Shown one piece after another: positions 1-59,182 of a DNA stretch of 59,182 nucleotides. Position 1 is the first letter of the stretch; every line of letters starts with the position of its first letter. Source of the stretch: Streptomyces sp. NBC_01267 (lineage in GTDB: Bacteria; Actinomycetota; Actinomycetes; Streptomycetales; Streptomycetaceae); the NCBI RefSeq assembly GCF_036241575.1, contig NZ_CP108457.1:1-59182 (forward strand), in the 5' to 3' direction. Under the pieces are notes generated by a model. That model did not search any database and was not told the origin of the DNA. It saw nothing but the letters and a program-made list of their open reading frames with translations. The position numbers and the translations under genes were made by a program.

Positions 1-480
1 ACCGCACCCGGCTTCGCCGGGAAGCCCCTTCCGCTTCGCTCCAGGGACAACAGCAGGGAAAGCAGGGCGCGTTGCGCCCTGCGGGCCGGGCTTCGCCCTG
101 CCTGGCGGCCTCCGCTCCGCTCCAGCCACCCAACTACGCGCCAGCAACAGGTGGGGGCGTTCGCGTGGCTCACCCACGGGGCTCACACCACAAGCAACAG
201 CAAGGGGGAGGGGTGGTGACGGGTCGTGGGGCGGGTGAAGCAGCGAACAGAAGTCGGAGAGAGCCTGGGGGCGGAACCGGGCGCGTGCTTCAAAGATAGC
301 AGCTAGATTAAGACTGGAATGGAGCTGCACCACCCCCGACCAGCAAAAAGGGTTGCAGAATACTTCGTATATGGAGTTGGACACGAATAGAGGAAAGCTG
401 CTCGCTTGATGAATGAGAGTTCAGCCAGTAAAGGCCGTGGAATGTGAATGGATACGTTCGCGAGTGATTAGCAGAACTGG
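1..480. repeat. Left telomere-proximal region (inverted terminal repeat, no gene)
   Basis: No convincing gene. The DNA is rich in short perfect hairpins with 3-nt loops: CCCGGC-TTC-GCCGGG near base 7, and a 9-bp-stem GCAGGGCGC-GTT-GCGCCCTGC at 62-82. This is the style of Streptomyces telomeres, whose 3' overhangs fold into small hairpins. Bases 167-227 match the reverse complement of 58870-58930 closely, and bases 106-127 match another right-end segment, so the ends form a diverged inverted terminal repeat. The outermost bases of the two ends differ, so either the telomeres are not identical or a few terminal bases are missing. Bases 300-480 are less GC-rich and show nothing recognisable. Confidence 0.75.
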
Positions 481-678
481 GATGGATGGCACTCGAACGC
501 GCGAATTCGTTGAGGCTGGCGATCCGGGTGCGACCGCGCCTGCTGCCGTCGGTGGTGGCCGCGTTCGGGGCTGAGGTCCCCGGCAGGGAGGAGCTTCCGC
601 GAAGGTCGTTGCCGGAGACCTCAGCCCACTCATATATGGCGAGATCAAGAAACTGCAGGTCAGAGAGTCGCAGATTGC

Positions 679-928
679 GAGATACGTACCGGCTGAGGGG
701 ACGTATCTCCGTCGATGTGTCTCGACTGAGGGGGCACATCGACGGCTCAATGTCACCTGTACGCGACATGAATCACTTCCGTATGTCAACTGGAGGCGAC
801 ATCGAGAGACGGATGTGTCCCGGGCGGGACCGCCCGGCGGCCAGGGGGGAGATCTGTCCCCCCTGGGGGGACACAACTCGTAAGGCATGTCGTGTTGAAG
901 CGACATCCATGTCAAGCCCAGGTGACAT
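679..928. repeat. Inverted-repeat array upstream of repL-like genes (candidate origin/operator)
   Basis: Four copies of ATGTC-N10-GACAT lie at 750-769, 783-802, 887-906 and 909-928. Two related 27-nt elements lie at 681-707 and 714-740 (within 9-bp arms 679-687/701-709 and 711-719/735-743). These two share a GRCTGAGGGG core, and their arms differ by compensating changes (ACGT with ACGT, versus GTG with CAC). Between the two sets sit a CCGGGCGG-GA-CCGCCCGG hairpin (820-837) and a C/G-run palindrome (841-873). The array ends 43 bp before the GTG at 972. Such regular spacing suggests binding sites for the replication protein, acting as an iteron-type origin, an autoregulatory operator or both. 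The reading frame through it is open but its translation looks random. Confidence 0.7.
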
Positions 929-971
929 ACTGCTTCGCGTCGCAGAGATCAACAGCTTGGAGAGCAGCCTC

Positions 972-1673
972 GTGTCGACAGAGCCGCAGCGCCGCCGAAG
1001 CCCCCGCGGGGCGCCGCAGCCCAAGCTGCCGCTGGGGGATCCGTCCGACGCCTGGAACCAGCCGCTACGGCCCGTCAAGGATCTGGACGACGTCGCCCGC
1101 TCCTACCCCGGCCGCAAGCTCACGCTGGACAGCGAGCGGAAGCCGCTGGAGTTCTACGGACCGCCGGATGAGCCGAACGCCTTCTCCATGGACAGCCTGG
1201 AGTTCTTCCTGGTCATCGCTCAGTTCTTCCGCGAGGCGCTGCCGCTGAGGCTGATCCTGTTGATGATCGCCTGCCAGAAGGCCGGCGGCCGCATCCCTCT
1301 GACTCAGGATGAGATGTCGATCGTCCTGGACGTTGCGCGCACCAAGGTGAACGAGGCGCTGCAGGAGGTCATGTCCCACGGGATCGTGTTCCGGGTGAAG
1401 CGCGGTGTCTACCAGTTCAACCCGCCGTACTCCTACCGGGTTGCCGAGTTCATCCCGGGCACAGAGACCACGGAGGCGCGGTACGTCCGTGTCGACCAGC
1501 ACGAGACGATCGCGAAGATCCGGTCTGACGAGGCGCTGCCCGACCTGGTGCGCTTCCCGTCGCTGGAGCGGATGCGCCAGGAGATTGAGCAGATGCGCGA
1601 GGACCGAGCGAAGATGCGTGCTGAGCGCCGCGCTGAGCGGGCGCAGCAGAAGGAGAAGGGGGCCGAACAGTGA
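972..1673 (+). CDS. RepL-like winged-helix protein, putative replication initiator
   Basis: The protein has 233 residues. Residues about 90-160 form a winged helix-turn-helix: a leucine-rich helix, a DNA-recognition segment around LDVARTKVNEALQEV, then a wing ending in GVYQFNP. That last motif resembles the G-Y-x-x-NP motif of RepL-type plasmid replication proteins. The C-terminus is a charged Arg/Glu/Lys helix. The frame is open back to 486, but GTG 972 is chosen because GGAG lies about 10 bp upstream and the inverted-repeat array would otherwise be coding. It overlaps the next gene, a paralog, by GTGA, so the two are translationally coupled. Replication initiation is an inference from fold, pairing and the array; a DNA-binding regulator is the alternative. 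Confidence 0.62.
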   Translation: MSTEPQRRRSPRGAPQPKLPLGDPSDAWNQPLRPVKDLDDVARSYPGRKLTLDSERKPLEFYGPPDEPNAFSMDSLEFFLVIAQFFREALPLRLILLMIACQKAGGRIPLTQDEMSIVLDVARTKVNEALQEVMSHGIVFRVKRGVYQFNPPYSYRVAEFIPGTETTEARYVRVDQHETIAKIRSDEALPDLVRFPSLERMRQEIEQMREDRAKMRAERRAERAQQKEKGAEQ

Positions 1674-2116
1674 GCGGTCTGCATTTCGCCGCAGTGAACG
1701 CGGAAGGGATCGTCGCCGATCTGGACCTGTTGCCCGCGGCTTACCGCGTGCTGCTGAAGATGCGTGCCCACAGCGAGCCGGGCGGGCGGATCGAGGTCGA
1801 CCAGGTCACCCTCGCGCAAATGCTCGGGCTGAGCCGGGCCGCGGTGAACGCGGCTCTGCGGGACCTGGACTTGGCGCAGCTGGTGAAGAAGCAGCGGGCC
1901 GGCGTCTACCAGCTCAACCCGATGCTGGCCGCCTACCTTGCCCCCGAGGACGCGGTCGCGGCGGTGAAGGCGATGCCGAAGGGCCAGCGCCTGAACTCGG
2001 CTGGGTTCGTGGAGCAGTACCGACAGGCCGTTACGGACTACCAGGACCAGCTCGCCGAGAAGCGTCGGCAGCGCGAGGACGTCAAGCGCCGCCAGAACCT
2101 CAAGGCCGTGTCCTGA
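1670..2116 (+). CDS. Second RepL-like winged-helix protein
   Basis: The protein has 148 residues and is paralogous to the upstream gene: a helix LLPAAYRVLLKM, a Gly-Gly-Arg-Ile turn, a recognition helix around MLGLSRAAVNAALRDL, and a wing ending GVYQLNPMLAAYL. The wing and NP motif are closer to classical RepL/MarR-like folds than in the first copy. The C-terminal third is a basic, Gln-rich helix. The GTG start overlaps the upstream stop and has a strong AAGGAGAAGG ribosome site inside the upstream gene. A hairpin terminator follows 18 bp after the stop, so the two genes form a closed operon. The pair probably acts together at the upstream repeats; which one initiates replication cannot be told from sequence. 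Confidence 0.65.
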   Translation: MSGLHFAAVNAEGIVADLDLLPAAYRVLLKMRAHSEPGGRIEVDQVTLAQMLGLSRAAVNAALRDLDLAQLVKKQRAGVYQLNPMLAAYLAPEDAVAAVKAMPKGQRLNSAGFVEQYRQAVTDYQDQLAEKRRQREDVKRRQNLKAVS

Positions 2117-2134
2117 CCCACTGCTCACCCCGGC

Positions 2135-2160
2135 GGCGCTGCACTCATTGGTGCAGCGCC
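2135..2160 (+). terminator. Terminator after the repL-like pair
   Basis: A perfect 10-bp stem GGCGCTGCAC/GTGCAGCGCC with a 6-nt loop starts 19 bp after the stop. No T-run follows, as is usual in actinobacteria. The rest of the gap to 2404 shows no gene. Confidence 0.7.
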
Positions 2161-2404
2161 GTTCGTGTTCCTGGTGTCGAGGCTGACACCGAAGGTCCCT
2201 GTCTGGGTGGACAAAGATCCACCGGTGCGGGGCCAAACAGCCTGTCGCCTGCCTCGTTCGGCGCTACGTCCTCTCGGCAGGGGCGTGGCGCCGCTTTCGT
2301 GCATGGGTCGTGAGTGTCAGATCCGGACGCACGGTTCCCGCTGGCGGGAAACGCCCAGGTCAGAAGCAGTGCGAAAAGAATCATGAGCGGCCCTCTTGTG
2401 CCGT

Positions 2405-2452
2405 CTCCCCTGTATGGACTTCAATACATGTATTGAAGTCCATACAGGGGAG
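2405..2452. promoter_or_regulatory. 48-bp perfect palindrome overlapping a ribosome binding site
   Basis: Bases 2405-2452 are a perfect, loop-free palindrome with 24-bp arms centred at 2428/2429; the core is TTCAATACATGTATTGAA. The right arm ends in GGGGAG, which forms the ribosome binding site for the gene at 2462. It could be an operator for a dimeric regulator, an mRNA hairpin hiding the ribosome site, or both. Confidence 0.75.
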
Positions 2453-2461
2453 GAACCCACC

Positions 2462-2944
2462 GTGTTAGTCACCCTCGTCACCGCCGCCCTCGCCATCGTC
2501 GGCACCCTGCTCGGCTCGATCGTCAGCGGCCGCTTCCAGGAGCGCGCCGCCGAACGGACCGTCCGCGTGAGCCACGGCGAGGCGATCCGCCGCGACCGCC
2601 TGGAGGCCGTCACCGCCCTCGCCTGCGCCGCCAGCGACCACCGCACGGCGATGTGGGTGCGCGGTGACGCTGTCCTCAAGGGCGACGGGCCCGAGCGGAT
2701 CCAGACCCTTCGCAGCGCGAGCCACATGACCCGGTCCGCCGTCACCCGCCCGATGGTCGCTCTCCGGGTGCTCATCGAGGACCCGGCGGTGCGCGCCGCG
2801 GCCGACGAGATGATCACGCTGACGTACGCGCTGCGCGACGCCTACGCCACCACCGAGGACCTCACCGCCGCCCGCGAGGCCGCGAAGGTCGCCCACGACT
2901 CCTTCGTCGACGTCGCCGCCGGCTACCTCAGCCGCACCGCCTGA
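2462..2944 (+). CDS. Membrane-anchored protein of unknown function
   Basis: The protein has 160 residues. The first 20 residues (VLVTLVTAALAIVGTLLGSI) form one transmembrane anchor, and a cytoplasmic, Arg/Ala-rich helical domain follows. GTG 2462 is preceded by GGGGAGG, part of the large palindrome. Codon 2 is TTA, the rarest codon in GC-rich Streptomyces and read only by the bldA tRNA, so translation may be tied to development. It opens a run of four small rightward genes ending at 3957. I do not recognise the family; the layout (N-terminal anchor, helical tail) recurs in Streptomyces plasmids. Confidence 0.75.
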   Translation: MLVTLVTAALAIVGTLLGSIVSGRFQERAAERTVRVSHGEAIRRDRLEAVTALACAASDHRTAMWVRGDAVLKGDGPERIQTLRSASHMTRSAVTRPMVALRVLIEDPAVRAAADEMITLTYALRDAYATTEDLTAAREAAKVAHDSFVDVAAGYLSRTA

Positions 2945-2972
2945 GCCCTTCCAGCCGAGAGAGAGGCCCGTC

Positions 2973-3320
2973 ATGGAGCGCACGTCCACGGAGATCGTGA
3001 AGGCCGCCGACATCACCGCCATCGAGACCAGCGCCGACCGGGGCGCCGTCGACAGCGAGCTCGCGTACCTGGCCCCGGCGGCCGCCGCCGCGCTGGGGCT
3101 GCTCGCCGACGCCATCAAGCGGGGCACCGCCGACCGCGACACCGTCGTCCAGGCGCTGAAGGAGGCGGCCGTTCACGAGCGCTTCGCCGACGTCCTGGCG
3201 GCCGCGTCCGAGGACGTCATGGACGAGACCGAGGACCCGTTCGACTTCGACGCCCGCCTGGACGCCGACAACCTCTCGGGCGCGGCCTCCCAGGTCCGCG
3301 ACCTCTTCCGCTGGCTGTAG
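2973..3320 (+). CDS. Hypothetical helical protein
   Basis: The protein has 115 residues, is acidic and alpha-helical, and has no recognisable domain, signal peptide or cysteine. An alanine-rich helix (about residues 33-45) is followed by a charged region and the acidic stretch MDETEDPFDFDARLD near residue 88. ATG 2973 has a GAGAGAGG ribosome site and lies 28 bp after the previous gene, in the same probable operon. Function unknown. Confidence 0.65.
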   Translation: MERTSTEIVKAADITAIETSADRGAVDSELAYLAPAAAAALGLLADAIKRGTADRDTVVQALKEAAVHERFADVLAAASEDVMDETEDPFDFDARLDADNLSGAASQVRDLFRWL

Positions 3321-3348
3321 GCCCCGCCCGACCCACGAGGGAGACACC

Positions 3349-3537
3349 GTGTTCACCGGAACCGCCGAAGAACTCCGCGCCCGCCAGGCGCAGGCCCGCG
3401 AGCTCGCGGAGCAGGCCGCCGCACTGCTGGACCAGATCGACGCCCTGGGCCTGGGCGCGGGCGGCGGGCAGCTGCACACCCCCGGCGGCATCATCCGTAT
3501 CCGGCCCGGCCAGGGCTGGACCGTCGCCGACCGCTGA
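3349..3537 (+). CDS. Small hypothetical protein
   Basis: The protein has 62 residues. Residues 5-30 form an amphipathic, possibly coiled-coil helix rich in Ala, Glu and Gln. The Gly-rich C-terminal half (GGGQLHTPGGIIRIRPGQGW) looks like a beta hairpin. The GTG start has GAGGG upstream, and the gene sits 28 bp from each neighbour in the small-gene operon. Function unknown. Confidence 0.6.
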   Translation: MFTGTAEELRARQAQARELAEQAAALLDQIDALGLGAGGGQLHTPGGIIRIRPGQGWTVADR

Positions 3538-3564
3538 CCGATCCACCCAAGGAAGGAGACCGCG

Positions 3565-3957
3565 GTGACCGACCCCGCGTCTGACACCCACCGCCAGGAG
3601 CAGCTCCTGGTCCCGCTCGCCGCCGAGGACGTCGCCGTGCTCGGCAGCGACGGCGAGCAGCTGGCCGCGCTGCTCGCCACCTCGCTGCACGGTCTGGCGC
3701 TGCTGCGCACGGGCCGCGCGAGCGCCGCCGAACTCGCGGCCGTCATCGAGGGCACCACCGGGCTGCTGGAGCGGCTGGAGGCTGTGCGGGACGCCGCCGT
3801 ACGCCAGGACGCGGCCCGGGACGTCTCCATCTCTCATAGCGACCTCGCGGCCGCCATGCACCTGAAGAGCCGGGCCACCGCCCAGACCCGGCGCCGCACG
3901 CTGCTGCAGACGACGCCGGGCGAGCTGGAGCGGTGGGCCACCGGCACCACCGGCTGA
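3565..3957 (+). CDS. Hypothetical helical protein
   Basis: The protein has 130 residues, mostly helical. Leucine-rich segments span about residues 15-75 and a basic C-terminal third contains RRRT. A strong GGAAGGAGACC ribosome site precedes the GTG start. It is the last gene of the 2462-3957 operon; a large hairpin follows 9 bp after the stop. No family recognised. Confidence 0.62.
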   Translation: MTDPASDTHRQEQLLVPLAAEDVAVLGSDGEQLAALLATSLHGLALLRTGRASAAELAAVIEGTTGLLERLEAVRDAAVRQDAARDVSISHSDLAAAMHLKSRATAQTRRRTLLQTTPGELERWATGTTG

Positions 3958-3966
3958 CCGGATGCA

Positions 3967-4012
3967 GCGGCCCCTTGCAGCAGACGAACGACCGTTTGCT
4001 GCAAGGGGCCGC
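3967..4012 (+). terminator. Large stem-loop terminator
   Basis: A 16-bp perfect stem (3967-3982/3997-4012, core GGCCCCTTGCAGC) with a 14-nt loop follows the small-gene operon directly. Confidence 0.75.
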
Positions 4013-4157
4013 TACCCGTGCAGCACCCGTGTCCCGCCCGGGGCCGGCCTCGAAATGTCATCGCTCTCCGGCAGCACAGAACACCACCACCCACCCACCG
4101 AGCAGCACCCCACGACCCCCGAGCAGCACCAAGTGCTACCCGGGGCAGCACACACAG

Positions 4158-4190
4158 CAGCGCCCCGGACCTTCGCGGTCCGGGGCGCTG
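4158..4190. terminator. Bidirectional terminator between convergent genes
   Basis: A 14-bp stem CAGCGCCCCGGACC/GGTCCGGGGCGCTG with a TTCGC loop, followed by TTT on the plus strand. It sits between the rightward operon and the leftward toxin gene. The 4013-4157 stretch before it holds no gene, only repeats of GAGCAGCACC type. Confidence 0.8.
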
Positions 4191-4210
4191 TTTGGGTACT
4201 CGGGAGGCCC

Positions 4211-4468
4211 CTACGCCTCAACGTACGACACGATCGTGATCGTCCGCAGGGCCGTCACGTAGAAGATCACGCGGACTCCGTCGATCTCGTCCGCGTAGTC
4301 GCGCAGCAGAGTGCCGGGCACCTCGGTGCCCAGCTCCGGGTTAACGCTGATCGCGACGATCGCTCGGTCCAATCGGTGCGTCTCGCCCGCGGTGAGCTTG
4401 GACAGCTGGGTGAGCGCTGGCTCCACCACGATGACCTGCGAGCGCCGTGGCCCGTGCTCAGGCGACAC
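4211..4468 (-). CDS. RelE/ParE-like toxin of a toxin-antitoxin pair
   Basis: The protein has 85 residues. The core VIVVEPALTQLSKL, a middle helix (RLDRAIVAISVNPELG) and the C-terminal strand pattern RVIFYVTALRTITIVSYVEA fit the small RelE/ParE fold, an mRNA interferase or gyrase inhibitor. The GTG at 4468 overlaps the stop of the antitoxin gene, the expected coupling; a longer frame upstream has random-looking translation. It would be inhibited by the protein encoded just upstream and would select against plasmid loss. RelE versus ParE activity cannot be decided from sequence. Confidence 0.68.
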   Translation of the reverse strand: MSPEHGPRRSQVIVVEPALTQLSKLTAGETHRLDRAIVAISVNPELGTEVPGTLLRDYADEIDGVRVIFYVTALRTITIVSYVEA

Positions 4469-4688
4469 GGGGCTGCTCGTCAGCAAGACGGGCGAGATGC
4501 GCGTCGCGGGCGGTCTCCCACGGCACCCCGGTCTCCGGGGACGGGTAGCCGTTCGCGGCGATGTCCTCCAGCACCGAGGCGAGGATGTCGACCTTCGCGC
4601 GCTGGTCGGCCGCGTACGCGCGGACCGATTCGGCGGCGTGCTCATCGAGGGGCTGGCGTTCGGGCGCGGTGGCCGGCTGCTGGCTCAT
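4458..4688 (-). CDS. Antitoxin partner of the RelE/ParE-like toxin
   Basis: The protein has 76 residues: a polar, Pro/Gln-rich N-terminus and a helical middle (AAESVRAYAADQRAKVDILASVL). The C-terminal region should wrap the toxin; it contains YPSPETGVPWETARDAHLARL. ATG 4688 is preceded by AGGAG at 7 bp. The stop overlaps the toxin start. Size, order and overlap support the antitoxin role, but no DNA-binding family is recognised with certainty. Confidence 0.6.
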   Translation of the reverse strand: MSQQPATAPERQPLDEHAAESVRAYAADQRAKVDILASVLEDIAANGYPSPETGVPWETARDAHLARLADEQPRVA

Positions 4689-4828
4689 CCGGGGCTCCTG
4701 GGCTTCTCTCTGGGGTGTGCCACCACGGTATCGCCGGAGCGGGGCGCGGGAGCCGGTATGGACCAACCGGCTCGTGCTCGCCGGAAAAGGGCCTCAAGAG
4801 CCGGTGCGAACAGTCCGCGCGACACGAC

Positions 4829-5224
4829 TTACAGACCCCGATAATGGCATTCATCGAGTCCATTATTGATATTCACACACATGCTGACGCCAGTGGGTTT
4901 TTTGTCGAAGAAGTTGTCCTTGCAGCCGTCGTTGTGGGCCGGAGCGTTTGCCCTGTATTCGGTCCCGTTGGCCCCTCCACTGAAATACCAAACGGCATAC
5001 ATAGATTGACCGTCGGACAGATCATCGCATGTCCAACCATGGTTGGTCGAATATTTGTACCCTGCATGGCCGCTAGTTTCCCACCCGGCGGGAGGATACG
5101 CATAGACGGTGTCTGCCGCCTGTGCGGGGCCAGAGGCGAGAGCTAACCCGGACGCTGCAAACGCCACTGCAGTCAGCATTTTTGCCACCCTGCGGCCAGC
5201 ACGGTTTGCCCGCTGAGAAAACAT
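4829..5224 (-). CDS. Small secreted protein with four cysteines
   Basis: The protein has 131 residues. It starts with a typical Sec signal peptide: basic RANRAGRRVAK, a hydrophobic core LTAVAFAASGLALAS and the cleavage site AQA-AD near residue 36. The mature part of about 95 residues is rich in Tyr, Trp, Gly and Asn and has four cysteines, probably two disulphides. ATG 5224 has GAGGAG at 7 bp. Base composition is clearly less GC-rich than the neighbours, suggesting recent acquisition. A secreted inhibitor, bacteriocin-like protein or cell-surface protein are all possible; no family is recognised. Confidence 0.75.
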   Translation of the reverse strand: MFSQRANRAGRRVAKMLTAVAFAASGLALASGPAQAADTVYAYPPAGWETSGHAGYKYSTNHGWTCDDLSDGQSMYAVWYFSGGANGTEYRANAPAHNDGCKDNFFDKKPTGVSMCVNINNGLDECHYRGL

Positions 5225-5672
5225 GCAATTCTCCTCGTTCGTCAAAGCTGATGCATGCGACCGCCATTCCGTCATGGCGACGCTTTCGGGATTCCATACT
5301 GGGTCCGGAAGACCCTTCGGTCAAGGAGTCTGCTGCATCTACGTGGTCTTGACAATGATTTGCGATCACCTCAACATCCCGAGCCATAGGGCGATTTCAA
5401 AGTCGAGTTGATCTAGCAGGTGTGCTGGTCACGATGGTGTGATGAAGTCCCGTGGATGCGGGTGACCTTGCTAAGCCGCTGCGCCAGGAGACGCCTCCAA
5501 GGTCCGTTCCGCCGAGCACGCCACGCCAGCATTGAGCGGTCACTGGATCTCCGAGGGATTAACTGACCAGCACCGATCCAAGATCATAAGGTTTTTCAAT
5601 CGCTCTGGCCTCCGTCCAGCAATGCAGCTCGGCGGGCCGGTCACACAGGCCTACAGCACGCTCGAATTCGCG
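5225..5672. other. Gene-poor, lower-GC stretch
   Basis: No convincing gene. It contains a TTGACA hexamer on the plus strand at about 5348 and remnants of a coding-like texture, but no recognisable translation. It separates the secreted-protein gene from the broken tpg. Confidence 0.5.
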
Positions 5673-5675
5673 CTG

Positions 5676-5955
5676 CTAAAACCGTATTTCGAGCCACTTC
5701 ACGTCTGTGAAGTTCACCTCCAGGCCCCGGGGGCGCCGCCGCCTGACGGAAATAGGCGTCCGCGATGGCCTCCGCGACCGCGTCATGTAGCTTGCTATCC
5801 GTCGCATCGTCCTCCTCTGCGGTGAGGATGGCAGCCGCGTGGGACGGGCTGACGGCCACACTGGTGTCCCGAACCTGACCCGCGCGTGAGGTGCCTTCCG
5901 GGCCGAAGCCGAAGTAGGCCTGGCAGGAGATGACCAGCCCGTCCGAATCAGTCAT
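5676..5955 (-). pseudogene. Frameshifted C-terminal half of a second tpg (terminal protein)
   Basis: Reading left from ATG 5955, SDGLVISCQAYFGF and a later IADAYFR match the intact Tpg encoded at 7838-8398 (SDGIVISTRARFGF, IGEHYFR). The frame then changes, and the end of the gene continues in another frame as GLEVNFTDVKWLEIRF, against LLVEFTDVEQIEIDL in Tpg. The N-terminal half, with the HTH-like region, is missing; the upstream translation is unrelated. This is a degraded paralog of the terminal protein, probably left by exchange or recombination near a telomere. Confidence 0.8.
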
Positions 5956-6395
5956 GTGATCATCAGGCCCGACCGGGCCTGTGGACAGAGGCCGGCGCCC
6001 GGCGGGCCGCACGGCGCTCGTCGGGGCGGGATGCGCTGGAAGTGCTGGGTGCGGGCCGTAACCGCTGGAACCGGTTTCCCCTACACCGAGCAGCTGCTGT
6101 CCCGCAGCCTCGAGGGTTGGGCGTCGGCCGCCCTCGGCTGGAGGCTGGCCCCCGCAGCGCAGCCCCGTTGTTCGACGTCGATGGCCGTCGGGTACTGGCC
6201 GGTCATCGGCAAATGTCTCCCCATTCACTGGGCCGCCTTCCTGGGCGGCCGCCTGACCGGTCATTTTCGGCTTCCGTTGGCTGGATGAACGCCACTCTGC
6301 GCCGAGTTGGCACGATTCCTCGGCAGAGTGAGGGCCACTCGGGCAGCATACGCAGCGAACGTGTCTGACTACTTTATGCAATTAGAGGGGGGCCG
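5956..6395. other. Intergenic stretch before the coiled-coil gene
   Basis: No gene is supported. It contains GC-rich inverted segments (for example around 6230-6260) and the ribosome site GAGGGGGG for the gene at 6396. Confidence 0.4.
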
Positions 6396-7727
6396 ATGGC
6401 TCGGGGTACCGATACGGACTTCGCCACAACGCTGGGGATGTTGCACACCGCCGTCACGAACGCGGGCAACGATCTGCGGGACGCACTCGGTAAGAGCGTC
6501 GAGAAGCTGGAGACGAGCGGGCAGGCCGCCCAGCAGGACACGACCCGGGCCGTGGTCGACGAACTCGGACGGATGCGCGCCAATCTCCGGGAGACGCGGG
6601 ACCGGTTGTCTGCCGGTGGGGAGATGCTGAACGCGGAGGTGCGCCAGGCCGTCACCGAGCTGCGGACCGAGATGCGCGACGTACGGACAGCCGTCGAAGG
6701 CATCGCCCCTGCGCCTGTGACCCCGGAGACCCACACACCCTCGTACCAGCCGGTCGCCCGCAATGCAGCCGGCCCTGAGGCATCTGGCTTCTTCGGCACC
6801 TCACCGGAGCCGTCCCCGGTGGCAACAGCCTCCGAGCACAGCGAACCTCCGGCAGCACCTAGCCTCTCTGTCACGATCCCGGCGCAGCGCGACAGCAGCG
6901 ACACGGAGCCCCCGGGCGCCTTGCCGGCGGTGGAGCTGATCAAGCAGGCCGTTCGTGACGTCCTCGCCGAAGAGCTTGCCCCGCTGTCCGCCCTCCTGAC
7001 AGAGCAGGCAGCCAGGCCCGGCGACGGACTCACCGTCGTACGAGACGACGTACGGGCATACCTGGGTGAGACGGTCAGGGAACTACGCGAGCAGCTGGAC
7101 GCGGCCCGGCAAGAGGCCCGCGCCGAGCTCGCCGCGCTCAGGGAAGAGTCCGCCTCACTGCGAGACGGACTGGAGCAACTGCGTCCTCAGCCCGACGATG
7201 GGGAGCCCGCGGCCGCCGAGGTGAACGCGGAGCACAGCGAACTCCTCAAACAGGCCGCCCGGGTCTCCTCCATCGACCTGCTCTGCCACCGCGACGTGTG
7301 GGAGTTCATTACCGTTCAGGCCGGACGGCATCCACACTTCCGTGTACCCCCGCAGGTCACCGACGAAGGCCACGAACGGATCCGGGCCGCCCTTTCCGGA
7401 CGCTCCCTGATCGCCATGCTGATCAGCCTGCACGCCGTCGGACACACAGCCAAGAAAGGCGACGGCGACCGAGAACTGGCCGCCACCCTGTACGAGCGGA
7501 TCCAGGCCAGCCTGGCCCGTCTCACCCCGCAGGGGCAGCCGGTCACCATCACCCTGGACGACCGCTCCGTCGCCTCCGACGACGTCCCTCCTTCCGATGA
7601 CACAACCCCTGGCGATACCCCGGAGCCGATCACCAGCCTCCCCGCCACTGCCACCGACGGCAGTCACGAAGACGAACTCCAGCAGGGCCCCTCCGGGAAG
7701 GGCGCCGACGCCGGCCGGACCCCCTGA
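6396..7727 (+). CDS. Coiled-coil plasmid protein of unknown function
   Basis: The protein has 443 residues. Residues about 1-110 and 205-265 are heptad-rich coiled coil, separated by a Pro/Ser/Thr-rich linker (110-190). A compact domain follows at about 280-385, containing LLCHRDVWEFITVQAG and IAMLISLHAVGHTAK. The C-terminus is an acidic, Pro-rich tail. ATG 6396 follows GAGGGGGG. There is no signal peptide or membrane segment. It stands alone between the tpg remnant and the convergent tpg operon, with a strong shared terminator. A structural or DNA-organising role is possible but not shown. Confidence 0.75.
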   Translation: MARGTDTDFATTLGMLHTAVTNAGNDLRDALGKSVEKLETSGQAAQQDTTRAVVDELGRMRANLRETRDRLSAGGEMLNAEVRQAVTELRTEMRDVRTAVEGIAPAPVTPETHTPSYQPVARNAAGPEASGFFGTSPEPSPVATASEHSEPPAAPSLSVTIPAQRDSSDTEPPGALPAVELIKQAVRDVLAEELAPLSALLTEQAARPGDGLTVVRDDVRAYLGETVRELREQLDAARQEARAELAALREESASLRDGLEQLRPQPDDGEPAAAEVNAEHSELLKQAARVSSIDLLCHRDVWEFITVQAGRHPHFRVPPQVTDEGHERIRAALSGRSLIAMLISLHAVGHTAKKGDGDRELAATLYERIQASLARLTPQGQPVTITLDDRSVASDDVPPSDDTTPGDTPEPITSLPATATDGSHEDELQQGPSGKGADAGRTP

Positions 7728-7738
7728 TCAGCGGTACG

Positions 7739-7775
7739 CACTGCGGCTGCCCACAGATCGTGGGCAGCCGCAGTG
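7739..7775. terminator. Bidirectional terminator
   Basis: A perfect 16-bp stem (7739-7754/7760-7775, core CACTGCGGCTGCCCAC) with an AGATC loop lies between the convergent coiled-coil gene and tpg. Confidence 0.85.
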
Positions 7776-7837
7776 TGGCGCCGGTGGCGGGGGCTCCCAC
7801 CCCAGCGTCGGTGGTCGAGGATCCGGGTGTAGCCGGG

Positions 7838-8398
7838 CTACAGGTCGATTTCGATCTGTTCCACGTCGGTGAATTCCACCAGCAGGTCGTGGGCGCGGTG
7901 CCCGTCGTCGCGGAAGTAGTGCTCGCCGATGCCCTGCGCGGCAATCTTCAGGAGTTGCTGTTCGGTGGCGCCCTGGTCGCGGGCCTCGAACAGTCGCTCC
8001 GCCCAGCGTGGGGCCAGTGCCTGGGTGATGTGCCGGATCCGGGCGTCATCGGTGGTCCCCGGGGCGGCGGTGAAGCCGAAGCGGGCCCGGGTGGAGATGA
8101 CGATGCCGTCCGAGGCCGCCGCCTTCTTCTTGGCCTTCTCCCTGATCTGCGGCTGCCAGCGCTTCTTCACTTCACGCTCTATGCGTGCGGCGAGGTCCTT
8201 GCGGGGTTTCTTGATCTCGTTCTTCATGTACCGCTCCACGGTGCGCTGGGACACCCGCAGCATCCGAGCGACGGCCTTCGTGCTCTTCAACTGCTTGACC
8301 AGGTACCGCATCTGCGCACCGGCCGACTTCGGAATCGGGCGGGTGAACGCCTTCTCCACCGCCTTGTCCAGGCCGTCCCCGAGAAGTTTGTCGACCAT
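7838..8398 (-). CDS. tpg: Telomere terminal protein Tpg
   Basis: The protein has 186 residues, the usual length of Streptomyces Tpg proteins (about 185). Recognisable landmarks are the N-terminal GDGLDKAVEKAFTRPIPKSA, an HTH-like part MLRVSQRTVERYMK, the basic stretch EREVKKRWQPQ, the block DGIVISTRARFGF and the C-terminal FTDVEQIEI. Tpg is the protein covalently attached to the 5' ends of Streptomyces linear chromosomes and plasmids and primes end patching during replication. Its presence shows that this replicon is linear. It lies 3 bp after a short HTH gene that resembles the N-terminus of its usual partner Tap. Confidence 0.92.
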   Translation of the reverse strand: MVDKLLGDGLDKAVEKAFTRPIPKSAGAQMRYLVKQLKSTKAVARMLRVSQRTVERYMKNEIKKPRKDLAARIEREVKKRWQPQIREKAKKKAAASDGIVISTRARFGFTAAPGTTDDARIRHITQALAPRWAERLFEARDQGATEQQLLKIAAQGIGEHYFRDDGHRAHDLLVEFTDVEQIEIDL

Positions 8399-8401
8399 CT
8401 G

Positions 8402-8725
8402 CTACTCCTCGTCGTCGGCGGCCTTGGCGCCGCCCTCGATGATGGCGGGCGTGCCGGTTCCGGGCGCGGTGGGGAAGCGTGCGGCGAGGCCCTCCAAGAG
8501 GCGGGCGTAGGCGGCGCGTTTCGGCGGCCGGGGCTCGGTGCGTCCGGCCTCCCAGTTTCCGATGGCTTCGCGCCGGGCGTTGAGGGCTGTCGCGATCTGG
8601 TCCTGGCTCAGTCCGGCTGCTTCACGTAGGCGCTTGCGTTCGGCGGGGTCTGGCAGGGGGGCCTGCGCGACCTGTTCCAGCAGGGCGTCGACCGCGCTGA
8701 ACATCGCGTGTTCGTCATTGGGCAC
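8402..8725 (-). CDS. Short Tap-like HTH protein (telomere-associated protein N-terminal domain only)
   Basis: The protein has 107 residues. MFSAVDALLEQVA, then an XRE-type helix-turn-helix (RLREAAGLSQDQIATALNARREAIGNWE) and RPPKRAAYARLLEGLAARFP closely resemble the start of Tap, the telomere-associated protein that recruits Tpg. Tap is normally about 740 residues; here the gene ends after the HTH domain, and no Tap C-terminal sequence is visible nearby. GTG 8725 has GGAGGTGACC at 7 bp. The stop lies 3 bp from the tpg start, keeping the classical tap-tpg order. It may be a truncated Tap, or a regulator or adaptor of Tpg that relies on a host Tap. Confidence 0.8.
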   Translation of the reverse strand: MPNDEHAMFSAVDALLEQVAQAPLPDPAERKRLREAAGLSQDQIATALNARREAIGNWEAGRTEPRPPKRAAYARLLEGLAARFPTAPGTGTPAIIEGGAKAADDEE

Positions 8726-8775
8726 AGGGGTCACCTCCGTACGGCACCTTACATGAATCACTCACAAATGACGTG

Positions 8776-8797
8776 TGGATCGCGCATGGATCGCACA
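8776..8797. promoter_or_regulatory. 11-bp direct repeat in the tap-zeta divergent promoter
   Basis: TGGATCGCGCA and TGGATCGCACA lie head to tail, 51-72 bp upstream of the tap-like start and about 100 bp upstream of the zeta gene. They could be an operator for the Tap-like HTH protein. Confidence 0.5.
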
Positions 8798-8894
8798 TCG
8801 GTGTTACGTTCTCCGTACCTACTGGAGATCAACATGATTCAGGTGGTCGACGACCACGAATGAGGAGAACGTCCATGGCCATCCAGGAGCGCCG

Positions 8895-10697
8895 GTGAAG
8901 GAGAGCGAACACCAGGACGTGCTGCACCGCCTGCTCCTTCCGGAGGCGACCAGTGCAGCCGTGGAGCAGGAGCTGCCGGTCGTCGTCCTGGTCGCCGGTC
9001 AGCCCGGTGCGGGCAAGACCGAGATCGCGGACCTGGTCCAGGCGGCACTCGACCACCGGGGTGGGGCTGTGCGGGTCTGCCGCGACCTCTACAAGCCAGT
9101 TCACCCCGAGTACGCCGCGTTCCTGGCCGCCGATATCCGCACCGCGGGTGTGAGGGTGCGTGCAGACACGAGCCGTTGGCAGGCTCAGGTCGAAGAACGT
9201 GTCCGTGCGTGCCGGTTCGATGCGGTCGTCGAATCCGCTCTCGCCGACGCCGCGGAGTTCCGAGTCTCGTCTGCGGCGTACCGGCGGTCCGGGCACCGGA
9301 TCGAGATCGTCGTGGTCGCGACCGCGGAGGCATGGAGCCAGCTGGGGACCCTGGACCGTCTTTTGACCGGGGTAGCCAGCGGCGATGGCGGGCGGTACGT
9401 GGCCTGGGACAACCTCGACTCGTGTACAGCAGAGCTGCCGGTGACGCTGGCGGCCGTCGAAGCGGAACAGCTGGCAGACCGGATCACCGTGGTCAGGCGC
9501 GACGGCACAGTCCTGTACGACAACGAGCTCGTAGACGGCGTGTGGCAGCGCCGAACCGCTGCTGACCGAGCTGTGGTGCACGAGCAGCGCCGCCCCTGGA
9601 GCGCCCGGGAGACGGCTGTCTTCACCCGTGCGCTCACGCATGCCGAGGTCCGTGTGCACCGTGATCTGCCTGAGGACGAGCGGTTGGCTGTTCACCGGGA
9701 CGTCGCTCGGGCCGCAGCGCTCGCCGAGCCGGTCCGCCGTCTTGCCCAGTCCTGCCGTCAGTCTCCCGGGGTCGACTACCACCGGCTCTCCAGGGCCGAG
9801 CACGCGTGGGTCTTCGAGGAGCTGATCACACCGTCGTACCTGAGCGGGATCATCCGCCGGGACGATCCGCGTGCGGTGTACGTACTGGGCCAGCCCGGTG
9901 CGGGGAAGCTCCGGGCCGCCAGGATGATCCGGCGCGTGATGCGACCGGGAACCACTCACCTGGTCGGAGACGACTTCAAGGCATCGCACCCGGACTACCG
10001 GCAGCTGCTTCGCGATGACCCCCGCAATGCCGGGGCCGCGATCCGGGCCGACTACCGCGCCTGGGTCGCCCAGGCGGAGCAGTACGTACGCCGCCACCGT
10101 GGTGATGTCCTCATCGAGGGGGCGCCCGGCAGCGCGGAGCAGTTCCTCGACAGCGCGCTTCCGTACGCGGCCGACGGCTACCCGGTCGAACTCGTGGTCC
10201 TGGGCGTACGCGAGGCGGACAGTCTGCAGGCAACGGCGCTGCGCTACGCCCGCTCCCTGCAGATCGGTGGCACCGGCAGGTTCACCACACGGGCTGGGCA
10301 CGGCACATGCTTCCGCGCTCTGTCCGACGTCGTCACCCTCGCCGAACACCATCCGCAGATCGCCGCCGTCACCGTGATCCGCCGCGACGGGCAGGCCCTG
10401 CTGCGCCACGAGGCAGGCGGCCCGGGAAGCGCATCGTGGGCGCTGGCCGCGGAGCAGCTGCGCCCGTACACCGAGCAGGAGGCGGCCGGGTTTTTCAGGC
10501 TCCATCAGGGGCTGCGCCGGGCACTGCCCCGGCACCGGGACGAGCTCGAGGAGATGGCTGCGCTCGCCCGCCCGTTGATGCCCCCGCAGGTGCAGCCAGC
10601 CCGAATCGACCGGCCACACCCCACTGTCTGGCCCCTGCCCGTCCCCCACCGGGCAACGGCCTACGACTCGTTGAGCTCCCTGAGCCGGGCCGCGTAG
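8895..10697 (+). CDS. Tandem double zeta-toxin-family protein
   Basis: The protein has 600 residues and contains two zeta-toxin-type kinase domains. The first (about 25-230) has Walker A GQPGAGKT and DLYKPVHPEY; the second (about 325-520) has GQPGAGKL and DDFKASHPDY. Known zeta toxins phosphorylate UDP-N-acetylglucosamine and block cell-wall synthesis. In the second copy the Walker A Thr/Ser after Lys is replaced by Leu, so it may bind nucleotide poorly; both copies keep the Asp of the D-x-F/Y-K motif. The GTG start follows AGGAG closely. No epsilon-type antitoxin lies upstream; a small convergent gene overlaps the 3' end by 37 bp. Confidence 0.85.
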   Translation: MKESEHQDVLHRLLLPEATSAAVEQELPVVVLVAGQPGAGKTEIADLVQAALDHRGGAVRVCRDLYKPVHPEYAAFLAADIRTAGVRVRADTSRWQAQVEERVRACRFDAVVESALADAAEFRVSSAAYRRSGHRIEIVVVATAEAWSQLGTLDRLLTGVASGDGGRYVAWDNLDSCTAELPVTLAAVEAEQLADRITVVRRDGTVLYDNELVDGVWQRRTAADRAVVHEQRRPWSARETAVFTRALTHAEVRVHRDLPEDERLAVHRDVARAAALAEPVRRLAQSCRQSPGVDYHRLSRAEHAWVFEELITPSYLSGIIRRDDPRAVYVLGQPGAGKLRAARMIRRVMRPGTTHLVGDDFKASHPDYRQLLRDDPRNAGAAIRADYRAWVAQAEQYVRRHRGDVLIEGAPGSAEQFLDSALPYAADGYPVELVVLGVREADSLQATALRYARSLQIGGTGRFTTRAGHGTCFRALSDVVTLAEHHPQIAAVTVIRRDGQALLRHEAGGPGSASWALAAEQLRPYTEQEAAGFFRLHQGLRRALPRHRDELEEMAALARPLMPPQVQPARIDRPHPTVWPLPVPHRATAYDSLSSLSRAA

Positions 10698-10987
10698 ACC
10701 GCGGCGATCTGGGCCGCCTCCTGCGGGTCGGCGTTCACCAGCTGCGCCTGATCAGCGAGCGCGGCCTGACGGCCCGCCTTCAGTTCCTCGATCCGCTCCT
10801 CGTCGGGCACCCCCGAACGGTGCTCAGAGGCGAGCTGGGTGCTGTACCAGAGCACCACATCCCGGACGATGTCTGCGGCCTGCTCGTCTTCACCGCCCTC
10901 AAGGTGCGAGAAGTCGTGGGGTTCTGCATACGGGTCGGACACGGTGCTGACCACCTCTGATGCGGATCTTGAATGGAGGTTGGTCAT
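10661..10987 (-). CDS. Small acidic protein, possible zeta-associated antitoxin
   Basis: The protein has 108 residues, acidic and helical. The C-terminal half is a regular helix pair (EERIEELKAGRQAALADQ, then DPQEAAQIAAVYAARLREL). ATG 10987 has GGGAGG at 5 bp. It is transcribed against the zeta gene and overlaps its last 37 bp, so each transcript is antisense to the other's end. Similar small helical proteins accompany zeta-family genes in Streptomyces, as I recall, which makes an antidote role plausible; that is inference. It is divergent from the STAND gene at 11129. Confidence 0.6.
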   Translation of the reverse strand: MTNLHSRSASEVVSTVSDPYAEPHDFSHLEGGEDEQAADIVRDVVLWYSTQLASEHRSGVPDEERIEELKAGRQAALADQAQLVNADPQEAAQIAAVYAARLRELNES

Positions 10988-11128
10988 TGTCCTCCCCGCT
11001 CCACAGTCCGGGCGGAGCCTGGCGGGGCGCGGACGGCCGGTGAGCGCCGCTGCTTGGGGGGATGCTTTTCCAAGAGGCCCCGGGCGGACATAGGTTGGGG
11101 CGAAGGTGATCATCTTTCGGGGGTTGAT

Positions 11129-13810
11129 GTGGCGGGTAGGGATCTGCGGGCACTGTTCAGCACGAACGACCGCGGTCTGGCGAGCGCGGAGGCGTTCACC
11201 AACCGGCAGCTGCAGTGGGAGCTGGTCGCAGCCGCGCTGACCGGGCATCTGCGGCACGTCACCGACGCCGGGTTCGACGTCGAGGACCTCCAGTGCCCGC
11301 GGAACAACATCATGGTGTTCCACGGAGTCGGCGGGATCGGTAAGACAACACTGTCCCGCAAGCTGGAAACGGCGCTCACCGGCGGCAGCCAGCGGCCCGC
11401 CCAGTGGGACGAACCCGCCTGGTCCGGTGAACGGATCCTGCCCGTACGCATCGACCTGGCCCGCTCCGCCGGCACCGATTTCGAGCACATCGTGCTCACG
11501 ATCCGCGCCGCGCTCGCCGAACTGGGACGCCCGCTGCCCGCCTTCGACATCGCGCTGCGCCGCTACTGGGAGCACCAGCACCCCGGCGAAAGCCTGGAGG
11601 AGTACCTGCGCCGCGGTGGCCTGGCCGCCCGGTTCGGCGAGGCGCTGCCGCAGCAGATCCAGTCCGCCCTCGCCGACGTCGCCCAGACGCTGCTTCTGCC
11701 GGGGACCGTCGGCTCCGCGATCGGCCAGATCACCGGCTCCCTGGCGCGGGCGCTGCGTGAGCACCGGCAGACCGTCCGAGCGCTGGCCGGATGCGCGCGC
11801 CTGTCGGACCTGCTGGAAGCCGAGGCCGACCTGGAGGCGCTGTCCTTCTACCCGCACCTGCTGGCCTGGGAACTCGCCCAGCTGCCCGCAGCCAAGAAGG
11901 TCCTGCCGGTGATCCTGCTGGACACCTTCGAGGACGTGGGGGACCGCACCCACCGCGACCTGGAGCGCCTCATCCAGCGTGTGGTCTGGCTGATGCCCAA
12001 CGCGTTCTTCATCGTCACCGGCCGCTCACGCCTGCAATGGGCCGACCCCGCTCTGCAGGGGCAGCTCGACTACACCGGCCCCACCGCATGGCCCGGCCTG
12101 GTCTCTCCCGCCGCCGTCCCGGCCGCCCGCACCGCCCGGCCGGACCGGGGCCGCGGGCGGCAGGTCCTCGTCGGCGACTTCTCCCCCGAGGACTGCGACG
12201 ACCACCTCGTGCGCCGGCTCACCCGCGACGGACAGCCCCTCATCGACGAGGAGATCCGCCAGGTCATCACCGACCGCTCCCACGGGCTGCCCCTCTACCT
12301 CGACCTGTCGGCCATGCGGTTCCTGGAACTCCGCCGCACCGGGCACACCCCGGCCCCGGCCGACTTCGACCACGACTTCCCGGCACTGATCGCCCGTACC
12401 CTCTCCGACCTCACCGCCGACGAACGCCACGTCCTGCGCTCGGTCAGCCTGCTCGATGCCTTCGACCTCACCCTGGCCACCGCCACCGCCGGCCTGGCCC
12501 ACGAGGCGCCCGCCCTGCGGCTCATCGAGCGGCCCTTCGTCCGGGAGAGCCCCTTCGGACTGTGGCCGTACCACCTGCACGGCCTGATCCGCTCCACCGT
12601 CCGCGGCGCCGACGACCAGGCCGACGACCGCTGGTCGCCGCACGACTGGGAGCAGGCCGCGAAGCGGGCCCTGGCCGCCCTCGGCGAACAGTGGCAGGCA
12701 CACACCGGACGGAACCGGATGCTGCTGGTGGGCTGCCTGCGCCAGGGCCTCGCCCTCGCCCGCGACTTCCGCCTCGACCTCGGCTGGCTCGCCGACGCCG
12801 CCTGGACCTACGTCAGCGACTCCGTGTGGGAGCCCCTCGCCCCGCCCGCCCCTCGGCACCGGACCACGACCACGCCGGAGACGGCTGCCGACGCCCTGGT
12901 CGAGACGCTCAGCACGCTCGCCCGCCGCCAGCACGAACACCGGGAACACACCGCCGACCGCCTCAACGCGGTCATCGCCACCGGCCTGCTCCCCACAGAA
13001 CTCCACGAGATGGCCGTCTACTACCTGGCCAAAGCACAACGAGATCTGGGCCGCAGCGACGACTCCCGACACGGGATGCAGCTCGTGGCCGCTGGCGGCG
13101 GCCGCCTCGCCCCCGCCGCGCGCCGCGGCCTCGCCCACCTCGCCCGCCTCGCCGGAGACTTCCCCACCGCCCTGGCCACCGCAGAAACACTCGGCTGGCC
13201 CGGCCGCCACCACCGCGTCCTCGGGGACGTGTGGTGGGTTCAGGGCGACATGGACCGCGCGGCCGGCGCGTACGAGGCGGCACGGACCGAGGCCGAGCAG
13301 CACGGCGTCGCCGGCGAACGGGCCACATCCCAGGCGCAGCGCGCCTTCGTCCTCGCCTTCAGCCACCCCGGCCGGGCCGACGACGAGCTCGACCTCGCCC
13401 AGCAGCTGCTGTCCGGACTCGACCTGCGCGCCACCACACTCACGACCCAGATCGCATCCCTCGCACGCGATGCCGGAACCGACAGCAGCGAGCTCGAAAC
13501 CCGCGCCGAGGCACTGCGTACCGAGAGCAGCGTCGCCGGTCTCCTCCCCACGCAGGTCACCCTCGAACTGGCGATGTGCTTCCACCACGCTGTCGTCGGC
13601 GCCGACGACGTTGTGTCCGCGACGATCTCCCGGCTGCGCGACCTCACCCGAAACGGCGACTACGCCTACTACGCCGACATCGCCCGCTTCATGGCCGGAC
13701 TCCCCCTCGACGGTCCCTCACCAGCGCGGTGGCTCGACGGAGAACAACCCACCCGCAGGCGGTGGCGGCACCTTGTCACCGCCCGGCGCGAACACCACGC
13801 CCCCCGGTGA
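11129..13810 (+). CDS. STAND-type NTPase with TPR-like C-terminus
   Basis: The protein has 893 residues from GTG 11129 (GGGGG at 6 bp). A longer frame from 10973 would run into the divergent gene. Walker A is GVGGIGKTTL at about residue 71, followed by a Walker B-like VILLDTFEDV near 250 and a sensor-like FFIVTGRSRLQW, the order seen in NACHT/NB-ARC STAND ATPases. A winged-helix-like part (about 420-510) and an alpha-helical repeat region (about 520-890, TPR-like) follow. STAND proteins oligomerise on sensing a ligand and many are phage sensors. No separate effector domain is visible, so defence and transcription regulation are both possible. Confidence 0.72.
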   Translation: MAGRDLRALFSTNDRGLASAEAFTNRQLQWELVAAALTGHLRHVTDAGFDVEDLQCPRNNIMVFHGVGGIGKTTLSRKLETALTGGSQRPAQWDEPAWSGERILPVRIDLARSAGTDFEHIVLTIRAALAELGRPLPAFDIALRRYWEHQHPGESLEEYLRRGGLAARFGEALPQQIQSALADVAQTLLLPGTVGSAIGQITGSLARALREHRQTVRALAGCARLSDLLEAEADLEALSFYPHLLAWELAQLPAAKKVLPVILLDTFEDVGDRTHRDLERLIQRVVWLMPNAFFIVTGRSRLQWADPALQGQLDYTGPTAWPGLVSPAAVPAARTARPDRGRGRQVLVGDFSPEDCDDHLVRRLTRDGQPLIDEEIRQVITDRSHGLPLYLDLSAMRFLELRRTGHTPAPADFDHDFPALIARTLSDLTADERHVLRSVSLLDAFDLTLATATAGLAHEAPALRLIERPFVRESPFGLWPYHLHGLIRSTVRGADDQADDRWSPHDWEQAAKRALAALGEQWQAHTGRNRMLLVGCLRQGLALARDFRLDLGWLADAAWTYVSDSVWEPLAPPAPRHRTTTTPETAADALVETLSTLARRQHEHREHTADRLNAVIATGLLPTELHEMAVYYLAKAQRDLGRSDDSRHGMQLVAAGGGRLAPAARRGLAHLARLAGDFPTALATAETLGWPGRHHRVLGDVWWVQGDMDRAAGAYEAARTEAEQHGVAGERATSQAQRAFVLAFSHPGRADDELDLAQQLLSGLDLRATTLTTQIASLARDAGTDSSELETRAEALRTESSVAGLLPTQVTLELAMCFHHAVVGADDVVSATISRLRDLTRNGDYAYYADIARFMAGLPLDGPSPARWLDGEQPTRRRWRHLVTARREHHAPR

Positions 13811-13853
13811 CACACAACGGCCCCACCGGAACAACCGGCAGGGCCCGAAATGC

Positions 13854-14093
13854 TCAGTCCGTGCTGGCGTTCTTGCCGACCAGACCGGACAGCAGCTCGA
13901 CCAGCTTCGCGTTCACGCTCCGCTGCTCAGCGATGAAGTTGTCGAGCTTCTGGTCCAGGTTTCCGACCTGGAGCCGGAGCGCGGTCAGGTCACTCTTGAC
14001 GATGCCGAACTCGCGGTCGGCCTTCTGCGTCGTCTCTTCGTAGCGGCGAGTCAGCGCGGACAGCTCGCTCTGGGCGATGGGGTCTTCAGGCAT
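13854..14093 (-). CDS. Small coiled-coil protein
   Basis: The protein has 79 residues. Heptad-like leucines run from residue 10 to 70 (LRLQVGNLDQKLDNFI, LVELLSGLVG), indicating a short coiled coil. ATG 14093 has GGGAG at 7 bp. It is convergent with the STAND gene, with only an imperfect hairpin between them. Function unknown; it may pair with a larger partner. Confidence 0.65.
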   Translation of the reverse strand: MPEDPIAQSELSALTRRYEETTQKADREFGIVKSDLTALRLQVGNLDQKLDNFIAEQRSVNAKLVELLSGLVGKNASTD

Positions 14094-14208
14094 GGTCGGC
14101 TCCCGGGTGTGTCGTGGCGGCGAGGCCGTCCGGCCTCGATTGTCGCAGGCCGCCGTGCAAGGACGGTAGCCGGTCCTCAACGGCAGCGGCCCGGTCGAGG
14201 AACAGCGG

Positions 14209-14243
14209 CACCGTCCGGTAGGCGGCGGGCCTACCGGACGGTG
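14209..14243. terminator. Stem-loop at the end of the zinc-ribbon gene
   Basis: A perfect 14-bp stem CACCGTCCGGTAGG/CCTACCGGACGGTG with a 7-nt loop overlaps the stop codon at 14231-14233 and can end the leftward operon 15777-14231. Confidence 0.7.
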
Positions 14244-15148
14244 GCGTACCAGGTGGTGTCGTCCTCGAAAACGCGGTCGTCCAGCCGGAACACCCTGATG
14301 TCCTGGTCCGGGTCGTAGCGATCCTGCTGGAGGACCTTGAGCCAGCGGTGCGCGATCTCGATGTTGTAGGCGACCAGATCCGTAGCGGTGCGAGCCCAGC
14401 GATCCCAGTCATCGGGCGACGATGTCTCCAGCCGGTCGATGTCCGTAACCCGCAGATGGACGTGCTGGTCGGGATCAACGGCCAGCGGCCGTACCTTTCT
14501 GAGCGCTGCGGAGCGTCCCGGCCGGAGCAGGGCCGCTACGTCGGCCAGTGGCAGTTCGCGGATCCGCTCGACCCTCGTGAGGTAAGACGCCTGGTACATC
14601 GCGAGCGCGGCCAGCAGCACGGACATGTGCGCGTCCAGGGCACTCCCGCCCGCGGACGGGTAGAGGCGGGCGTAGAGGTCGCCGTCGCCGGGCAACGCCC
14701 GGAAGGCCAGTTTCCGCGCCTGATTCAGGCATTCGGTGAAGACGGGCACATGGTTGGCCACGCCTGCCCGGATCTCCCACCAGTCCTGCTCGCTGCTCTG
14801 AGTTCCTTCGCCGTCCGGGGGCATTTTGGCGAGCGTGTGTGGCTCGTCCAGGACAGGCTGCAGCATCACCTGGAGATGGACGCCGGGGAAAACGACGGGT
14901 TGGCCGGTGGTGACCAGGTGCATCATCTGCCGCACGGCCGAGGCAGGGATGTGGTCGTCTGCCCATTCGTGGCCCTCCCCGCACAGCAGGCGGGCATCTC
15001 GACCAAAGGCGATAAGAGTGATTCCGGTGGTCGCGCCGCAGGACGGGCAGCTCACCGGCTCCTCCAACTCCCCCGCCACTTCCGGGGTGTACCTGCCGAT
15101 CACCAGCCCGCACTCCGCGGTCAGGCGTACCTCTCCTGCCTCGGTCAC
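14231..15148 (-). CDS. Zinc-ribbon protein of unknown function
   Basis: The protein has 305 residues. A zinc ribbon lies near residues 34-60 (CPSCG, then LLCGEGH). The rest is a helical domain with the conserved-looking segments ALDAHMSVLLAALAMYQASYLTR and a C-terminal strand-rich end. The GTG start overlaps the stop of the 2H phosphoesterase gene (GTGA), so both are made together. Function unknown; co-expression suggests nucleic-acid or RNA-related work. Confidence 0.7.
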   Translation of the reverse strand: MTEAGEVRLTAECGLVIGRYTPEVAGELEEPVSCPSCGATTGITLIAFGRDARLLCGEGHEWADDHIPASAVRQMMHLVTTGQPVVFPGVHLQVMLQPVLDEPHTLAKMPPDGEGTQSSEQDWWEIRAGVANHVPVFTECLNQARKLAFRALPGDGDLYARLYPSAGGSALDAHMSVLLAALAMYQASYLTRVERIRELPLADVAALLRPGRSAALRKVRPLAVDPDQHVHLRVTDIDRLETSSPDDWDRWARTATDLVAYNIEIAHRWLKVLQQDRYDPDQDIRVFRLDDRVFEDDTTWYATVR

Positions 15149-15777
15149 TGCCCGCCTCCCAGCAGCGGCACGTCCACTATGTGCTCCCAGGTGATGAACT
15201 GCCGGTCGTGTGCCTGGGCGACCAGCGAGAGCTTGTCCGCACGCAGCGTCACCGGTTCGCCAGGGTGGTCAGACATCAAGACTTTCATCGCGCGCCGGTC
15301 GGCGCGTACCTCTCCCGCCATGCCGTATGCGAGCGACTGGTGAGGGTAATACCCGGCAGGCATCACGGGGTTGCGCCCACCAGTGACATCCACATCGATC
15401 TGGGTCGTCAGCTGCCAGAGGCGGCGAGCGGGAGCGCCAGGACGTGCCGCGCATTCCACGGCAACCCGGCCGATTGCCGGGCGATCAAATGTGAGGTCGA
15501 ACGGTGCGATGGTCGCGCACTCCTGGCGGACCAGCTCGACGATCGTGTCGAGCTCCTCGTCTTTGTAGTCCGCGACGGGCCCGCCGTGCATGACCGTGGT
15601 GTGCACCCAGCGGGCCTCCACCGGCGCCAGGCCCGGCCGGTGGGTGAGTTCCCGGTACGGTCCGACGAGCTTCTCCTCTACGACCGCCGGGTCGAACAGG
15701 ATGTGCCAGTGCAGGTCCGGCCGGTTCGCCGGCCACGCATGAGCGCGTGCCTCGACCTCGGCATAAAAGTCTTCCAC
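15145..15777 (-). CDS. 2H phosphoesterase (2'-5' RNA ligase family)
   Basis: The protein has 210 residues. The two catalytic H-x-T/S motifs of the 2H superfamily are visible: HTTVMH near residue 58 and HQSLAYG near 150, with the family-typical DLHWHIL at about 22. Members hydrolyse 2',3'- or 2',5'-linked nucleotides, and some viral members cleave cyclic-nucleotide defence signals. GTG 15777 follows GGAGGGG; the frame upstream looks spurious. A paralog lies at 52842-53453 on the other arm. The actual substrate is unknown. Confidence 0.82.
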   Translation of the reverse strand: MEDFYAEVEARAHAWPANRPDLHWHILFDPAVVEEKLVGPYRELTHRPGLAPVEARWVHTTVMHGGPVADYKDEELDTIVELVRQECATIAPFDLTFDRPAIGRVAVECAARPGAPARRLWQLTTQIDVDVTGGRNPVMPAGYYPHQSLAYGMAGEVRADRRAMKVLMSDHPGEPVTLRADKLSLVAQAHDRQFITWEHIVDVPLLGGGQ

Positions 15778-15980
15778 CAGTAGTGCCCCTCCCGTACGGC
15801 TGATGCGCAACCCACGCTACTGATCAGAGCACCGGCCCGACCGCTAGTTCTAACAGGACGCCCCAGGAGTTGCCGGACGGGACACCCGTGCGGCTCGGTG
15901 TGTGGCTCTCCAACGCCCGCACCCGGCGAGGCGGCACCGCCCCGGATCACTGAACCCCTTACCGACCTCCTGGCAGCCGC

Positions 15981-16205
15981 TCAGAGCAGCCCGAGCGTGG
16001 TGTGGACGGTGACGGGTCCGGCCCGGACCGCCTGCGCGATCCACTCCGGCCGCGGCTGCGCGGCACGCTCCAGCCGGTACTGCTCCTCCTGCGCCTGGCG
16101 CTCCGCGTCCGCAATCCACCGCCGGGTGCGCTCCAGGTCCTGGAGCTGTACCCGCTCCAGGACCTGGAGGGCGTAAAGACGATCGACGGCGAGCGATTCG
16201 GACAT
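15981..16205 (-). CDS. Small conserved-type hypothetical protein
   Basis: The protein has 74 residues. A charged amphipathic helix (DRLYALQVLERVQLQDLERTRRWIADAER) is followed by RPEWIAQAVRAGPVTVHT. Similar short proteins are common next to GntR genes in Streptomyces, from memory. No good ribosome site precedes ATG 16205; GTG/ATG alternatives exist up to 16244. Function unknown. Confidence 0.62.
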   Translation of the reverse strand: MSESLAVDRLYALQVLERVQLQDLERTRRWIADAERQAQEEQYRLERAAQPRPEWIAQAVRAGPVTVHTTLGLL

Positions 16206-16267
16206 GCGTTCGATGTTACGTGGGCCGGGATTGCCCAGCGACACCAGCAGCGGTCACCGACCGGCGG

Positions 16268-16474
16268 TCAGCCATCCTCCGGCTCGGGGTGCCGAACGAG
16301 ACGTTTAACCGCCTCCTCGATCTCCCGTCGGCGCTGCGGATTCCCGGCGGCGAGCTCCACGATCCGGGCCCGCACTGCCTCCGCCGTCTCCACGGTCAGC
16401 TGCCCTTCCTGAATCTCCATCCAGGCGGAATGTTCCAGCGCAATCAGGTCTTCAGGGATGTCGTCAGTTGCCAC
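16268..16474 (-). CDS. Small hypothetical protein
   Basis: The protein has 68 residues, acidic, with helices EDLIALEHSAWMEIQEG and RRREIEEAVKRLVRH. It lies between the GntR gene and the 74-residue gene, all leftward with short gaps, so the three probably share a transcript. Function unknown. Confidence 0.6.
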   Translation of the reverse strand: MATDDIPEDLIALEHSAWMEIQEGQLTVETAEAVRARIVELAAGNPQRRREIEEAVKRLVRHPEPEDG

Positions 16475-16542
16475 GCCGGGATCTTAAGCGGCGGGTCTGA
16501 CATCGGCCCGGAACGCCGTCAGGCGGTAGGGCAGCGCAGATT

Positions 16543-16812
16543 TCAGTCGCCGGCCGGGGGCTCGGGCTCTGCGACGAATGTGCCCTTGCCGCGGACGGTG
16601 ATAACCAGGCCCCGTTCCCGGAGTTCCCGCACCGCCCTGCCCGCGGTCATGCGGGCGATGCCGTAGGCCTCCGCCATGGCCAGCTCGCCCATCAACCTGG
16701 CTCCGACTGGCAGGCGGCCGTCCGCGATCTGCTGCGCAATGTGGTCCGCGACCACCACGTACACCAGCTGCGGGCCGGCGGGATTGATGACCGGCATGTC
16801 GTCGTCAGGCAT
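16543..16812 (-). CDS. Short GntR-family winged-helix regulator
   Basis: The protein has 89 residues from ATG 16812; start sites up to 16866 are possible. It is essentially a single GntR DNA-binding domain: VVADHIAQQIADGRLPVGARL, MAEAYGIARMTAGRAVRELRERG and a wing VRGKGTFV. The ligand-binding C-terminal domain of full-length GntR proteins is absent. Such short GntR proteins (Kor-type) often repress plasmid transfer genes in Streptomyces. Palindromic CCCTATAGGG repeats 57 bp upstream could be its operator. Confidence 0.82.
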   Translation of the reverse strand: MPDDDMPVINPAGPQLVYVVVADHIAQQIADGRLPVGARLMGELAMAEAYGIARMTAGRAVRELRERGLVITVRGKGTFVAEPEPPAGD

Positions 16813-16868
16813 ACAACTGACCGTAGAACCCCCCTCACCTGCAAGGACACACATAGTGCTGCACATGG

Positions 16869-16888
16869 CCCTATAGGGCGCTATAGGG
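16869..16888. promoter_or_regulatory. CTATAGGG repeats upstream of the short GntR gene
   Basis: A perfect 10-bp palindrome CCCTATAGGG is followed after 2 bp by CTATAGGG. It sits between the divergent genes starting at 16812 and 16937, a natural place for an autoregulatory GntR operator. Confidence 0.55.
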
Positions 16889-16936
16889 TGGTCGCCTCAA
16901 ATAAGACCCCCGCAGCCGATTGCGCGGCCCGGGGGT

Positions 16937-17218
16937 ATGGACCACCTGAAGAAGCAGGCAGCCATGGATGAGACTACGCAGCAACGGCAGGACGCGGGAA
17001 GCGATCCCGGCCACACGCAGGCCGCACTCGGCACGAAGAAGATTCGGATGGACGCCGCGTACAAGGCGTTCCTCGACCACGCACAAAGCTGTACTGGTTC
17101 CTGCGCGACCGGGGTGAACTGCGAAGCGGCCACAGTCCTGCAGCACGCCTGGCGCGACTTGAAGAACAACGTCACCTCCCACCACACCGGTAGCGGGGCC
17201 GGGGCCGGTCGTACATAG
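16937..17218 (+). CDS. Small Cys-containing hypothetical protein
   Basis: The protein has 93 residues; ATG 16964 is an alternative start. The central part AAYKAFLDHAQSC-x3-C-x5-C is a compact cysteine motif (three Cys plus His) seen in small Streptomyces proteins, perhaps metal-binding. The C-terminus is a short helix and a Gly-rich tail. It is divergent from the short GntR gene and likely shares its operator. Function unknown. Confidence 0.58.
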   Translation: MDHLKKQAAMDETTQQRQDAGSDPGHTQAALGTKKIRMDAAYKAFLDHAQSCTGSCATGVNCEAATVLQHAWRDLKNNVTSHHTGSGAGAGRT

Positions 17219-17394
17219 TCCCCGATGATGTCCTTTCCGGCTTGTGCCGACTGCAGATAGAGCGCCGCGAGCGAGCAAGAGGACTGTGCCTTTGCCTCCG
17301 CCCCTTCTTCCATGCTGTGGCGCGACCGTATGCGGGTGCTTCGGGGACGATGTTCAGCTGGCCCGGCCCGAACACGGGGCGCCCCGCTGAGGGC

Positions 17395-19044
17395 TTATGG
17401 CTGCTCGCTGGACGCGGGGTGGGGCTCGTGGCGGCGGGTGAACTCCTTGGCCAACTCGACGCGGGAGCGGTGCGGGCCCCCCGAGGTGGTGCACCGGGCC
17501 TCGATGCCTTGACCGCAGTCGGGGCAGGCCACCTCGTACACTCGCCACGGCCGCTGCGTGCGCTGCGTGCGCTGCCGCTCTTTACGCTCCTCGATGATCG
17601 GCCGCATCCGCTCATCGTGGGGCACGCCCTGCGCCTCATCGGCTGTGGTGTCCGCGAGGCACGGCAGCCCCTTGCCGGCACCACAGCGGGGGCAGCTCCC
17701 CTTCAGCCGGCCCTTGCTGTCGACCTGCCGGTAAAGGCGTCCCTTTCCCGATCCCCGCGCACGTCGCTGCTGTCCCTGGCCGGGTTCGGCCGGAAGCCCT
17801 GCGCGCTCCCTCCACGTGTCGATCTGCGCCCGGCGCTGCGGACTGATGCTGACCTCATGCGCCGCCTGCACGAGCGCGTGGACCTTCGCGTAGAAAACGT
17901 CCGGGTCCATGAATCGAGGGAGGCGGTTGAGACCGTCGAGGAGGGCGTTCAGATGTTCGCTCCTGGCCGCCGCGACGGCGGCCAGGTAGTCGGTGGCCGC
18001 CGTGATCACGTGGTTCTCCGACTCGGAACTGTCGTCCTTGGCGACCGCCTTGGCGAGCTTCAGAAGCCTGCTGGCCTTTTTGTGGCGCCGATCGGCCGCG
18101 GCCCGGCCGAGGCTGGCGAACAACTGCTGCCGCTTGGCGACCTGCTTCTCAATCCAGAGGCATCCATGACGCAGGGCGGCATCCACCTTTTCCTGCAGAC
18201 CCGGGCTCACACCCGTGAGGCCGATGATCTCGCTGCACACCGACTCCGCCAGGGCGATGGACTCGGTCCGGCGCGCGTAGAGCAGCTTGCGGATCAGTTC
18301 TTGCGCCCGGGTGTCCTGCGCCGATTCCTGCTTCTTGCCCGGCGTCCACTTCGGTGCCGGGGGCGTTTTGCGGGCCTGGATGATCTGTTGGACCGCCGGC
18401 GTCGATAGGCCTCGGCTGGTGATCTCGCAGTCCTCGAGGCCGAACCACTCGGTGGGCCGGGCGAAGGCCTCGGTTCCGATCCGGACCTGGCGGGTTGTGC
18501 CCTGGCTGTCCAGACGGATGCGGTGCACGTACCAGCGCTCGATGAGGGTGTCGCGGTCTACCGGCACGGACAGGCCGAGCACCGGCTCGCTCTCCTCGTC
18601 CCATACCGGGGGCACCGTCTGGTCCAGGTGCATGCGCAGGCGCTGGTGTGGGAGGTGGATGTCGACAACTGAGCCGATCGGTGCCCCGTCGGGCTGGGTG
18701 AACTCGAAGTCGGCCTGTTCGCCGCGGTGGTGCAGCCACGCCGCAGCCGCGGATTTCACGTACAGGTGGTCGGCGCTGGAGACGCCGCGGGCCCGGCGCC
18801 CGCACACGTGGGGATGTCCGTCGGGGCCGGGGTGGTGGGCGAAGTGGCAGACCCGGTCGGTGTACAGCTTCGTGGTCAGCTGCAGGCCGCAGCCGCCCAA
18901 CAGCAGTCCACACCAGAACGAGTCACCTTCGTGTCGCTGCCGGAACGCGTCCAGCTCGATCGCCTCGAGCGGCAGCATGAGCGGCTCGTCGGAGTCCACA
19001 CCGCCCAGGACTGCCGTCTGGATCTGCCGCCTGTCGTCCACCAT
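17395..19044 (-). CDS. CoiA-like nuclease-domain protein with zinc ribbons
   Basis: The protein has 549 residues. Residues about 35-130 (WCGLLLGGCGLQLTTKLYTD, HFAHHPG, HLYVKSAAAAWL) resemble the competence protein CoiA family, which has a nuclease-like fold. A long helical middle (about 220-420) and two C-terminal zinc ribbons follow (CPRCGAGKGLPC near 460, CPDCGQGIEARC near 515). ATG 19044 has GGAGGGG at 7 bp. In Firmicutes CoiA helps transformation; here a role in processing incoming or transferred DNA is an inference. Confidence 0.6.
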   Translation of the reverse strand: MVDDRRQIQTAVLGGVDSDEPLMLPLEAIELDAFRQRHEGDSFWCGLLLGGCGLQLTTKLYTDRVCHFAHHPGPDGHPHVCGRRARGVSSADHLYVKSAAAAWLHHRGEQADFEFTQPDGAPIGSVVDIHLPHQRLRMHLDQTVPPVWDEESEPVLGLSVPVDRDTLIERWYVHRIRLDSQGTTRQVRIGTEAFARPTEWFGLEDCEITSRGLSTPAVQQIIQARKTPPAPKWTPGKKQESAQDTRAQELIRKLLYARRTESIALAESVCSEIIGLTGVSPGLQEKVDAALRHGCLWIEKQVAKRQQLFASLGRAAADRRHKKASRLLKLAKAVAKDDSSESENHVITAATDYLAAVAAARSEHLNALLDGLNRLPRFMDPDVFYAKVHALVQAAHEVSISPQRRAQIDTWRERAGLPAEPGQGQQRRARGSGKGRLYRQVDSKGRLKGSCPRCGAGKGLPCLADTTADEAQGVPHDERMRPIIEERKERQRTQRTQRPWRVYEVACPDCGQGIEARCTTSGGPHRSRVELAKEFTRRHEPHPASSEQP

Positions 19045-19225
19045 CAGCACACCCCTCCCCCAACGCATCTTGCCAGCCAGTCTGTTGGCGACGCCGATTC
19101 CAACGCAACCGCTCATTAATCGGGATTACTGCTGGGCGGGCGGCGCGGCCGCGATCATTGGGTAGTGACGAACTGAGGTCAGCGGCCAGGAGTTATATGG
19201 CATGCGCTGTCTGCCGATCGTCACT

Positions 19226-20932
19226 TCACGACGCCATGTCCTCGCTCAACGGCTTCCTGGCGAGCTCGGCCAGGTGCTGCGACCAGTCATCGGAACGCAC
19301 CGGCTGCGCCACGGCGGGACTGTCTGCACCGACGGGGTCAGCCAGCTCGGTGCGGCACGGCTTGCACAGCCCGTCCTCGCGGGCCGGGCCGGTCAGGAAG
19401 ATCCGGCACCCGCACTCGCCGCAGGAGCCGCGTGGCGGGCCCTCCGGCTCACGCGATGCTGGCAGCGGCGTGGCTCCCCCGTCGATCGCCTGCTGGAGCT
19501 CGCAGTCCCGGCAGACCTCGGACGGTCCGGACCTGCTGCCGTGCTCAGGGCACAGGCCCTGGGCGATGCGCTGGGCTCGCTGCCGGGCGTCGGCCTTGTC
19601 CTGGACGATCTCGGCGCAGACCTCGCAGGCTGCGCCAGTCCGCCAGATCACGCCGGACTCACAGTCCTGGTAGCCGCAGCCCCAGCGCGGCAGCGCCACA
19701 CCAAGCAACCACCGGCCCGGGTCGCGGATGTCCAATGCCAGCACCTTGGCGAACCGGGTGGTCAGCCGGTGGTGCAGCCGCTCCGGGTCGATCCCGCCCG
19801 CCAGCTGACGGCCGACCTCCCGGGCGATCTTCCGCTCCATGAATGGGTTGTTCACCCGGGCCAGCAGCCAGTGCACCGGCTCCAGCACCGCGTAGATCTC
19901 CTGGCTCATCGCCAGCTGCGGCCCGGTGTAGGACAACCGCACTGACCCCCCGCCGTTGCTGCGCTTTTCGTCGTTCGGCTTAGAGAGGACGGGCTGGCTG
20001 TTCTCATCCGCGCGCAGCGCGAGACCACCATCAGCTTTCGTACGCGTCTTCGCGTCAGCCGGGTTTTCCACAGCTTCAACTACCGGTACCTCGCCTACGG
20101 CGGATGAGAACAGCGCGCGCCCGTCATCAGGTGAGTCAGTCCTAGGTGATTCCTTATACGCGAGGGATCCCTCATCAACCGACAGACCCGATCCCTCACC
20201 AACCAACGGACTTGCAGAACTCTCCGAAGCATCGTCCACAGGCTCCGGCGTAGTGTCCGCGACCGGTCCACCGAGCTTCACAGCGGCTGACGGAGCGATG
20301 TCGTGGGCGACGAACTGGTGACGGCCTTGCGCGCCCGCGCGTCGCTGTACCGTCACCCACCCAGCCGCCTCCAGCTCGTCGACGACCACACCGGCCGCAG
20401 CCGCCGTGATGGGCTGGCCGGCCTTCTTCCCTGAGTGGTGCACCAGGTGCCCTGCCAGTTCGCCCTCGGTCAGCGCGATGCGCATCTGCTCCGCGAACGC
20501 GATCACCGCGAACGCGCGCAGCTGCCGGGGCGTGAGGTCCTCCGCTGCCGCCACCGGCAGCCACACGAACGACTCCGCACGCTTCATCGGCCGCGTCATG
20601 CGCACCGCCGACGTGCCACGGCCGCCGGGCAGTGTCCGGCGCTCCGACTTCAGCTCGATCACGCCGTCCGGCGCCGGATACGAGAGCAGCTTCAGGCCCC
20701 GCTCCACCGACGCCTTCGACAGCCCCAAGTACGAGGCGATCGTCGCCGCCTTCGCCTCGCACCCCTCCGGGCGCGCTCCGAGCGCCTTCACCTTCATGTA
20801 CACAGGCAGCGCGACATCGCCGTAGAACGGTGACGACACGAGCCGCATCGGTACCTTCACCCGCTGCCGGCGAACCGGCGTGCCATCGCCATCGGTCGGC
20901 CCCTGTGCGGCCTCAGCCGCCCGGGAGCTCAT
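19226..20932 (-). CDS. HTH and zinc-ribbon plasmid protein (possible replication/regulatory protein)
   Basis: The protein has 568 residues. An N-terminal winged HTH (about 40-110: YMKVKALGARPEG, IASYLGLSKASVERGLKLL) is followed by a second winged-helix-like part (about 125-225). A low-complexity Ser/Glu/Pro linker comes next, then a domain LHHRLTTRFAKVLALDIRDPGRW and three C-terminal Cys clusters (CGYQDC/CEVC, CPEHG/CRDC, CGECGC/CKPC). It overlaps an upstream small gene by ATGA. The architecture is typical of large DNA-binding proteins on actinobacterial plasmids; replication initiation is possible but unproven. Confidence 0.65.
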   Translation of the reverse strand: MSSRAAEAAQGPTDGDGTPVRRQRVKVPMRLVSSPFYGDVALPVYMKVKALGARPEGCEAKAATIASYLGLSKASVERGLKLLSYPAPDGVIELKSERRTLPGGRGTSAVRMTRPMKRAESFVWLPVAAAEDLTPRQLRAFAVIAFAEQMRIALTEGELAGHLVHHSGKKAGQPITAAAAGVVVDELEAAGWVTVQRRAGAQGRHQFVAHDIAPSAAVKLGGPVADTTPEPVDDASESSASPLVGEGSGLSVDEGSLAYKESPRTDSPDDGRALFSSAVGEVPVVEAVENPADAKTRTKADGGLALRADENSQPVLSKPNDEKRSNGGGSVRLSYTGPQLAMSQEIYAVLEPVHWLLARVNNPFMERKIAREVGRQLAGGIDPERLHHRLTTRFAKVLALDIRDPGRWLLGVALPRWGCGYQDCESGVIWRTGAACEVCAEIVQDKADARQRAQRIAQGLCPEHGSRSGPSEVCRDCELQQAIDGGATPLPASREPEGPPRGSCGECGCRIFLTGPAREDGLCKPCRTELADPVGADSPAVAQPVRSDDWSQHLAELARKPLSEDMAS

Positions 20933-21267
20933 CGGGCCACCGCCACGGCAGGAGCGGTGGAGACCGCAAGGGCCGAACATTTCAACGCTGTCTGTGTCGC
21001 CTTCGGGCCGGTGTATCCGCCGAAGCGGGCACCCCCGTCTGGAGCAGTCCGAACCTGTGTTTCCTCATCCATCCGCCGACCCTGCAACGGTCGACCTGTG
21101 GACAGAGGCTGGGAAGTCGCGGCCAATGTCTCCGCTCCCGCAGAAATCTTGAGACTCGTCCCGCCACACGGGACGACGACCTCGCGAACGCCGCCGTCGA
21201 TGTAGTTGTTGATGACCACCGAGAGCGGGTGCACGAGTGGGGCGGCTGGCGCGGCGGCCGCGCTCAT
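20929..21267 (-). CDS. Hypothetical protein coupled to the HTH/zinc-ribbon gene
   Basis: The protein has 112 residues (GTG 21309 would add 14). The N-terminal region LSVVINNYIDGGVREVVVPCGG looks folded; the rest is polar. The best evidence is the ATGA overlap between its stop and the start of the 568-residue gene, implying translational coupling. Just upstream, TGCATCCCCCG and TGTATCCCCCA form a direct repeat (about 21286-21310). Function unknown. Confidence 0.5.
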   Translation of the reverse strand: MSAAAAPAAPLVHPLSVVINNYIDGGVREVVVPCGGTSLKISAGAETLAATSQPLSTGRPLQGRRMDEETQVRTAPDGGARFGGYTGPKATQTALKCSALAVSTAPAVAVAR

Positions 21268-21309
21268 CGATGCGTCCAGCGCGACTGGGGGATACACCGG
21301 GGGATGCAC

Positions 21310-22141
21310 TCAAAGATGTGTGTGATGTGGGACACATTGCCTTGGGGTGGGATGCTGTTGCACAAGGGCATTCGGCCCGGTGGCATACGCCGCACGCCAT
21401 GGCGGAGCTGACAAGGGGACACCAGGTCGTGCACTATGACAACGACCTCCTGTTCTTGTGTAACGGCAACGGAGGGCCGCTCCGGAAGGAGCGGCGGTGC
21501 TGCGAGGGCCCTGTGGTGGGGACCTTGTGGTGTGTGGCCTTGGTTAGGGGCCGTCCCGCTGGTTAGTGGCGGGGATTTTGCAGTTGAGTTGAAGAACGGG
21601 CTCGATGAGCCGGAGCTCGGAAACCGGGTGGTACCGGATTCTGAGCGGCCGACCTGGGTGGTGAATCCAGGCGGCAGACGGGCCGCAGATGCGCTGTCGT
21701 GGGTGGTAGAGCCACTCCAAGCGCGGCGGCCGGTGGCGTTAGGTCACCCCAACCCCCTTCCGGAGGCTGGCGTCAGCATGCGCGACAGCGGCCGGAGCAA
21801 CATGATCACGTTGCTCAAACGGCCTAGCTGCGAGAGTAGTTCCGCAGGGTTGGGTAACCTGCATATCGCGCTCACCCTTCCCTTTCCGAAGGCTGGTCGA
21901 CTGGGTGGGATCTTCTCCCACCCCGAGAGCCTCCGTGGACTTGCTCAAGGTCCTGGGGGCTTTTGCTGTTGTCGATCAAGCTTGGCGCAACCCTATCCCC
22001 TGATTCCGGCATACCGGGGCGGGGAAATCGCAGTCTGCCCGACCTGCCGGAACTACAGCGAAGGCTGAGAGCGCGGTTGGCCAAACAAGCTGAATCTTCA
22101 GCAGGCAGACGGGCCGTCACTATCATCGACCACCCCGAAGT
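21310..22141. other. Gene-poor stretch
   Basis: No convincing gene. It holds a small hairpin GCCGCTCC-GGAA-GGAGCGGC (about 21477-21496) and short near-palindromes. GACAAGGGGAC at about 21412 resembles the CCCCTTGTCC repeats at 50184-50318. Coding remnants of the adjacent broken regulator may continue to about 21872. Confidence 0.45.
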
Positions 22142-22500
22142 TTGCGTAGGTGAGTCACGAACGTGCGGGTACTCAGCCTGCAGAACCTGGCCAAGGTCGC
22201 TGGACACCATCGACAGGGATGGCAGTGAGTGGCGGTCGCCCCGGAGGGCCTGCTTGCCGAACAACAGGGCACTATCTAGATCACCTTGGCGCGCAGCTAC
22301 GACCTCGAGCGTCACCCGAGCCTCCGCGATTCGTATTGGTGCACGCTCGACACCATCGAAGTCCGTGCGGGCTCGGATTACCTCGTTCGCCAACTGCTCA
22401 GCCATACGGTCCTCGCCCATCTTCCGATAGGCGTCCATCCGGTAGAAGTCGAATTTTTCGGGGTCGACCATCCAGCAATAGCCGGCCCTTATCGACAGCC
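22142..22500 (-). pseudogene. C-terminal remnant of an XRE/TPR-type regulator
   Basis: The stretch reads YCWMVDPEKFDFYRMDAYRK, then EQLANEVIRARTDFDGVERAP, RIAEARVTLEVVAARQGDLD and KQALRGDRHSLPSL. This is the characteristic C-terminal helical part of large Streptomyces HTH regulators of about 400 residues. An in-frame stop lies just upstream, the HTH half is missing, and after about residue 110 the frame continues into unrelated sequence. It is a decayed fragment next to an intact GNAT-GntR pair. Confidence 0.7.
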
Positions 22501-22510
22501 ACTTCAGTCA

Positions 22511-23035
22511 TTAGGCAGTCACCAGGCCATGGTCGGCAGGAAGCGCCGACCGCTGAGCCGCCCAGCCCGAAACGACATCAGGATCTGTCGACGTGCGGAC
22601 GTGCTCAAATCCCTGGTCACGGTAATAGGCATGCAGCCGCGGGTTGGTAGTCCAGGCATCGAGGCGAAGCCACAAGGCACCTTGCTTCGCCGCCTGGTCG
22701 CCTGCCCAATCGAGGATGCGCGCACCCAGCCCGGTCCCGGCGTACTTCCGATCGACCGTCAGCTTGTGTACGTAACGAGCTGGCTCTTTGCGCTCCTCTG
22801 GAGTCCAAAGGCGAAGATCAGCGTCTTGGTCCAGTGTGATCGTCGCAACCGCATCAGCGTCGATCGACTCCTTCACCAGGAACACCTCGCCAGCGCGGAT
22901 GCTGGAGAGGATATTTTCAGCAGGGAACGGCTTGGACCACTGGTCGATGCCCAGCGGAGCGAGCCAGGCCGCGCTGTCCGTACGGAAGCGAAGCAGACGG
23001 TGCAGGTCTGCCTCTTCGGCGCGGGTGATGATCAC
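22511..23035 (-). CDS. GNAT-family N-acetyltransferase
   Basis: The protein has 174 residues. The GNAT acetyl-CoA-binding motif A is visible as YVHKLTVDRKYAGTGLGARILDW (about 85-107), followed by LWLRLDAWTTNPRLHAYYRDQGF, the usual motif B ending. The substrate is unknown. GTG 23035 overlaps the stop of the GntR/UTRA gene, so regulator and enzyme are one operon; such pairs often respond to a small-molecule ligand. Composition is less GC-rich than the plasmid core. Confidence 0.85.
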   Translation of the reverse strand: MIITRAEEADLHRLLRFRTDSAAWLAPLGIDQWSKPFPAENILSSIRAGEVFLVKESIDADAVATITLDQDADLRLWTPEERKEPARYVHKLTVDRKYAGTGLGARILDWAGDQAAKQGALWLRLDAWTTNPRLHAYYRDQGFEHVRTSTDPDVVSGWAAQRSALPADHGLVTA

Positions 23036-23838
23036 TCCGCTCCCCACTCGGATCGGGGGCGCTGCTCGAAGTCGTCGGGGTTCTTGGTGCGCTCGTACAC
23101 GATGACGTGTCTGTCGCCCGGCACGACGTTGAGGGTGCATTGAACAGGCTCCCCGTCGGTTGCGAACGTGGTTACCACGTGCTCAGCCACCGGTGTTCCA
23201 GGTCCGAGCTGCAGTCGGCGAACCTCTTCTGGCGTGGGCATCCGCACGTAAATCTCATCGAGGGCGCGGACCAGCTCCTTGTCGAGCTCGGCAAGGACTT
23301 GGTTGGTGCCGCGGGCAACATCGCGGGGAGTCATCCACTCGGTGCCCTCTACCAGGGAAAGCGCCACATACGAGTCATTGAGGTTGTAGGGCTCGCCGTC
23401 CAGTCGCCTGGTGCGCCGGCGAGCAGCGACCAGCTGGCGATCATCGAGCTGGAGACGCTCCTGCACGATGCGGCTGGGTTGGACGATCGAGACCTCGATG
23501 TCCTGGCTGGGACTGCGTTCGTCGCCTTCGGCAGCCAGCAGATGGGCGTAGATGTCGACCTCGGGCGGCTTACGTCGAAACTCGCCTTGCGGTCGATAGA
23601 CCAGCGGGCGGATCTCCCTGACGAAGTATCCCTTCGGCCGCTGGGGAACGATCAACCCTTCATTGACCAGCAGAGTCAGGCCCTGACGGACGGTCGAACG
23701 AGCGCTGGTCCCATACGTCTCTCGAAGTTCGGCCTCGGTCGGCAGCTTGCTGCCAGGCGGCAGCGAGCCGTCGGCGATCTGCTTGCGGAGGTCATCCGCG
23801 ATGCGCTGGTAGATCGGTGTTGTCGCCTTCATAGCCAC
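23032..23838 (-). CDS. GntR/UTRA transcription regulator
   Basis: The protein has 268 residues. An N-terminal GntR winged helix (IYQRIADDLRKQIADGSLPPGSKLPTE, STVRQGLTLLVNEGLI) joins a UTRA ligand-binding domain (about 95-255) with VAARRRTRRLDGEPY and a C-terminal EHVVTTFATDGEPVQCTLNV. GTG 23838 is chosen over ATG 23832 because GAGGGG lies 7 bp upstream. Repeated CATTG-N6-CAATG palindromes between this gene and the rightward gene at 24040 are likely its operators. It may therefore control the start of the transfer region. Confidence 0.9.
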   Translation of the reverse strand: MAMKATTPIYQRIADDLRKQIADGSLPPGSKLPTEAELRETYGTSARSTVRQGLTLLVNEGLIVPQRPKGYFVREIRPLVYRPQGEFRRKPPEVDIYAHLLAAEGDERSPSQDIEVSIVQPSRIVQERLQLDDRQLVAARRRTRRLDGEPYNLNDSYVALSLVEGTEWMTPRDVARGTNQVLAELDKELVRALDEIYVRMPTPEEVRRLQLGPGTPVAEHVVTTFATDGEPVQCTLNVVPGDRHVIVYERTKNPDDFEQRPRSEWGAE

Positions 23839-23860
23839 ATGTTTACCCCTCAGAGATCGC

Positions 23861-23991
23861 CATTGTCCAGTCAATGGAAACGATCCGTGCGTTCGGCTTG
23901 ACGAGCCCTGACTGAGAGTGCCAGTCTCTGCACATCAGGCATTGTCTGGTCAATGCGCATCGTTCCTGCGGTGCGTAGTGGCCAGTCATTG
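23861..23991. promoter_or_regulatory. Repeated GntR-type operators
   Basis: CATTGTCCAGTCAATG (23861-23876) and CATTGTCTGGTCAATG (23940-23955) are near-identical inverted repeats; a half site CCAGTCATTG lies at 23982-23991. They sit in the divergent promoter between the GntR/UTRA gene and the gene at 24040. Confidence 0.75.
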
Positions 23992-24039
23992 CTTGCCCGT
24001 CCCTCCGGGGCGGGCTCCTACTGAAGGGAGCACCACCTC

Positions 24040-24444
24040 ATGAACGTCACCCGCCGCCCCGCCGCCAGCCTCGCCACCGAGCACTTCGACACGGAGACCC
24101 AGGAGCTGCTGGACGCCATCGACGTGGCGCTGCCGGATTTCGGCGACATCGACCTGGACATCGCCTTCGGTACGCCGCTCGAGATGTACGGGCTGGTGAC
24201 GTCGGACGAGTTGGCCCGATGGGACGCCGCGGCCGCGGTGACGAAGGGCAAGACCAAGGCGCGCGACGAGGTCATCGCGGAGTCCGGGGCGCGGCGGGAA
24301 GCGGCGAGGGACATCCTCGCGGCCGACCCGTCGATCACCGAGCTGGTGCGTGAGCGCCTGGTCGACGTCCTCCTCCCCTACGCAGCGCAGCTGCGCATCG
24401 CGCCGCTGGCCACTGCCACGGACCCCTTGCCGCTCGCGGCCTAG
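24040..24444 (+). CDS. Hypothetical protein, first gene right of the GntR operators
   Basis: The protein has 134 residues, with an acidic N-terminal half (LLDAIDVALPDFGDIDLDIAFG) and a helical C-terminal half. No signal peptide or membrane segment. ATG 24040 follows AAGGGAG. It is immediately followed by a hairpin terminator, so it appears to be a single-gene unit controlled by the GntR sites. Family not recognised. Confidence 0.7.
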   Translation: MNVTRRPAASLATEHFDTETQELLDAIDVALPDFGDIDLDIAFGTPLEMYGLVTSDELARWDAAAAVTKGKTKARDEVIAESGARREAARDILAADPSITELVRERLVDVLLPYAAQLRIAPLATATDPLPLAA

Positions 24445-24448
24445 CTCC

Positions 24449-24472
24449 AGCCGGGTCCTCACGGACCCGGCT
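24449..24472 (+). terminator. Terminator after the 24040 gene
   Basis: A 10-bp perfect stem AGCCGGGTCC/GGACCCGGCT with a TCAC loop starts 5 bp after the stop and just before the rRNA-leader-like element. Confidence 0.75.
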
Positions 24473-24540
24473 CCCCCACCCGGAACCGCCCCCGCGGGCG
24501 GCGCCGGATGAGGGAGCCGGACCCTCGGTCCCTGATTGAC

Positions 24541-24612
24541 CGCTCGGAGGAAAGCCCCGCAGGGGTGAGTACGAAGGAAGCGGCCGTTATTTGAGAACTC
24601 AACAGCGTGATC
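24541..24612 (+). promoter_or_regulatory. rRNA-leader-like (antitermination) element at the head of the transfer operon
   Basis: TTGAGAACTCAACAGCGTG at 24591-24609, preceded by GTACGAAGGAAGCGGCCGTTA, resembles from memory the conserved leader upstream of 16S rRNA in Streptomyces, where it belongs to the boxA-type antitermination region. No rRNA gene follows; instead a 20-kb gene cluster with many intergenic hairpins begins 400 bp downstream. The stretch 24613-25017 holds no clear gene, only a GC-rich double hairpin at 24931-24971 before the first ribosome site. Confidence 0.6.
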
Positions 24613-25017
24613 CACCACCGCAGTACTGGCCGTGAGTACACCGGCCGGGGTGAGTGGAAACCCGTCGTGAGGCGCCATTACCCCTGGTGGTGGCAGTCGG
24701 CACGTGCGATGACCCGTCAGGCGCTCATTACTGATGGCGAGCACGGAGGGCCGACATCCCCACGACGTAAAAGAACGACGCGACACACTCCCAGACCCTC
24801 GGCACCCGGTCCCAGCCGAGGCGAGGAGGCGCGTCGGGACTGAGGGCACCTCGCTTCCCTCCAGCACAACAAGGCGAGCAGCGCGGCGGCAGAGGCCGCG
24901 CCCCCTGTTTGCAGCCCCGTGCTGCCCAGTCGCTCACCGCCCCGCCCTTCCCGGGGCGGTTCCGGTGAGCGGTGGAGAGCGCTGGGATTCCCCGCCGCCC
25001 TATGGAAGGACGCGCAC

Positions 25018-25644
25018 ATGATCGGCACCGAGCTCACCAAGCAGGACAACAGCCCCGAGCACGTCTTCACCGGCGCCGGCAGCTACACCGGACCGGTCCT
25101 CGCGGACATCACCTGCCCGGACGGCACTGTGCACGTCACCGTCGACCCGGCCGCGACCGTCGCTCGTGTCCAGGTCCGCACCGACGACCCGACGGGTCCG
25201 GTCGCCAAGGCTGTGAAGAACACCCGCATCCACCAGACCGCGGAGCGGCTGACCATCGTCGTCCCGCCGATCCCGCCCACCACGCAGCAGTTCAACCACG
25301 GCGGCGTGTTCGTCAGCGGGAACAGCTACTCCACCATGCAAATCAACGGCGTCACCTTCAGCGGCCAGGGAACCACGGTCATCGGTTCGACGGGCGTCGA
25401 GGTACTCGTCACGCTGCCCGCCAGGTCGGGCGTCAAGTACATCAGCGAGAACGGCAGCATCCACACATACGGCGTTCTCGCCGCGCTGAAGGCCGAGGCC
25501 ACCAACGGCTCCGTCAAGGCCGAGACCGTCGGCCGCATCGAGGCCGAGGCAGACAACGGCAGCGTCAAGCTCTACGGCGTCCGCAACCGCAGCGACCTGG
25601 ACGTCCGGGCTTCGGCCGGCAACGGCACCGTCAAGGAGTTCTGA
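25018..25644 (+). CDS. DUF4097-like beta-repeat protein
   Basis: The protein has 208 residues. The C-terminal half repeats a strand-turn unit ending in NGS/T-V-K (SENGSIHTYG, TNGSVKAETVG, DNGSVKLYG, GNGTVKEF), typical of right-handed beta-solenoid DUF4097-type proteins. There is no signal peptide, so it is probably cytoplasmic. ATG 25018 has GGAAGG at 8 bp. It is the first gene of the long operon. A structural or binding role is likely; its function is unknown. Confidence 0.7.
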   Translation: MIGTELTKQDNSPEHVFTGAGSYTGPVLADITCPDGTVHVTVDPAATVARVQVRTDDPTGPVAKAVKNTRIHQTAERLTIVVPPIPPTTQQFNHGGVFVSGNSYSTMQINGVTFSGQGTTVIGSTGVEVLVTLPARSGVKYISENGSIHTYGVLAALKAEATNGSVKAETVGRIEAEADNGSVKLYGVRNRSDLDVRASAGNGTVKEF

Positions 25645-25691
25645 CTCACAACTGCCGCTCACCGTCCTGCCTTTGGGCAGTTCGGAGGCCT

Positions 25692-25768
25692 GACGGTTGC
25701 CTGATCCGCTCGCACCAGCCCCCGGGCCGGGACGGGCGGTGACGGGGAGCTGGACAGACCGTCCCGCA
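25692..25768 (+). repeat. Intergenic repeat element, copy 1 of 3
   Basis: GACGGTTGCCTGATC, then CGGTGACGGGGAGCTGGACAG. Related copies lie at 32670-32740 and 33360-33435. Each is a spacer containing a GC-rich stem and ending shortly before the next ribosome site. Confidence 0.65.
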
Positions 25769-25775
25769 CCACAAC

Positions 25776-25808
25776 GACAGCCCCGAGGATCGCACCCCCG
25801 GGGCTGTC
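25776..25808 (+). terminator. Intercistronic stem-loop
   Basis: A 10-bp perfect stem GACAGCCCCG/CGGGGCTGTC with a 13-nt loop, 22 bp before the start at 25830. It could attenuate, or be processed, rather than end transcription. Confidence 0.6.
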
Positions 25809-25829
25809 AGGACCTGAAGTGGAGGCCCA

Positions 25830-25925
25830 ATGAACATCATCACACGCAACCAGGCCGACGAGGCCCTGCGCCGGGCGGAGGAGGCCGACCGCCGCAAGGC
25901 CCAGAACGGCGGTGGTCAGCGATGA
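25830..25925 (+). CDS. Very small protein (31 aa)
   Basis: The frame reads MNIITRNQADEALRRAEEAD followed by a basic tail RRKAQNGGGQR. It has a good GGAGG ribosome site at 5 bp and its stop overlaps the next start (ATGA). The middle is a charged helix. Function unknown; position and coupling argue that it is translated. Confidence 0.55.
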   Translation: MNIITRNQADEALRRAEEADRRKAQNGGGQR

Positions 25926-26008
25926 CGGACGCCGAACGCGCGGAGATGGAGCGCAAAGTGGCTGAGGCCAACCGGCAGTCGCAGGGCAACTCCGGGAAGA
26001 ACGGCTGA
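25922..26008 (+). CDS. Very small protein (28 aa)
   Basis: The frame reads MTDAERAEMERKVAEANRQS then a Gly/Asn-rich tail. It is a single charged helix coupled to the preceding 31-aa gene by an ATGA overlap. The two resemble a split pair of short helices. Function unknown. Confidence 0.5.
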   Translation: MTDAERAEMERKVAEANRQSQGNSGKNG

Positions 26009-26014
26009 CCAACG

Positions 26015-26215
26015 GTGGAGACGCCCGGCATACGCCGTGCCCGGACCGCTCAACACCGGGCGGTCCGGGCGATCAGCACCCGCGGGCTGGCCCACCCGAC
26101 GACCCACATCCTGCTCGCCGCCGCAGCAACAGCGGCCTCGACCGCGTGGGACGCAGGCCATCCCGTCAGAGACACCCACCCCATCCCGCAGGAAGACCGC
26201 CGTGGCCCGACCTGA
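26015..26215 (+). CDS. Small putative membrane protein
   Basis: The protein has 66 residues: a basic N-terminus (RRARTAQHRAVRAIS), one weakly hydrophobic segment (THILLAAAATAASTAW) and a polar tail. GTG 26015 lies 7 bp after the previous stop; the ribosome site is weak. It overlaps the next gene by 14 bp. Small single-span proteins like this are typical of Streptomyces plasmid spread (Spd) regions. Moderate confidence only. Confidence 0.45.
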   Translation: METPGIRRARTAQHRAVRAISTRGLAHPTTHILLAAAATAASTAWDAGHPVRDTHPIPQEDRRGPT

Positions 26216-26378
26216 CGACCTGTACGCCCGCTACATGGCGGCACATACCGCCTGGGCAGCTCACCGCACCAACTGCACGAACTGCCGCACCCGGCGTCCC
26301 TGCCCGGCCGGCGCGCAACTTGTCGAGCGGTTCGCCCGGCTCCAGGACGCCTACCTCCAGCACCAGCGCAACCCCTGA
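26202..26378 (+). CDS. Small Cys-motif protein
   Basis: The protein has 58 residues. HRTNCTNCRTRRPCPAG gives a C-x2-C-x5-C motif with a neighbouring His, followed by a helix VERFARLQDAYLQ. GTG 26202 has GGAAG upstream. The motif resembles that of the 93-residue protein at 16937. Possibly metal-binding; function unknown. Confidence 0.65.
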   Translation: MARPDDLYARYMAAHTAWAAHRTNCTNCRTRRPCPAGAQLVERFARLQDAYLQHQRNP

Positions 26379-26401
26379 CACCTCAACGAAGAGGGACTCA
26401 C

Positions 26402-26620
26402 ATGACTGCCATGACTGCATGCCTTCACCAGCCGCAGTGCCCCTCGGCTATCGCCCCTGACCGTGAGGCCGCCCAGATCGTGGCGCACCACCCGGAGCAG
26501 GGCTGGAGCCTCCTGTGCAACGGCGTCCTGACCTTCGAGGACACCGGCGAGGTGCTCCCCGACGGACGGGTCGTCGCCCCGCACCGGCCGCTCACCAGCG
26601 GCATCGCCATCGCGGCCTGA
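26402..26620 (+). CDS. DUF5999-like small protein
   Basis: The protein has 72 residues. HQPQCPSAIAPDREAAQIVA, HPEQGWSLLCNGVLTFEDTG and LPDGRVVAPHRP match, from memory, the small Streptomyces family DUF5999. Two ATGs lie close together (26402, 26411); GAGGG is best spaced for the first. Function of the family is unknown. Confidence 0.75.
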   Translation: MTAMTACLHQPQCPSAIAPDREAAQIVAHHPEQGWSLLCNGVLTFEDTGEVLPDGRVVAPHRPLTSGIAIAA

Positions 26621-26649
26621 CCTGTCAACACCTCCCGGAAGAAGGCGAC

Positions 26650-26721
26650 ATGAGGTTCATCTACCTGCTCGGCATGGCCAGCCCGTTCGTCGTCATCGCC
26701 GCGGTCCTCCTGGCCCGCTGA
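26650..26721 (+). CDS. 23-aa single-span membrane peptide
   Basis: ATG 26650 opens a 23-codon frame, MRFIYLLGMASPFVVIAAV then LLAR, which is entirely one transmembrane helix. GAAGAAGG precedes it. Micropeptides of this type occur among spread genes of Streptomyces plasmids and may help form membrane pores or regulate a partner. Inference from composition and position. Confidence 0.5.
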   Translation: MRFIYLLGMASPFVVIAAVLLAR

Positions 26722-26749
26722 CCCCGCTCAGCGTCCTGCGTTGCCCAGT

Positions 26750-26782
26750 CGCCACCGGCCCGCCCAGCGCGGCCCGGTGGCG
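26750..26782 (+). terminator. Intercistronic stem-loop
   Basis: A 9-bp stem CGCCACCGG/CCGGTGGCG with a 15-nt loop, in the spacer before the membrane protein at 26874. Confidence 0.55.
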
Positions 26783-26873
26783 GTGGAGAGCGAAGGAGCA
26801 CCCGCTTCCCCAGCTCTGTTCGGCCCTCGCGGCTGGAGAGCACCGTCCCGACTCCCCGTCCCTGGAGGACCTC

Positions 26874-27080
26874 GTGATCGCACTGCCCCTGTTCCTGCTC
26901 GCCGGTGGCGCCACCTGGCTGTTCTGGCGCTCCGACATGCGAGCGGGCGTCATGATCGCCGCGCTCGTCTGCGGCTACGCCCTGGCGACGTCGCCGCTCG
27001 CGACCGCGATCGACGGCATGGGCACCGGCATCGGCGCCGCCATCTCCAGCGCCAACGACAACGCTGCCGCCAGCAAGTGA
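26874..27080 (+). CDS. Small two-span membrane protein (Spd-like)
   Basis: The protein has 68 residues with two hydrophobic segments, LPLFLLAGGATWLFW (about 4-18) and AGVMIAALVCGYALATSPLA (about 24-43). The Ala/Gly/Asn-rich tail is short. GTG 26874 follows GGAGGACC. Size and topology fit small spread proteins that help the plasmid cross septa of recipient mycelium. Family assignment is inference. Confidence 0.65.
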   Translation: MIALPLFLLAGGATWLFWRSDMRAGVMIAALVCGYALATSPLATAIDGMGTGIGAAISSANDNAAASK

Positions 27081-27102
27081 CTCCTGCCGCTTGCCCGTGG
27101 CT

Positions 27103-27120
27103 CCGCACCGCGAGGTGCGG
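27103..27120 (+). terminator. Short intercistronic hairpin
   Basis: A 7-bp stem CCGCACC/GGTGCGG with a GCGA tetraloop, about 65 bp before the gene at 27186. Confidence 0.5.
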
Positions 27121-27185
27121 GACCGCGGGGAGGTGACAGCCCCCGATCCCGCACAACCCTCTGACCGAAAGGAACCCACCCCGAC

Positions 27186-27641
27186 ATGAGCGACAGCGAC
27201 GAGAAGTTGGGCTCGAACCTCTCCCAGCTCATCCAGCAGCTGGAGAAGATCGAGTTCACGACGGACCGCGACCTCTACCAGTACGCCCGGATCCTGCGGG
27301 CGATCGGCATGGAGCTCCACATGCGGATCGGCATGGACGCGGACATGGTCGGCGCCATCCTTGCCCAGTACAAGGGCAAGTGGTGGACCTTCGGTGCCCA
27401 GTCCAAGATCCGCGCGAAGCTGGTGTCCGCGCACCTCAAGGGCGGTGCTTCCGCTGCGAAGGTCCTCGGGCTGAGCGGCATCAAGATGTACGCCTCCTTC
27501 GTCAAGCACTTCATCCAGCCCGAGATCGAGGCTGAGCGGAAGGCGCGCGAGGGCAAGGGCTCGAAGAAGCCTGGATTCTCCATCGGTGACGAGCCCAAGG
27601 GCGCCGCCGGGCGTCCGGGCGAGGCCGGAAGGGCAGCGTGA
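27186..27641 (+). CDS. Helical protein upstream of traB
   Basis: The protein has 151 residues, soluble and helical. QLIQQLEKIEFTTDRDLYQYARI, DADMVGAILAQYKGKWWTFG and AKLVSAHLKGGASAAKVLGL are followed by a basic, Gly-rich tail. Its stop overlaps the traB start (GTGATG), so it is made together with the translocase. It may be a transfer accessory or DNA-binding partner of TraB; the family is not recognised. Confidence 0.72.
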   Translation: MSDSDEKLGSNLSQLIQQLEKIEFTTDRDLYQYARILRAIGMELHMRIGMDADMVGAILAQYKGKWWTFGAQSKIRAKLVSAHLKGGASAAKVLGLSGIKMYASFVKHFIQPEIEAERKAREGKGSKKPGFSIGDEPKGAAGRPGEAGRAA

Positions 27642-29776
27642 TGGCTCGCCGTATCTCCGCACGAGCGAAGAAGATCGACACCCGCACCGAAGCGGAGCAG
27701 GAGTCCTCGAAGAAGGCGTGGGTCACCTACGGCGGGCCGTGGGGCATCAACATCGGCGGCTGCATCGTCGCCGAGACCGCCCACGTGCTGCTCGCGACCA
27801 CCCCGGCCTCCCTGGCGCTCGCCGCGCTCGGTCTGGCCGGTACCGGCGCGGCCCTGGTCAAGCTGATCAGCCACATGGACGTCAAGGCCAAGCGCGAGAA
27901 GGACGTCCGCTACCTCCACCAGGTCAACTCCATCGCCACCACGGCCGGGATCACCCTCGGCACCGTGGTGGGCCTGGAGACCAGCGCCACGATGGGCACC
28001 TGGGCGCTTGCCGGGTCCGGCTTGTGCATCGCCAACCACCTCTGGTCGGCGCTGCACAAGAAGGGCGCGGGCGAGAAGACCAACAGCAAGTGGGACAAGC
28101 TCGAATCCGAGATCGGCCTGGCCAAGCACGAGCTCCAGGAGGCCAAGTCCAACGGCAAGGGCACGGTCGTCGCCAAGATCGAGGCGAAGGACGGGGCTAC
28201 GGCGGACGAGTTCGCCCGCCGTATCCCCGCCATGACCTCCGCGCTCAAGCTCGGGTCCGGCCGCATCACCCACATCGTCGACGACGACGACGCCTCACTG
28301 ATCACCATGCGCGTCCAGGTCGCCGACCTCCTGAAGGAGGGCTTCGCCTGGCCCGGCCCGAGCGCGTTCGGCGCCGGGTTCGGCGACATGCCGATCAACC
28401 TCGGACGGTACGAGGACGGCGAGACGCTCAAGCTCAACCTGCCCGGCATCCTGAGCGACCCGCAGGAGGTCAAGGGCGGCGAGAACGTCGAGCACTGCGT
28501 CGCCCAGGGCGTCAACGGCGCGGGCAAGACGGTCGGCAACTCCATCATCGTGACCGAGGCCGCCACCCGCACCGAGGTGTCCGTCATCGTCATCAACTGC
28601 AGCAAGTTCATGCAGGACTACGGGCACGTCCGGCACGCCGCCGACATGGTGATCACCAACGAGAAGGACGCCCGCCGGTTCTTCAAGCAGATGCACACCG
28701 TCATCAAGGCCCGCGGCGACTACCTCGCCGCCAAGGGCCTCTCGAAGTGGAAGCCGGGCTGCGGCCTGAACTTCCTCCTGATCATCGGTGAGGAAGCAGC
28801 CGACTTCGCCGACGGCGAGGCGTACAGCAAGGTGCTGCGCACCCTGCGCTCCACCGGCGGCTGGTTCCTCTCCTCCATCCAGCGCGCCACGCACGATCAG
28901 ATGGACACCACGGCACGCTCCAACCACCCCGCCGGTATGGCCTACGGCCTGTCCGACGGCGCGGAAGCCCAGTACGTCCTGCCGCCCGAGGCGATCGACG
29001 CCGGCGCCTTCCCCGGCTGGGCGAACAGGAAGCCCGGCTACCTGTACGCGGCCGGGATGGGCATCAAGGAAGACCGCTGGGCCGTCACCGCCCGCACCTA
29101 CAACGCCGACCGCCCCACCCTGGCGGCCGCCGTCACCGCGGGCATGAACGTGCGCACCCCGATGGACGCCACCACCGCCGACGCGTTCGGCGCGCTGTGG
29201 ACCAACCGCACCGTCTACACGACCCCGCTCCTCGAGGGCGACACGGACGGCGCCGGGGCTTTCCCCCAGCAGCCGGCCGCACCCGCCGCCGACGCTGCGG
29301 ACTCCGAGTACACCGCCGACGAGTACGAGGAGGACGAGGACGTGGAGATCGACCCGGACCTGCTCGCGAAGGAGACCGAGGACTTGGACGAGGAACTGCG
29401 CCAGATTCTGGCCGCCGACCCCGAGCCCGGCGCGTACGACCACCTCAGCGTCGAAACGGACATCGAGCCCCCGGCAGACGACGCCCCGGTGTTCTCGCTG
29501 CCGGGCCTGGTGGACGAGTCGGAGAAGCTCTCCCCCGACGACACCAGGGCCGCCATCTTTGCTCGCCTCGATTCCTGGGTGCGCGAAGGCAAAGATAACT
29601 TCGAGCCCAAGGAGCTCAACGACCTGTGGATGCGGGTCAACAAGAAGGGCGCCCGCGACTGGTGGAACCGCCTCAAGAAGCAGCTCCTGGACGACGGCGT
29701 TATCGCCAAGGACGAGTCCGAGGAGGGCTACGGATCGTACGACCTGATCCGCTCCCCGCTCGAAACTGGCAACTGA
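27641..29776 (+). CDS. traB: TraB-like FtsK/SpoIIIE DNA translocase for conjugation
   Basis: The protein has 711 residues from ATG 27641 (GTG 27638 is possible). N-terminal membrane segments (about 35-80 and 95-135) anchor it. The motor has Walker A GVNGAGKTVGN near 295 and Walker B LNFLLIIGEEAADF near 375. An acidic linker (about 525-620) leads to a C-terminal winged helix (about 635-705), which in Streptomyces TraB binds 8-bp repeats in the clt locus. TraB alone moves double-stranded DNA between mycelia. The short repeats just downstream are candidate recognition sites. It is the central gene of the long operon. Confidence 0.88.
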   Translation: MARRISARAKKIDTRTEAEQESSKKAWVTYGGPWGINIGGCIVAETAHVLLATTPASLALAALGLAGTGAALVKLISHMDVKAKREKDVRYLHQVNSIATTAGITLGTVVGLETSATMGTWALAGSGLCIANHLWSALHKKGAGEKTNSKWDKLESEIGLAKHELQEAKSNGKGTVVAKIEAKDGATADEFARRIPAMTSALKLGSGRITHIVDDDDASLITMRVQVADLLKEGFAWPGPSAFGAGFGDMPINLGRYEDGETLKLNLPGILSDPQEVKGGENVEHCVAQGVNGAGKTVGNSIIVTEAATRTEVSVIVINCSKFMQDYGHVRHAADMVITNEKDARRFFKQMHTVIKARGDYLAAKGLSKWKPGCGLNFLLIIGEEAADFADGEAYSKVLRTLRSTGGWFLSSIQRATHDQMDTTARSNHPAGMAYGLSDGAEAQYVLPPEAIDAGAFPGWANRKPGYLYAAGMGIKEDRWAVTARTYNADRPTLAAAVTAGMNVRTPMDATTADAFGALWTNRTVYTTPLLEGDTDGAGAFPQQPAAPAADAADSEYTADEYEEDEDVEIDPDLLAKETEDLDEELRQILAADPEPGAYDHLSVETDIEPPADDAPVFSLPGLVDESEKLSPDDTRAAIFARLDSWVREGKDNFEPKELNDLWMRVNKKGARDWWNRLKKQLLDDGVIAKDESEEGYGSYDLIRSPLETGN

Positions 29777-29790
29777 GAGTAGTCATTCTC

Positions 29791-29930
29791 GGGCGGGGTC
29801 GCACACCGCACAGCGCACTGTGCGACCCCGCCCTCTCCCTAGGGAAATTCCACTGTGCAAGCCCGCACACAGGTGATTGATCCCGTTTTGCGCCCTGTGC
29901 AGTGTGCGTCGCACACCCGTCCCGCACATT
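29791..29930. repeat. GCACAC-rich repeats after traB (candidate clt)
   Basis: A 15-bp-stem palindrome GGGCGGGGTCGCACA/TGTGCGACCCCGCCC (29791-29805/29819-29833) has more CGCAC repeats in its loop. CCGCACAC lies near 29864, a perfect GTGTGCG-T-CGCACAC at 29902-29916, and CCGCACAT at about 29922. The 8-bp unit NCGCACAN thus recurs at least five times in 140 bp, next to the traB stop, where cis-acting transfer loci of Streptomyces plasmids are often found. The large palindrome could also act as a terminator. Confidence 0.6.
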
Positions 29931-29946
29931 ACGGAAGGTAGTCACG

Positions 29947-31410
29947 ATGAGTCCCCCGACCGTGCCCCGGCAGACACCGGCCGGGCAGCCCGCGACCCCC
30001 GCCCCCGTCAGCGCCGACGACGCCGCCAAGGCCAAGAGGTCCATCGCCAAACTGGACGAGGTCCTGGCCATGGTCACCAAGGCGCTCCTCACCCTCGGAG
30101 GCGGCGCTTTGATCTTCACTTGTGTGAATGTGACCCGGTTCGGTGTCTCCCACGAGATCCCCTGGTACATCGCCTGGATGCTGGACCCCCTGGCCAGCCT
30201 CGCCCTGATCACCGTCCTGTATGTCGACGGTGTCCTCGCGGAGCACGGCGGCGACTACAAGCCCGGCGGCTGGCCCTTCCTGCTCCGCTGGACCGCCGGC
30301 CTCTCCACCTGGGTCATGAACTGCTGGACGTCGCTCTACCCGGACGGACACTTCCACTTCATCCCGCAGAAGCCGGACGCCGGCGGAATCCTGCTCCACT
30401 CCGTCGCACCAGCCCTGCTGATCCTCCTCGCGGAAGCCGCCACCGGATACCGCAAGTACGCCACCCGGCGCCGCGGCGAACTCACCGCGACCATCGCGCA
30501 GTTCGAAAGTGCGAAGGCCACGGAAAGCGAGGCCGCCAAAAAGCGAGCCCGCGAGGAGGCAGAACGCGAGGCCGCCGCCAAGCGCGCGGAGGCAGAACGC
30601 GAGGCGACAGCGAAGCGCGCGGAGGCAGAACGCGAGGCCGCCCGCCGCGAACGCGAGGAAAACGCGAGGCTCGAAAACGAGCGGCGCGCCGCAGAAATCG
30701 AGGCCGCCGACCGCACCCGCCGCGCAGAAATCGAGGCAGAACGCGAGCGGCTCCAACTCCAGGAACGCGCAGCAGAAATCGAGGCGACACGGCGCAAGAC
30801 CGAAGCCGAGATCGAGACACGCAAGCGCCGCGAGCAGTGGGAACTGGAACAGGCAGAGCGTGACCGTGATGCCACCCGCCAGTCCCAGATCACCAAGGCA
30901 GAAGCCCAGGCAGAGGCGCTGCGAACGGAGGCCGCAGCCGCTGCGGAAGCGGAGCGGATCAAGGCTGAGGCTGAGGCCCGCACCCTGGAGGAAGCCGAGA
31001 AGCTCAAGCGGCAGCGTGCCCTTGAGCGGGCCGCCGCCAAGACTCGCGGAACCTCGGAAAGTGCAGTCGCCCGCGCCTCGATTTCTGCGGGGCGCGCCTC
31101 GGAAAGTGGGGTCGCACTCAGCGCGGTTCCCGCCCTGGCCGCCTCGGAAAACGGCGGCCGGGTTCCTCGCGAAGTGCGCGAGCAGCAGCGAGACGAAGCC
31201 GAGCGGTACATCGCGAAGTGCTCGCTGTCCGGTCTCGCGCCGGACCTGGAGCGCCTCGGAAACCAGTACGGCAAGGGCGAGACGTGGGTCGGAGACCGCG
31301 TTCGCGCCGCAAAGAAGCGCCTCGCGGAAGAGGACGGATTCGAGGCGTCCGTGATCGCCGACGCCCTGGACGTCTTCGAGGACGACAGCAACAGCGTCGG
31401 TGCGGCATGA
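29947..31410 (+). CDS. DUF2637-like membrane protein with long coiled coil (Spd-like)
   Basis: The protein has 487 residues. Residues about 40-165 contain four membrane segments in the DUF2637-like arrangement (LGGGALIFTCVNV, IAWMLDPLASLALITVLYVDG, TAGLSTWVMNCW, LLHSVAPALLILLAEAATGY). A very long charged coiled coil follows (about 175-390) built of imperfect AEREAAAKRAE-type repeats. A C-terminal HTH-like region (about 420-475: LERLGNQYGKGETWVGDRVRAAKK) ends the protein. ATG 29947 has GGAAGG at 8 bp. It probably works with TraB at the membrane or in intramycelial spread. Confidence 0.75.
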   Translation: MSPPTVPRQTPAGQPATPAPVSADDAAKAKRSIAKLDEVLAMVTKALLTLGGGALIFTCVNVTRFGVSHEIPWYIAWMLDPLASLALITVLYVDGVLAEHGGDYKPGGWPFLLRWTAGLSTWVMNCWTSLYPDGHFHFIPQKPDAGGILLHSVAPALLILLAEAATGYRKYATRRRGELTATIAQFESAKATESEAAKKRAREEAEREAAAKRAEAEREATAKRAEAEREAARREREENARLENERRAAEIEAADRTRRAEIEAERERLQLQERAAEIEATRRKTEAEIETRKRREQWELEQAERDRDATRQSQITKAEAQAEALRTEAAAAAEAERIKAEAEARTLEEAEKLKRQRALERAAAKTRGTSESAVARASISAGRASESGVALSAVPALAASENGGRVPREVREQQRDEAERYIAKCSLSGLAPDLERLGNQYGKGETWVGDRVRAAKKRLAEEDGFEASVIADALDVFEDDSNSVGAA

Positions 31411-31442
31411 CCCACCGACCCGAAGAAGAGGAAGAAGGAACC

Positions 31443-31589
31443 GTGGGCACGGACGTCGAGTTCGACTTCACCCACCTGGGCACCGAGCCGGTCGCCCTGC
31501 TCCCCCTGGTCGGCCCCGAGCACCCGCCGACGATCCTGCTCCGTCGGGATGCCCTGCTGCCCACGCGGTGGCGCCAGCTCACCGACTGA
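31443..31589 (+). CDS. Small hypothetical protein
   Basis: The protein has 48 residues: VEFDFTHLGTEPVALLPLVG and PPTILLRRDALLPTRWRQL. GTG 31443 is chosen because the purine-rich GAAGAAGGA just upstream is an excellent ribosome site. ATG 31407, which overlaps the previous stop, would translate that site as a Glu run. The pattern looks like a small conserved fold. Function unknown. Confidence 0.55.
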   Translation: MGTDVEFDFTHLGTEPVALLPLVGPEHPPTILLRRDALLPTRWRQLTD

Positions 31590-31740
31590 ACACCGATCCA
31601 CCGAGCTTCGACGGCTCCACTGACCCCCGGGGATGAATCAAGCACCCCCGGAGGCCGGTGAAGAGGCCGAAGCCTCCCCCGGGCGAATCTCACGCCAAAT
31701 GAACCCGCCCGAGCTCCCCAAGCAGAGGAGAGACCCCATC

Positions 31741-32238
31741 ATGCCGTCTTACGGCGAGCAGCCCCAGCCCACCTACTACCCGACGCCGCTGCCGCCCCAG
31801 TACGGCCAGGCGCCCGCCCCTCAGTACGGACAGCACGTCGTCCCGCTCCCCCACGGCAGCGTCGTCTACCCCTCGACTGCCGGCATGGACGGCGTCGTCA
31901 TGATGCCGGGCCCGAACGGCCACCCCGTCGCCTACTACACGGCGCCGCCCGCCCCGGCCCCGCAGCCCTACGTCTCCCCGCTCCTGGTGAAGGCCGCGCT
32001 GGTCGCCGTCATCCTCGGGATCACCGGTGCCGGCGTCTACTTCCTGGCCGCCGCCCTGCTGGAGCTCGCCAAGGCGCTCGCCCTCCTCGCCGGAGTCGCG
32101 CTGATCGGGTTCGTCCTCATCAAGATGCTCGCCACCGGCCCCGGCCCCGGCCGGCCGCTCAACATCAACGCCCGCGGCCGCGCCAAGGTCCAGGTCCACA
32201 CCGGCCGCGGAAACAACCGAGGCCGTGGCCGCCGCTGA
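31741..32238 (+). CDS. Proline-rich membrane protein (Spd-like)
   Basis: The protein has 165 residues. The first 85 residues are Pro/Tyr/Gln-rich and probably unstructured. Two membrane segments follow (LLVKAALVAVILGITGAGVYF and LLELAKALALLAGVALIGFVL, about 87-130), then a basic Arg/Gly tail. ATG 31741 has AGGAG at 9 bp. This disordered-plus-two-span layout is common in SpdB-type proteins. It overlaps the next gene by 14 bp. Confidence 0.7.
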   Translation: MPSYGEQPQPTYYPTPLPPQYGQAPAPQYGQHVVPLPHGSVVYPSTAGMDGVVMMPGPNGHPVAYYTAPPAPAPQPYVSPLLVKAALVAVILGITGAGVYFLAAALLELAKALALLAGVALIGFVLIKMLATGPGPGRPLNINARGRAKVQVHTGRGNNRGRGRR

Positions 32239-32650
32239 CCCCGCGTCCCCGCCGGCCGTCCGGGACGTGTACGGAACCGACGACTTCCCCGTCTACCGAT
32301 GGCGGCAAGCCCCGAAAGGGCTCGCCACCCGGCGGCAGCTGCGGGAGCGACGCTTACGGCCCGGCGGCCAGGCTCCGGTCGCCGCGATCGAATGCCGGGG
32401 CGGCAAGCGCAAGGCGTGGTTGTACGAGATCGCGTGTGCGCTGCCGATTCGGCCGATGACCCTGGCCAAGGAGATCGCCCTCGACAAGGCCATGGCCGCC
32501 AGGCAGACATGCCCGGCCTGCTCGAGGCGCTACCACCACTGCATCCCGCTCAAGTCCCTCGGCAGCTGCCTGGAGTGTCACGACGGCACACCCGCCGCCC
32601 CCGGCAGCTACATACGCCCGCTGGCCCACGGCCTGGCCGCCGCAGCCTGA
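32225..32650 (+). CDS. RRQRL-motif zinc-binding protein
   Basis: The protein has 141 residues. ATRRQLRERRLRPGGQAPVA and, later, CPACSRRYHHC and GSCLECH (a C4-type zinc site) match the RRQRL-motif zinc-binding family found in actinobacterial plasmids. The GTG start overlaps the end of the upstream gene. Family function is unknown; nucleic-acid binding is a reasonable guess. Confidence 0.75.
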   Translation: MAAADPASPPAVRDVYGTDDFPVYRWRQAPKGLATRRQLRERRLRPGGQAPVAAIECRGGKRKAWLYEIACALPIRPMTLAKEIALDKAMAARQTCPACSRRYHHCIPLKSLGSCLECHDGTPAAPGSYIRPLAHGLAAAA

Positions 32651-32669
32651 ACTCCCCTACGACGTCTGC

Positions 32670-32740
32670 CGGTTGCCTGATCCACCTGCCAGTGGCGGGT
32701 GGTGAGGGGGAGCCGGGCAGCCCGCCCCCGCCCACAACAC
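32670..32740 (+). repeat. Intergenic repeat element, copy 2 of 3
   Basis: GGTTGCCTGATCCACC followed by a 9-bp stem CCACCTGCC/GGCGGGTGG (32682-32702) and GGGGAGCCGGGCAGCCCG. Related to the elements at 25692 and 33360. Confidence 0.65.
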
Positions 32741-32778
32741 TGCCCCGTCCGTTGAACACCTCGAAGGAGAAGACCCCG

Positions 32779-33363
32779 GTGAGCGAGTCGACCGAACCGC
32801 GCGAGCCCGAACCCGTTCCGCCGCTGGAAACGATCTCCGACAGCCTGCGGATCCCGCCGCCCCGACGGCCCGCACCGCCCCGGCCGGAGCCGATCAAGGC
32901 AGTCAACGACATTCCGACCGGCGCCATCATCACCTTCGCGGTCCTGGCCATCGGAGCCCTGGTCATCGCCCTCGCCTGGGGAGCGCCCAAGGCGATCGGC
33001 TGGTCCCAGCACCAGGACTGGTCATGGGCCACCCAGTGGGCCGCCACGATCACCGACCCCGTGCACGCCTACCTGGGCGCGCACACGGTCGGCCTGCCGA
33101 TCACCGCCACGACCGTGTTCATCATCTGGCAGGCCGTCGGCGTCGGCACGCTTATCGTCGCCTGGCTCTCCAACGGCTTCGGCCCGCGCAGCACATGGCT
33201 GGCCTACGGCGCGGCCACCGTATTCATGGTGTGGGACGCCTCCCCCGCTGCCGGGCGCACCGTTGCCGCCGGGCTCGCTGTCATCGCCTGGACGATCCTG
33301 TCCTCGCTCGCGCTGCGCGGCTTCTCACTGCGGCCTGTGGTCAACGTCTTCCACCGGTCCTGA
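32779..33363 (+). CDS. Multi-span membrane protein
   Basis: The protein has 194 residues: a Pro/Glu-rich cytoplasmic N-terminus (about 1-52), then about four membrane segments (GAIITFAVLAIGALVIALAW; TTVFIIWQAVGVGTLIVAWL; WLAYGAATVFMVWDA; VAAGLAVIAWTILSSLAL). GTG 32779 follows GAAGGAGA. It lies among other small membrane proteins and is probably part of the spread apparatus. No enzymatic motif. Confidence 0.68.
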   Translation: MSESTEPREPEPVPPLETISDSLRIPPPRRPAPPRPEPIKAVNDIPTGAIITFAVLAIGALVIALAWGAPKAIGWSQHQDWSWATQWAATITDPVHAYLGAHTVGLPITATTVFIIWQAVGVGTLIVAWLSNGFGPRSTWLAYGAATVFMVWDASPAAGRTVAAGLAVIAWTILSSLALRGFSLRPVVNVFHRS

Positions 33364-33435
33364 CGGCTGCCTGATCTACCCGCCCCGCACTGCGGGCCGG
33401 GTGGTGACGGGGAGCCGGACAGCCCGGCCCGGACA
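33360..33435 (+). repeat. Intergenic repeat element, copy 3 of 3
   Basis: GACGGCTGCCTGATCTACC, a GC-rich stem region (about 33377-33402), then GGTGACGGGGAGCCGGACAG. It lies directly between the membrane-protein gene and the PycTM-like gene. Confidence 0.65.
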
Positions 33436-33451
33436 ACCCGGGGAGCCGCCT

Positions 33452-33919
33452 GTGACCACCGCACCCGCCACGATGACCGACCGGAACCTGGACGCCGCCT
33501 GCGTCTCGGTGACCAACGAGATTGGGCGCACCGACAGCAAGGCCAGTCTGCTGCTCGCGTTCGACGGCGCGGTCCTCGCCGGTCTGGCCAGCGTCGCTGA
33601 CAAGGATCTGTCGCTGTCCACCCAGGTAGTCGGAGGCCTGGCCGTCGTCGCCCTTGGTGCCGCGGCCGTCTTACTCCTCCTGGTCGTCAGGCCCTGCCTC
33701 ACCGTGCCCGGCCGGATCGCCCACGGCACGTTCCCGCAGTGGGCGCGCATGGAGGAGGGCGCCCTGCAGGAGTCGATGACCCAGGACACCCGGACCTCCC
33801 GGGTGAAGGCGCTGTCGGTCCTCGCGGTCCGCAAGTACCGGCGCCTGGCCCGCGCGGTCGACGTCATCCTTGCCGCGCTCGCCCTGCTCGCCCTCGCCGC
33901 GATCGGGGCCCTGACGTGA
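33452..33919 (+). CDS. PycTM-like membrane protein (Pycsar-effector-like family)
   Basis: The protein has 155 residues. TNEIGRTDSKASLLLAFDGA (about 18-37), a first membrane helix, a second VVGGLAVVALGAAAVLLLLVV, a cytoplasmic loop and a last helix AVDVILAALALLALAAIGAL preceded by VLAVRKYRRL fit the PycTM (former DUF5706) family. Those effectors open membranes when they bind a cyclic nucleotide. No Pycsar cyclase is adjacent, but a GGDEF gene lies 5 kb downstream in the same operon. GTG 33452 has GGGAG at 7 bp. Assignment by pattern only; a plain spread protein is the alternative. Confidence 0.5.
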   Translation: MTTAPATMTDRNLDAACVSVTNEIGRTDSKASLLLAFDGAVLAGLASVADKDLSLSTQVVGGLAVVALGAAAVLLLLVVRPCLTVPGRIAHGTFPQWARMEEGALQESMTQDTRTSRVKALSVLAVRKYRRLARAVDVILAALALLALAAIGALT

Positions 33920-34056
33920 ACAGTTTTCAGCAGACGGCCGCACTTCTGATCTCCCTGGCCAGCATCGCGGGCGCGCTCGCCAGCCCCTTCGTCATCATCG
34001 CTGCCCGCCGCACCGTCGCCCGCATCAACGCCCAGTCCGACCAGAAGGAGCAGTAG
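33916..34056 (+). CDS. Small membrane protein (46 aa)
   Basis: The frame reads VNSFQQTAALLISLASIAG then ALASPFVIIAARRTVARINA and a polar tail: one long hydrophobic segment. The GTG start overlaps the stop of the PycTM-like gene. It may be a partner or regulator of that protein. Function unknown. Confidence 0.55.
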   Translation: MNSFQQTAALLISLASIAGALASPFVIIAARRTVARINAQSDQKEQ

Positions 34057-34058
34057 CC

Positions 34059-34625
34059 ATGGCACTTACCCTCTTCGTCCGTCGTCCCGAGCCCGTTGAA
34101 GCGCCGGCCCCCGAGCTGTGGCCGGAGATCGGTGAGACCTGGAAGCCCGAGGGAATCAGCATCGTCGAGCGGTACTACAACCTCGGCCACGCGGTCGTCC
34201 TCGTCTACAGCGCCGACCGCGACGGCTACTACCACTTGGTCTCCTGCCTCGGGTGCCACTACCTGGTCACCCGCGACAAGAGCCGCACGTACAACACCCG
34301 CTACAGGCTGGAGGACGCGGCCCGGGTCGCCAACGAGCACGCGTCCATCTGCCGGGCACTGCCCCGCGAACTCCCTGCCCGGCCGGACGACGACACCGCC
34401 CGCCGCATGCTGCACACGTGGGTGCTCGGGCTGCCGCGCCGGGACGAGGACTTCTACCTCGACCTCTGGGACTTCGACTCAGGTCGTCTGGAGCTTCAGC
34501 GCACCAACAAGTGGATGCAGAACGAGCTCGTGGCCTTCGCCGCCGAGCGCGGCGACGTCCTGTCCGCCAAGCCATCGGACTACGGCTCCGGGATCAACTA
34601 CACCGTCCTGCGTCAGCCAAGCTGA
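34059..34625 (+). CDS. Hypothetical protein
   Basis: The protein has 188 residues, soluble. A beta-rich N-terminal half (VVLVYSADRDGYYHLVSCLGCHYLV) carries two Cys and one His; the helical C-terminal half contains DFYLDLWDFDSGRLEL. The ATG starts 2 bp after the previous stop with GAAGGAG upstream. Cys2/His spacing could bind metal. Family not recognised. Confidence 0.68.
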   Translation: MALTLFVRRPEPVEAPAPELWPEIGETWKPEGISIVERYYNLGHAVVLVYSADRDGYYHLVSCLGCHYLVTRDKSRTYNTRYRLEDAARVANEHASICRALPRELPARPDDDTARRMLHTWVLGLPRRDEDFYLDLWDFDSGRLELQRTNKWMQNELVAFAAERGDVLSAKPSDYGSGINYTVLRQPS

Positions 34626-34640
34626 CCGGCCGTTCTCCGT

Positions 34641-34677
34641 ACGGCCCCGCCCGTCGCGCGCCAGCGGCCGGGGCCGT
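34641..34677 (+). terminator. Intercistronic stem-loop
   Basis: A 9-bp stem ACGGCCCCG/CGGGGCCGT with a 19-nt GC-rich loop, between the genes at 34059 and 34734. Confidence 0.55.
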
Positions 34678-34733
34678 GCGGTGTCCGCCCGGTCAGCCGA
34701 GACCGGACGACCGGCCCTCCCCCGGAGGTCACG

Positions 34734-35114
34734 GTGTCCCTCGCCCGCCGCTCCCTGATGGAAGCCGCCGCCGCCCGCTTCGGCTGGCGCCGCGCGTACT
34801 GCAACACCGCCCCGATCAACGTCGTGCTCACCGAGCAGACGGAGAACGCGTACCTCGAGGCCGCCGACCACGTGCGGCGGGCGACCGAGAAGAACAAGGA
34901 TTCCCTGCACATTCAGCCCGGCGTGCTCGACGTCCGCGACCGCGTCTTGACCGATGTCCTCTACCTCGAAGTCGTCCTGACCGGCGCCAAGAACCGCAGC
35001 CTCCCGAAGGAGCTCATCGAGCGCCTGGAGGACGTCGTCGACCACGGACACGAGCTGACCTTGCTGCTCGCAGAGAAGGCCCGCACCACCGCGGCCGTCC
35101 ACGCGCCCCACTGA
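34734..35114 (+). CDS. Hypothetical helical protein
   Basis: The protein has 126 residues, all helical, with a basic N-terminus (SLARRSLMEAAAARFGWRRA) and a C-terminal helix pair (LPKELIERLEDVVDHGHEL, LLLAEKARTTAAV). The GTG start follows CCCGGAGGTC. No motif recognised. Confidence 0.62.
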   Translation: MSLARRSLMEAAAARFGWRRAYCNTAPINVVLTEQTENAYLEAADHVRRATEKNKDSLHIQPGVLDVRDRVLTDVLYLEVVLTGAKNRSLPKELIERLEDVVDHGHELTLLLAEKARTTAAVHAPH

Positions 35115-35118
35115 ACGC

Positions 35119-35155
35119 CCGGGGCGGCCGCAGGCATCGAACCCGGCCGCCCCGG
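35119..35155 (+). terminator. Intercistronic stem-loop
   Basis: A perfect 12-bp stem CCGGGGCGGCCG/CGGCCGCCCCGG with a 13-nt loop, 5 bp after the stop of the upstream gene. Confidence 0.65.
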
Positions 35156-35209
35156 AGCAGCCCCTCCCCCTCCCAGAGCGCATCCGACAGACGAAGGAGC
35201 ACCAACATC

Positions 35210-35896
35210 ATGACCGCAAGTCTTCGCCAGCAGACAATCACCCTTGCCAGCGCAGCGATCGAAGGCGCCAGCATGGCGGCCGCACTGATCGGCGGTGCCG
35301 GCGGCGCATACCTCGGCTACCAGGTCTCCCCCACCACCTGGTCCGGCGACGTCCGCATCCTCGCGGCCGGAGCCATCGCCGTCGTCGGAGCCGTCGCCAT
35401 CGACGGACTCGCCGAAACGCTGGCCCTCACCTCGTTGCGCCGCATGCTGATGAACCTGCGCACCGCAGTGACCAGCACCCGGCCGAAGGCACCCGCCCCG
35501 GCCGCCACGCTGGGCGAGGCCCTCGACCAGGTCGTCACCGCGACCGAGGAGGACGCCGCACACCGCGCCGCCAACGCCTCCTTCCGTATCGACGACGGCG
35601 ACAAGTTCCTGCGGAACGAGGACCGGTGGCGCGGCTACGAGGACGGCGAGGCGTCCTTCTACCTCGCCCCCGGCGTAGTGCTCCACTACCGCGGTGAGAA
35701 GGACGAGTACAGGCACCACTTCACGCTGCTGACCGGAGACAGCGAGCAGCCGGTGGCCGTCACCGGTATGGAGGAGATCCGCCACCACCTCGCCGCCCGC
35801 GCCGCCGGCCTGCCCGCCGTTCCGGTCACCGCCGACGGTGACGCCGACAAGGACGACGTCCTGGACATCGACCTCACCGGGCTCAACGCGGTCTGA
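35210..35896 (+). CDS. Membrane-associated hypothetical protein
   Basis: The protein has 228 residues. Two hydrophobic segments (about 15-38 and 47-67: AAALIGGAGGAYLGY, ILAAGAIAVVGAVAIDGLA) precede a soluble domain with FRIDDGDKFLRNEDRWRGYE and YRHHFTLLTGDSE. The C-terminus is acidic. ATG 35210 has AAGGAGC at 9 bp. Unknown function; likely in the inner membrane. Confidence 0.65.
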   Translation: MTASLRQQTITLASAAIEGASMAAALIGGAGGAYLGYQVSPTTWSGDVRILAAGAIAVVGAVAIDGLAETLALTSLRRMLMNLRTAVTSTRPKAPAPAATLGEALDQVVTATEEDAAHRAANASFRIDDGDKFLRNEDRWRGYEDGEASFYLAPGVVLHYRGEKDEYRHHFTLLTGDSEQPVAVTGMEEIRHHLAARAAGLPAVPVTADGDADKDDVLDIDLTGLNAV

Positions 35897-35909
35897 CGGA
35901 CTGCCCGTT

Positions 35910-35935
35910 CCGCCCCGGCCTCCCGGCCGGGGCGG
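35910..35935 (+). terminator. Intercistronic stem-loop
   Basis: A perfect 11-bp stem CCGCCCCGGCC/GGCCGGGGCGG with a TCCC loop. Nearly the same stem recurs at 38124 and 38646. Confidence 0.65.
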
Positions 35936-35975
35936 TGCGGTGGTCAATCAGCCCATCGAGCCGGAAGGCACCCGC

Positions 35976-36605
35976 ATGCGAAAGTCTGCATCCGCCCAGC
36001 TGTCCATCGCCCGCGACGGGCTGTTCCTCTCGCGCCGCCTGGCCAACGACATCACCGACTCCGCGCCCACCGCGCGGCGCCTGGTCAAGGACCACTTCGG
36101 CCGACGCCCCCTCAAGGGCGTGGAACTGGTGCTCACTTCCGCCAAACGAATTCCGGTACTCGCCGCCCTGTCACAGGGCACAGCTGCCGGCGTCCCCGAC
36201 GACGTCTACGCCCACAAGACGCTCAGCTTCACCCGCAACCCGCGCGACCTGTACTCGGTCGCGGTGATCGCACCGAACAACACGATCGAGATCCTCCTCA
36301 ACGCCAAACGCCTGCGCCGACGGCCGCAGGAGCTGGGCGCCACCCTGGTGTTCGCCTTCGTCGAAGTCGAGCAGCTGTGCCGCAAGGGCGCCTGGGACCG
36401 CCGCATCGCCCTGACCCGGCACGAGATGGGCACCGAGACCCTGCCCAAGAGCAAGGCCCGGAGCCTGTACCGGATCGAGGCCGAGCTCGAGGCCGAGGCC
36501 GAGGCCGTGACCCAGAAGATCGTCGGCAAGGTCATCCGGCAGAACCGGCAGGCCGAGAACGAAGCCGCACACGAAGTCCGCCAGGCCGAGTCCGCCGCCG
36601 CCTGA
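35976..36605 (+). CDS. Hypothetical protein
   Basis: The protein has 209 residues. LVLTSAKRIPVLAALSQG and a strand-rich middle (SVAVIAPNNTIEILLNAKRL) precede helices and a long charged coiled-coil C-terminus (IEAELEAEAEAVTQKIVGKVI). ATG 35976 has GGAAGG at 7 bp. No membrane segment or known motif. Confidence 0.65.
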   Translation: MRKSASAQLSIARDGLFLSRRLANDITDSAPTARRLVKDHFGRRPLKGVELVLTSAKRIPVLAALSQGTAAGVPDDVYAHKTLSFTRNPRDLYSVAVIAPNNTIEILLNAKRLRRRPQELGATLVFAFVEVEQLCRKGAWDRRIALTRHEMGTETLPKSKARSLYRIEAELEAEAEAVTQKIVGKVIRQNRQAENEAAHEVRQAESAAA

Positions 36606-36610
36606 CGAAG

Positions 36611-36653
36611 CACCGTGCCGCCCCAGCCACCCAGGCCGGGACGGTGCGGTGCC
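36611..36653 (+). terminator. Imperfect intercistronic stem-loop
   Basis: CACCGTGCCGCCCC pairs with GGGACGGTGCGGTG (one mismatch, two G-T pairs) around the loop AGCCACCCAGGCC, in the spacer before the TTG-started gene. Confidence 0.5.
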
Positions 36654-36681
36654 CCGTCAGCCCGCTGCTCAGGAGGACTCG

Positions 36682-37257
36682 TTGCCCCGCACCCTCACCG
36701 CGTTCCCGACCGACCGCCTCATGGCCGTCGTCACCGGCATCCTCGGCACCGAATGGACGCCGCCCGCCGTCCCCGAGTGGCCCGTGACCTTCATCAACGA
36801 GAGCGCCGACCGCGAACTCAGCTTCCATCCGCAGCCGAAGAACCACCGGATCGTGCTCGAGGTCGCCCCTGCCGGCTTCGCCGACACCTTCGGCCGCCGC
36901 CGGTACGCGAAGTACACCCCCGACACCACCGGCCACGACTCGCTCGGTGCCTGGCTTGCCGACGGCGACCTGGACGCCGTCGCCGACGCCCTCGGTGTCG
37001 TCGTACGGCGGTTGGTCGACCAGCCGCTGCCTGAACCGGTCGCCCCGCACCCCGACCCGATCGGCCGCGAGATGGAGCTCCTCGCCAAGCACGCCCAGGA
37101 GCTGGCTCGACTTACCGCCCGCTTCAACGCCGGCCTGATCAGCGGCGAGCCCGTCGCGGACGAGGCCAGCCGGATGCTCTACCTCGCCCAGTTGACCGAG
37201 CAGGCCGCCATCCGCGTGGACGAGCTCCGCGGACCGGCCGCTGCCGCCCGCACCTGA
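36682..37257 (+). CDS. Hypothetical protein with TTG start
   Basis: The protein has 191 residues. The start is set by a perfect AGGAGG five bases before TTG 36682; an in-frame ATG at 36649 has no ribosome site. Residues 1-115 are mixed alpha/beta (VTFINESADRELSFHP, HRIVLEVAPAGFADTFG); the C-terminal third is a helix pair (MELLAKHAQELARLTARFNA). Unknown family. TTG starts are uncommon here and usually lower translation. Confidence 0.66.
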   Translation: MPRTLTAFPTDRLMAVVTGILGTEWTPPAVPEWPVTFINESADRELSFHPQPKNHRIVLEVAPAGFADTFGRRRYAKYTPDTTGHDSLGAWLADGDLDAVADALGVVVRRLVDQPLPEPVAPHPDPIGREMELLAKHAQELARLTARFNAGLISGEPVADEASRMLYLAQLTEQAAIRVDELRGPAAAART

Positions 37258-37310
37258 CCTGCACGGAACCGCCCATCACCTGCACGTTCCTGACCGACCT
37301 GGAGGAAGTC

Positions 37311-38102
37311 ATGGCACACAGCACCCGGCCCGTCGTCCACTACATGGCCACCCGGCCCGACGGCACCGTCCCGCCCAGCATCGGCGACGCCGCCGGGTAC
37401 GCGTACCCGGCACGGACGGGCGACCCCATCCCGACCGTCAACCTCGCCGACCACATCGGTGAGGTCGTCAACCACCCCACTCCGGGCAAGCCCTGGTACG
37501 ACGAGACCGCCTTCAGCTACTTCCGGACCTACACCCGTCCCGGCGAGCTTCTGGAACGCGTGCAGTGGCCGGCACGGCTGTGGGTCGTCGAGCCGCTCGG
37601 AGAGACCGGCACCTGGCACGGGTACTCGTACTGGGTGCTCTGCCACCAGCTGCGGGTGATCGAGGAAGCCGATCCGTGGCACGCGTTCGGACACCGCGGC
37701 AAACAGGTCATGGCCGTCCTCGCTCAGCTGCCCGACCTCGTCCGGCAGTGGGCCGACCAGTGGGTCGCAGACCCCGAGGGCATGCACCGCATGTACAAGG
37801 TGTGGGAGACGCGGGTGCAGGAAACTCGCGCGCTGACCAGCTGGGCGAGCTGCCGAGCGGAGTACTCCCGGCGAGAGGCTGCCCTACAGACGGCCACCCA
37901 GCTCGCCGGAGCTGCTGCCACCCAGGCCGCGACCGACGCGGGCGCCGACCCTCACGCCTTCGCCCTGATCCAGCTGCGAGCCCGCTGCCTGGTAGCCGGT
38001 CAGCTCATGTTCGACCGGATCCGCACCGGCGAGTACGAGCAGTCGATCCGCGGCCTGCTGCTCGGTTCCGGGCTCGACACCCCGGCCCCCGTCCCGGCCT
38101 GA
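37311..38102 (+). CDS. Hypothetical protein
   Basis: The protein has 263 residues. The N-terminal half is beta-rich (FRTYTRPGELLERVQWPARLWVVEPLG). The C-terminal half is helical (PDLVRQWADQWVADPEGMHRM, then an Ala/Thr-rich region). ATG 37311 follows GGAGGAAGTC. There is no signal peptide. Family not recognised; it is single-copy in the operon. Confidence 0.68.
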   Translation: MAHSTRPVVHYMATRPDGTVPPSIGDAAGYAYPARTGDPIPTVNLADHIGEVVNHPTPGKPWYDETAFSYFRTYTRPGELLERVQWPARLWVVEPLGETGTWHGYSYWVLCHQLRVIEEADPWHAFGHRGKQVMAVLAQLPDLVRQWADQWVADPEGMHRMYKVWETRVQETRALTSWASCRAEYSRREAALQTATQLAGAAATQAATDAGADPHAFALIQLRARCLVAGQLMFDRIRTGEYEQSIRGLLLGSGLDTPAPVPA

Positions 38103-38123
38103 CCACCCTGCAACGTACTCCGC

Positions 38124-38151
38124 GCCGCCCCGGCCCACCGGCCGGGGCGGC
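38124..38151 (+). terminator. Intercistronic stem-loop
   Basis: A perfect 12-bp stem GCCGCCCCGGCC/GGCCGGGGCGGC with a CACC loop, before the NUDIX gene. Confidence 0.65.
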
Positions 38152-38185
38152 CCCCTCCATCCTCTTCGAGACCAGGAGACATCTG

Positions 38186-38614
38186 GTGATCACCGACACC
38201 GTCGACGTCGACGTCGACGAGACGATCCGCTACACCGCCGACGTGGTCCTGTTCGCCGCAGGTCACGTCCTGCTGATCGAGCGGGGCTGGGACCCGTTCA
38301 AGGACCAGTGGGCTCTGCCCGGTGGCCATGTGAGCAGGGGAGAGGCCAGTCGGGCCGCTGGATCCCGCGAGCTCGAGGAGGAAAGCGGGATCTCCGTCCC
38401 GGCCATCGAGCTCCGGCAGGTGGGTGCCTACGACGCACCCGACCGTGACCCGCGCGGCCGGTACGTCACCGTCGCTTACACGGCCACCCTGCCGTCGCCG
38501 GTCCAGCCAACGGCGGGAGACGACGCCACCGCCGCCCGCTGGTGGCCCCTGGACGCGCTCCCGGACCTCGCGTTCGACCACGCTGAGATCGTCGCGGACG
38601 CCCTCAGCCGCTGA
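38186..38614 (+). CDS. NUDIX hydrolase
   Basis: The protein has 142 residues, standard for the family. The NUDIX box is complete: GGHVSRGEASRAAGSRELEEESGI (about 50-73), preceded by DPFKDQWALPGG. NUDIX enzymes split X-linked nucleoside diphosphates; the substrate here is unknown. GTG 38186 follows CAGGAGA. In an operon that also carries GGDEF and PycTM-like genes, a role in nucleotide turnover is conceivable. Confidence 0.85.
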   Translation: MITDTVDVDVDETIRYTADVVLFAAGHVLLIERGWDPFKDQWALPGGHVSRGEASRAAGSRELEEESGISVPAIELRQVGAYDAPDRDPRGRYVTVAYTATLPSPVQPTAGDDATAARWWPLDALPDLAFDHAEIVADALSR

Positions 38615-38645
38615 TCCTCCCGCGCGAGCGCGGCGCTCCTCCGTG

Positions 38646-38672
38646 CCGCCCCGGCCTCACCGGCCGGGGCGG
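38646..38672 (+). terminator. Intercistronic stem-loop
   Basis: A perfect 11-bp stem CCGCCCCGGCC/GGCCGGGGCGG with a TCACC loop, after the NUDIX gene. Confidence 0.65.
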
Positions 38673-38716
38673 TCGCGGTGTTCCGCCACGACCAGCGACA
38701 GGAAGGAGAGGGCGTC

Positions 38717-39016
38717 ATGCACTTGGAGTTCTACGAGGTTGACGTCCCGATACACACCAACGACCGGGCGCGGCATGGCTTGCATGTCTTCACCGGCCAG
38801 GCGACCTCGGTGACCGAGGCACTGACTCGCGCCCACCAGGTCTACGACGCGGCACTCTCCGCGCGGCAGGCCGGACTCGAGAACCCCGGCCAGCAGAACG
38901 GCGGCTGGGGAGCGCGCGGCACGCGCGACGGCTGGGAGTTGGACTGGGCGGCGGCGAAGGCCGGCCTCTGGCCCAACCCGTTCAGCTGGAGCAGCAAGAA
39001 GCTCTACGAGCTGTAG
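38717..39016 (+). CDS. Small hypothetical protein
   Basis: The protein has 99 residues. A beta strand LEFYEVDVPIHTNDRARHGL, a helix EALTRAHQVYDAALSARQAG and a Trp-rich C-terminus (GGWGARGTRDGWELDW) are visible. ATG 38717 follows GGAAGGAGAGGG. Function unknown. Confidence 0.63.
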   Translation: MHLEFYEVDVPIHTNDRARHGLHVFTGQATSVTEALTRAHQVYDAALSARQAGLENPGQQNGGWGARGTRDGWELDWAAAKAGLWPNPFSWSSKKLYEL

Positions 39017-39104
39017 TTACGCCCCGGAGCAGGCGCCATAGGCGTCGAAACCGTCGCCTGCCCCGGGCCACCCATCCCGTACGAGACGAGAGGGAGTCAC
39101 CAGT

Positions 39105-39779
39105 ATGACCTCCATCGCACGCGTCCAGGCCCGTCCCGGGCAACGCGCGCTTCTCATCACCACCCTCGCGGTCCCGCTCACCGGCTGGACTGTCCACGCG
39201 GTGGCCCTGCACCGCCAGCTCGCCAACGCCAACCGCGATCCCCTGACCGGTGCTCAGCTCCGTGCGGATTTCGAGCGTCGGGCACAGCACCTCATCGACC
39301 GGTACGGCGACACCGTGATGGTCGCCTTCATCGACCTCGATCACTTCAAGGCTCTGAATGACGGCCACGGCCACGCGGCTGGCGACCGGGCGCTGACCGC
39401 GACCGGTGAGCGCCTGATCGAGTGGGCCGGAAGCCGCGGAGTCGTCGGCCGCCTCGGTGGAGACGAGTTCGCAGTGGCCACGCGGATCGGCCCCAGCCGC
39501 CGCGCAGTCCGCCTCGCTCAGCTCGCCCGGACGTTGTCCGAACCGGTCGACGTCGACGGCCACCCGGTCGATGTCGCCGCCTCGGTGGGCGCCGCCACCC
39601 CCGACACCCTGCGCACCCGCGACCTGTCCGCCCTGCTGCGCGGTGCGGACGCCGCGATGTACGCGGGCAAGCACACGGGCACCCCGGTGGTGGCCGGCCC
39701 CGAGCACGCGAACGTGGCCAGCATCAACGGTCGCCGCGCCGGACGCCCCGGCACCCACGCGACGGCGAGGGCCGCATGA
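39105..39779 (+). CDS. GGDEF-domain protein, putative diguanylate cyclase
   Basis: The protein has 224 residues. One N-terminal membrane segment (ALLITTLAVPLTGWTVHAVAL) leads to a GGDEF domain (about 43-195). It has DPLTG, FIDLDHFKALNDGHGHAAGDRAL and the intact catalytic RLGGDEF, so it should make cyclic di-GMP or a related dinucleotide from GTP. The RxxD inhibitory site five residues before GGDEF is absent, so product feedback is probably lost. ATG 39105 has AGGGAG at 8 bp; the stop overlaps the ASCH gene. c-di-GMP controls development in Streptomyces. Confidence 0.88.
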   Translation: MTSIARVQARPGQRALLITTLAVPLTGWTVHAVALHRQLANANRDPLTGAQLRADFERRAQHLIDRYGDTVMVAFIDLDHFKALNDGHGHAAGDRALTATGERLIEWAGSRGVVGRLGGDEFAVATRIGPSRRAVRLAQLARTLSEPVDVDGHPVDVAASVGAATPDTLRTRDLSALLRGADAAMYAGKHTGTPVVAGPEHANVASINGRRAGRPGTHATARAA

Positions 39780-40222
39780 GCCAGACACGCGTCGACTGGA
39801 TCCGGGGCATCACGGTCCGCCAGCCCTGGGCGACCTGCCTCATCACCGGCGACAAGACGATCGAGAACCGCCCCTCCCCGGGCTGGCCGCTGGGTCTCTA
39901 CCTTCTGCACGCCGGACTCGCCGTCGAACGAGCCGCGCTGCGCCTGCCGCTGGTCGCCACCACCATCCGCGGCCGCCATCTGGAACGGGGCGCGGTCATC
40001 GGCGTCGCTCGCCTCACCGACGTCCACCCCGGCGACGGGCGCTGCACCCCGTGGGCCGAACCCGGCAGCCCGTTCCACCTGGTCTTCACCGACGTCCAGG
40101 AGCTCCCCCTCCCGATCCCCATCCCGGCGGGCGCGCTCGGGCCGTGGAAGCCCAGCGAGGACCTCGTGGACCAGGTACGCCTCCAGCTCCCCGACCTGCA
40201 CGCCCCGGAGGGAACCCCATGA
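39776..40222 (+). CDS. ASCH-domain protein
   Basis: The protein has 148 residues. GITVRQPWATCLITGDKTIENRP at the start and GAVIGVARLTDVHP in the middle are hallmarks of the ASCH (PUA-like) fold, which binds RNA or nucleosides; some members hydrolyse N4-acetylcytidine. Overlaps of ATGA on both sides couple it to the GGDEF gene before and the WhiB gene after. Exact function unknown. Confidence 0.8.
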   Translation: MSQTRVDWIRGITVRQPWATCLITGDKTIENRPSPGWPLGLYLLHAGLAVERAALRLPLVATTIRGRHLERGAVIGVARLTDVHPGDGRCTPWAEPGSPFHLVFTDVQELPLPIPIPAGALGPWKPSEDLVDQVRLQLPDLHAPEGTP

Positions 40223-40779
40223 ACGGCAACCGCACCGGCGTCCCCAACCCGCCGGCCATCGTCCCCGCCGACGCCCGCATCCCCTTCCCCCACACCGAGG
40301 AGGTCCTGCGCTGCCGCACCAGCCCCGAGCTGTTCGGCATCGAGGACATCCATAACACCGACGAGGACCCGCACGCCCGCGAGAAGGCGCTGACCCAGGC
40401 CAAGCACGCCTGCTCCGGCTGCCCGATCGTTCAGGGCTGCCTGAAATGGGCGCTCGCCAACGAGGACCTGACCAAAACCGGGGTGTGGGCGGCGACCACT
40501 GCCCGCGACCGCAAGCAGCTGCGCAAGCAACTCGCGGCACGCCTCGGTGGCGACTGGGTCGCGGTGGTCGCCGAACAGGACCGCCGCCGTGCGCAGCGCC
40601 GGCAGGACGCGCGGCTCGCCCCGCCGACCGTCCGCACCCGCGCCCTGTCCCGCCTCGAAATGGAGCTCATCCCGACCCGGCCCGAGCCGTACAACCGCTG
40701 GAGCCAGCCGATCACCCCCGAGCAGGCGGCCAGCAACCGGCACGTGCTGGAACTGTTCGTCAGCGGCAAGGCGGCGTAG
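40219..40779 (+). CDS. WhiB-family iron-sulphur regulator
   Basis: The protein has 186 residues. Four cysteines in WhiB order are present: LRCRTSPELFG (first Cys), then HACSGCPIVQGC (second to fourth). They are followed by TGVWAAT in place of the usual G-V-W-G-G turn. WhiB proteins carry a 4Fe-4S cluster and act with sigma factors in actinobacteria. A basic, long C-terminal extension (about 95-186) may bind DNA. ATG 40219 overlaps the ASCH stop. It could control the plasmid operon or host genes. Confidence 0.88.
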   Translation: MNGNRTGVPNPPAIVPADARIPFPHTEEVLRCRTSPELFGIEDIHNTDEDPHAREKALTQAKHACSGCPIVQGCLKWALANEDLTKTGVWAATTARDRKQLRKQLAARLGGDWVAVVAEQDRRRAQRRQDARLAPPTVRTRALSRLEMELIPTRPEPYNRWSQPITPEQAASNRHVLELFVSGKAA

Positions 40780-40781
40780 CC

Positions 40782-41588
40782 GTGTTCACCGACTGGCAAG
40801 AAGCCCTCGAAGCCGAGTCGCTGCCCCTCAACCCGAACCACGAGCAGCAACTCGCCGCCGCGGCCCGGGTCACCGCGCACCACTCCCACGACCGCGACGA
40901 CCTCGCGGAACTCCTGGACGCCATCGGCCTCCCCCACGACGACACCACCCTTACCGCCCTGCTCCCCCTCACGGAATCCGGAGACGCATCCACCATGACG
41001 ACCACCACCGCCCCGGCCCTGTCCGCGCACGCCGCCATGGCGATCTCCATGCACAACAACGGCGACGGCGCGGACACCATCTGCGAGGCCACCGGCCTGA
41101 GCGCGACCGAGCTCCACGACCTCATCGCCGACCAGGTCCTCGGACTGCCCGCCACTCTCGCCGTCCCGGTCTCCACCGAGATCCAGGAGCTGCTCGACTG
41201 GGCGGGATCGCACAGCCTCGCTGGGATCCGCAGCCGCGCCGCCCGCATCACCGCCGACCTGACCGAGCTGTCCGAGCGCCGCGACTCCGAGGCCGCGCAG
41301 CGCGAGGCCGAAGAGAAGGTTGCCAAGCTCAAGGCCGAACTCGAATCGGCACAGGAGCAGCTGCGCACCGCGAAGGCCGGCGCCCGCACCGCGAACACGG
41401 GAACGGCCACCGCGCCCACCCCGATCCGCTCCAGGCTCGGTAGCGGTCGCAGCAAGGACGAGCTCGCCGAGATCCGGGCCTGGGCACGGAAGAACGGCTA
41501 CACGGTTGCCAACGCCGGGATCGTCCGCAAGGAGATCCTGGACGCGTTCGACGCCGCCCACCAGGCGCCGGTCGCCAAGGCCAGCTGA
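40782..41588 (+). CDS. Protein with Lsr2-type C-terminal domain
   Basis: The protein has 268 residues. The N-terminus (about 1-65) is acidic and helical, and the middle is a coiled coil (about 150-205). The C-terminus SKDELAEIRAWARKNGYTVANAGIVRKEILDAF matches the Lsr2 DNA-binding domain. The RGR sequence that inserts into the minor groove in Lsr2 is replaced by AGI, so AT-tract binding may be weak or altered. GTG 40782 lies 2 bp after the WhiB stop. It may silence or shield plasmid genes, or compete with host Lsr2. Confidence 0.75.
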   Translation: MFTDWQEALEAESLPLNPNHEQQLAAAARVTAHHSHDRDDLAELLDAIGLPHDDTTLTALLPLTESGDASTMTTTTAPALSAHAAMAISMHNNGDGADTICEATGLSATELHDLIADQVLGLPATLAVPVSTEIQELLDWAGSHSLAGIRSRAARITADLTELSERRDSEAAQREAEEKVAKLKAELESAQEQLRTAKAGARTANTGTATAPTPIRSRLGSGRSKDELAEIRAWARKNGYTVANAGIVRKEILDAFDAAHQAPVAKAS

Positions 41589-41590
41589 CC

Positions 41591-42079
41591 ATGGGCGACG
41601 CGATAGCCCTGGACGGGTTCCTGGACGAAGAGACCGTGCCCGGCGACCTGCACGGCAGCACGGCGCGGTTCCGTCTCACCGTCTCCCCGACGGACGAGCG
41701 CACCGACGAGATGATCCTGCCGTGCAGCGTCGCCGACGCGGAGCTCGCGCACAGGGTGCTGCACGAGCTCGTCCCCGGCGACCAGCTGCGCGTCACCGGC
41801 TACCTCCGGCTGCCCCGCACGCCGGACGAGCCGATGTGGCTGATCGTCACCACGCTCGCCGTACTGGAGACCGCGCCCCTGCTGTCCGACCCGGCCGCCG
41901 TCGCCACGGCCGTGCTGGAGAGGTACGGGCCCTACATCTGCTACTTCGACGCAGAGGACAGCGGCGAAGTGCCGGTATGGACCGAAGCCGGCGTGTGGGT
42001 GGGCCACGCCGGAGACCCGAGCGCGCTGGGCGAACTGATCGAGGAGTTCGAGCAGCGCCAGGCCACCGGCGGCGAGTGA
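41591..42079 (+). CDS. Hypothetical protein, possible OB-fold
   Basis: The protein has 162 residues. Strand-rich segments (ARFRLTVSPTDERTDEMILPCSV, GDQLRVTGYLRLPR, MWLIVTTLAVLE) resemble an OB-fold of the single-strand-DNA-binding type, followed by an acidic C-terminus (GELIEEFEQRQ). An acidic tip is also seen in SSB proteins, but no clear SSB motif is present. It starts 2 bp after the Lsr2-like gene. Confidence 0.6.
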   Translation: MGDAIALDGFLDEETVPGDLHGSTARFRLTVSPTDERTDEMILPCSVADAELAHRVLHELVPGDQLRVTGYLRLPRTPDEPMWLIVTTLAVLETAPLLSDPAAVATAVLERYGPYICYFDAEDSGEVPVWTEAGVWVGHAGDPSALGELIEEFEQRQATGGE

Positions 42080-42086
42080 CCCGGCC

Positions 42087-42803
42087 GTGCCCATCCGTCC
42101 CGAGAACCTCCACCGCTACCCGCGCGACTGGCCCCAGATCAGCGCGCGGATCCGGTTCGAGCGGGCGGGCGGACGCTGCGAGTGCACGGGCCACTGCGGC
42201 CTGACGCACCCCGGCGGCCGCTGCCCCGCCGTTCACGAGGAGATCCACCCGGACACCGGCTCCGTGGTCGGCCTCACCACCGCTCACCTCAACCACACCC
42301 CCGAAGACGTGCGAGAGACGAATCTGCTCGCCGCCTGCCAGCTGTGCCATCTGCGGATTGACCACGGGCACCACCGGGTCACCCGCTCGCTCACCCTCGC
42401 CGCCCGCGCGGCCGCCGCCGGACAGCTCGGGCTCCTCCCCGAGACCACGCTCGTCCGCACCGAGCCGCCCACCCCGCCGCGCCCCACCCGGGGCCGTGCC
42501 CGCGCGGCGGCGCTCCACCAGCTGCCCTTCCCCGAACCCGACCAGGAGAAGAAGCCCATGGCCCGCATCACCGTGAAGATCGCCCCGCTTCACCCCGACG
42601 GCACCGAATGCACCCACGCGGTCCGCCCCTCCGGCAAGCCCCGCGACGCCGACTCCGGGTGTGCCGGCCGCCGCAACTACGCCGTGGTGTGCAGCGCCTG
42701 CGGTCCGGTCGGTGAGCCGCACGGCCTCCGCGTCCTCGCCGAACCGGTGCAGAGCGTGCACCGCGACAGCCACAAGGCCGCGCTCGCCGCGACCTCCCGC
42801 TGA
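42087..42803 (+). CDS. HNH nuclease-domain protein with fused C-terminal module
   Basis: The protein has 238 residues. The first 110 residues are HNH-like: CECTGHCGL, HEEIHPD, TTAHLNHTPEDVRETNLLAACQLCHLRIDHGHH. After a Pro/Arg linker an independent-looking module of 81 residues begins at ATG 42558, preceded by AGGAGAAG. That module has four cysteines (ECTHAVR, GCAGRRNYAVVCSACG) and may also be made on its own. HNH proteins nick or cut DNA; here a role in plasmid DNA processing is possible. Confidence 0.72.
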   Translation: MPIRPENLHRYPRDWPQISARIRFERAGGRCECTGHCGLTHPGGRCPAVHEEIHPDTGSVVGLTTAHLNHTPEDVRETNLLAACQLCHLRIDHGHHRVTRSLTLAARAAAAGQLGLLPETTLVRTEPPTPPRPTRGRARAAALHQLPFPEPDQEKKPMARITVKIAPLHPDGTECTHAVRPSGKPRDADSGCAGRRNYAVVCSACGPVGEPHGLRVLAEPVQSVHRDSHKAALAATSR

Positions 42804-42816
42804 CCCCACCCGCTCC

Positions 42817-42847
42817 GGCCGCCGGGACCACCACGGTTCCGGCGGCC
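42817..42847 (+). terminator. Intercistronic stem-loop
   Basis: A 9-bp stem GGCCGCCGG/CCGGCGGCC with a 13-nt loop, between the HNH gene and the gene at 42867. Confidence 0.55.
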
Positions 42848-42866
42848 CCGTCGAATGTGAGGGCCG

Positions 42867-43463
42867 ATGCCCACCACCGTCTTCGACCAGTTCACCCGCC
42901 GCACCGCCGAAATCACCGCCCAGCTCACCACCCTGGGCATCCCGCTCACCGCGCCGGCCCCGCCGCCCGCCGAAGCTGACCCCGCTGACCCGTGGGCCAG
43001 CAACTACACCGTCCCGGTCGACCGCTCCAGCCTCGCCTGGTGCACCGCAGTCCAGATGCTCGCCGACCACCACCACACCGGCATCGACCGCCAGGTCCTC
43101 GCCGCAGACGCCCTGCTGCGCGAGCTGGGGATCCGCGGCCTCGCCCAGCTCCACTCGGACCTCCACCACGGCGCCCCCATCGACTACCGCTTCACTCGCT
43201 GCCCATACTGCTCCGGCATCGGCGAGGACCCCACCCGGCCGGATTGCCAGGACGCCGGCTGCGCTCCGTGGCTCGAGTTCGCTGGGCACGATCACGTGTG
43301 CCCGGTCTGCCGCGGCGATGACTATCAGCCCGAGTGGTTCGCCGAAGAGCAGATGACGGAGCTGGAGGAACGGCTCGCCGACGTCCTCGAGGAGCGCGAG
43401 GAACGCGCCTCGATGCGCTTCCGGCTCGGGGCGTTGCTGCGTCGCCGGGGAATGCGCTCGTGA
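42867..43463 (+). CDS. Zinc-finger-like hypothetical protein
   Basis: The protein has 198 residues. The helical N-terminal half is followed by a DnaJ-like cysteine cluster: RCPYCSGIGEDP, CQDAGC and VCPVCRGDD (about 113-150). The C-terminal coiled coil (MTELEERLADVLEEREERA) is charged. ATG 42867 is used; the stop overlaps the next gene by GTGA. Probably zinc-binding; partner unknown. Confidence 0.68.
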   Translation: MPTTVFDQFTRRTAEITAQLTTLGIPLTAPAPPPAEADPADPWASNYTVPVDRSSLAWCTAVQMLADHHHTGIDRQVLAADALLRELGIRGLAQLHSDLHHGAPIDYRFTRCPYCSGIGEDPTRPDCQDAGCAPWLEFAGHDHVCPVCRGDDYQPEWFAEEQMTELEERLADVLEEREERASMRFRLGALLRRRGMRS

Positions 43464-43867
43464 CGGCTCGCATCGTCGACGGCAAGCCCTGGACCGGGCG
43501 CATGCGCACTGCTGCGCTCCGGCAGGGGCTGGTCCGGCCTGCCGAGTTCTCTACGTGGGCCGGTGCCCGCCGGTATCACGAGCGGCACAGCCGCGACCGC
43601 CAGGTGCTGGAGAAGCTGCGCGCCTCGATCTCCACGGACGGCATCCGGGAACCGCTCCTGCTGGGCGTCCGCGCAGCCGACCGGCTCGTCTTCGTCTTCG
43701 AGGGCCACCACCGCGCCGTCATCGCCCTCGAACTGGGGGCGCGCGCCTTCCCCTTCCGGTGGTTCTGGGACCCGGACGTCCAAGCCGTTGAACACGAGCC
43801 GTTCCCGCACCACGCGCTGGGCCGGGACGGACAGGCGTGGCTGAGCCACCAGGAGGCGCGCCCATGA
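43460..43867 (+). CDS. ParB-like nuclease-domain (ParB/sulfiredoxin fold) protein
   Basis: The protein has 135 residues. ISTDGIREPLLLGVRAADRL and FVFEGHHRAVIALELG match the N-terminal ParB/sulfiredoxin-like fold. The partner-binding and HTH parts of true ParB are absent, so it is not the partition protein (that is at 44770). Proteins like this can bind or hydrolyse nucleotides, or nick DNA. It is coupled on both sides by GTGA/ATGA overlaps. Confidence 0.72.
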   Translation: MTARIVDGKPWTGRMRTAALRQGLVRPAEFSTWAGARRYHERHSRDRQVLEKLRASISTDGIREPLLLGVRAADRLVFVFEGHHRAVIALELGARAFPFRWFWDPDVQAVEHEPFPHHALGRDGQAWLSHQEARP

Positions 43868-44232
43868 CGGCCCGCTTCCGCAGATGCGGCCACGGCAGCG
43901 GACCGATGCACCCCGGCGACCAGAAGGCGGTCGCGGAGTTCACCGCCATGCTCGCCGCCCGCCAGCACCCGGCCCCGTGGACCGGCCGCGGTGACACCGC
44001 CGTACGGATCGGTGAACGCGGCTTGGAGCGCGGTCGGCCGCTACCCGACCAGCGGCCGGACGCCGACCCCGTCGCTCTGACCCTCATCCACCCCGACACC
44101 GAAGCCACCCTCACCGGCACGCTTCCCTGCGCCCGGAGCCTCATCCACGGCGCCTGGACCGACTCATACCGGCTCCTCAGCCACGCCCTCGCCGGGCGCA
44201 CCATCGACCCCGATCTCACCCTGGAGGCATGA
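43864..44232 (+). CDS. Hypothetical protein
   Basis: The protein has 122 residues. The N-terminal part RFRRCGHGSGPMHPGDQKAVAEFTAML is followed by a mixed domain with LTLIHPDTEATLTGTLPC. ATG 43864 overlaps the previous stop. It lacks a recognisable motif. The last gene of the operon follows after 5 bp. Confidence 0.65.
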   Translation: MTARFRRCGHGSGPMHPGDQKAVAEFTAMLAARQHPAPWTGRGDTAVRIGERGLERGRPLPDQRPDADPVALTLIHPDTEATLTGTLPCARSLIHGAWTDSYRLLSHALAGRTIDPDLTLEA

Positions 44233-44236
44233 CCCC

Positions 44237-44707
44237 GTGCAGCAGATCCGCCGCACCGCAGCTTTCGCCGCCACCGCCATGGCCGTCGTCCTGACGCTCA
44301 CCGCGTGCGGCGCGACCACCCAGTCCCCGGCACACCACGAGAGCCGCATGAAGAAGGCCGCCGGCATCGGCTCCCTGTCCATCATCTGCAACAAGGACAT
44401 CTGGGAGAGCACCCGCCCGGACGGGCTGAAGAAGGTCACGACCACCCCCGCCGATGGCCCGCGCGGTCAGCGAGGCATGGTCCGGATCACGCTCACCGGT
44501 GCCCAGCTCGTCACATACCTCGATCAGCTGGACCAGGACGCACACCCCGGCTGGATGGGATCAGACATCCCCGACCAGGAAGCCGTCTCCGGACGCGTCT
44601 ACGACGGGCTCGCGCCTGCCATCGACAAGGCCGCCACCGCGCGTTCCGCCGCCGACCCAGCCCCCGAGATCCTCATCGACGACACCCTCGCCACCAAGGC
44701 ACCCTGA
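44237..44707 (+). CDS. Lipoprotein
   Basis: The protein has 156 residues. The signal peptide RRTAAFAATAMAVVLT ends in the lipobox LTAC (Cys near residue 22), so it is lipidated on the outer face of the membrane. The mature part of about 130 residues is mixed alpha/beta. GTG 44237 has CTGGAGG at 10 bp. As the last gene of the transfer operon it could act in surface or entry exclusion, but no family is recognised. Confidence 0.8.
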   Translation: MQQIRRTAAFAATAMAVVLTLTACGATTQSPAHHESRMKKAAGIGSLSIICNKDIWESTRPDGLKKVTTTPADGPRGQRGMVRITLTGAQLVTYLDQLDQDAHPGWMGSDIPDQEAVSGRVYDGLAPAIDKAATARSAADPAPEILIDDTLATKAP

Positions 44708-44712
44708 CCACG

Positions 44713-44757
44713 AAGCGGCCCTCCGCCCCGGACAAGTTCCGGGGCGGAGGGCCGCTT
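44713..44757. terminator. Strong terminator of the transfer operon
   Basis: A perfect 20-bp stem (44713-44732/44738-44757, core GCGGCCCTCCGCCCCGGA) with a CAAGT loop is followed by TTTTTT. It is the only classical intrinsic terminator with a T-run in this strand and serves the convergent parB as well. Confidence 0.92.
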
Positions 44758-44769
44758 TTTTGTTGTGCC

Positions 44770-45771
44770 TCAGAGGCGGCTGGTCAGGATGTCGAGCATC
44801 GCTTCCAGGTCGGCATGAGTCATGTTGGCCGTACACAAGTCCGCCACAACCTGCGGGTTAGTCCACTCCACCGTGACCGTGGGCAGCGCAGTCGCAGAAG
44901 AGGTGGAGTCATTCCGGGGCTCGGGGATACCGCTGCCCGCTTCGCCGTCAGTGGTTACCGCGGTAACCACTGACGGGCCGACGGAGGCGGTGTCCGTCTC
45001 CGGATCGCCTCCACCCTCGGGAGTGGTTACCGCGGTAACCACCGGATCCACAGACTCCGGCTGCTTCAGCTGCCGTCGCTGCTGAGGGGGTTGCTGCTTG
45101 CGCTGCTCAGCCTGCTCCTTCTTGCGCTGCTCTGCAGCATCCTGCTCGGCACGCCAAGTGGAGACTTGGTCCGCGGCTGGCACACGGGCCAGCCGCCGCG
45201 CATCCCGAACGGCCAGATCCCCAGCCCGCAGCATGCCCTGCATCTCGGGAGTGAGCTTGAGCAACGCTCGCCGCTGGGACACCCAGCCATGAGTCCAGCC
45301 GCGGGCCTTCGCGGCTTCACGGGTACTGGGGTACTCCGCGACGACCGCCTCGACTGCCCGGGCTTCTTCAATGATGTCGAAGTCTTGGCGGCCGATGTTC
45401 TCCTCAACGGCCGCGCCCAGCAGCTCACCACGGGACACCGCGACCGTCTCATCGTGAACGATGAGGAGCTCAGCGCGCCCGAACTTGTGCGCGGCGGCCA
45501 GCCGGCGGCAGCCGTTGACAACGACGTACTGCGCGTGGCCCACGCGCTCGGCATCCTCGGGCCACAGTGCGAGATAGCCCTTGGAAGTGACCACCAGGCA
45601 CGGCTGGAGCTGCCGCTTGGCGATGGACTTGAGGTCTTCGAGATCCCCAAGGTCTTCGCGCGGGTTGCGCGGGTTGGCGACCAGGAGAGCAAGGGGTACG
45701 CCTGCAGACGTATCTGCGGCGACCGCGACCGGCTTGTCGTCGATGGTCGCCAGATTTACACGGCGACCCAT
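44770..45771 (-). CDS. parB: ParB partition protein
   Basis: The protein has 333 residues. The N-terminal ParB domain (about 25-125) has ANPRNPREDLGDLEDLKSIA, VVVNGCRRLAAAHKFG and VEENIGRQDFDIIEEARAV. An HTH (ARGWTHGWVSQRRALLKLTPE, about 155-180) follows, then a Gln/Lys linker and a C-terminal dimer-like part. The linker contains VVTAVTT twice, each encoded by the 20-bp palindrome described separately. It overlaps nothing but starts 1 bp after the parA stop, forming a parAB operon that opposes the transfer operon. Confidence 0.92.
   Translation of the reverse strand: MGRRVNLATIDDKPVAVAADTSAGVPLALLVANPRNPREDLGDLEDLKSIAKRQLQPCLVVTSKGYLALWPEDAERVGHAQYVVVNGCRRLAAAHKFGRAELLIVHDETVAVSRGELLGAAVEENIGRQDFDIIEEARAVEAVVAEYPSTREAAKARGWTHGWVSQRRALLKLTPEMQGMLRAGDLAVRDARRLARVPAADQVSTWRAEQDAAEQRKKEQAEQRKQQPPQQRRQLKQPESVDPVVTAVTTPEGGGDPETDTASVGPSVVTAVTTDGEAGSGIPEPRNDSTSSATALPTVTVEWTNPQVVADLCTANMTHADLEAMLDILTSRL
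44945..45042. repeat. Two identical palindromes inside parB (candidate partition site)
   Basis: GTGGTTACCGCGGTAACCAC occurs at 44951-44970, extended to a perfect 32-bp palindrome 44945-44976, and again at 45023-45042. Centres are 72 bp apart. I see no third copy in the window. It is unlike the chromosomal parS. Twice repeating an exact 20-bp palindrome inside a low-complexity linker of parB suggests a DNA function, most simply ParB binding. Confidence 0.65.
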
Positions 45772-45772
45772 C

Positions 45773-46486
45773 TCAGACCTTCCCCTTCGCGGTGGTGCGG
45801 TTCCGGGTTTGTCTGGGCAGCGGACGACCGCCGATCCCCAACTCCATCGCCAGGCGGAAGAAATCCTCCCGGGCTTCCAGAGCGATGCGTCCCTTGGGGT
45901 ACTGGGTGCAGACCAGCCCCTCGGCCGACGCCCGGGTGTGAATCTTGTAGTGCCGAACGACAGTCTGCAGCCGCGGCCAACCGTTGTTGTCGACGTACTC
46001 CTGGGTCTGCTCCAGGTCCACCGTGCCGTCCCGCGGGTCCCAGTCAGTGATCAAGACCCGGTACGGGATGCCCTTCGGCTCCAGCACCTGCTCGATGGTC
46101 CGCTTGGTCGGTGGGTACGCCATCGCCTCTGGGGGCATGGGTACAACCACTTCGTCAGTGGAGTCGAGCGTGGCCGAGAGGATCTTCTCGTCCTCGATGT
46201 TGCCGGGGGAGTCGACGAAGACGTACTCGTACTGCTCCAGCGACTTCAGCCGAGCCAGATCCTCTGGCTTGTCGTGGCACTGGTGAAAATCAAAGGGGAG
46301 CTGCTCTTCATCCACCCGGTCCGACCACCAGACCGCAGAGGCTTGAGGGTCAGTGGAAACGACCAAGACTTGGCTCTGTTCCGAGCGGATACCGAGCGCC
46401 TGACCAGCGATTGCAGCGAGGTTGACCGTATTGGTGGTCTTCCCCACGCCGCCCTTCTGGTTCACGAACGCGATTACGCGTGCCAT
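45773..46486 (-). CDS. parA: ParA partition ATPase
   Basis: The protein has 237 residues. The deviant Walker A KGGVGKTT is at residues 11-18, VVSTDPQAS follows and Walker B is YVFVDSPG. It is of the short type, without an N-terminal HTH, so autoregulation must come from another protein. ATG 46486 has GAGGAG at 7 bp; the frame upstream is not supported. It moves plasmid copies apart together with ParB. Leftward, convergent with the transfer operon. Confidence 0.93.
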   Translation of the reverse strand: MARVIAFVNQKGGVGKTTNTVNLAAIAGQALGIRSEQSQVLVVSTDPQASAVWWSDRVDEEQLPFDFHQCHDKPEDLARLKSLEQYEYVFVDSPGNIEDEKILSATLDSTDEVVVPMPPEAMAYPPTKRTIEQVLEPKGIPYRVLITDWDPRDGTVDLEQTQEYVDNNGWPRLQTVVRHYKIHTRASAEGLVCTQYPKGRIALEAREDFFRLAMELGIGGRPLPRQTRNRTTAKGKV

Positions 46487-46754
46487 GTTGAACTCCTCGG
46501 GCCCGTCCATTTCCCGGACTCTCCGGTACTCCGGGCCACGGGCAACTATCCCAGACCAGACAGCAGACCAAGTCCTGCAACAGACGCGGCGCGTCGTTCT
46601 CCTCGCCGCGCCACACCCGGCGCGAGAGGACGATCAGTGGGCGCACCGTCCCGAGTCGCCTGGCGGCCCAGAGAGAGAAAGCTGGCCGCTGAGCTGTGCG
46701 CCCAGTTCGCGGGCGTACTGCGGGCACGGTGAACCGCATCGGTGCGGTGGTCGA

Positions 46755-47174
46755 TCAGTCGGTGTGTTCGGTGGACATCAGTAGTGGGGGCACCATGTAG
46801 CCGGTCTCAGCGGGGTTTCCGGGGAGGGGGACCCAGCTGAGACCGGTCATCCGGGGGCAGTCGCAGGTGAGCTCGGCATCCACTCCCAGGCAGGGTTCAC
46901 CGGGTGCTACGTCCATGCGGTAACAGGCGGTCCATCCTGACGGATACGGCACGTCGTATACGTACTGCACTGCCACGCCGACCAGGCCAGTCTCTTCAGC
47001 CACCTCGCGGGCCACCGCGTCCTCCGGTGACTCGCCGGGCTCGATGCCGCCTCCCGGCAGAGTCCAGTACTCCTGGCCGTCGTGGCGACCCGAGGGGCCC
47101 TTGCCTCGCTCACGCACCATCAGGACGTGTCGGTCCCGAATGATCACCGCTGCCACCCGCCGCCTGCTTGTCAC
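46755..47174 (-). CDS. NUDIX hydrolase
   Basis: The protein has 139 residues. The NUDIX box is complete: GGGIEPGESPEDAVAREVAEETGL (about 40-63), preceded by VLMVRERGKG and EYWTLPGG. GTG 47174 (VTSRRRVAAVIIRDRH) is the best start although its ribosome site is weak; upstream translation is not protein-like. It is unrelated in detail to the operon NUDIX at 38186. Substrate unknown. The adjacent 46487-46754 gap holds no gene. Confidence 0.85.
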   Translation of the reverse strand: MTSRRRVAAVIIRDRHVLMVRERGKGPSGRHDGQEYWTLPGGGIEPGESPEDAVAREVAEETGLVGVAVQYVYDVPYPSGWTACYRMDVAPGEPCLGVDAELTCDCPRMTGLSWVPLPGNPAETGYMVPPLLMSTEHTD

Positions 47175-47418
47175 AGGGCCATCATGACGGTGCTGCACCG
47201 CTCTCGAAGCTGCTTCGCACCTCGCAGAGATTGAGCGAAGCGGGGGAGCCGGGGAGAACGTGATGGCTGCCAGAGAGCGATGACATTCGCTTGCCGGACC
47301 GGAGCCGCTTCCCGCCTGACGGGCACCTGAGAAGAAAGTTCGGCCGCTGCCCCCGCCTGGCGGGAGGTACGGCTGTCCGGCCTTTTCTTGCAAGTCAGGG
47401 CCGTGTGGCGTGGTCTCC

Positions 47419-49377
47419 ATGATGGATATCGCGATCATTCGAGCCGGTCAGATGTACCGCTACTACCTGCGCCAGGTCGTCGTCGGCGACGGCCGCCGCC
47501 CGGCCCGCACGCCGCTGCGCGAGGCTCAGGAGAAGGCCGGTGTCCCGGCCGGGCGATGGATGGGCCGCGGCCTGGCCGCGCTCGGGCTGAGCGCGGGTGA
47601 GGAAGTCACCGAGGCGCAGCTGCGAAACCTGTTCGGCGAGCGGGGCCGGCACCCGTACGCGGACCGGATCGAGGCCGAAGAGCTCGCCGCGGGGCAGTCC
47701 CCGAAGCAGGCGTTCAAGGCCGGCGCTCTGGGGCGCCGGGTGACGGTTACCGGGTTCGATCTCGTGTTCCGGCCGCAGCCGACGATCTACCTGCTGTGGG
47801 CGCTGGGTGATGAGGAGACCCGGCAGGTGATCGAGGCCGCGCACGAGCGGGCGATCGAGCGGGTCCTGGAGTGGATTGAGGACGAGTCGGCGGTGATCCG
47901 GTACGGAAAGGACGGCATCTACAAGGTCCGGCCGCCCGGCGGTCTGGTCGCAGCCCGCTTCCGCCACTACGAGGCACGCTCCGGAATGCCGCTGCTTCAT
48001 GACCATGTGCTGCTGTCGGTGAAGGGGCAGCGCCTGGACGGGAAGTGGGGGTCGATCCACTCGGAGGTCGTTTTCGAGAACACGGTCGCCGCGTCAGCGC
48101 TCTACAACGAGATCGTGGCTGCTGAGGTCTGTGAGGAGTTGGGCCTGGCGACCGAGCCGCGCGTGGTGAGCACCGGGCGGCGTCCGGTCATGGACATCGC
48201 GGGCGTGCCCCACGAGCTGATCCGCTGGACCGCCAGCCGCGGGGAGCAGATCGCCGCCTGCCTGGCGGACCTGGAGCACGAGTACGTCACTGCCGTCGAC
48301 GACGAGGGCGAGCTGAAATACCTGCCCGCGGTCTCCGAGCGGGCCCGGGTGGAACTGATGCGGATCGCCGCTCACAAGACCCGGCCGCCCAAGCAGAAGA
48401 AAGCCCGCTCTCTCGCGCAGCTGCGCGCTGATTGGAAGCAGAGCGCGATTGACACCTCGAAGGTGGCCGCCGGCGTCATCAACTCGCTCCTCGAGCGCGC
48501 CCGCGCCGCAGCCGCCGCGATCCGCGCCCGGGTCGCCGCCGTGGTCGACGTCGCCCTGGCGGCCGTCGACGTCGCCGCGGTGGTGTTCGTGATGAACGGC
48601 GGCGGCCGGTTTCACCGCCGGCACTTGCTCGCCGAATCCCGCCGCCACCTCGCTCTGGTCCTGCGCGGCCGCCGCCGCGACCCCGGCCTAGACGAGGACA
48701 TCGTGCGCGCCGCCATCTCCACGTACTGCGTGGACATCAGCGAGCCGAAGTCCACCCGCGGCCTGCTGGCGGACTACCGGCTCTACACCGCCCGGTGGGC
48801 GCTGTCCGATCTCGTAACCGCCCGGCGCCCGCCTGCCGCTGTCCCCGACCCGGACCGACTGCCGCCGCCGGGCACACCGGCCTCGTTGTCCTTGGCCATT
48901 CCCCGGCCACCGGGCAGCCAGGCGGTGGGGGAGCGGGCGATACCCCGTGTCCCGCTGAGCTACGACCGTGCCGTTCTCGCCGGTGCGGCCGTACGGGAGA
49001 AGCTGCGCGCCTCCGTCGTGCGGGGCCCGGCGTACGACGTCGTCGCGCACCAACAGGCGGAGATGCCCGAGCAGCTGCTCGCGCCCGAGGACGACGACCA
49101 AGAGCCGGATGCCGGGCCCCGGGAGGCGATCGACCTGACGGCGCTGCGGGCCTTGAGGGAGTCCCGCACGGACGTGGAAGCCCTCGATCTCACTGCCGAG
49201 CGGCTGCGTCACCTCCAGGACACGTTCAACAAGGCGGCCGACGACTCCCGCACCCGCGCGGCCTGCTACACCGAACAGGACGACGTCGACGCGGTACGCC
49301 CGGTACGCGAGGACGACCAGCAGGCGCACCGCCGGCCGGAGCCCGGACCGCGGGGCCGGGCTCCGGCGGGCCACTGA
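47419..49377 (+). CDS. TrwC/MobF-type relaxase-domain protein without helicase
   Basis: The protein has 652 residues. The relaxase domain (about 1-285) shows MYRYYLRQ (candidate catalytic Tyr), GRWMGRGLAALGL, GFDLVFRPQPTIYLLWALG, the His motif RHYEARSGMPLLHDHVLLS, and GKWGSIHSE with VAASALYN. These match TrwC/TraA relaxases. The helicase half of classical MobF proteins (about 900 residues or more) is absent; instead there is an Ala-rich hydrophobic helical region (about 350-400) and a Pro-rich tail. The usual second Tyr pair and the SPPKSVS signature are altered. It may nick at a nearby oriT, or have another DNA role. Confidence 0.75.
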   Translation: MMDIAIIRAGQMYRYYLRQVVVGDGRRPARTPLREAQEKAGVPAGRWMGRGLAALGLSAGEEVTEAQLRNLFGERGRHPYADRIEAEELAAGQSPKQAFKAGALGRRVTVTGFDLVFRPQPTIYLLWALGDEETRQVIEAAHERAIERVLEWIEDESAVIRYGKDGIYKVRPPGGLVAARFRHYEARSGMPLLHDHVLLSVKGQRLDGKWGSIHSEVVFENTVAASALYNEIVAAEVCEELGLATEPRVVSTGRRPVMDIAGVPHELIRWTASRGEQIAACLADLEHEYVTAVDDEGELKYLPAVSERARVELMRIAAHKTRPPKQKKARSLAQLRADWKQSAIDTSKVAAGVINSLLERARAAAAAIRARVAAVVDVALAAVDVAAVVFVMNGGGRFHRRHLLAESRRHLALVLRGRRRDPGLDEDIVRAAISTYCVDISEPKSTRGLLADYRLYTARWALSDLVTARRPPAAVPDPDRLPPPGTPASLSLAIPRPPGSQAVGERAIPRVPLSYDRAVLAGAAVREKLRASVVRGPAYDVVAHQQAEMPEQLLAPEDDDQEPDAGPREAIDLTALRALRESRTDVEALDLTAERLRHLQDTFNKAADDSRTRAACYTEQDDVDAVRPVREDDQQAHRRPEPGPRGRAPAGH

Positions 49378-49459
49378 GCGCACTTTGATGTCGCGCACCC
49401 GGGCGGTGGTGCGCACCGACCATGCCCGGCGTCCGCTCCACCCAGTGGAGCCCACTGAG

Positions 49460-49557
49460 TGGAGTGGCCGACACCGAGGGGGCGGTGCCGGCCACTCCAC
49501 CCGGTGCGCACACGTCGCGTTTCCCCTTGACCTCAGCTCAGGTCAAGGGGAAACGCG
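49460..49557. terminator. Two large hairpins after the relaxase-like gene
   Basis: The first, 49460-49476/49483-49499 (17-bp arms with one mismatch, core TGGAGTGGCCG), is followed by a perfect 18-bp stem 49516-49533/49540-49557 (core CGCGTTTCCCCTTGACCT). They lie between convergent genes and can stop transcription; the repeated structures also fit an oriT-like locus. Confidence 0.7.
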
Positions 49558-49596
49558 GCGCCCACTCCACCGCACCAGTGCGCCTCGTGCGCGTGG

Positions 49597-50040
49597 CTAC
49601 GGGCGCGCGGTCAGGGACTGCACGGTGCGGGCCCACTCCAGGTGTTCGTCGCGCATGGTCTCCAGGGTGGCGGCGGTGTCTCCGTGGTCGTCGGGGTCGG
49701 GGGTGACGTTTTCGACGAAGCGGATGATGCTGCGGGCGGTGCCCAGCACGGCCGTAGTGGGGGAGTCACGCGTCCAGTCCCGCAGGGCAGACAGCAAGAT
49801 GCACCCGACCTCGTCCAGGGCGAAGGAGTCCGCGTGCGGCTCCCCGTCGCCCAGGGCCCCTGTGACGGGGAAGACGATGTTCTCGGCGAGCCGCAGCAAC
49901 AGGAAGGCCAGCTCTGGAGTGGCCGACGTGCGGCCGGAGGCGTAGTTCCCGCCGCCCATCTGCAGAGCGAGGAGGTAGTCGAAAGCGAGGTCGACTTCCT
50001 CTGTGGTGAGCGGGGTACGGGACGGGATCAGGTACGGCAT
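49597..50040 (-). CDS. Hypothetical helical protein
   Basis: The protein has 147 residues, helical. VDLAFDYLLALQMGG, LAFLLLRLAENIVFPVTGA and VGCILLSALRDWTRD are the main segments; the C-terminus is acidic then polar. ATG 50040 has GAGGAGACC at 6 bp. It is convergent with the relaxase-like gene. No family recognised. Confidence 0.65.
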   Translation of the reverse strand: MPYLIPSRTPLTTEEVDLAFDYLLALQMGGGNYASGRTSATPELAFLLLRLAENIVFPVTGALGDGEPHADSFALDEVGCILLSALRDWTRDSPTTAVLGTARSIIRFVENVTPDPDDHGDTAATLETMRDEHLEWARTVQSLTARP

Positions 50041-50381
50041 GGAGGTCTCCTCAACTGGGTGGTCGCCGCGCGGATCGCGACGACTCCCAGCAGCCTCGGA
50101 CGATCGCCCTGTGGACAGTGGCCAGGGATTTCTCCCCCACCCCGCGAGATCGGACGAACGAGACTGCAAGGGGCAAACCTGGCCCCCTTGTCCACCTGCC
50201 GACTCGGATGGCGAACCCGGCCGCCGACCCCTTGTCCAGGTCGGCCGCACTGCCGCGAGCGCCACGTTTCTCCTTGACCACCCCGGCTATCGGCCGCCGT
50301 GAGACAGCGGACAAGGGGTCCCCCTGCACGCTGCTCCTTCGGACCGGACGCCCCGGCCGGGGCAGCGAAGGAGAGAAGACG
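50041..50381. other. Intergenic region with CCCCTTGTCC repeats (oriT or operator candidate)
   Basis: No clear gene. CCCCTTGTCC occurs at 50184-50193 and 50228-50237, and inverted at 50309-50318 (GGACAAGGGG). It lies upstream of the replication-relaxation gene and close to the relaxase-like gene, so it may be a nic/oriT region or the operator of a local regulator. Confidence 0.5.
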
Positions 50382-50720
50382 ATGACGACCACCCACTCAA
50401 GGGCCGGGGACAGGCAGGCCACAAGCCGGCCAAGCCCAGAAGGCCAGCTCGTGGCGGGCAAGCCGCGGCAGGCTCCTGCGGGCCCCACTGCGGAGGGCCC
50501 TTGGGAACCCCCTTTGGTGCCCGACCCCCCGAGGCGAGGGAAAACCCCTGCTCAGACCATGAATCGGCGCGAATTCCGCACCGTCACAACCCTCTTCTCT
50601 CCTCTTATGTCTGTAGTGGAGGAGATCATCGGGTCCCGGGGGGCCCGCACGCCCTCCCAGACCGGGCGCGGTCGGCACTCAGCCGGCAGCCGACCGCGAG
50701 TGACGAAGGAGCAGAGCTGA
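50382..50720 (+). CDS. Hypothetical protein coupled to the replication-relaxation gene
   Basis: The protein has 112 residues, polar and Pro/Arg/Ser-rich, with one hydrophobic patch (FRTVTTLFSPLMSVVEEII). Translation is supported by an excellent GAAGGAGAGAAG ribosome site and by the 1-base TGATG overlap with the next start. It may be an accessory DNA-binding protein of MobC kind, but no motif is visible. Confidence 0.5.
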   Translation: MTTTHSRAGDRQATSRPSPEGQLVAGKPRQAPAGPTAEGPWEPPLVPDPPRRGKTPAQTMNRREFRTVTTLFSPLMSVVEEIIGSRGARTPSQTGRGRHSAGSRPRVTKEQS

Positions 50721-52354
50721 TGGCGGGGAAGCGGAAGAACAACCCGGCGGGGTCGACGAACAACTACCGCGGCGACGTGCTGCGCGTGCTCGGAGCGCTG
50801 AAGGTGGCCACAGCCGATCAGATCCAGCGGATCGGCGCACCGCACCTGACCCACCGGCACGCCGACAAGGAGACCCCGTCGAAACGGAAGCAGGCCCGCA
50901 CCGCCTCGCACACCGGCGCACTCTCCGACATGCGCAAGCACGGCCTCTCCGAAAACGGCGGCTCCACCGACACGGGGGAGACGCTGCGGAACCTGACCCT
51001 CAAGGGCCTGGAAGCCGCCTCCTACGAGATGCAGCGCCCGATAACGGAGATGGGCTCCACCGCACGCGGCGCGGGCTCCTCCGGCGCCTCCCACCCCATG
51101 TCCGTCAACGAGACCGTCATCGCGATGCTGCGCCCGAAGCCGAACATGGCCCGGCTCGCCGATGACCTGCCCGAGGTCCGGGCCGCCGCCCAGGCCGACG
51201 TCGACACACCGGCCGGAGTCGGCACGATCGCCTCGTACTGGACCGAGGTCCCGCTGCCCGCCACCGGCACCTGGAACGCACCCGGCAAGGGCGGCGCCCA
51301 GGCCGACGTTGTCCTCACCGCTCCGCAGGACGGGATGCCGCTGCTGTTCATCGAGGTCGACAACTGCCACGAGACCCCAGAGGAACTCGCCGCCAAGCTG
51401 GAGAAGTACGCCCGGTTCTTCCGGCGGAAGGTGAAGGACACCGACGGCAAGGAGCGCCCGATGTGGCGCACCCGCTGGACGGTTCCCGAGGGCCGGTACG
51501 GCGATGCGCCGCATCCGCCCGTGCTGCTGGTGTTCAACCGGATCGGCGAGCGCAACTCCAACCGCACCGTCCCGCGCTTGATGGAGCTCACCCGGCACCT
51601 GTGGCAGGGAGAGCGGCAGCGCGATCACCATCTCTACGACGGACGGATCCCGATCATCGCGACCGGGCTGAAGAACCTCAGCGAGCACGGCCCGACCGGC
51701 CCGGTCTTCCTCCGCTTCGGCCGCGACCACATGCAGCCCCTGCGGGAGGCGATCGGCAACGCCCGCCGCGAGGCCGCCGACACCCGCGCCCGGGAAGAGA
51801 CCGCGCGCGCTCAGAAGGAGCACCAGGCGAAGGTGCAGCGCGCGGCGCAGGAGCAGGCCGCGAAGAAGGCAGCCGAGCGTGAGGCGCGCCGTCCGGTGTG
51901 CGCCGACTGCGGGGCGAAGTTCACCGACGAGCGGTGGGAAGCGGCACAGGCGACGGACTGGGGCACCCCGAAGGACTCCCACCCGCAGCTGTGCGACGGC
52001 TGCAAGCAGAAGGCCGGCGCCGTCGTCAGCCCAGCGGCTGATACCCAGGAGCGCCAGGAGCCGGTACGCGGCGAGGCAGGGCCGGACGACTTCTGGAACA
52101 CCCCCCAGCGCCCCGTCTGCACCGAATGCGGTGCCGCGTTTACTGACGAACGATGGAAGGCGACCGCGCGCGTCGGCTGGAACCATTCCCCAGCGAAGCG
52201 CCCGTCTCTGTGCGGGGACTGCGACCGGCGGTTCGAGTCCGACTTGGAGCAGACCTGGGGTGTGGATCACCGGCAGGAGCAGCGCGACCAGGAGCAGGAC
52301 CAGGCCGCGCCCAAGCAGAAGGCCACCGGCTGGTTCTCCCGCCTGCGTGGCTGA
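50720..52354 (+). CDS. Replication-relaxation (Replic_Relax) family protein
   Basis: The protein has 544 residues. An N-terminal winged helix (YRGDVLRVLGALKVATADQIQRI, then SDMRKHGLSENGG) leads to a core with IASYWTEVPLP, ADVVLTAPQDGMPLLFIEVDNC and KYARFFRRKVKD, the pattern of the replication-relaxation family on actinobacterial plasmids. Two tandem zinc ribbons follow a coiled coil (RPVCADCGAKFTDERW with CDGC near 395-430; RPVCTECGAAFTDERW with CGDC near 460-500). The family is linked to plasmid replication and mobilisation. ATG 50720 overlaps the preceding stop. Confidence 0.82.
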   Translation: MAGKRKNNPAGSTNNYRGDVLRVLGALKVATADQIQRIGAPHLTHRHADKETPSKRKQARTASHTGALSDMRKHGLSENGGSTDTGETLRNLTLKGLEAASYEMQRPITEMGSTARGAGSSGASHPMSVNETVIAMLRPKPNMARLADDLPEVRAAAQADVDTPAGVGTIASYWTEVPLPATGTWNAPGKGGAQADVVLTAPQDGMPLLFIEVDNCHETPEELAAKLEKYARFFRRKVKDTDGKERPMWRTRWTVPEGRYGDAPHPPVLLVFNRIGERNSNRTVPRLMELTRHLWQGERQRDHHLYDGRIPIIATGLKNLSEHGPTGPVFLRFGRDHMQPLREAIGNARREAADTRAREETARAQKEHQAKVQRAAQEQAAKKAAEREARRPVCADCGAKFTDERWEAAQATDWGTPKDSHPQLCDGCKQKAGAVVSPAADTQERQEPVRGEAGPDDFWNTPQRPVCTECGAAFTDERWKATARVGWNHSPAKRPSLCGDCDRRFESDLEQTWGVDHRQEQRDQEQDQAAPKQKATGWFSRLRG

Positions 52355-52487
52355 GCCGGGCAAGCCGCTGGCGGGCGCGGGCAAGCCCAAGGACACCTTG
52401 GGCAAGCCTCGCCGTCGGCGGCGGCGAGACGATGGGTACACACGTACCGGGCCCCGGCTGTCGGCGGTGGCTGCAAGGCTGGTGCGC

Positions 52488-52757
52488 ATGGACAGGGATG
52501 AGGAGTTGCTGCGCGGCCGGGTCTACGGCACCGACCACGACCACCCGGGGCCGCTGCCTCACCGCGACTACGCCGAACTGGTCGGCGGTCCGCTGGATGG
52601 CCTGCTGCTCGACATCACCGGCTGGACAGCGGACGAGATCCAGACCGGCGTCGCGCTGATGACCGAGCTCGGGCAGTTCGGCGCCGGCGGCCGCGCTCTG
52701 TACGACCCGCGTCCCGGCGAGCGGAACCGCTGGGACTGGTCCGGCGACACGCCCTGA
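52488..52757 (+). CDS. Hypothetical protein
   Basis: The protein has 89 residues: HRDYAELVGGPLDGLLLDITGW, then a helix ADEIQTGVALMTELG and the polar end RPGERNRWDWSG. ATG 52488 has AAGG at 9 bp; an upstream GTG near 52348 would add a basic, Pro-rich extension and overlap the previous gene. Small proteins of this look are common in Streptomyces. Function unknown. Confidence 0.6.
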   Translation: MDRDEELLRGRVYGTDHDHPGPLPHRDYAELVGGPLDGLLLDITGWTADEIQTGVALMTELGQFGAGGRALYDPRPGERNRWDWSGDTP

Positions 52758-52841
52758 CCGCATCACCGGCAGGTGGGGTGTAGCGCAGACCTGTGTGGTG
52801 CCGCGAGGATGGGCGGAACACAGGCAGAGGCGGGGGCGCAG

Positions 52842-53453
52842 ATGGAAAGTTTCTTTGAGCGGGTGGGGCGTATCTGGCCGGTGGGTCGCCGTGACCTTCA
52901 CTGGCACATCCTGCCGACCCCAGATGAAGCTGGCGTGCTGGCCACGTCGTATCAGGGACTCGCCACGAAGGGGCTGCAGAGCGTGCCGCCGGAGTGGATG
53001 CACTGCACGCTGATGCACGCCGTCGGCCTGGACCGCTCCGACATCGACCTGGACGTGCTCCTCAAGGACGTTGCGAGCTTCGCGCAGAAGGTACGACCCT
53101 TCAACCTCACGTTCGACCGGCCCGCCGTGGGCAACTTCGCTGTGGAGATCAGCGGATGGCCCGGACGGCCGTTCACGCAGCTCGTGGATGGCCTGACCGA
53201 GGCGATGGTCCGCACCGGCGGCGCCGTCACGGCCGCGCCGAGCCGCTTCCCTCATCTGTCCGTGGCCTACGCCTCGGACGGTGCTGAGAGTATCGACGCC
53301 GTCAGCCTCAAGGCGGCGTTGGCGGACATTGAGCAGCCGCTGTCCGCAACCGTGGTCGCCGACAGACTGCACCTCGTTGAGCAGTGGCACGACGGCGCGC
53401 ACATCATGTGGAAACCCGTCGCGGCGGTGCCTCTCGCGGGGGTGACCGGATGA
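52842..53453 (+). CDS. 2H phosphoesterase (second copy)
   Basis: The protein has 203 residues. DLHWHILPTP near residue 19, HCTLMHA (first H-x-T motif, near 56) and HLSVAYAS (second H-x-S motif, near 140) match the 2H superfamily and the paralog at 15145-15777 (same DLHWHIL start; FDLTFDRPA and FNLTFDRPA in the middle). ATG 52842 is used; ATG 52809 is possible. It overlaps the next gene by ATGA. Possible substrates are tRNA fragments, ADP-ribose cyclic phosphate or cyclic oligonucleotides. Confidence 0.82.
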   Translation: MESFFERVGRIWPVGRRDLHWHILPTPDEAGVLATSYQGLATKGLQSVPPEWMHCTLMHAVGLDRSDIDLDVLLKDVASFAQKVRPFNLTFDRPAVGNFAVEISGWPGRPFTQLVDGLTEAMVRTGGAVTAAPSRFPHLSVAYASDGAESIDAVSLKAALADIEQPLSATVVADRLHLVEQWHDGAHIMWKPVAAVPLAGVTG

Positions 53454-53752
53454 CCGGCTTTCCTGGTCCGCGGCCGATGCACGGCGACGAGGTGCGGCTC
53501 ACCACCAACACGGCCTCGGCGACGTTCACCGGGAACGTCATCTCGCAGGGTGTCCTCCGCGATGGCAGGGGGTTCGTTGAGCTCACCCTGCCCGACGTCG
53601 ACCCGCAGCAGCGGCGGGAGGTTGAGTGGGCCAAGCGATTCCAGTACGAGCTGTACCGCAGTGGCGCATTGCTCTACTCCTCTCCACCTCTGACCCTCAG
53701 CGAGACCCGGCGGACAAGCGACGGCTCCCTCGTAATCGCCGGATCCCCCTGA
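53450..53752 (+). CDS. Small hypothetical protein
   Basis: The protein has 100 residues, beta-rich (VRLTTNTASATFTGNVIS, GRGFVELTLPDVD) with one helix RREVEWAKRFQYELYRS. ATG 53450 overlaps the 2H phosphoesterase stop (ATGA), so the two form a pair. Function unknown. Confidence 0.65.
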   Translation: MTGFPGPRPMHGDEVRLTTNTASATFTGNVISQGVLRDGRGFVELTLPDVDPQQRREVEWAKRFQYELYRSGALLYSSPPLTLSETRRTSDGSLVIAGSP

Positions 53753-53830
53753 ACGATGCGGGATAACGCTGCCGCCCCCTGAGCCCCGGCTGACTCGCCC
53801 GTCGAACCGGACCGGGGCACGCTGGGAGGC

Positions 53831-54055
53831 GTGACCAGCGCACCGATCGTCGTACACCGGCCCTCCCGTACGGGCGGCCGGAGAGTCACGGTGCACAGCA
53901 GTGGCCGGGACGAGATCCTCGGCACCGCATACAGCGACCACGACCTGGTCGTGTTCCTCGAAGGCGCCGGCGTTGCCGACCCGGACGCCATCTTGGACGA
54001 CCCGCAGTGCGTGGAGTGGCGCGGCGGCCCCGCCCACCAGTTCAGCGCCGCCTGA
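53831..54055 (+). CDS. Small hypothetical protein of a common Streptomyces type
   Basis: The protein has 74 residues. PIVVHRPSRTGGRRVTV, DHDLVVFLEGAG and VEWRGGPAHQF resemble, from memory, a small protein repeated in many Streptomyces genomes. The GTG start is used. The stop lies 50 bp before the end of the convergent Abi-like gene. Function unknown. Confidence 0.62.
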   Translation: MTSAPIVVHRPSRTGGRRVTVHSSGRDEILGTAYSDHDLVVFLEGAGVADPDAILDDPQCVEWRGGPAHQFSAA

Positions 54056-54104
54056 CGATCGAGCGGTGCGGGGAGAGACCTCGCCGGGGACCCAGGATGT
54101 TGAC

Positions 54105-55103
54105 TCAACGATCTCCGCGAGGGGCTCGGGCTTCGAGCTCGTCGATGATGCTCGCCCAGATTTCGGTTGCCTGGGCCGGCACTTTCGCCTGCGCATCCTT
54201 CATGGCCGTAAGGATCTCGACTTGCTTGTGCTGGAAAGTGAGCGACCACGAAGCCGCCGCCAGCAGGGTAGAGAGCTCAGAGAGGACACGCTCGGGCTCG
54301 GAATGATGTTGCAGCAGTTCGGCTACACAGTCCGCGCTGGCTGCAGCGTATGCATGCGCTTGCCCGTCCTCGTTGACGAACAGCCCCTGCACCACTCCTT
54401 CCCGGTAGGCATCCGGCCACTGTTCCGGCTGGTTCGCACACGCACGGATACCTTCCACGCGGACATTGTTCGTCTCGTTCGCTGCTCTTTGCCCGACGGC
54501 AACACCCAGACGATGCTGCTCAGACTTCTCGAGCCTGGGGACGTTAGCTGCCTCCAGCCGAGCCGCGAGATCGCCCCCATAGAAGACAGTGCCGCTCTGT
54601 AGATCAGACACCAGCGGCGATACCGCGCCCAGGAGCACGGTTTGAAGCCGGCTCAACGCCCATCGCGTCCACAGCAGCGCTGCATGGACGGCTGCCTCGG
54701 CAACCTCGTCCGTGATGCCGTGCACGACCGCGCGACCATGCCCAGTTCCGTAGGCATTGCGCAGCTCACGCAACTGGCCAGCCATCTTCTTCGCTGCGTC
54801 AGGTATCTGCCGCAACGGATGATTCCCTGGCACTGCCGGCCCGATGACATGCTCGATGACCCGATGCGCCAACCCCAGCACCTTGTCGTACTCGTCGCCG
54901 TCAGCGACCACGCGTCCATAGGAAACGAGCGTGACGCGAGCAACGCTCTCGACCAGCTCCTTCGCCGATCCGACGATCAACGGTCGGTCGTCGGAGGTAA
55001 CGGCAGCCGACAAGCGACCATAAGCGTCGCTGATTGCTTCCCACTGATCGTCCTGAACCCACTCAGCCCGAGGTAGGGGCTCCTGCACCAGGTGTCTTAT
55101 CAC
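54105..55103 (-). CDS. Abortive-infection-like protein (Abi_C-type domain)
   Basis: The protein has 332 residues. The part LGLAHRVIEHVIGPAVPGN and MAGQLRELRNAYGTGHGRA (about 100-145) matches the pattern of the Abi_C domain (an R-N-x-x-G-x-x-H-G end). The C-terminal half is helical. No nuclease motif is obvious. GTG 55103 follows GGGAGAG; the frame upstream is probably not translated. Composition is less GC-rich than the flanks, suggesting acquisition. A phage-defence role is inference from the domain. Confidence 0.65.
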   Translation of the reverse strand: MIRHLVQEPLPRAEWVQDDQWEAISDAYGRLSAAVTSDDRPLIVGSAKELVESVARVTLVSYGRVVADGDEYDKVLGLAHRVIEHVIGPAVPGNHPLRQIPDAAKKMAGQLRELRNAYGTGHGRAVVHGITDEVAEAAVHAALLWTRWALSRLQTVLLGAVSPLVSDLQSGTVFYGGDLAARLEAANVPRLEKSEQHRLGVAVGQRAANETNNVRVEGIRACANQPEQWPDAYREGVVQGLFVNEDGQAHAYAAASADCVAELLQHHSEPERVLSELSTLLAAASWSLTFQHKQVEILTAMKDAQAKVPAQATEIWASIIDELEARAPRGDR

Positions 55104-55218
55104 TACGTGATTCTCTCCCTCCCCACTGCGTCCTGCGGGTGCTGACTGATTTGCTGTATATCCCGCTGTGGGGCCGGACAGGAACACGCTGTCCGGCCCC
55201 ACATCTTGTTCCGCCTGC

Positions 55219-55686
55219 TCAGCGGCTCAGGCGGATACGTGGCCCCCACGCGAACTCGAGGTCGTCCAGCAGCACGGTCTCCTCTTCCTTCTCCCACCGG
55301 CCGCGCAGGAGGAACGGGTTGGTCTCCATCCGCTCCAGGATGACCAGGGTCTCGGGCTGCCCGATCAGCGCGTACCGGCCGTGCGATGCGGGCCTGCTGC
55401 CCGGCCCGTACGCGCGCAGCAGTTCCTCCAGGCGGGCGCGGTGCTGCTCCACGAACGCTTCCAGGCGCTCGATGTACCCCTCGCGTTCCTCGGTGCGCAC
55501 CGTGCTGAGCGCCACGTCCAGGAACTCGCCGTCCGGCCAGTGGCGCGTCCCCGGCGCGGCCAGGGCCCACGGGAAGCGTTCCGCCGCCGTCAGGACGTCC
55601 CTCGCGTCCAGCGCCACGGGCGGGGCCGGGGCGGGCGGGGCCAGCTCCTGGCCGTACGCGTTGGCGTCGTGCTGCTCGATGCTCAC
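55219..55686 (-). CDS. Hypothetical protein downstream of the helicase
   Basis: The protein has 155 residues, acidic, with a helix EREGYIERLEAFVEQHRARLEEL in the middle and a strand-rich end (GRYALIGQPETLVILERME). GTG 55686 has GGGAGG at 7 bp and overlaps the preceding gene's stop. It is the last gene of the helicase operon. Function unknown. Confidence 0.65.
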   Translation of the reverse strand: MSIEQHDANAYGQELAPPAPAPPVALDARDVLTAAERFPWALAAPGTRHWPDGEFLDVALSTVRTEEREGYIERLEAFVEQHRARLEELLRAYGPGSRPASHGRYALIGQPETLVILERMETNPFLLRGRWEKEEETVLLDDLEFAWGPRIRLSR

Positions 55687-55979
55687 GTGGTGCCTCCCTC
55701 TTCTGTGCGGGCGCGGTAGGCGACCCAATCCGGATCGTGTACGGGCGCCGGCACCGGGGTGTCGGCGGCCGGGGCGCGCATGATGCGCCAGCTGGTGCGC
55801 GGCGCGGTGACGACGTGGACCAGGACGACGACGGCCTGCCGTACGGAGCCGCCCCGGACCCACGTCCCGGTGAAGCGGACCTGATCGGCTGCCCAGTCGC
55901 CCGCACGCCGCCAGGGGCGAAGGCGTCCGAGCAGATAGCCGGCCGCGAGCGCGGCGGTCGCGGTGACGACGATGCCCAT
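55683..55979 (-). CDS. Single-span membrane protein
   Basis: The protein has 98 residues. MGIVVTATAALAAGYLLGRL is a membrane anchor, followed by a basic region and VVVLVHVVTAPRTSW. It overlaps the helicase stop by one base (TGATG) and the next gene by GTGA, so three genes are coupled. Function unknown. Confidence 0.65.
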   Translation of the reverse strand: MGIVVTATAALAAGYLLGRLRPWRRAGDWAADQVRFTGTWVRGGSVRQAVVVLVHVVTAPRTSWRIMRAPAADTPVPAPVHDPDWVAYRARTEEGGTT

Positions 55980-58501
55980 CACGACCACCGCATCCCGACC
56001 TCGGACAGCTGCTCCATCCGCTCCGAGGTCAGCGCGGCGGCCCTGCTCCGCTGGTTGTTGACCCACGCCCCCAAGCGGTACTGGTCCTCCCGGCCGTCCT
56101 CGGAGAGCACGGTCTCCACGTGCTTGCGCGGGACCGTGAGGTGGCCCTCGCGCTCGAAGTACTGCCGGGCGGCCGCGAGGTTGGCGGTCCACTTGTCGGC
56201 CTGCGTACGGGGCCGCTGCGGCTTCTCGTCCTCGGTGGCGGGCTCGATCCCGAGGACCTGCTCGCACATCCACTGCTGCACGCCGGTGAGCTGGTCCCAC
56301 CCATTCCGCACCGACTGCACCCACCGCCCGAGGTCTTCGCCCTGGCGCAGGACCTCGCCCGCCTCGGTGGGCAGCGCCTCACCAGCGTCCAGGTGCAGCC
56401 GGACCAGGTGGAAGGACCGCTGCCACGTCACCGGCCACGACGGGCACCAAGAGGCGTCGATCTCCTCCAGCTGCTCGCGCCGGGTGTCCGACAGCGCCCC
56501 GGCCGACGACTCCACCGGCAGCCCCTCCGCACGACGCTGCTCGTTCTGCTGTGCCTTGCGGGCGGCGGCCCGCGCGTTCTTCAGCCAGATGCCCACCGCC
56601 GCGCCCTGGAAGGTGGCGTCCAGCGGCGCCAGGAGGTGCCCGTTCTCCTCGGCCCACCCGCGCGCGGCGGCCAGGCCCTCCGCCCATGCGACGTCGAAGT
56701 GGGACCAGATCATGCCGAGCTTCTCCAGCTGGGTGACGCGGTCCTCGTCCATGTCCCCGCGGGCGTAGAACCTCCTGGCGTCGGCGGTCCACTGCCCGAG
56801 AGGGAACCCGGCGAGCGAGGCCGGCCACACCGCGGCTTCCGCCTCTTGGCCGTCGACGGCGGGCACGCGGAACGTGAACGGCACCTTCAGGTCGCCGTGC
56901 TCGCGGGCGTAGATCACGGCCGCCTCCACGCCGCGCCGCCAGTGCTCGTGCTCGGGGTTGAGGACGCGCAGGTTGATGAACGCCGCGAGGGCGGCCGGGT
57001 CGCGGGGCGTACTGAACTTCAGGAGGGCCTTGGCGGGGGCGCTGACGCCTCCGGAGCCGTCCCCGCTCCCGTTGCTGCTCTTCCCGCTCTCGTCCTTCGC
57101 TACGGGCTTGTAGGCGCTCGGCACCTGTTGCTCCGCGAGGGTCTCCACGATCCTCGCATCGTGAGCCCGCAGCGCCTCCAGCAGCTTCGCCAGCCCGCCG
57201 AACGCCCGGGAGGTGAGCATGTTGTCGGCCGTCTCGCCCGGCCCGAGCAGTACCGGCACCACGAGCGAGGCCATCTTGCCCTCGCCCGGCTGCATCCGCA
57301 GGGCCCGGCCCACGGCCTGGACCAGGTCGGGCATGGAGCCGCGCACATCCGCCCAGTACACGGAGTCGCAGTGCTTGGTGTCGACGCCCTCGCCCAGGAC
57401 CTTCACCGAGCACAGGAAGCACTTCTCCACCACGGTGCCGTCCGTGGCGATCCCGTCGGCGAACTCGCCCAGCAGCCGGCGCCGGTGGAGCGGCTTGTGG
57501 TCGCCGCACAGCCAGTCCGCCCAGATGGTCTTGGGGTAGAGCTCGGGGTCGCTGGCGTGCAGCTGCGCGGCGACGTCGGGGAGGCCGGCCGCGAACGCTT
57601 CGGCCTCCTTCACCATGTGGTGGAAGACCAGCGTGCGGCGGAACCCCTCCTCCGAGGACGCCTTCACCAGCGCGGTCTGCAAGGCGGCGAGGCGGGCCCC
57701 GCGGACCTCTGCTGAGCGGCCTTCGGCGCCCAGGAGCTGGGCGGCCTGGAGCGCGGTGTCGGTGACGTCCACGCATACGACCTGGTAGGGGGCACAGATT
57801 CCCCGGTCGATGGCCTCCGAGAGGGTCAGGGTGAACGCCCTGCTGCCGAAGGGGCCCTCGGGGTCGTCTTCCATGCTCGCGACCAGCTCGCCCGGTGCGC
57901 CGGCCTCGTCCTCGTCCCCGAGCTGCCACAGCCGCGGCGTGGCCGTCATGTAGAGGCGGCGCAGGGCCGGGATGCGGGTGTTGTCGTGGATGACCGCCCA
58001 CGGCTTCCCGATCCGGCCAGAAACGCGGTGGGCCTCGTCCACGACGATCAGGTCCCAAGCCGAAAGGCCGGCGGCGTGCGCCCGCTCCAGCGTGCCCAGA
58101 CCGAGGCTGGCGTACGTGGCGTAGACGGTGACCTTGTCCAGGCCGCGCGTCCACTCCACCAGCTCGTCCACGTCCGTGGTGTTGGGGAAGGACACCTCCT
58201 CACCCCGCAGCGAGGACACCCCGATCATCGGCCCCCGGCGGCCTCCCTCGCGCCACGCGGACTCGGTCTGGGCGAGCAGGTCCAGCGAGGGCACGAGCAC
58301 CAGCACACGGCCCGCATGGAGCTCCTCCGCGCTGCGGACCGCCACCCGGGTCTTGCCGGACCCGGTCGCCATGATCACCTGCGTTCGAAGCCCTCGTTCG
58401 GGCACAAGTGATCTTGCAGGCAATTCGAGCGCACGGAGGACCGCGTCAATGGCTTCCCGCTGGGCTGCCTCGCGCTGATCAATGCGGTTGGTGGTCGACA
58501 T
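55979..58501 (-). CDS. Subtelomeric superfamily 2 helicase with helicase-associated domains
   Basis: The protein has 840 residues. Motif I ATGSGKT is near 45, the DEAH box VVDEAH near 150, motif III MTATPR near 185, and motif VI QAVGRALRMQPG near 400. Helicase-associated repeats fill about 560-840 (WAEGLAAARGWAEENGHLLAP; WTANLAAARQYFEREGHLTVP; LGAWVNNQRSRAA). Similar helicase genes next to telomeres of Streptomyces linear replicons (ttrA type) affect conjugal transfer. ATG 58501 with GGAGAAGG upstream is chosen; the frame continues to 58732 but looks spurious. Two small coupled genes follow. Confidence 0.88.
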   Translation of the reverse strand: MSTTNRIDQREAAQREAIDAVLRALELPARSLVPERGLRTQVIMATGSGKTRVAVRSAEELHAGRVLVLVPSLDLLAQTESAWREGGRRGPMIGVSSLRGEEVSFPNTTDVDELVEWTRGLDKVTVYATYASLGLGTLERAHAAGLSAWDLIVVDEAHRVSGRIGKPWAVIHDNTRIPALRRLYMTATPRLWQLGDEDEAGAPGELVASMEDDPEGPFGSRAFTLTLSEAIDRGICAPYQVVCVDVTDTALQAAQLLGAEGRSAEVRGARLAALQTALVKASSEEGFRRTLVFHHMVKEAEAFAAGLPDVAAQLHASDPELYPKTIWADWLCGDHKPLHRRRLLGEFADGIATDGTVVEKCFLCSVKVLGEGVDTKHCDSVYWADVRGSMPDLVQAVGRALRMQPGEGKMASLVVPVLLGPGETADNMLTSRAFGGLAKLLEALRAHDARIVETLAEQQVPSAYKPVAKDESGKSSNGSGDGSGGVSAPAKALLKFSTPRDPAALAAFINLRVLNPEHEHWRRGVEAAVIYAREHGDLKVPFTFRVPAVDGQEAEAAVWPASLAGFPLGQWTADARRFYARGDMDEDRVTQLEKLGMIWSHFDVAWAEGLAAARGWAEENGHLLAPLDATFQGAAVGIWLKNARAAARKAQQNEQRRAEGLPVESSAGALSDTRREQLEEIDASWCPSWPVTWQRSFHLVRLHLDAGEALPTEAGEVLRQGEDLGRWVQSVRNGWDQLTGVQQWMCEQVLGIEPATEDEKPQRPRTQADKWTANLAAARQYFEREGHLTVPRKHVETVLSEDGREDQYRLGAWVNNQRSRAAALTSERMEQLSEVGMRWS

Positions 58502-59182
58502 ATCCGCCTGCCTTCTCCTGGATGCCGTCCAGTCGACTGGAGCGGCCAGAAACGGGAAATCTGCACGTAGACGAGCCGCAAGAGCTACGGTTGGACTGAC
58601 GCGATCGGTTCGCTGCTCTGCCTCACCGAGCACCGGAAAGGCCGTGTGGTGGATCTCGATAACCTCCCCAAGTGCTCCGGGGTGGTGTGCTCTGAGTCCA
58701 GAGTCTATCCCCATATCAAAAAAGAGACACACGGAATCACGAGATTCCCCCTAACGTGGCCAGAAGCTGTTAGTCTGTCCTTATCGCAAGCCGTAGAGGG
58801 GCCCTGACGCTCCCTCAATCCACGCCCCCGCCCGAGAGGCCGGCCCCCGTGCTCCCGCTCTCACCCCGACTGCCCGTCACCACCCCTCCTCTTGCTGCTG
58901 CTTGTGGCGTGAGCCCTGTGGGTGGGCCGCGCGGAGCGTGGCACGCCTTGCCCGCGCGGGGAGTTGGGGGCGCGCCCTGAGTGGCTGGAGCGCAGCGGAG
59001 GCCACGGGTCGGCCGGAGGCCGGCCCCGGGTCGCGGAGCGGCCCGCCTGCCCTGCGGTTGGCGGTGGGCGCGGAGCGCGTGCCGCCTGGTGGTGAGCGGA
59101 GCGAGCCGCCTCCGCTCACGCGGAGCGGGAGCGGCCGGGGAGCGAAGCGACCCGGCTCGCTGTGACGGGCGCAGCCCGGAAG
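58502..59182. repeat. Right telomere-proximal region (inverted terminal repeat, no gene)
   Basis: No gene. Bases 58870-58930 are the inverted copy of 167-227. Further out the sequence is packed with palindromic GC blocks in which GGAGCG and its complement CGCTCC recur, and with a GGGC-GCA-GCCC hairpin close to the last base. Conservation is strong only in patches; the terminal 40 bases share CGCTTCGCTCC with the left end at almost the same distance. This fits a linear plasmid end with a diverged telomere. Confidence 0.75.

Follow-up and report, generated by a model that had tools for sequence, protein, structure and literature searches.

Candidate partition sites within the linker-coding part of parB in a Streptomyces plasmid and its relatives

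Chromosomal parS sites form a family of 14–16 bp sequences of the class TGTTTCACGTGAAACA, which includes parS-359 of Bacillus subtilis, and KorB of plasmid RK2 has many operators, each of 13 bp with TTTAGC arms. Also comparable to the locus studied here are the two partition systems of SCP1 from Streptomyces coelicolor A3(2): ParB1 and ParB2 are each described as binding three identical inverted repeats, of which one copy lies inside the parB gene itself, on the evidence of ChIP-seq and BLI (PMC13245405). In the same account, retention went from ~19% to 51% with an ectopic parB1 whose internal site had been recoded, and the authors offer two possible explanations of the partial rescue, the absence of the site and a raised ParB1 level (PMC13245405). 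With such precedents in SCP1, in SCP2 and on the B. subtilis chromosome, an intragenic parS is already a known kind of element.

The window analysed here (the whole stretch of DNA, 59,182 nucleotides) is the third of three contigs in a Streptomyces genome of 8,069,363 bp; the first, C1, is taken from its size as the chromosome, and the second, C2, is a co-resident plasmid of 149,100 bp. Related plasmids come from Streptomyces, and the closest named relative is the linear plasmid pSITFR-16b (62,326 bp), whose DNA is 98.1% identical to the window over 16.6 kb, whose ParB is 99.7% identical, and whose annotated ParA occupies the place corresponding to the window's parA. A NUDIX gene stands next to parAB, with a MobF relaxase beyond it on the plus strand. 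Between parB and the convergent open reading frame (ORF) 44237–44707, a 20-bp inverted repeat with a 5-nt loop, followed by a T-run (44713–44757), looks like a terminator.

ParB consists of a ParB N-terminal fold, a helix-turn-helix (modelled helix 161–170), a linker at residues 227–305, and a short C-terminal helical pair. In an AlphaFold2 model (22 rows, mean pLDDT 82) the ParB fold and helix-turn-helix have high confidence, while the linker is modelled as disordered, having no secondary structure and a pLDDT below 50 at residues 246–284 and 286–296; both VVTAVTT motifs (Table 1) lie inside it, with block-mean pLDDT of at most 50. Foldseek matches of the model are ParB, Spo0J, Noc and KorB, and besides the Pfam match in Table 1 the protein scores 43.6 bits against TIGR00180, under that model's cut-off of 58.45. 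At the position of the GERR-type CTP motif it reads NGCRRLAAA, a cysteine replacing the glutamate; NGCRR for NGERR (residues 86–90) is likewise found in the related loci L004–L007, and not in L008. The CTP pockets of Streptomyces plasmid ParBs are described as less conserved, and the SCP1 ParBs, with divergent pockets, as CTPases (PMC13245405).

Table 1. Features of the partition locus, in window coordinates
Feature	Position	Strand	Description
candidate parS, long copy	44945–44976	.	32-bp perfect palindrome CCGTCAGTGGTTACCGCGGTAACCACTGACGG; same in pSITFR-16b
candidate parS, short copy	45023–45042	.	20-bp perfect palindrome GTGGTTACCGCGGTAACCAC; same in pSITFR-16b
first linker motif VVTAVTT, residues 244–250	45022–45042	-	codons of the palindrome at 45023
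second linker motif VVTAVTT, residues 268–274	44950–44970	-	codons of the palindrome at 44951
parB, 333 aa	44770–45771	-	Pfam HTH_ParB 37.1 bits (cut-off 22.6); AlphaFold2 model; Foldseek
parA, 245 aa	45773–46510	-	Pfam AAA_31 and CbiA above cut-off; directly upstream of parB

A sequence-only reading of this DNA had described two palindromes in the linker part of parB, with centres 72 bp apart, one extended to 32 bp and both read as VVTAVTT, and on re-reading each of these details proved exact. The sequence GTGGTTACCGCGGTAACCAC occurs at 44951–44970, as the middle of the 32-bp palindrome, and again as the short copy; both are read in the same frame of parB, as GTG GTT ACC GCG GTA ACC ACT, with parA directly upstream. 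There is no third copy in the window at a tolerance of up to three mismatches, nor any in 100 shuffles. The window holds five perfect even palindromes with arms of at least 10 (starting at 2405, 37392, 38200, 44945 and 45023), and the parB pair alone among them have their sequence in common. The longest of the five, at 2405–2452, is the 48-bp CTCCCCTGTATGGACTTCAATACATGTATTGAAGTCCATACAGGGGAG with an AT-rich centre, and that at 37392–37411 is the 20-bp GCCGGGTACGCGTACCCGGC.

The same reading had called the site plasmid-specific, and the genome bears this out. The 16-bp core GGTTACCGCGGTAACC, which is not of the TGTTTCACGTGAAACA type, has its only exact occurrences in the entire genome at the two places in parB and so no exact match on the host chromosome; at two mismatches it has six matches on the chromosome and 11 on C2, all 11 of which read GTTTACCGCGGTAAAC. 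The 20-mer is present in one of 392 genomes of the genus, namely its own. The C2 locus (L105) offers a natural comparison for the window plasmid: its ParB is 42% identical to the window's over residues 2–251, its 8-base half-site differs from the window's by one base, and its parB (4542–5720) contains four in-frame copies of TTTACCGCGGTAAA at 48-bp spacing, read RFTAVN four times, with four more copies upstream (2979–3067 and 3722–3735). The genome has 11 copies of TTTACCGCGGTAAA, all on C2; three of them, at 41-bp spacing, lie about 75 kb from the C2 parAB, at 18053–18148 (L106, 2554–2649).

Taken alone, the window offers modest odds and evidence that is no more than suggestive. Given VVTAVTT and the codon usage of eight plasmid genes, synonymous sampling yields an arm of 10 or longer in 3.9% of draws for either site; for the 32-bp copy, an arm of 16 or longer appears in 0.38%. 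When the synonymous codons of parB are permuted, a palindrome with a net arm of at least 8 remains in 45 of 100 shuffles, so that the strong evidence has to be found among relatives.

Related loci were taken from genome contigs (the best 80 of 110), 16 viral contigs, six plasmid loci, and C2. A Streptomycetaceae set of 41 comprises the window, L003–L005, L008, L009, L016, L105 and L059–L091, of which L061 and L089–L091 (contigs of a viral collection) entered by similarity; a Mycobacteriales-type set of 50 comprises L006, L007 and L010–L058 without L016, and includes some metagenome actinobacteria and a few short ORFs (for example L057 and L058). There is some redundancy, L003 being almost the same as the window and L065 matching L105 exactly over the tree columns, and 13 remote viral contigs (L092–L104) were set aside from the counts. 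Sites outside parB were sought in up to 2.6 kb of upstream and 1.6 kb of downstream sequence, as far as it reached, and the list of cognate motifs was drawn up following an initial blind scan for palindromes.

At 36 of the 41 Streptomycetaceae loci (L078 being counted by its core, with arms of 7) parB contains a cognate palindrome, against none of the 50 Mycobacteriales-type loci; outside parB one occurs at 32 and 45 of them, respectively, many relatives having copies upstream of parA. Within the Streptomycetaceae set, 25 loci have at least two inside sites and nine, the window included, have inside sites only; throughout the window clade (window, L003, L004, L005 and L009), the stretches searched beyond parB contained no cognate copy. 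Counting palindromes of whatever sequence with a net arm of at least 8, and so without bias, gives the same picture: 37 of 41 Streptomycetaceae loci have one (L063 an unrelated palindrome only) where synonymous-codon shuffles would give 11.5, and 4 of 50 Mycobacteriales-type loci where they would give 3.4; for the 12 remote viral contigs with a sufficiently long ORF the figures are 3 and 1.9. The five Streptomycetaceae loci lacking a cognate intragenic palindrome are L016, L063, L071, L074 and L087.

A further 13 named loci, 12 plasmids and the phage ZL12, were hand-picked from match lists. Eight of them (L110–L115, L118 and L122) have an even palindrome inside parB; another four (L117, L119, L120 and L121) have a 13-bp odd inverted repeat in the parB linker, in one frame and with copies outside too; and L116 has copies outside parB only. 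A prediction for this distant odd-repeat class was recorded before six more loci were fetched, and an intragenic odd repeat was present in five of the six (L123, L124, L125, L126 and L128, the ORF of L125 being derived in the present analysis), L127 being the sole miss; in L124 the copies are inside parB only. Codon-block shuffles of each locus produced such an odd repeat in 0 or 1 of 100. Overall, 17 of the 19 further loci carry an intragenic site, nine of them in the 13-bp odd form. Since five of the 41 loci in the discovery set and two of the 19 added later lack the site, intragenic parS would appear to be common in these plasmids, not obligatory. In a quick tree the window clade adjoins the Mycobacteriales-type clade and is separate from the main Streptomyces one (clade support 94, support of the join 89, neither starred), the tree being unsure for its long branches L091, L121, L119 and L005; the history of the intragenic site may have been one origin followed by losses, or several gains.

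What the linker keeps is indicated by how the sites are read. The discovery set has 70 inside sites, all in the same frame, and the peptide follows the half-site: VVTAVTT goes with GTTACC, FTAVN or FTAVK with TTTACC, YTAVY with TATACC, FSALK with TTTAGC, and LSADN or LSADK with TTGTCC. Codons were counted in 52 ParBs, leaving out L003 and L065; of the further loci, the count covered the first 13 and not the last six. FTAV[NK], found by peptide, has 51 occurrences in 29 of the 52, and is coded TTT ACC GCG GTA in 51/51, with background shares in the same genes of 6.3% for TTT among Phe codons, 44.9% for ACC (Thr), 29.6% for GCG (Ala) and 8.7% for GTA (Val). LS[AT]D[NK] has 16 occurrences in 7 of the 52, with Leu as TTG, Ser as TCC and Asp as GAC in 16/16, TTG making up 6.0% of Leu codons elsewhere in those genes. 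In the phage-plasmid pZL12 (L122, aa 257) the site is in another frame and reads VYRGK; in NBC_00150 (L128, aa 293–341) four copies read LSRRD, and L121, with the identical half-site, reads YHGVI. Two of the three frames are stop-free for sites of the GTTACC and TTTACC types, as read from their sequence, and the third contains TAA. These patterns indicate that the conserved thing in the linker is DNA, rather than protein. Selection on the peptide VVTAVTT, for example as a ParA or ParB contact motif, with the palindrome as a by-product, would fit the duplication of the motif and the ease with which V, T and A codons become palindromic (the 3.9% per site given above); against it stand the fixed codons of the peptide-found motifs despite their rarity, the different peptides of other plasmids and the other frame used by two relatives, which leave it scarcely credible. 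The earlier remark that the protein does not need exact repetition at the DNA level agrees with palindromes that stay while peptides and frames change, and the check then proposed, for synonymous conservation in homologous parB genes, came out strongly positive both in these codons and in the 36 of 41 loci.

Inside and outside sites also match one another. At the loci having both, the commonest 7-base half-site is identical in 27/27 (permutation mean 17.0), an agreement reached in 0 of 20,000 permutations, and the 8-base half-site in 26/27 (permutation mean 8.5). Across the 86 loci with a site, ParB residue 162, in the recognition helix, is top of 185 columns in mutual information with the half-site class: it is A in 14/14 TTAACC loci (and two others), G in 50/57 TTTACC loci (and also with GTTACC and TTTAGC), S in 6/6 TTGTCC loci (and two others), and N or Q in two TATACC loci. 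Among TTTACC loci, residue 161 is K, P or N in 26/27 where the next outer base is G, and E, A, Q or G in 22/23 where it is C, a grouping of 50 loci chosen after the data were seen. Residue 161 aligns to R173 of Caulobacter ParB, which is described as setting preference between parS and NBS (PMC7383237, to whose listed residues the numbering was matched). Because the relatives share descent, independent pairs on well-supported branches were counted: for residue 162, two of four pairs go the same way, none the opposite way and two show no difference, and for residue 161, an average of 3.5 of four go the same way and none the opposite way, both too few for significance. Such natural ParB/parS pairs lend themselves to the study of how centromere specificity diverges; L004 (H161, GTTACC) and L009 (P161, TTTACC), for example, have 18-residue recognition-helix stretches that differ at two positions only, residue 161 and the final one. 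A different regulator, of the plasmid or the host, might occupy the sites in place of ParB; the cognate sites, however, surround parAB in relatives and covary with the recognition helix of ParB, and the host chromosome has no exact site, so that we regard a different regulator as very unlikely.

Symmetry was profiled over 64 inside and 157 outside sites, without the near-identical L003, L013, L029, L030, L056 and L065. Past about 11 bases out from the centre it drops almost to background, apart from a small excess at 13–16 bases, and the 32-bp extension was therefore rejected as a functional requirement of the family. In the window clade the longer arm is always in one of the two copies (window 16, L004 19, L005 16 and L009 12, those of L004 and L005 including one mismatch each). 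In the parB linkers of L084 and L088, TTGTCC-AC-GGACAA has both half-sites intact and a central dinucleotide that breaks the palindrome, suggesting that the centre is not read. Selection might instead have acted on a hairpin of the parB transcript, serving attenuation or mRNA turnover: the long copy has a strong predicted stem of −26.3 kcal/mol (z −5.3), and the two copies paired reach z −7.1. Every perfect palindrome folds, though, the plasmids concerned retain the sequence outside parB as well, symmetry fades past about 11 bases, and the half-site covaries with a recognition-helix residue of ParB; we hold such a hairpin to be highly improbable as the object of selection.

The two palindromes are thus, very probably, the plasmid's parS, lying where parB codes for the linker that is modelled as disordered. 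The suggestion of a parS embedded in the gene for its own binding protein gains support from its persistence across peptides, from the cognate sites outside and from the covariation at residue 162. Sequence shows where the sites lie, the constraint on their DNA, the agreement of cognate sites and their uniqueness in the genome; from these we infer ParB binding, clamp loading, segregation and a benefit of co-inheritance, as follows. Each monomer of a ParB dimer would dock its helix-turn-helix domain on one of the two half-sites GGTTACCG; the palindromes would act as nucleation sites, at which docked ParB, by analogy with other ParBs, would close as a CTP-dependent clamp, slide or spread onto flanking DNA, and be moved by ParA. 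The parB gene would carry the site in its open reading frame and rewrite it whenever the specificity of the recognition helix changed, so that protein and target would travel as a single module. An overlapping code of this kind would sit naturally in a disordered linker. The linker accepts very different peptides, which lets a site occupy the reading frame and be rewritten.

ParB bound within its own gene could also halt transcription and so set its own level, with partition secondary. The sites do lie in a transcribed gene, copies upstream of parA in many relatives are in operator position, and the ParB-fold protein KorB is described as a repressor (PMC11790492); the window clade, on the other side, showed no copy in the sequence searched around parB, and the ectopic SCP1 parB1 with its recoded internal site rescued stability in part, for which the missing site or the raised ParB level are possible causes (PMC13245405). 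We consider roadblock repression unlikely as the primary function, and the two roles are not exclusive: it may operate alongside partition. Returning to partition, we somewhat favour a broader reading, in which the parB linker of Streptomyces plasmids is a general landing pad that holds parS as an overlapping code in one to four copies, rewritten with ParB specificity, making the protein and its target one inseparable gene, with some plasmids, the window's included, having no other centromere.

Neither the available text of the precedent papers nor the literature searched (titles and openings of abstracts) yielded a statement on the generality, frame independence or covariation of intragenic parS, which may nevertheless be in print. 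A literature text search with TTACCGCGGTAA returned one Aspergillus paper, which is unrelated, and four related strings returned nothing relevant by title or start of abstract; the portions seen of PMC12207404, PMC7276702, PMC8743542 and PMC7157519 contain no intragenic site for the window's ParB family. In a protein search with L089, S. coelicolor was absent among the 25 matches listed. For practical purposes, recoding or moving a Streptomyces-plasmid parB could remove or move its centromere.

Like RK2 KorB, the window's ParB is a ParB-fold protein of a plasmid, and KorB chains are among its Foldseek matches. The locus resembles B. subtilis parS-359 in having parS within parB (PMC4442127), and differs from it in that parS-359 is chromosomal. 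With SCP2 of S. coelicolor it shares an inverted-repeat parS inside a coding sequence, there an 18-bp repeat in the ParB-like parT of parATS, under a ChIP peak; ParT is described as CTP-independent (PMC12260392), whereas the window protein has a ParB/Spo0J fold and a GxxRxxA-like motif. The locus is also like parABS1 and parABS2 of SCP1, a linear Streptomyces plasmid with type I helix-turn-helix ParBs, an inverted-repeat parS copy in parB and, as here, two coexisting systems, those of SCP1 discriminating near-identical sites (PMC13245405). As compared by description, SCP1 has three sites round each operon, with 13-bp and 19-bp repeats and a 15-bp core in parS2 (PMC13245405); the window differs in having a pair of even palindromes, with no copy found beyond parB. 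Set beside these systems, the present comparison extends three experimental cases (SCP1 parB1, SCP1 parB2 and SCP2 parT) to an apparent rule across a large plasmid family, one that comes with a sequence test.
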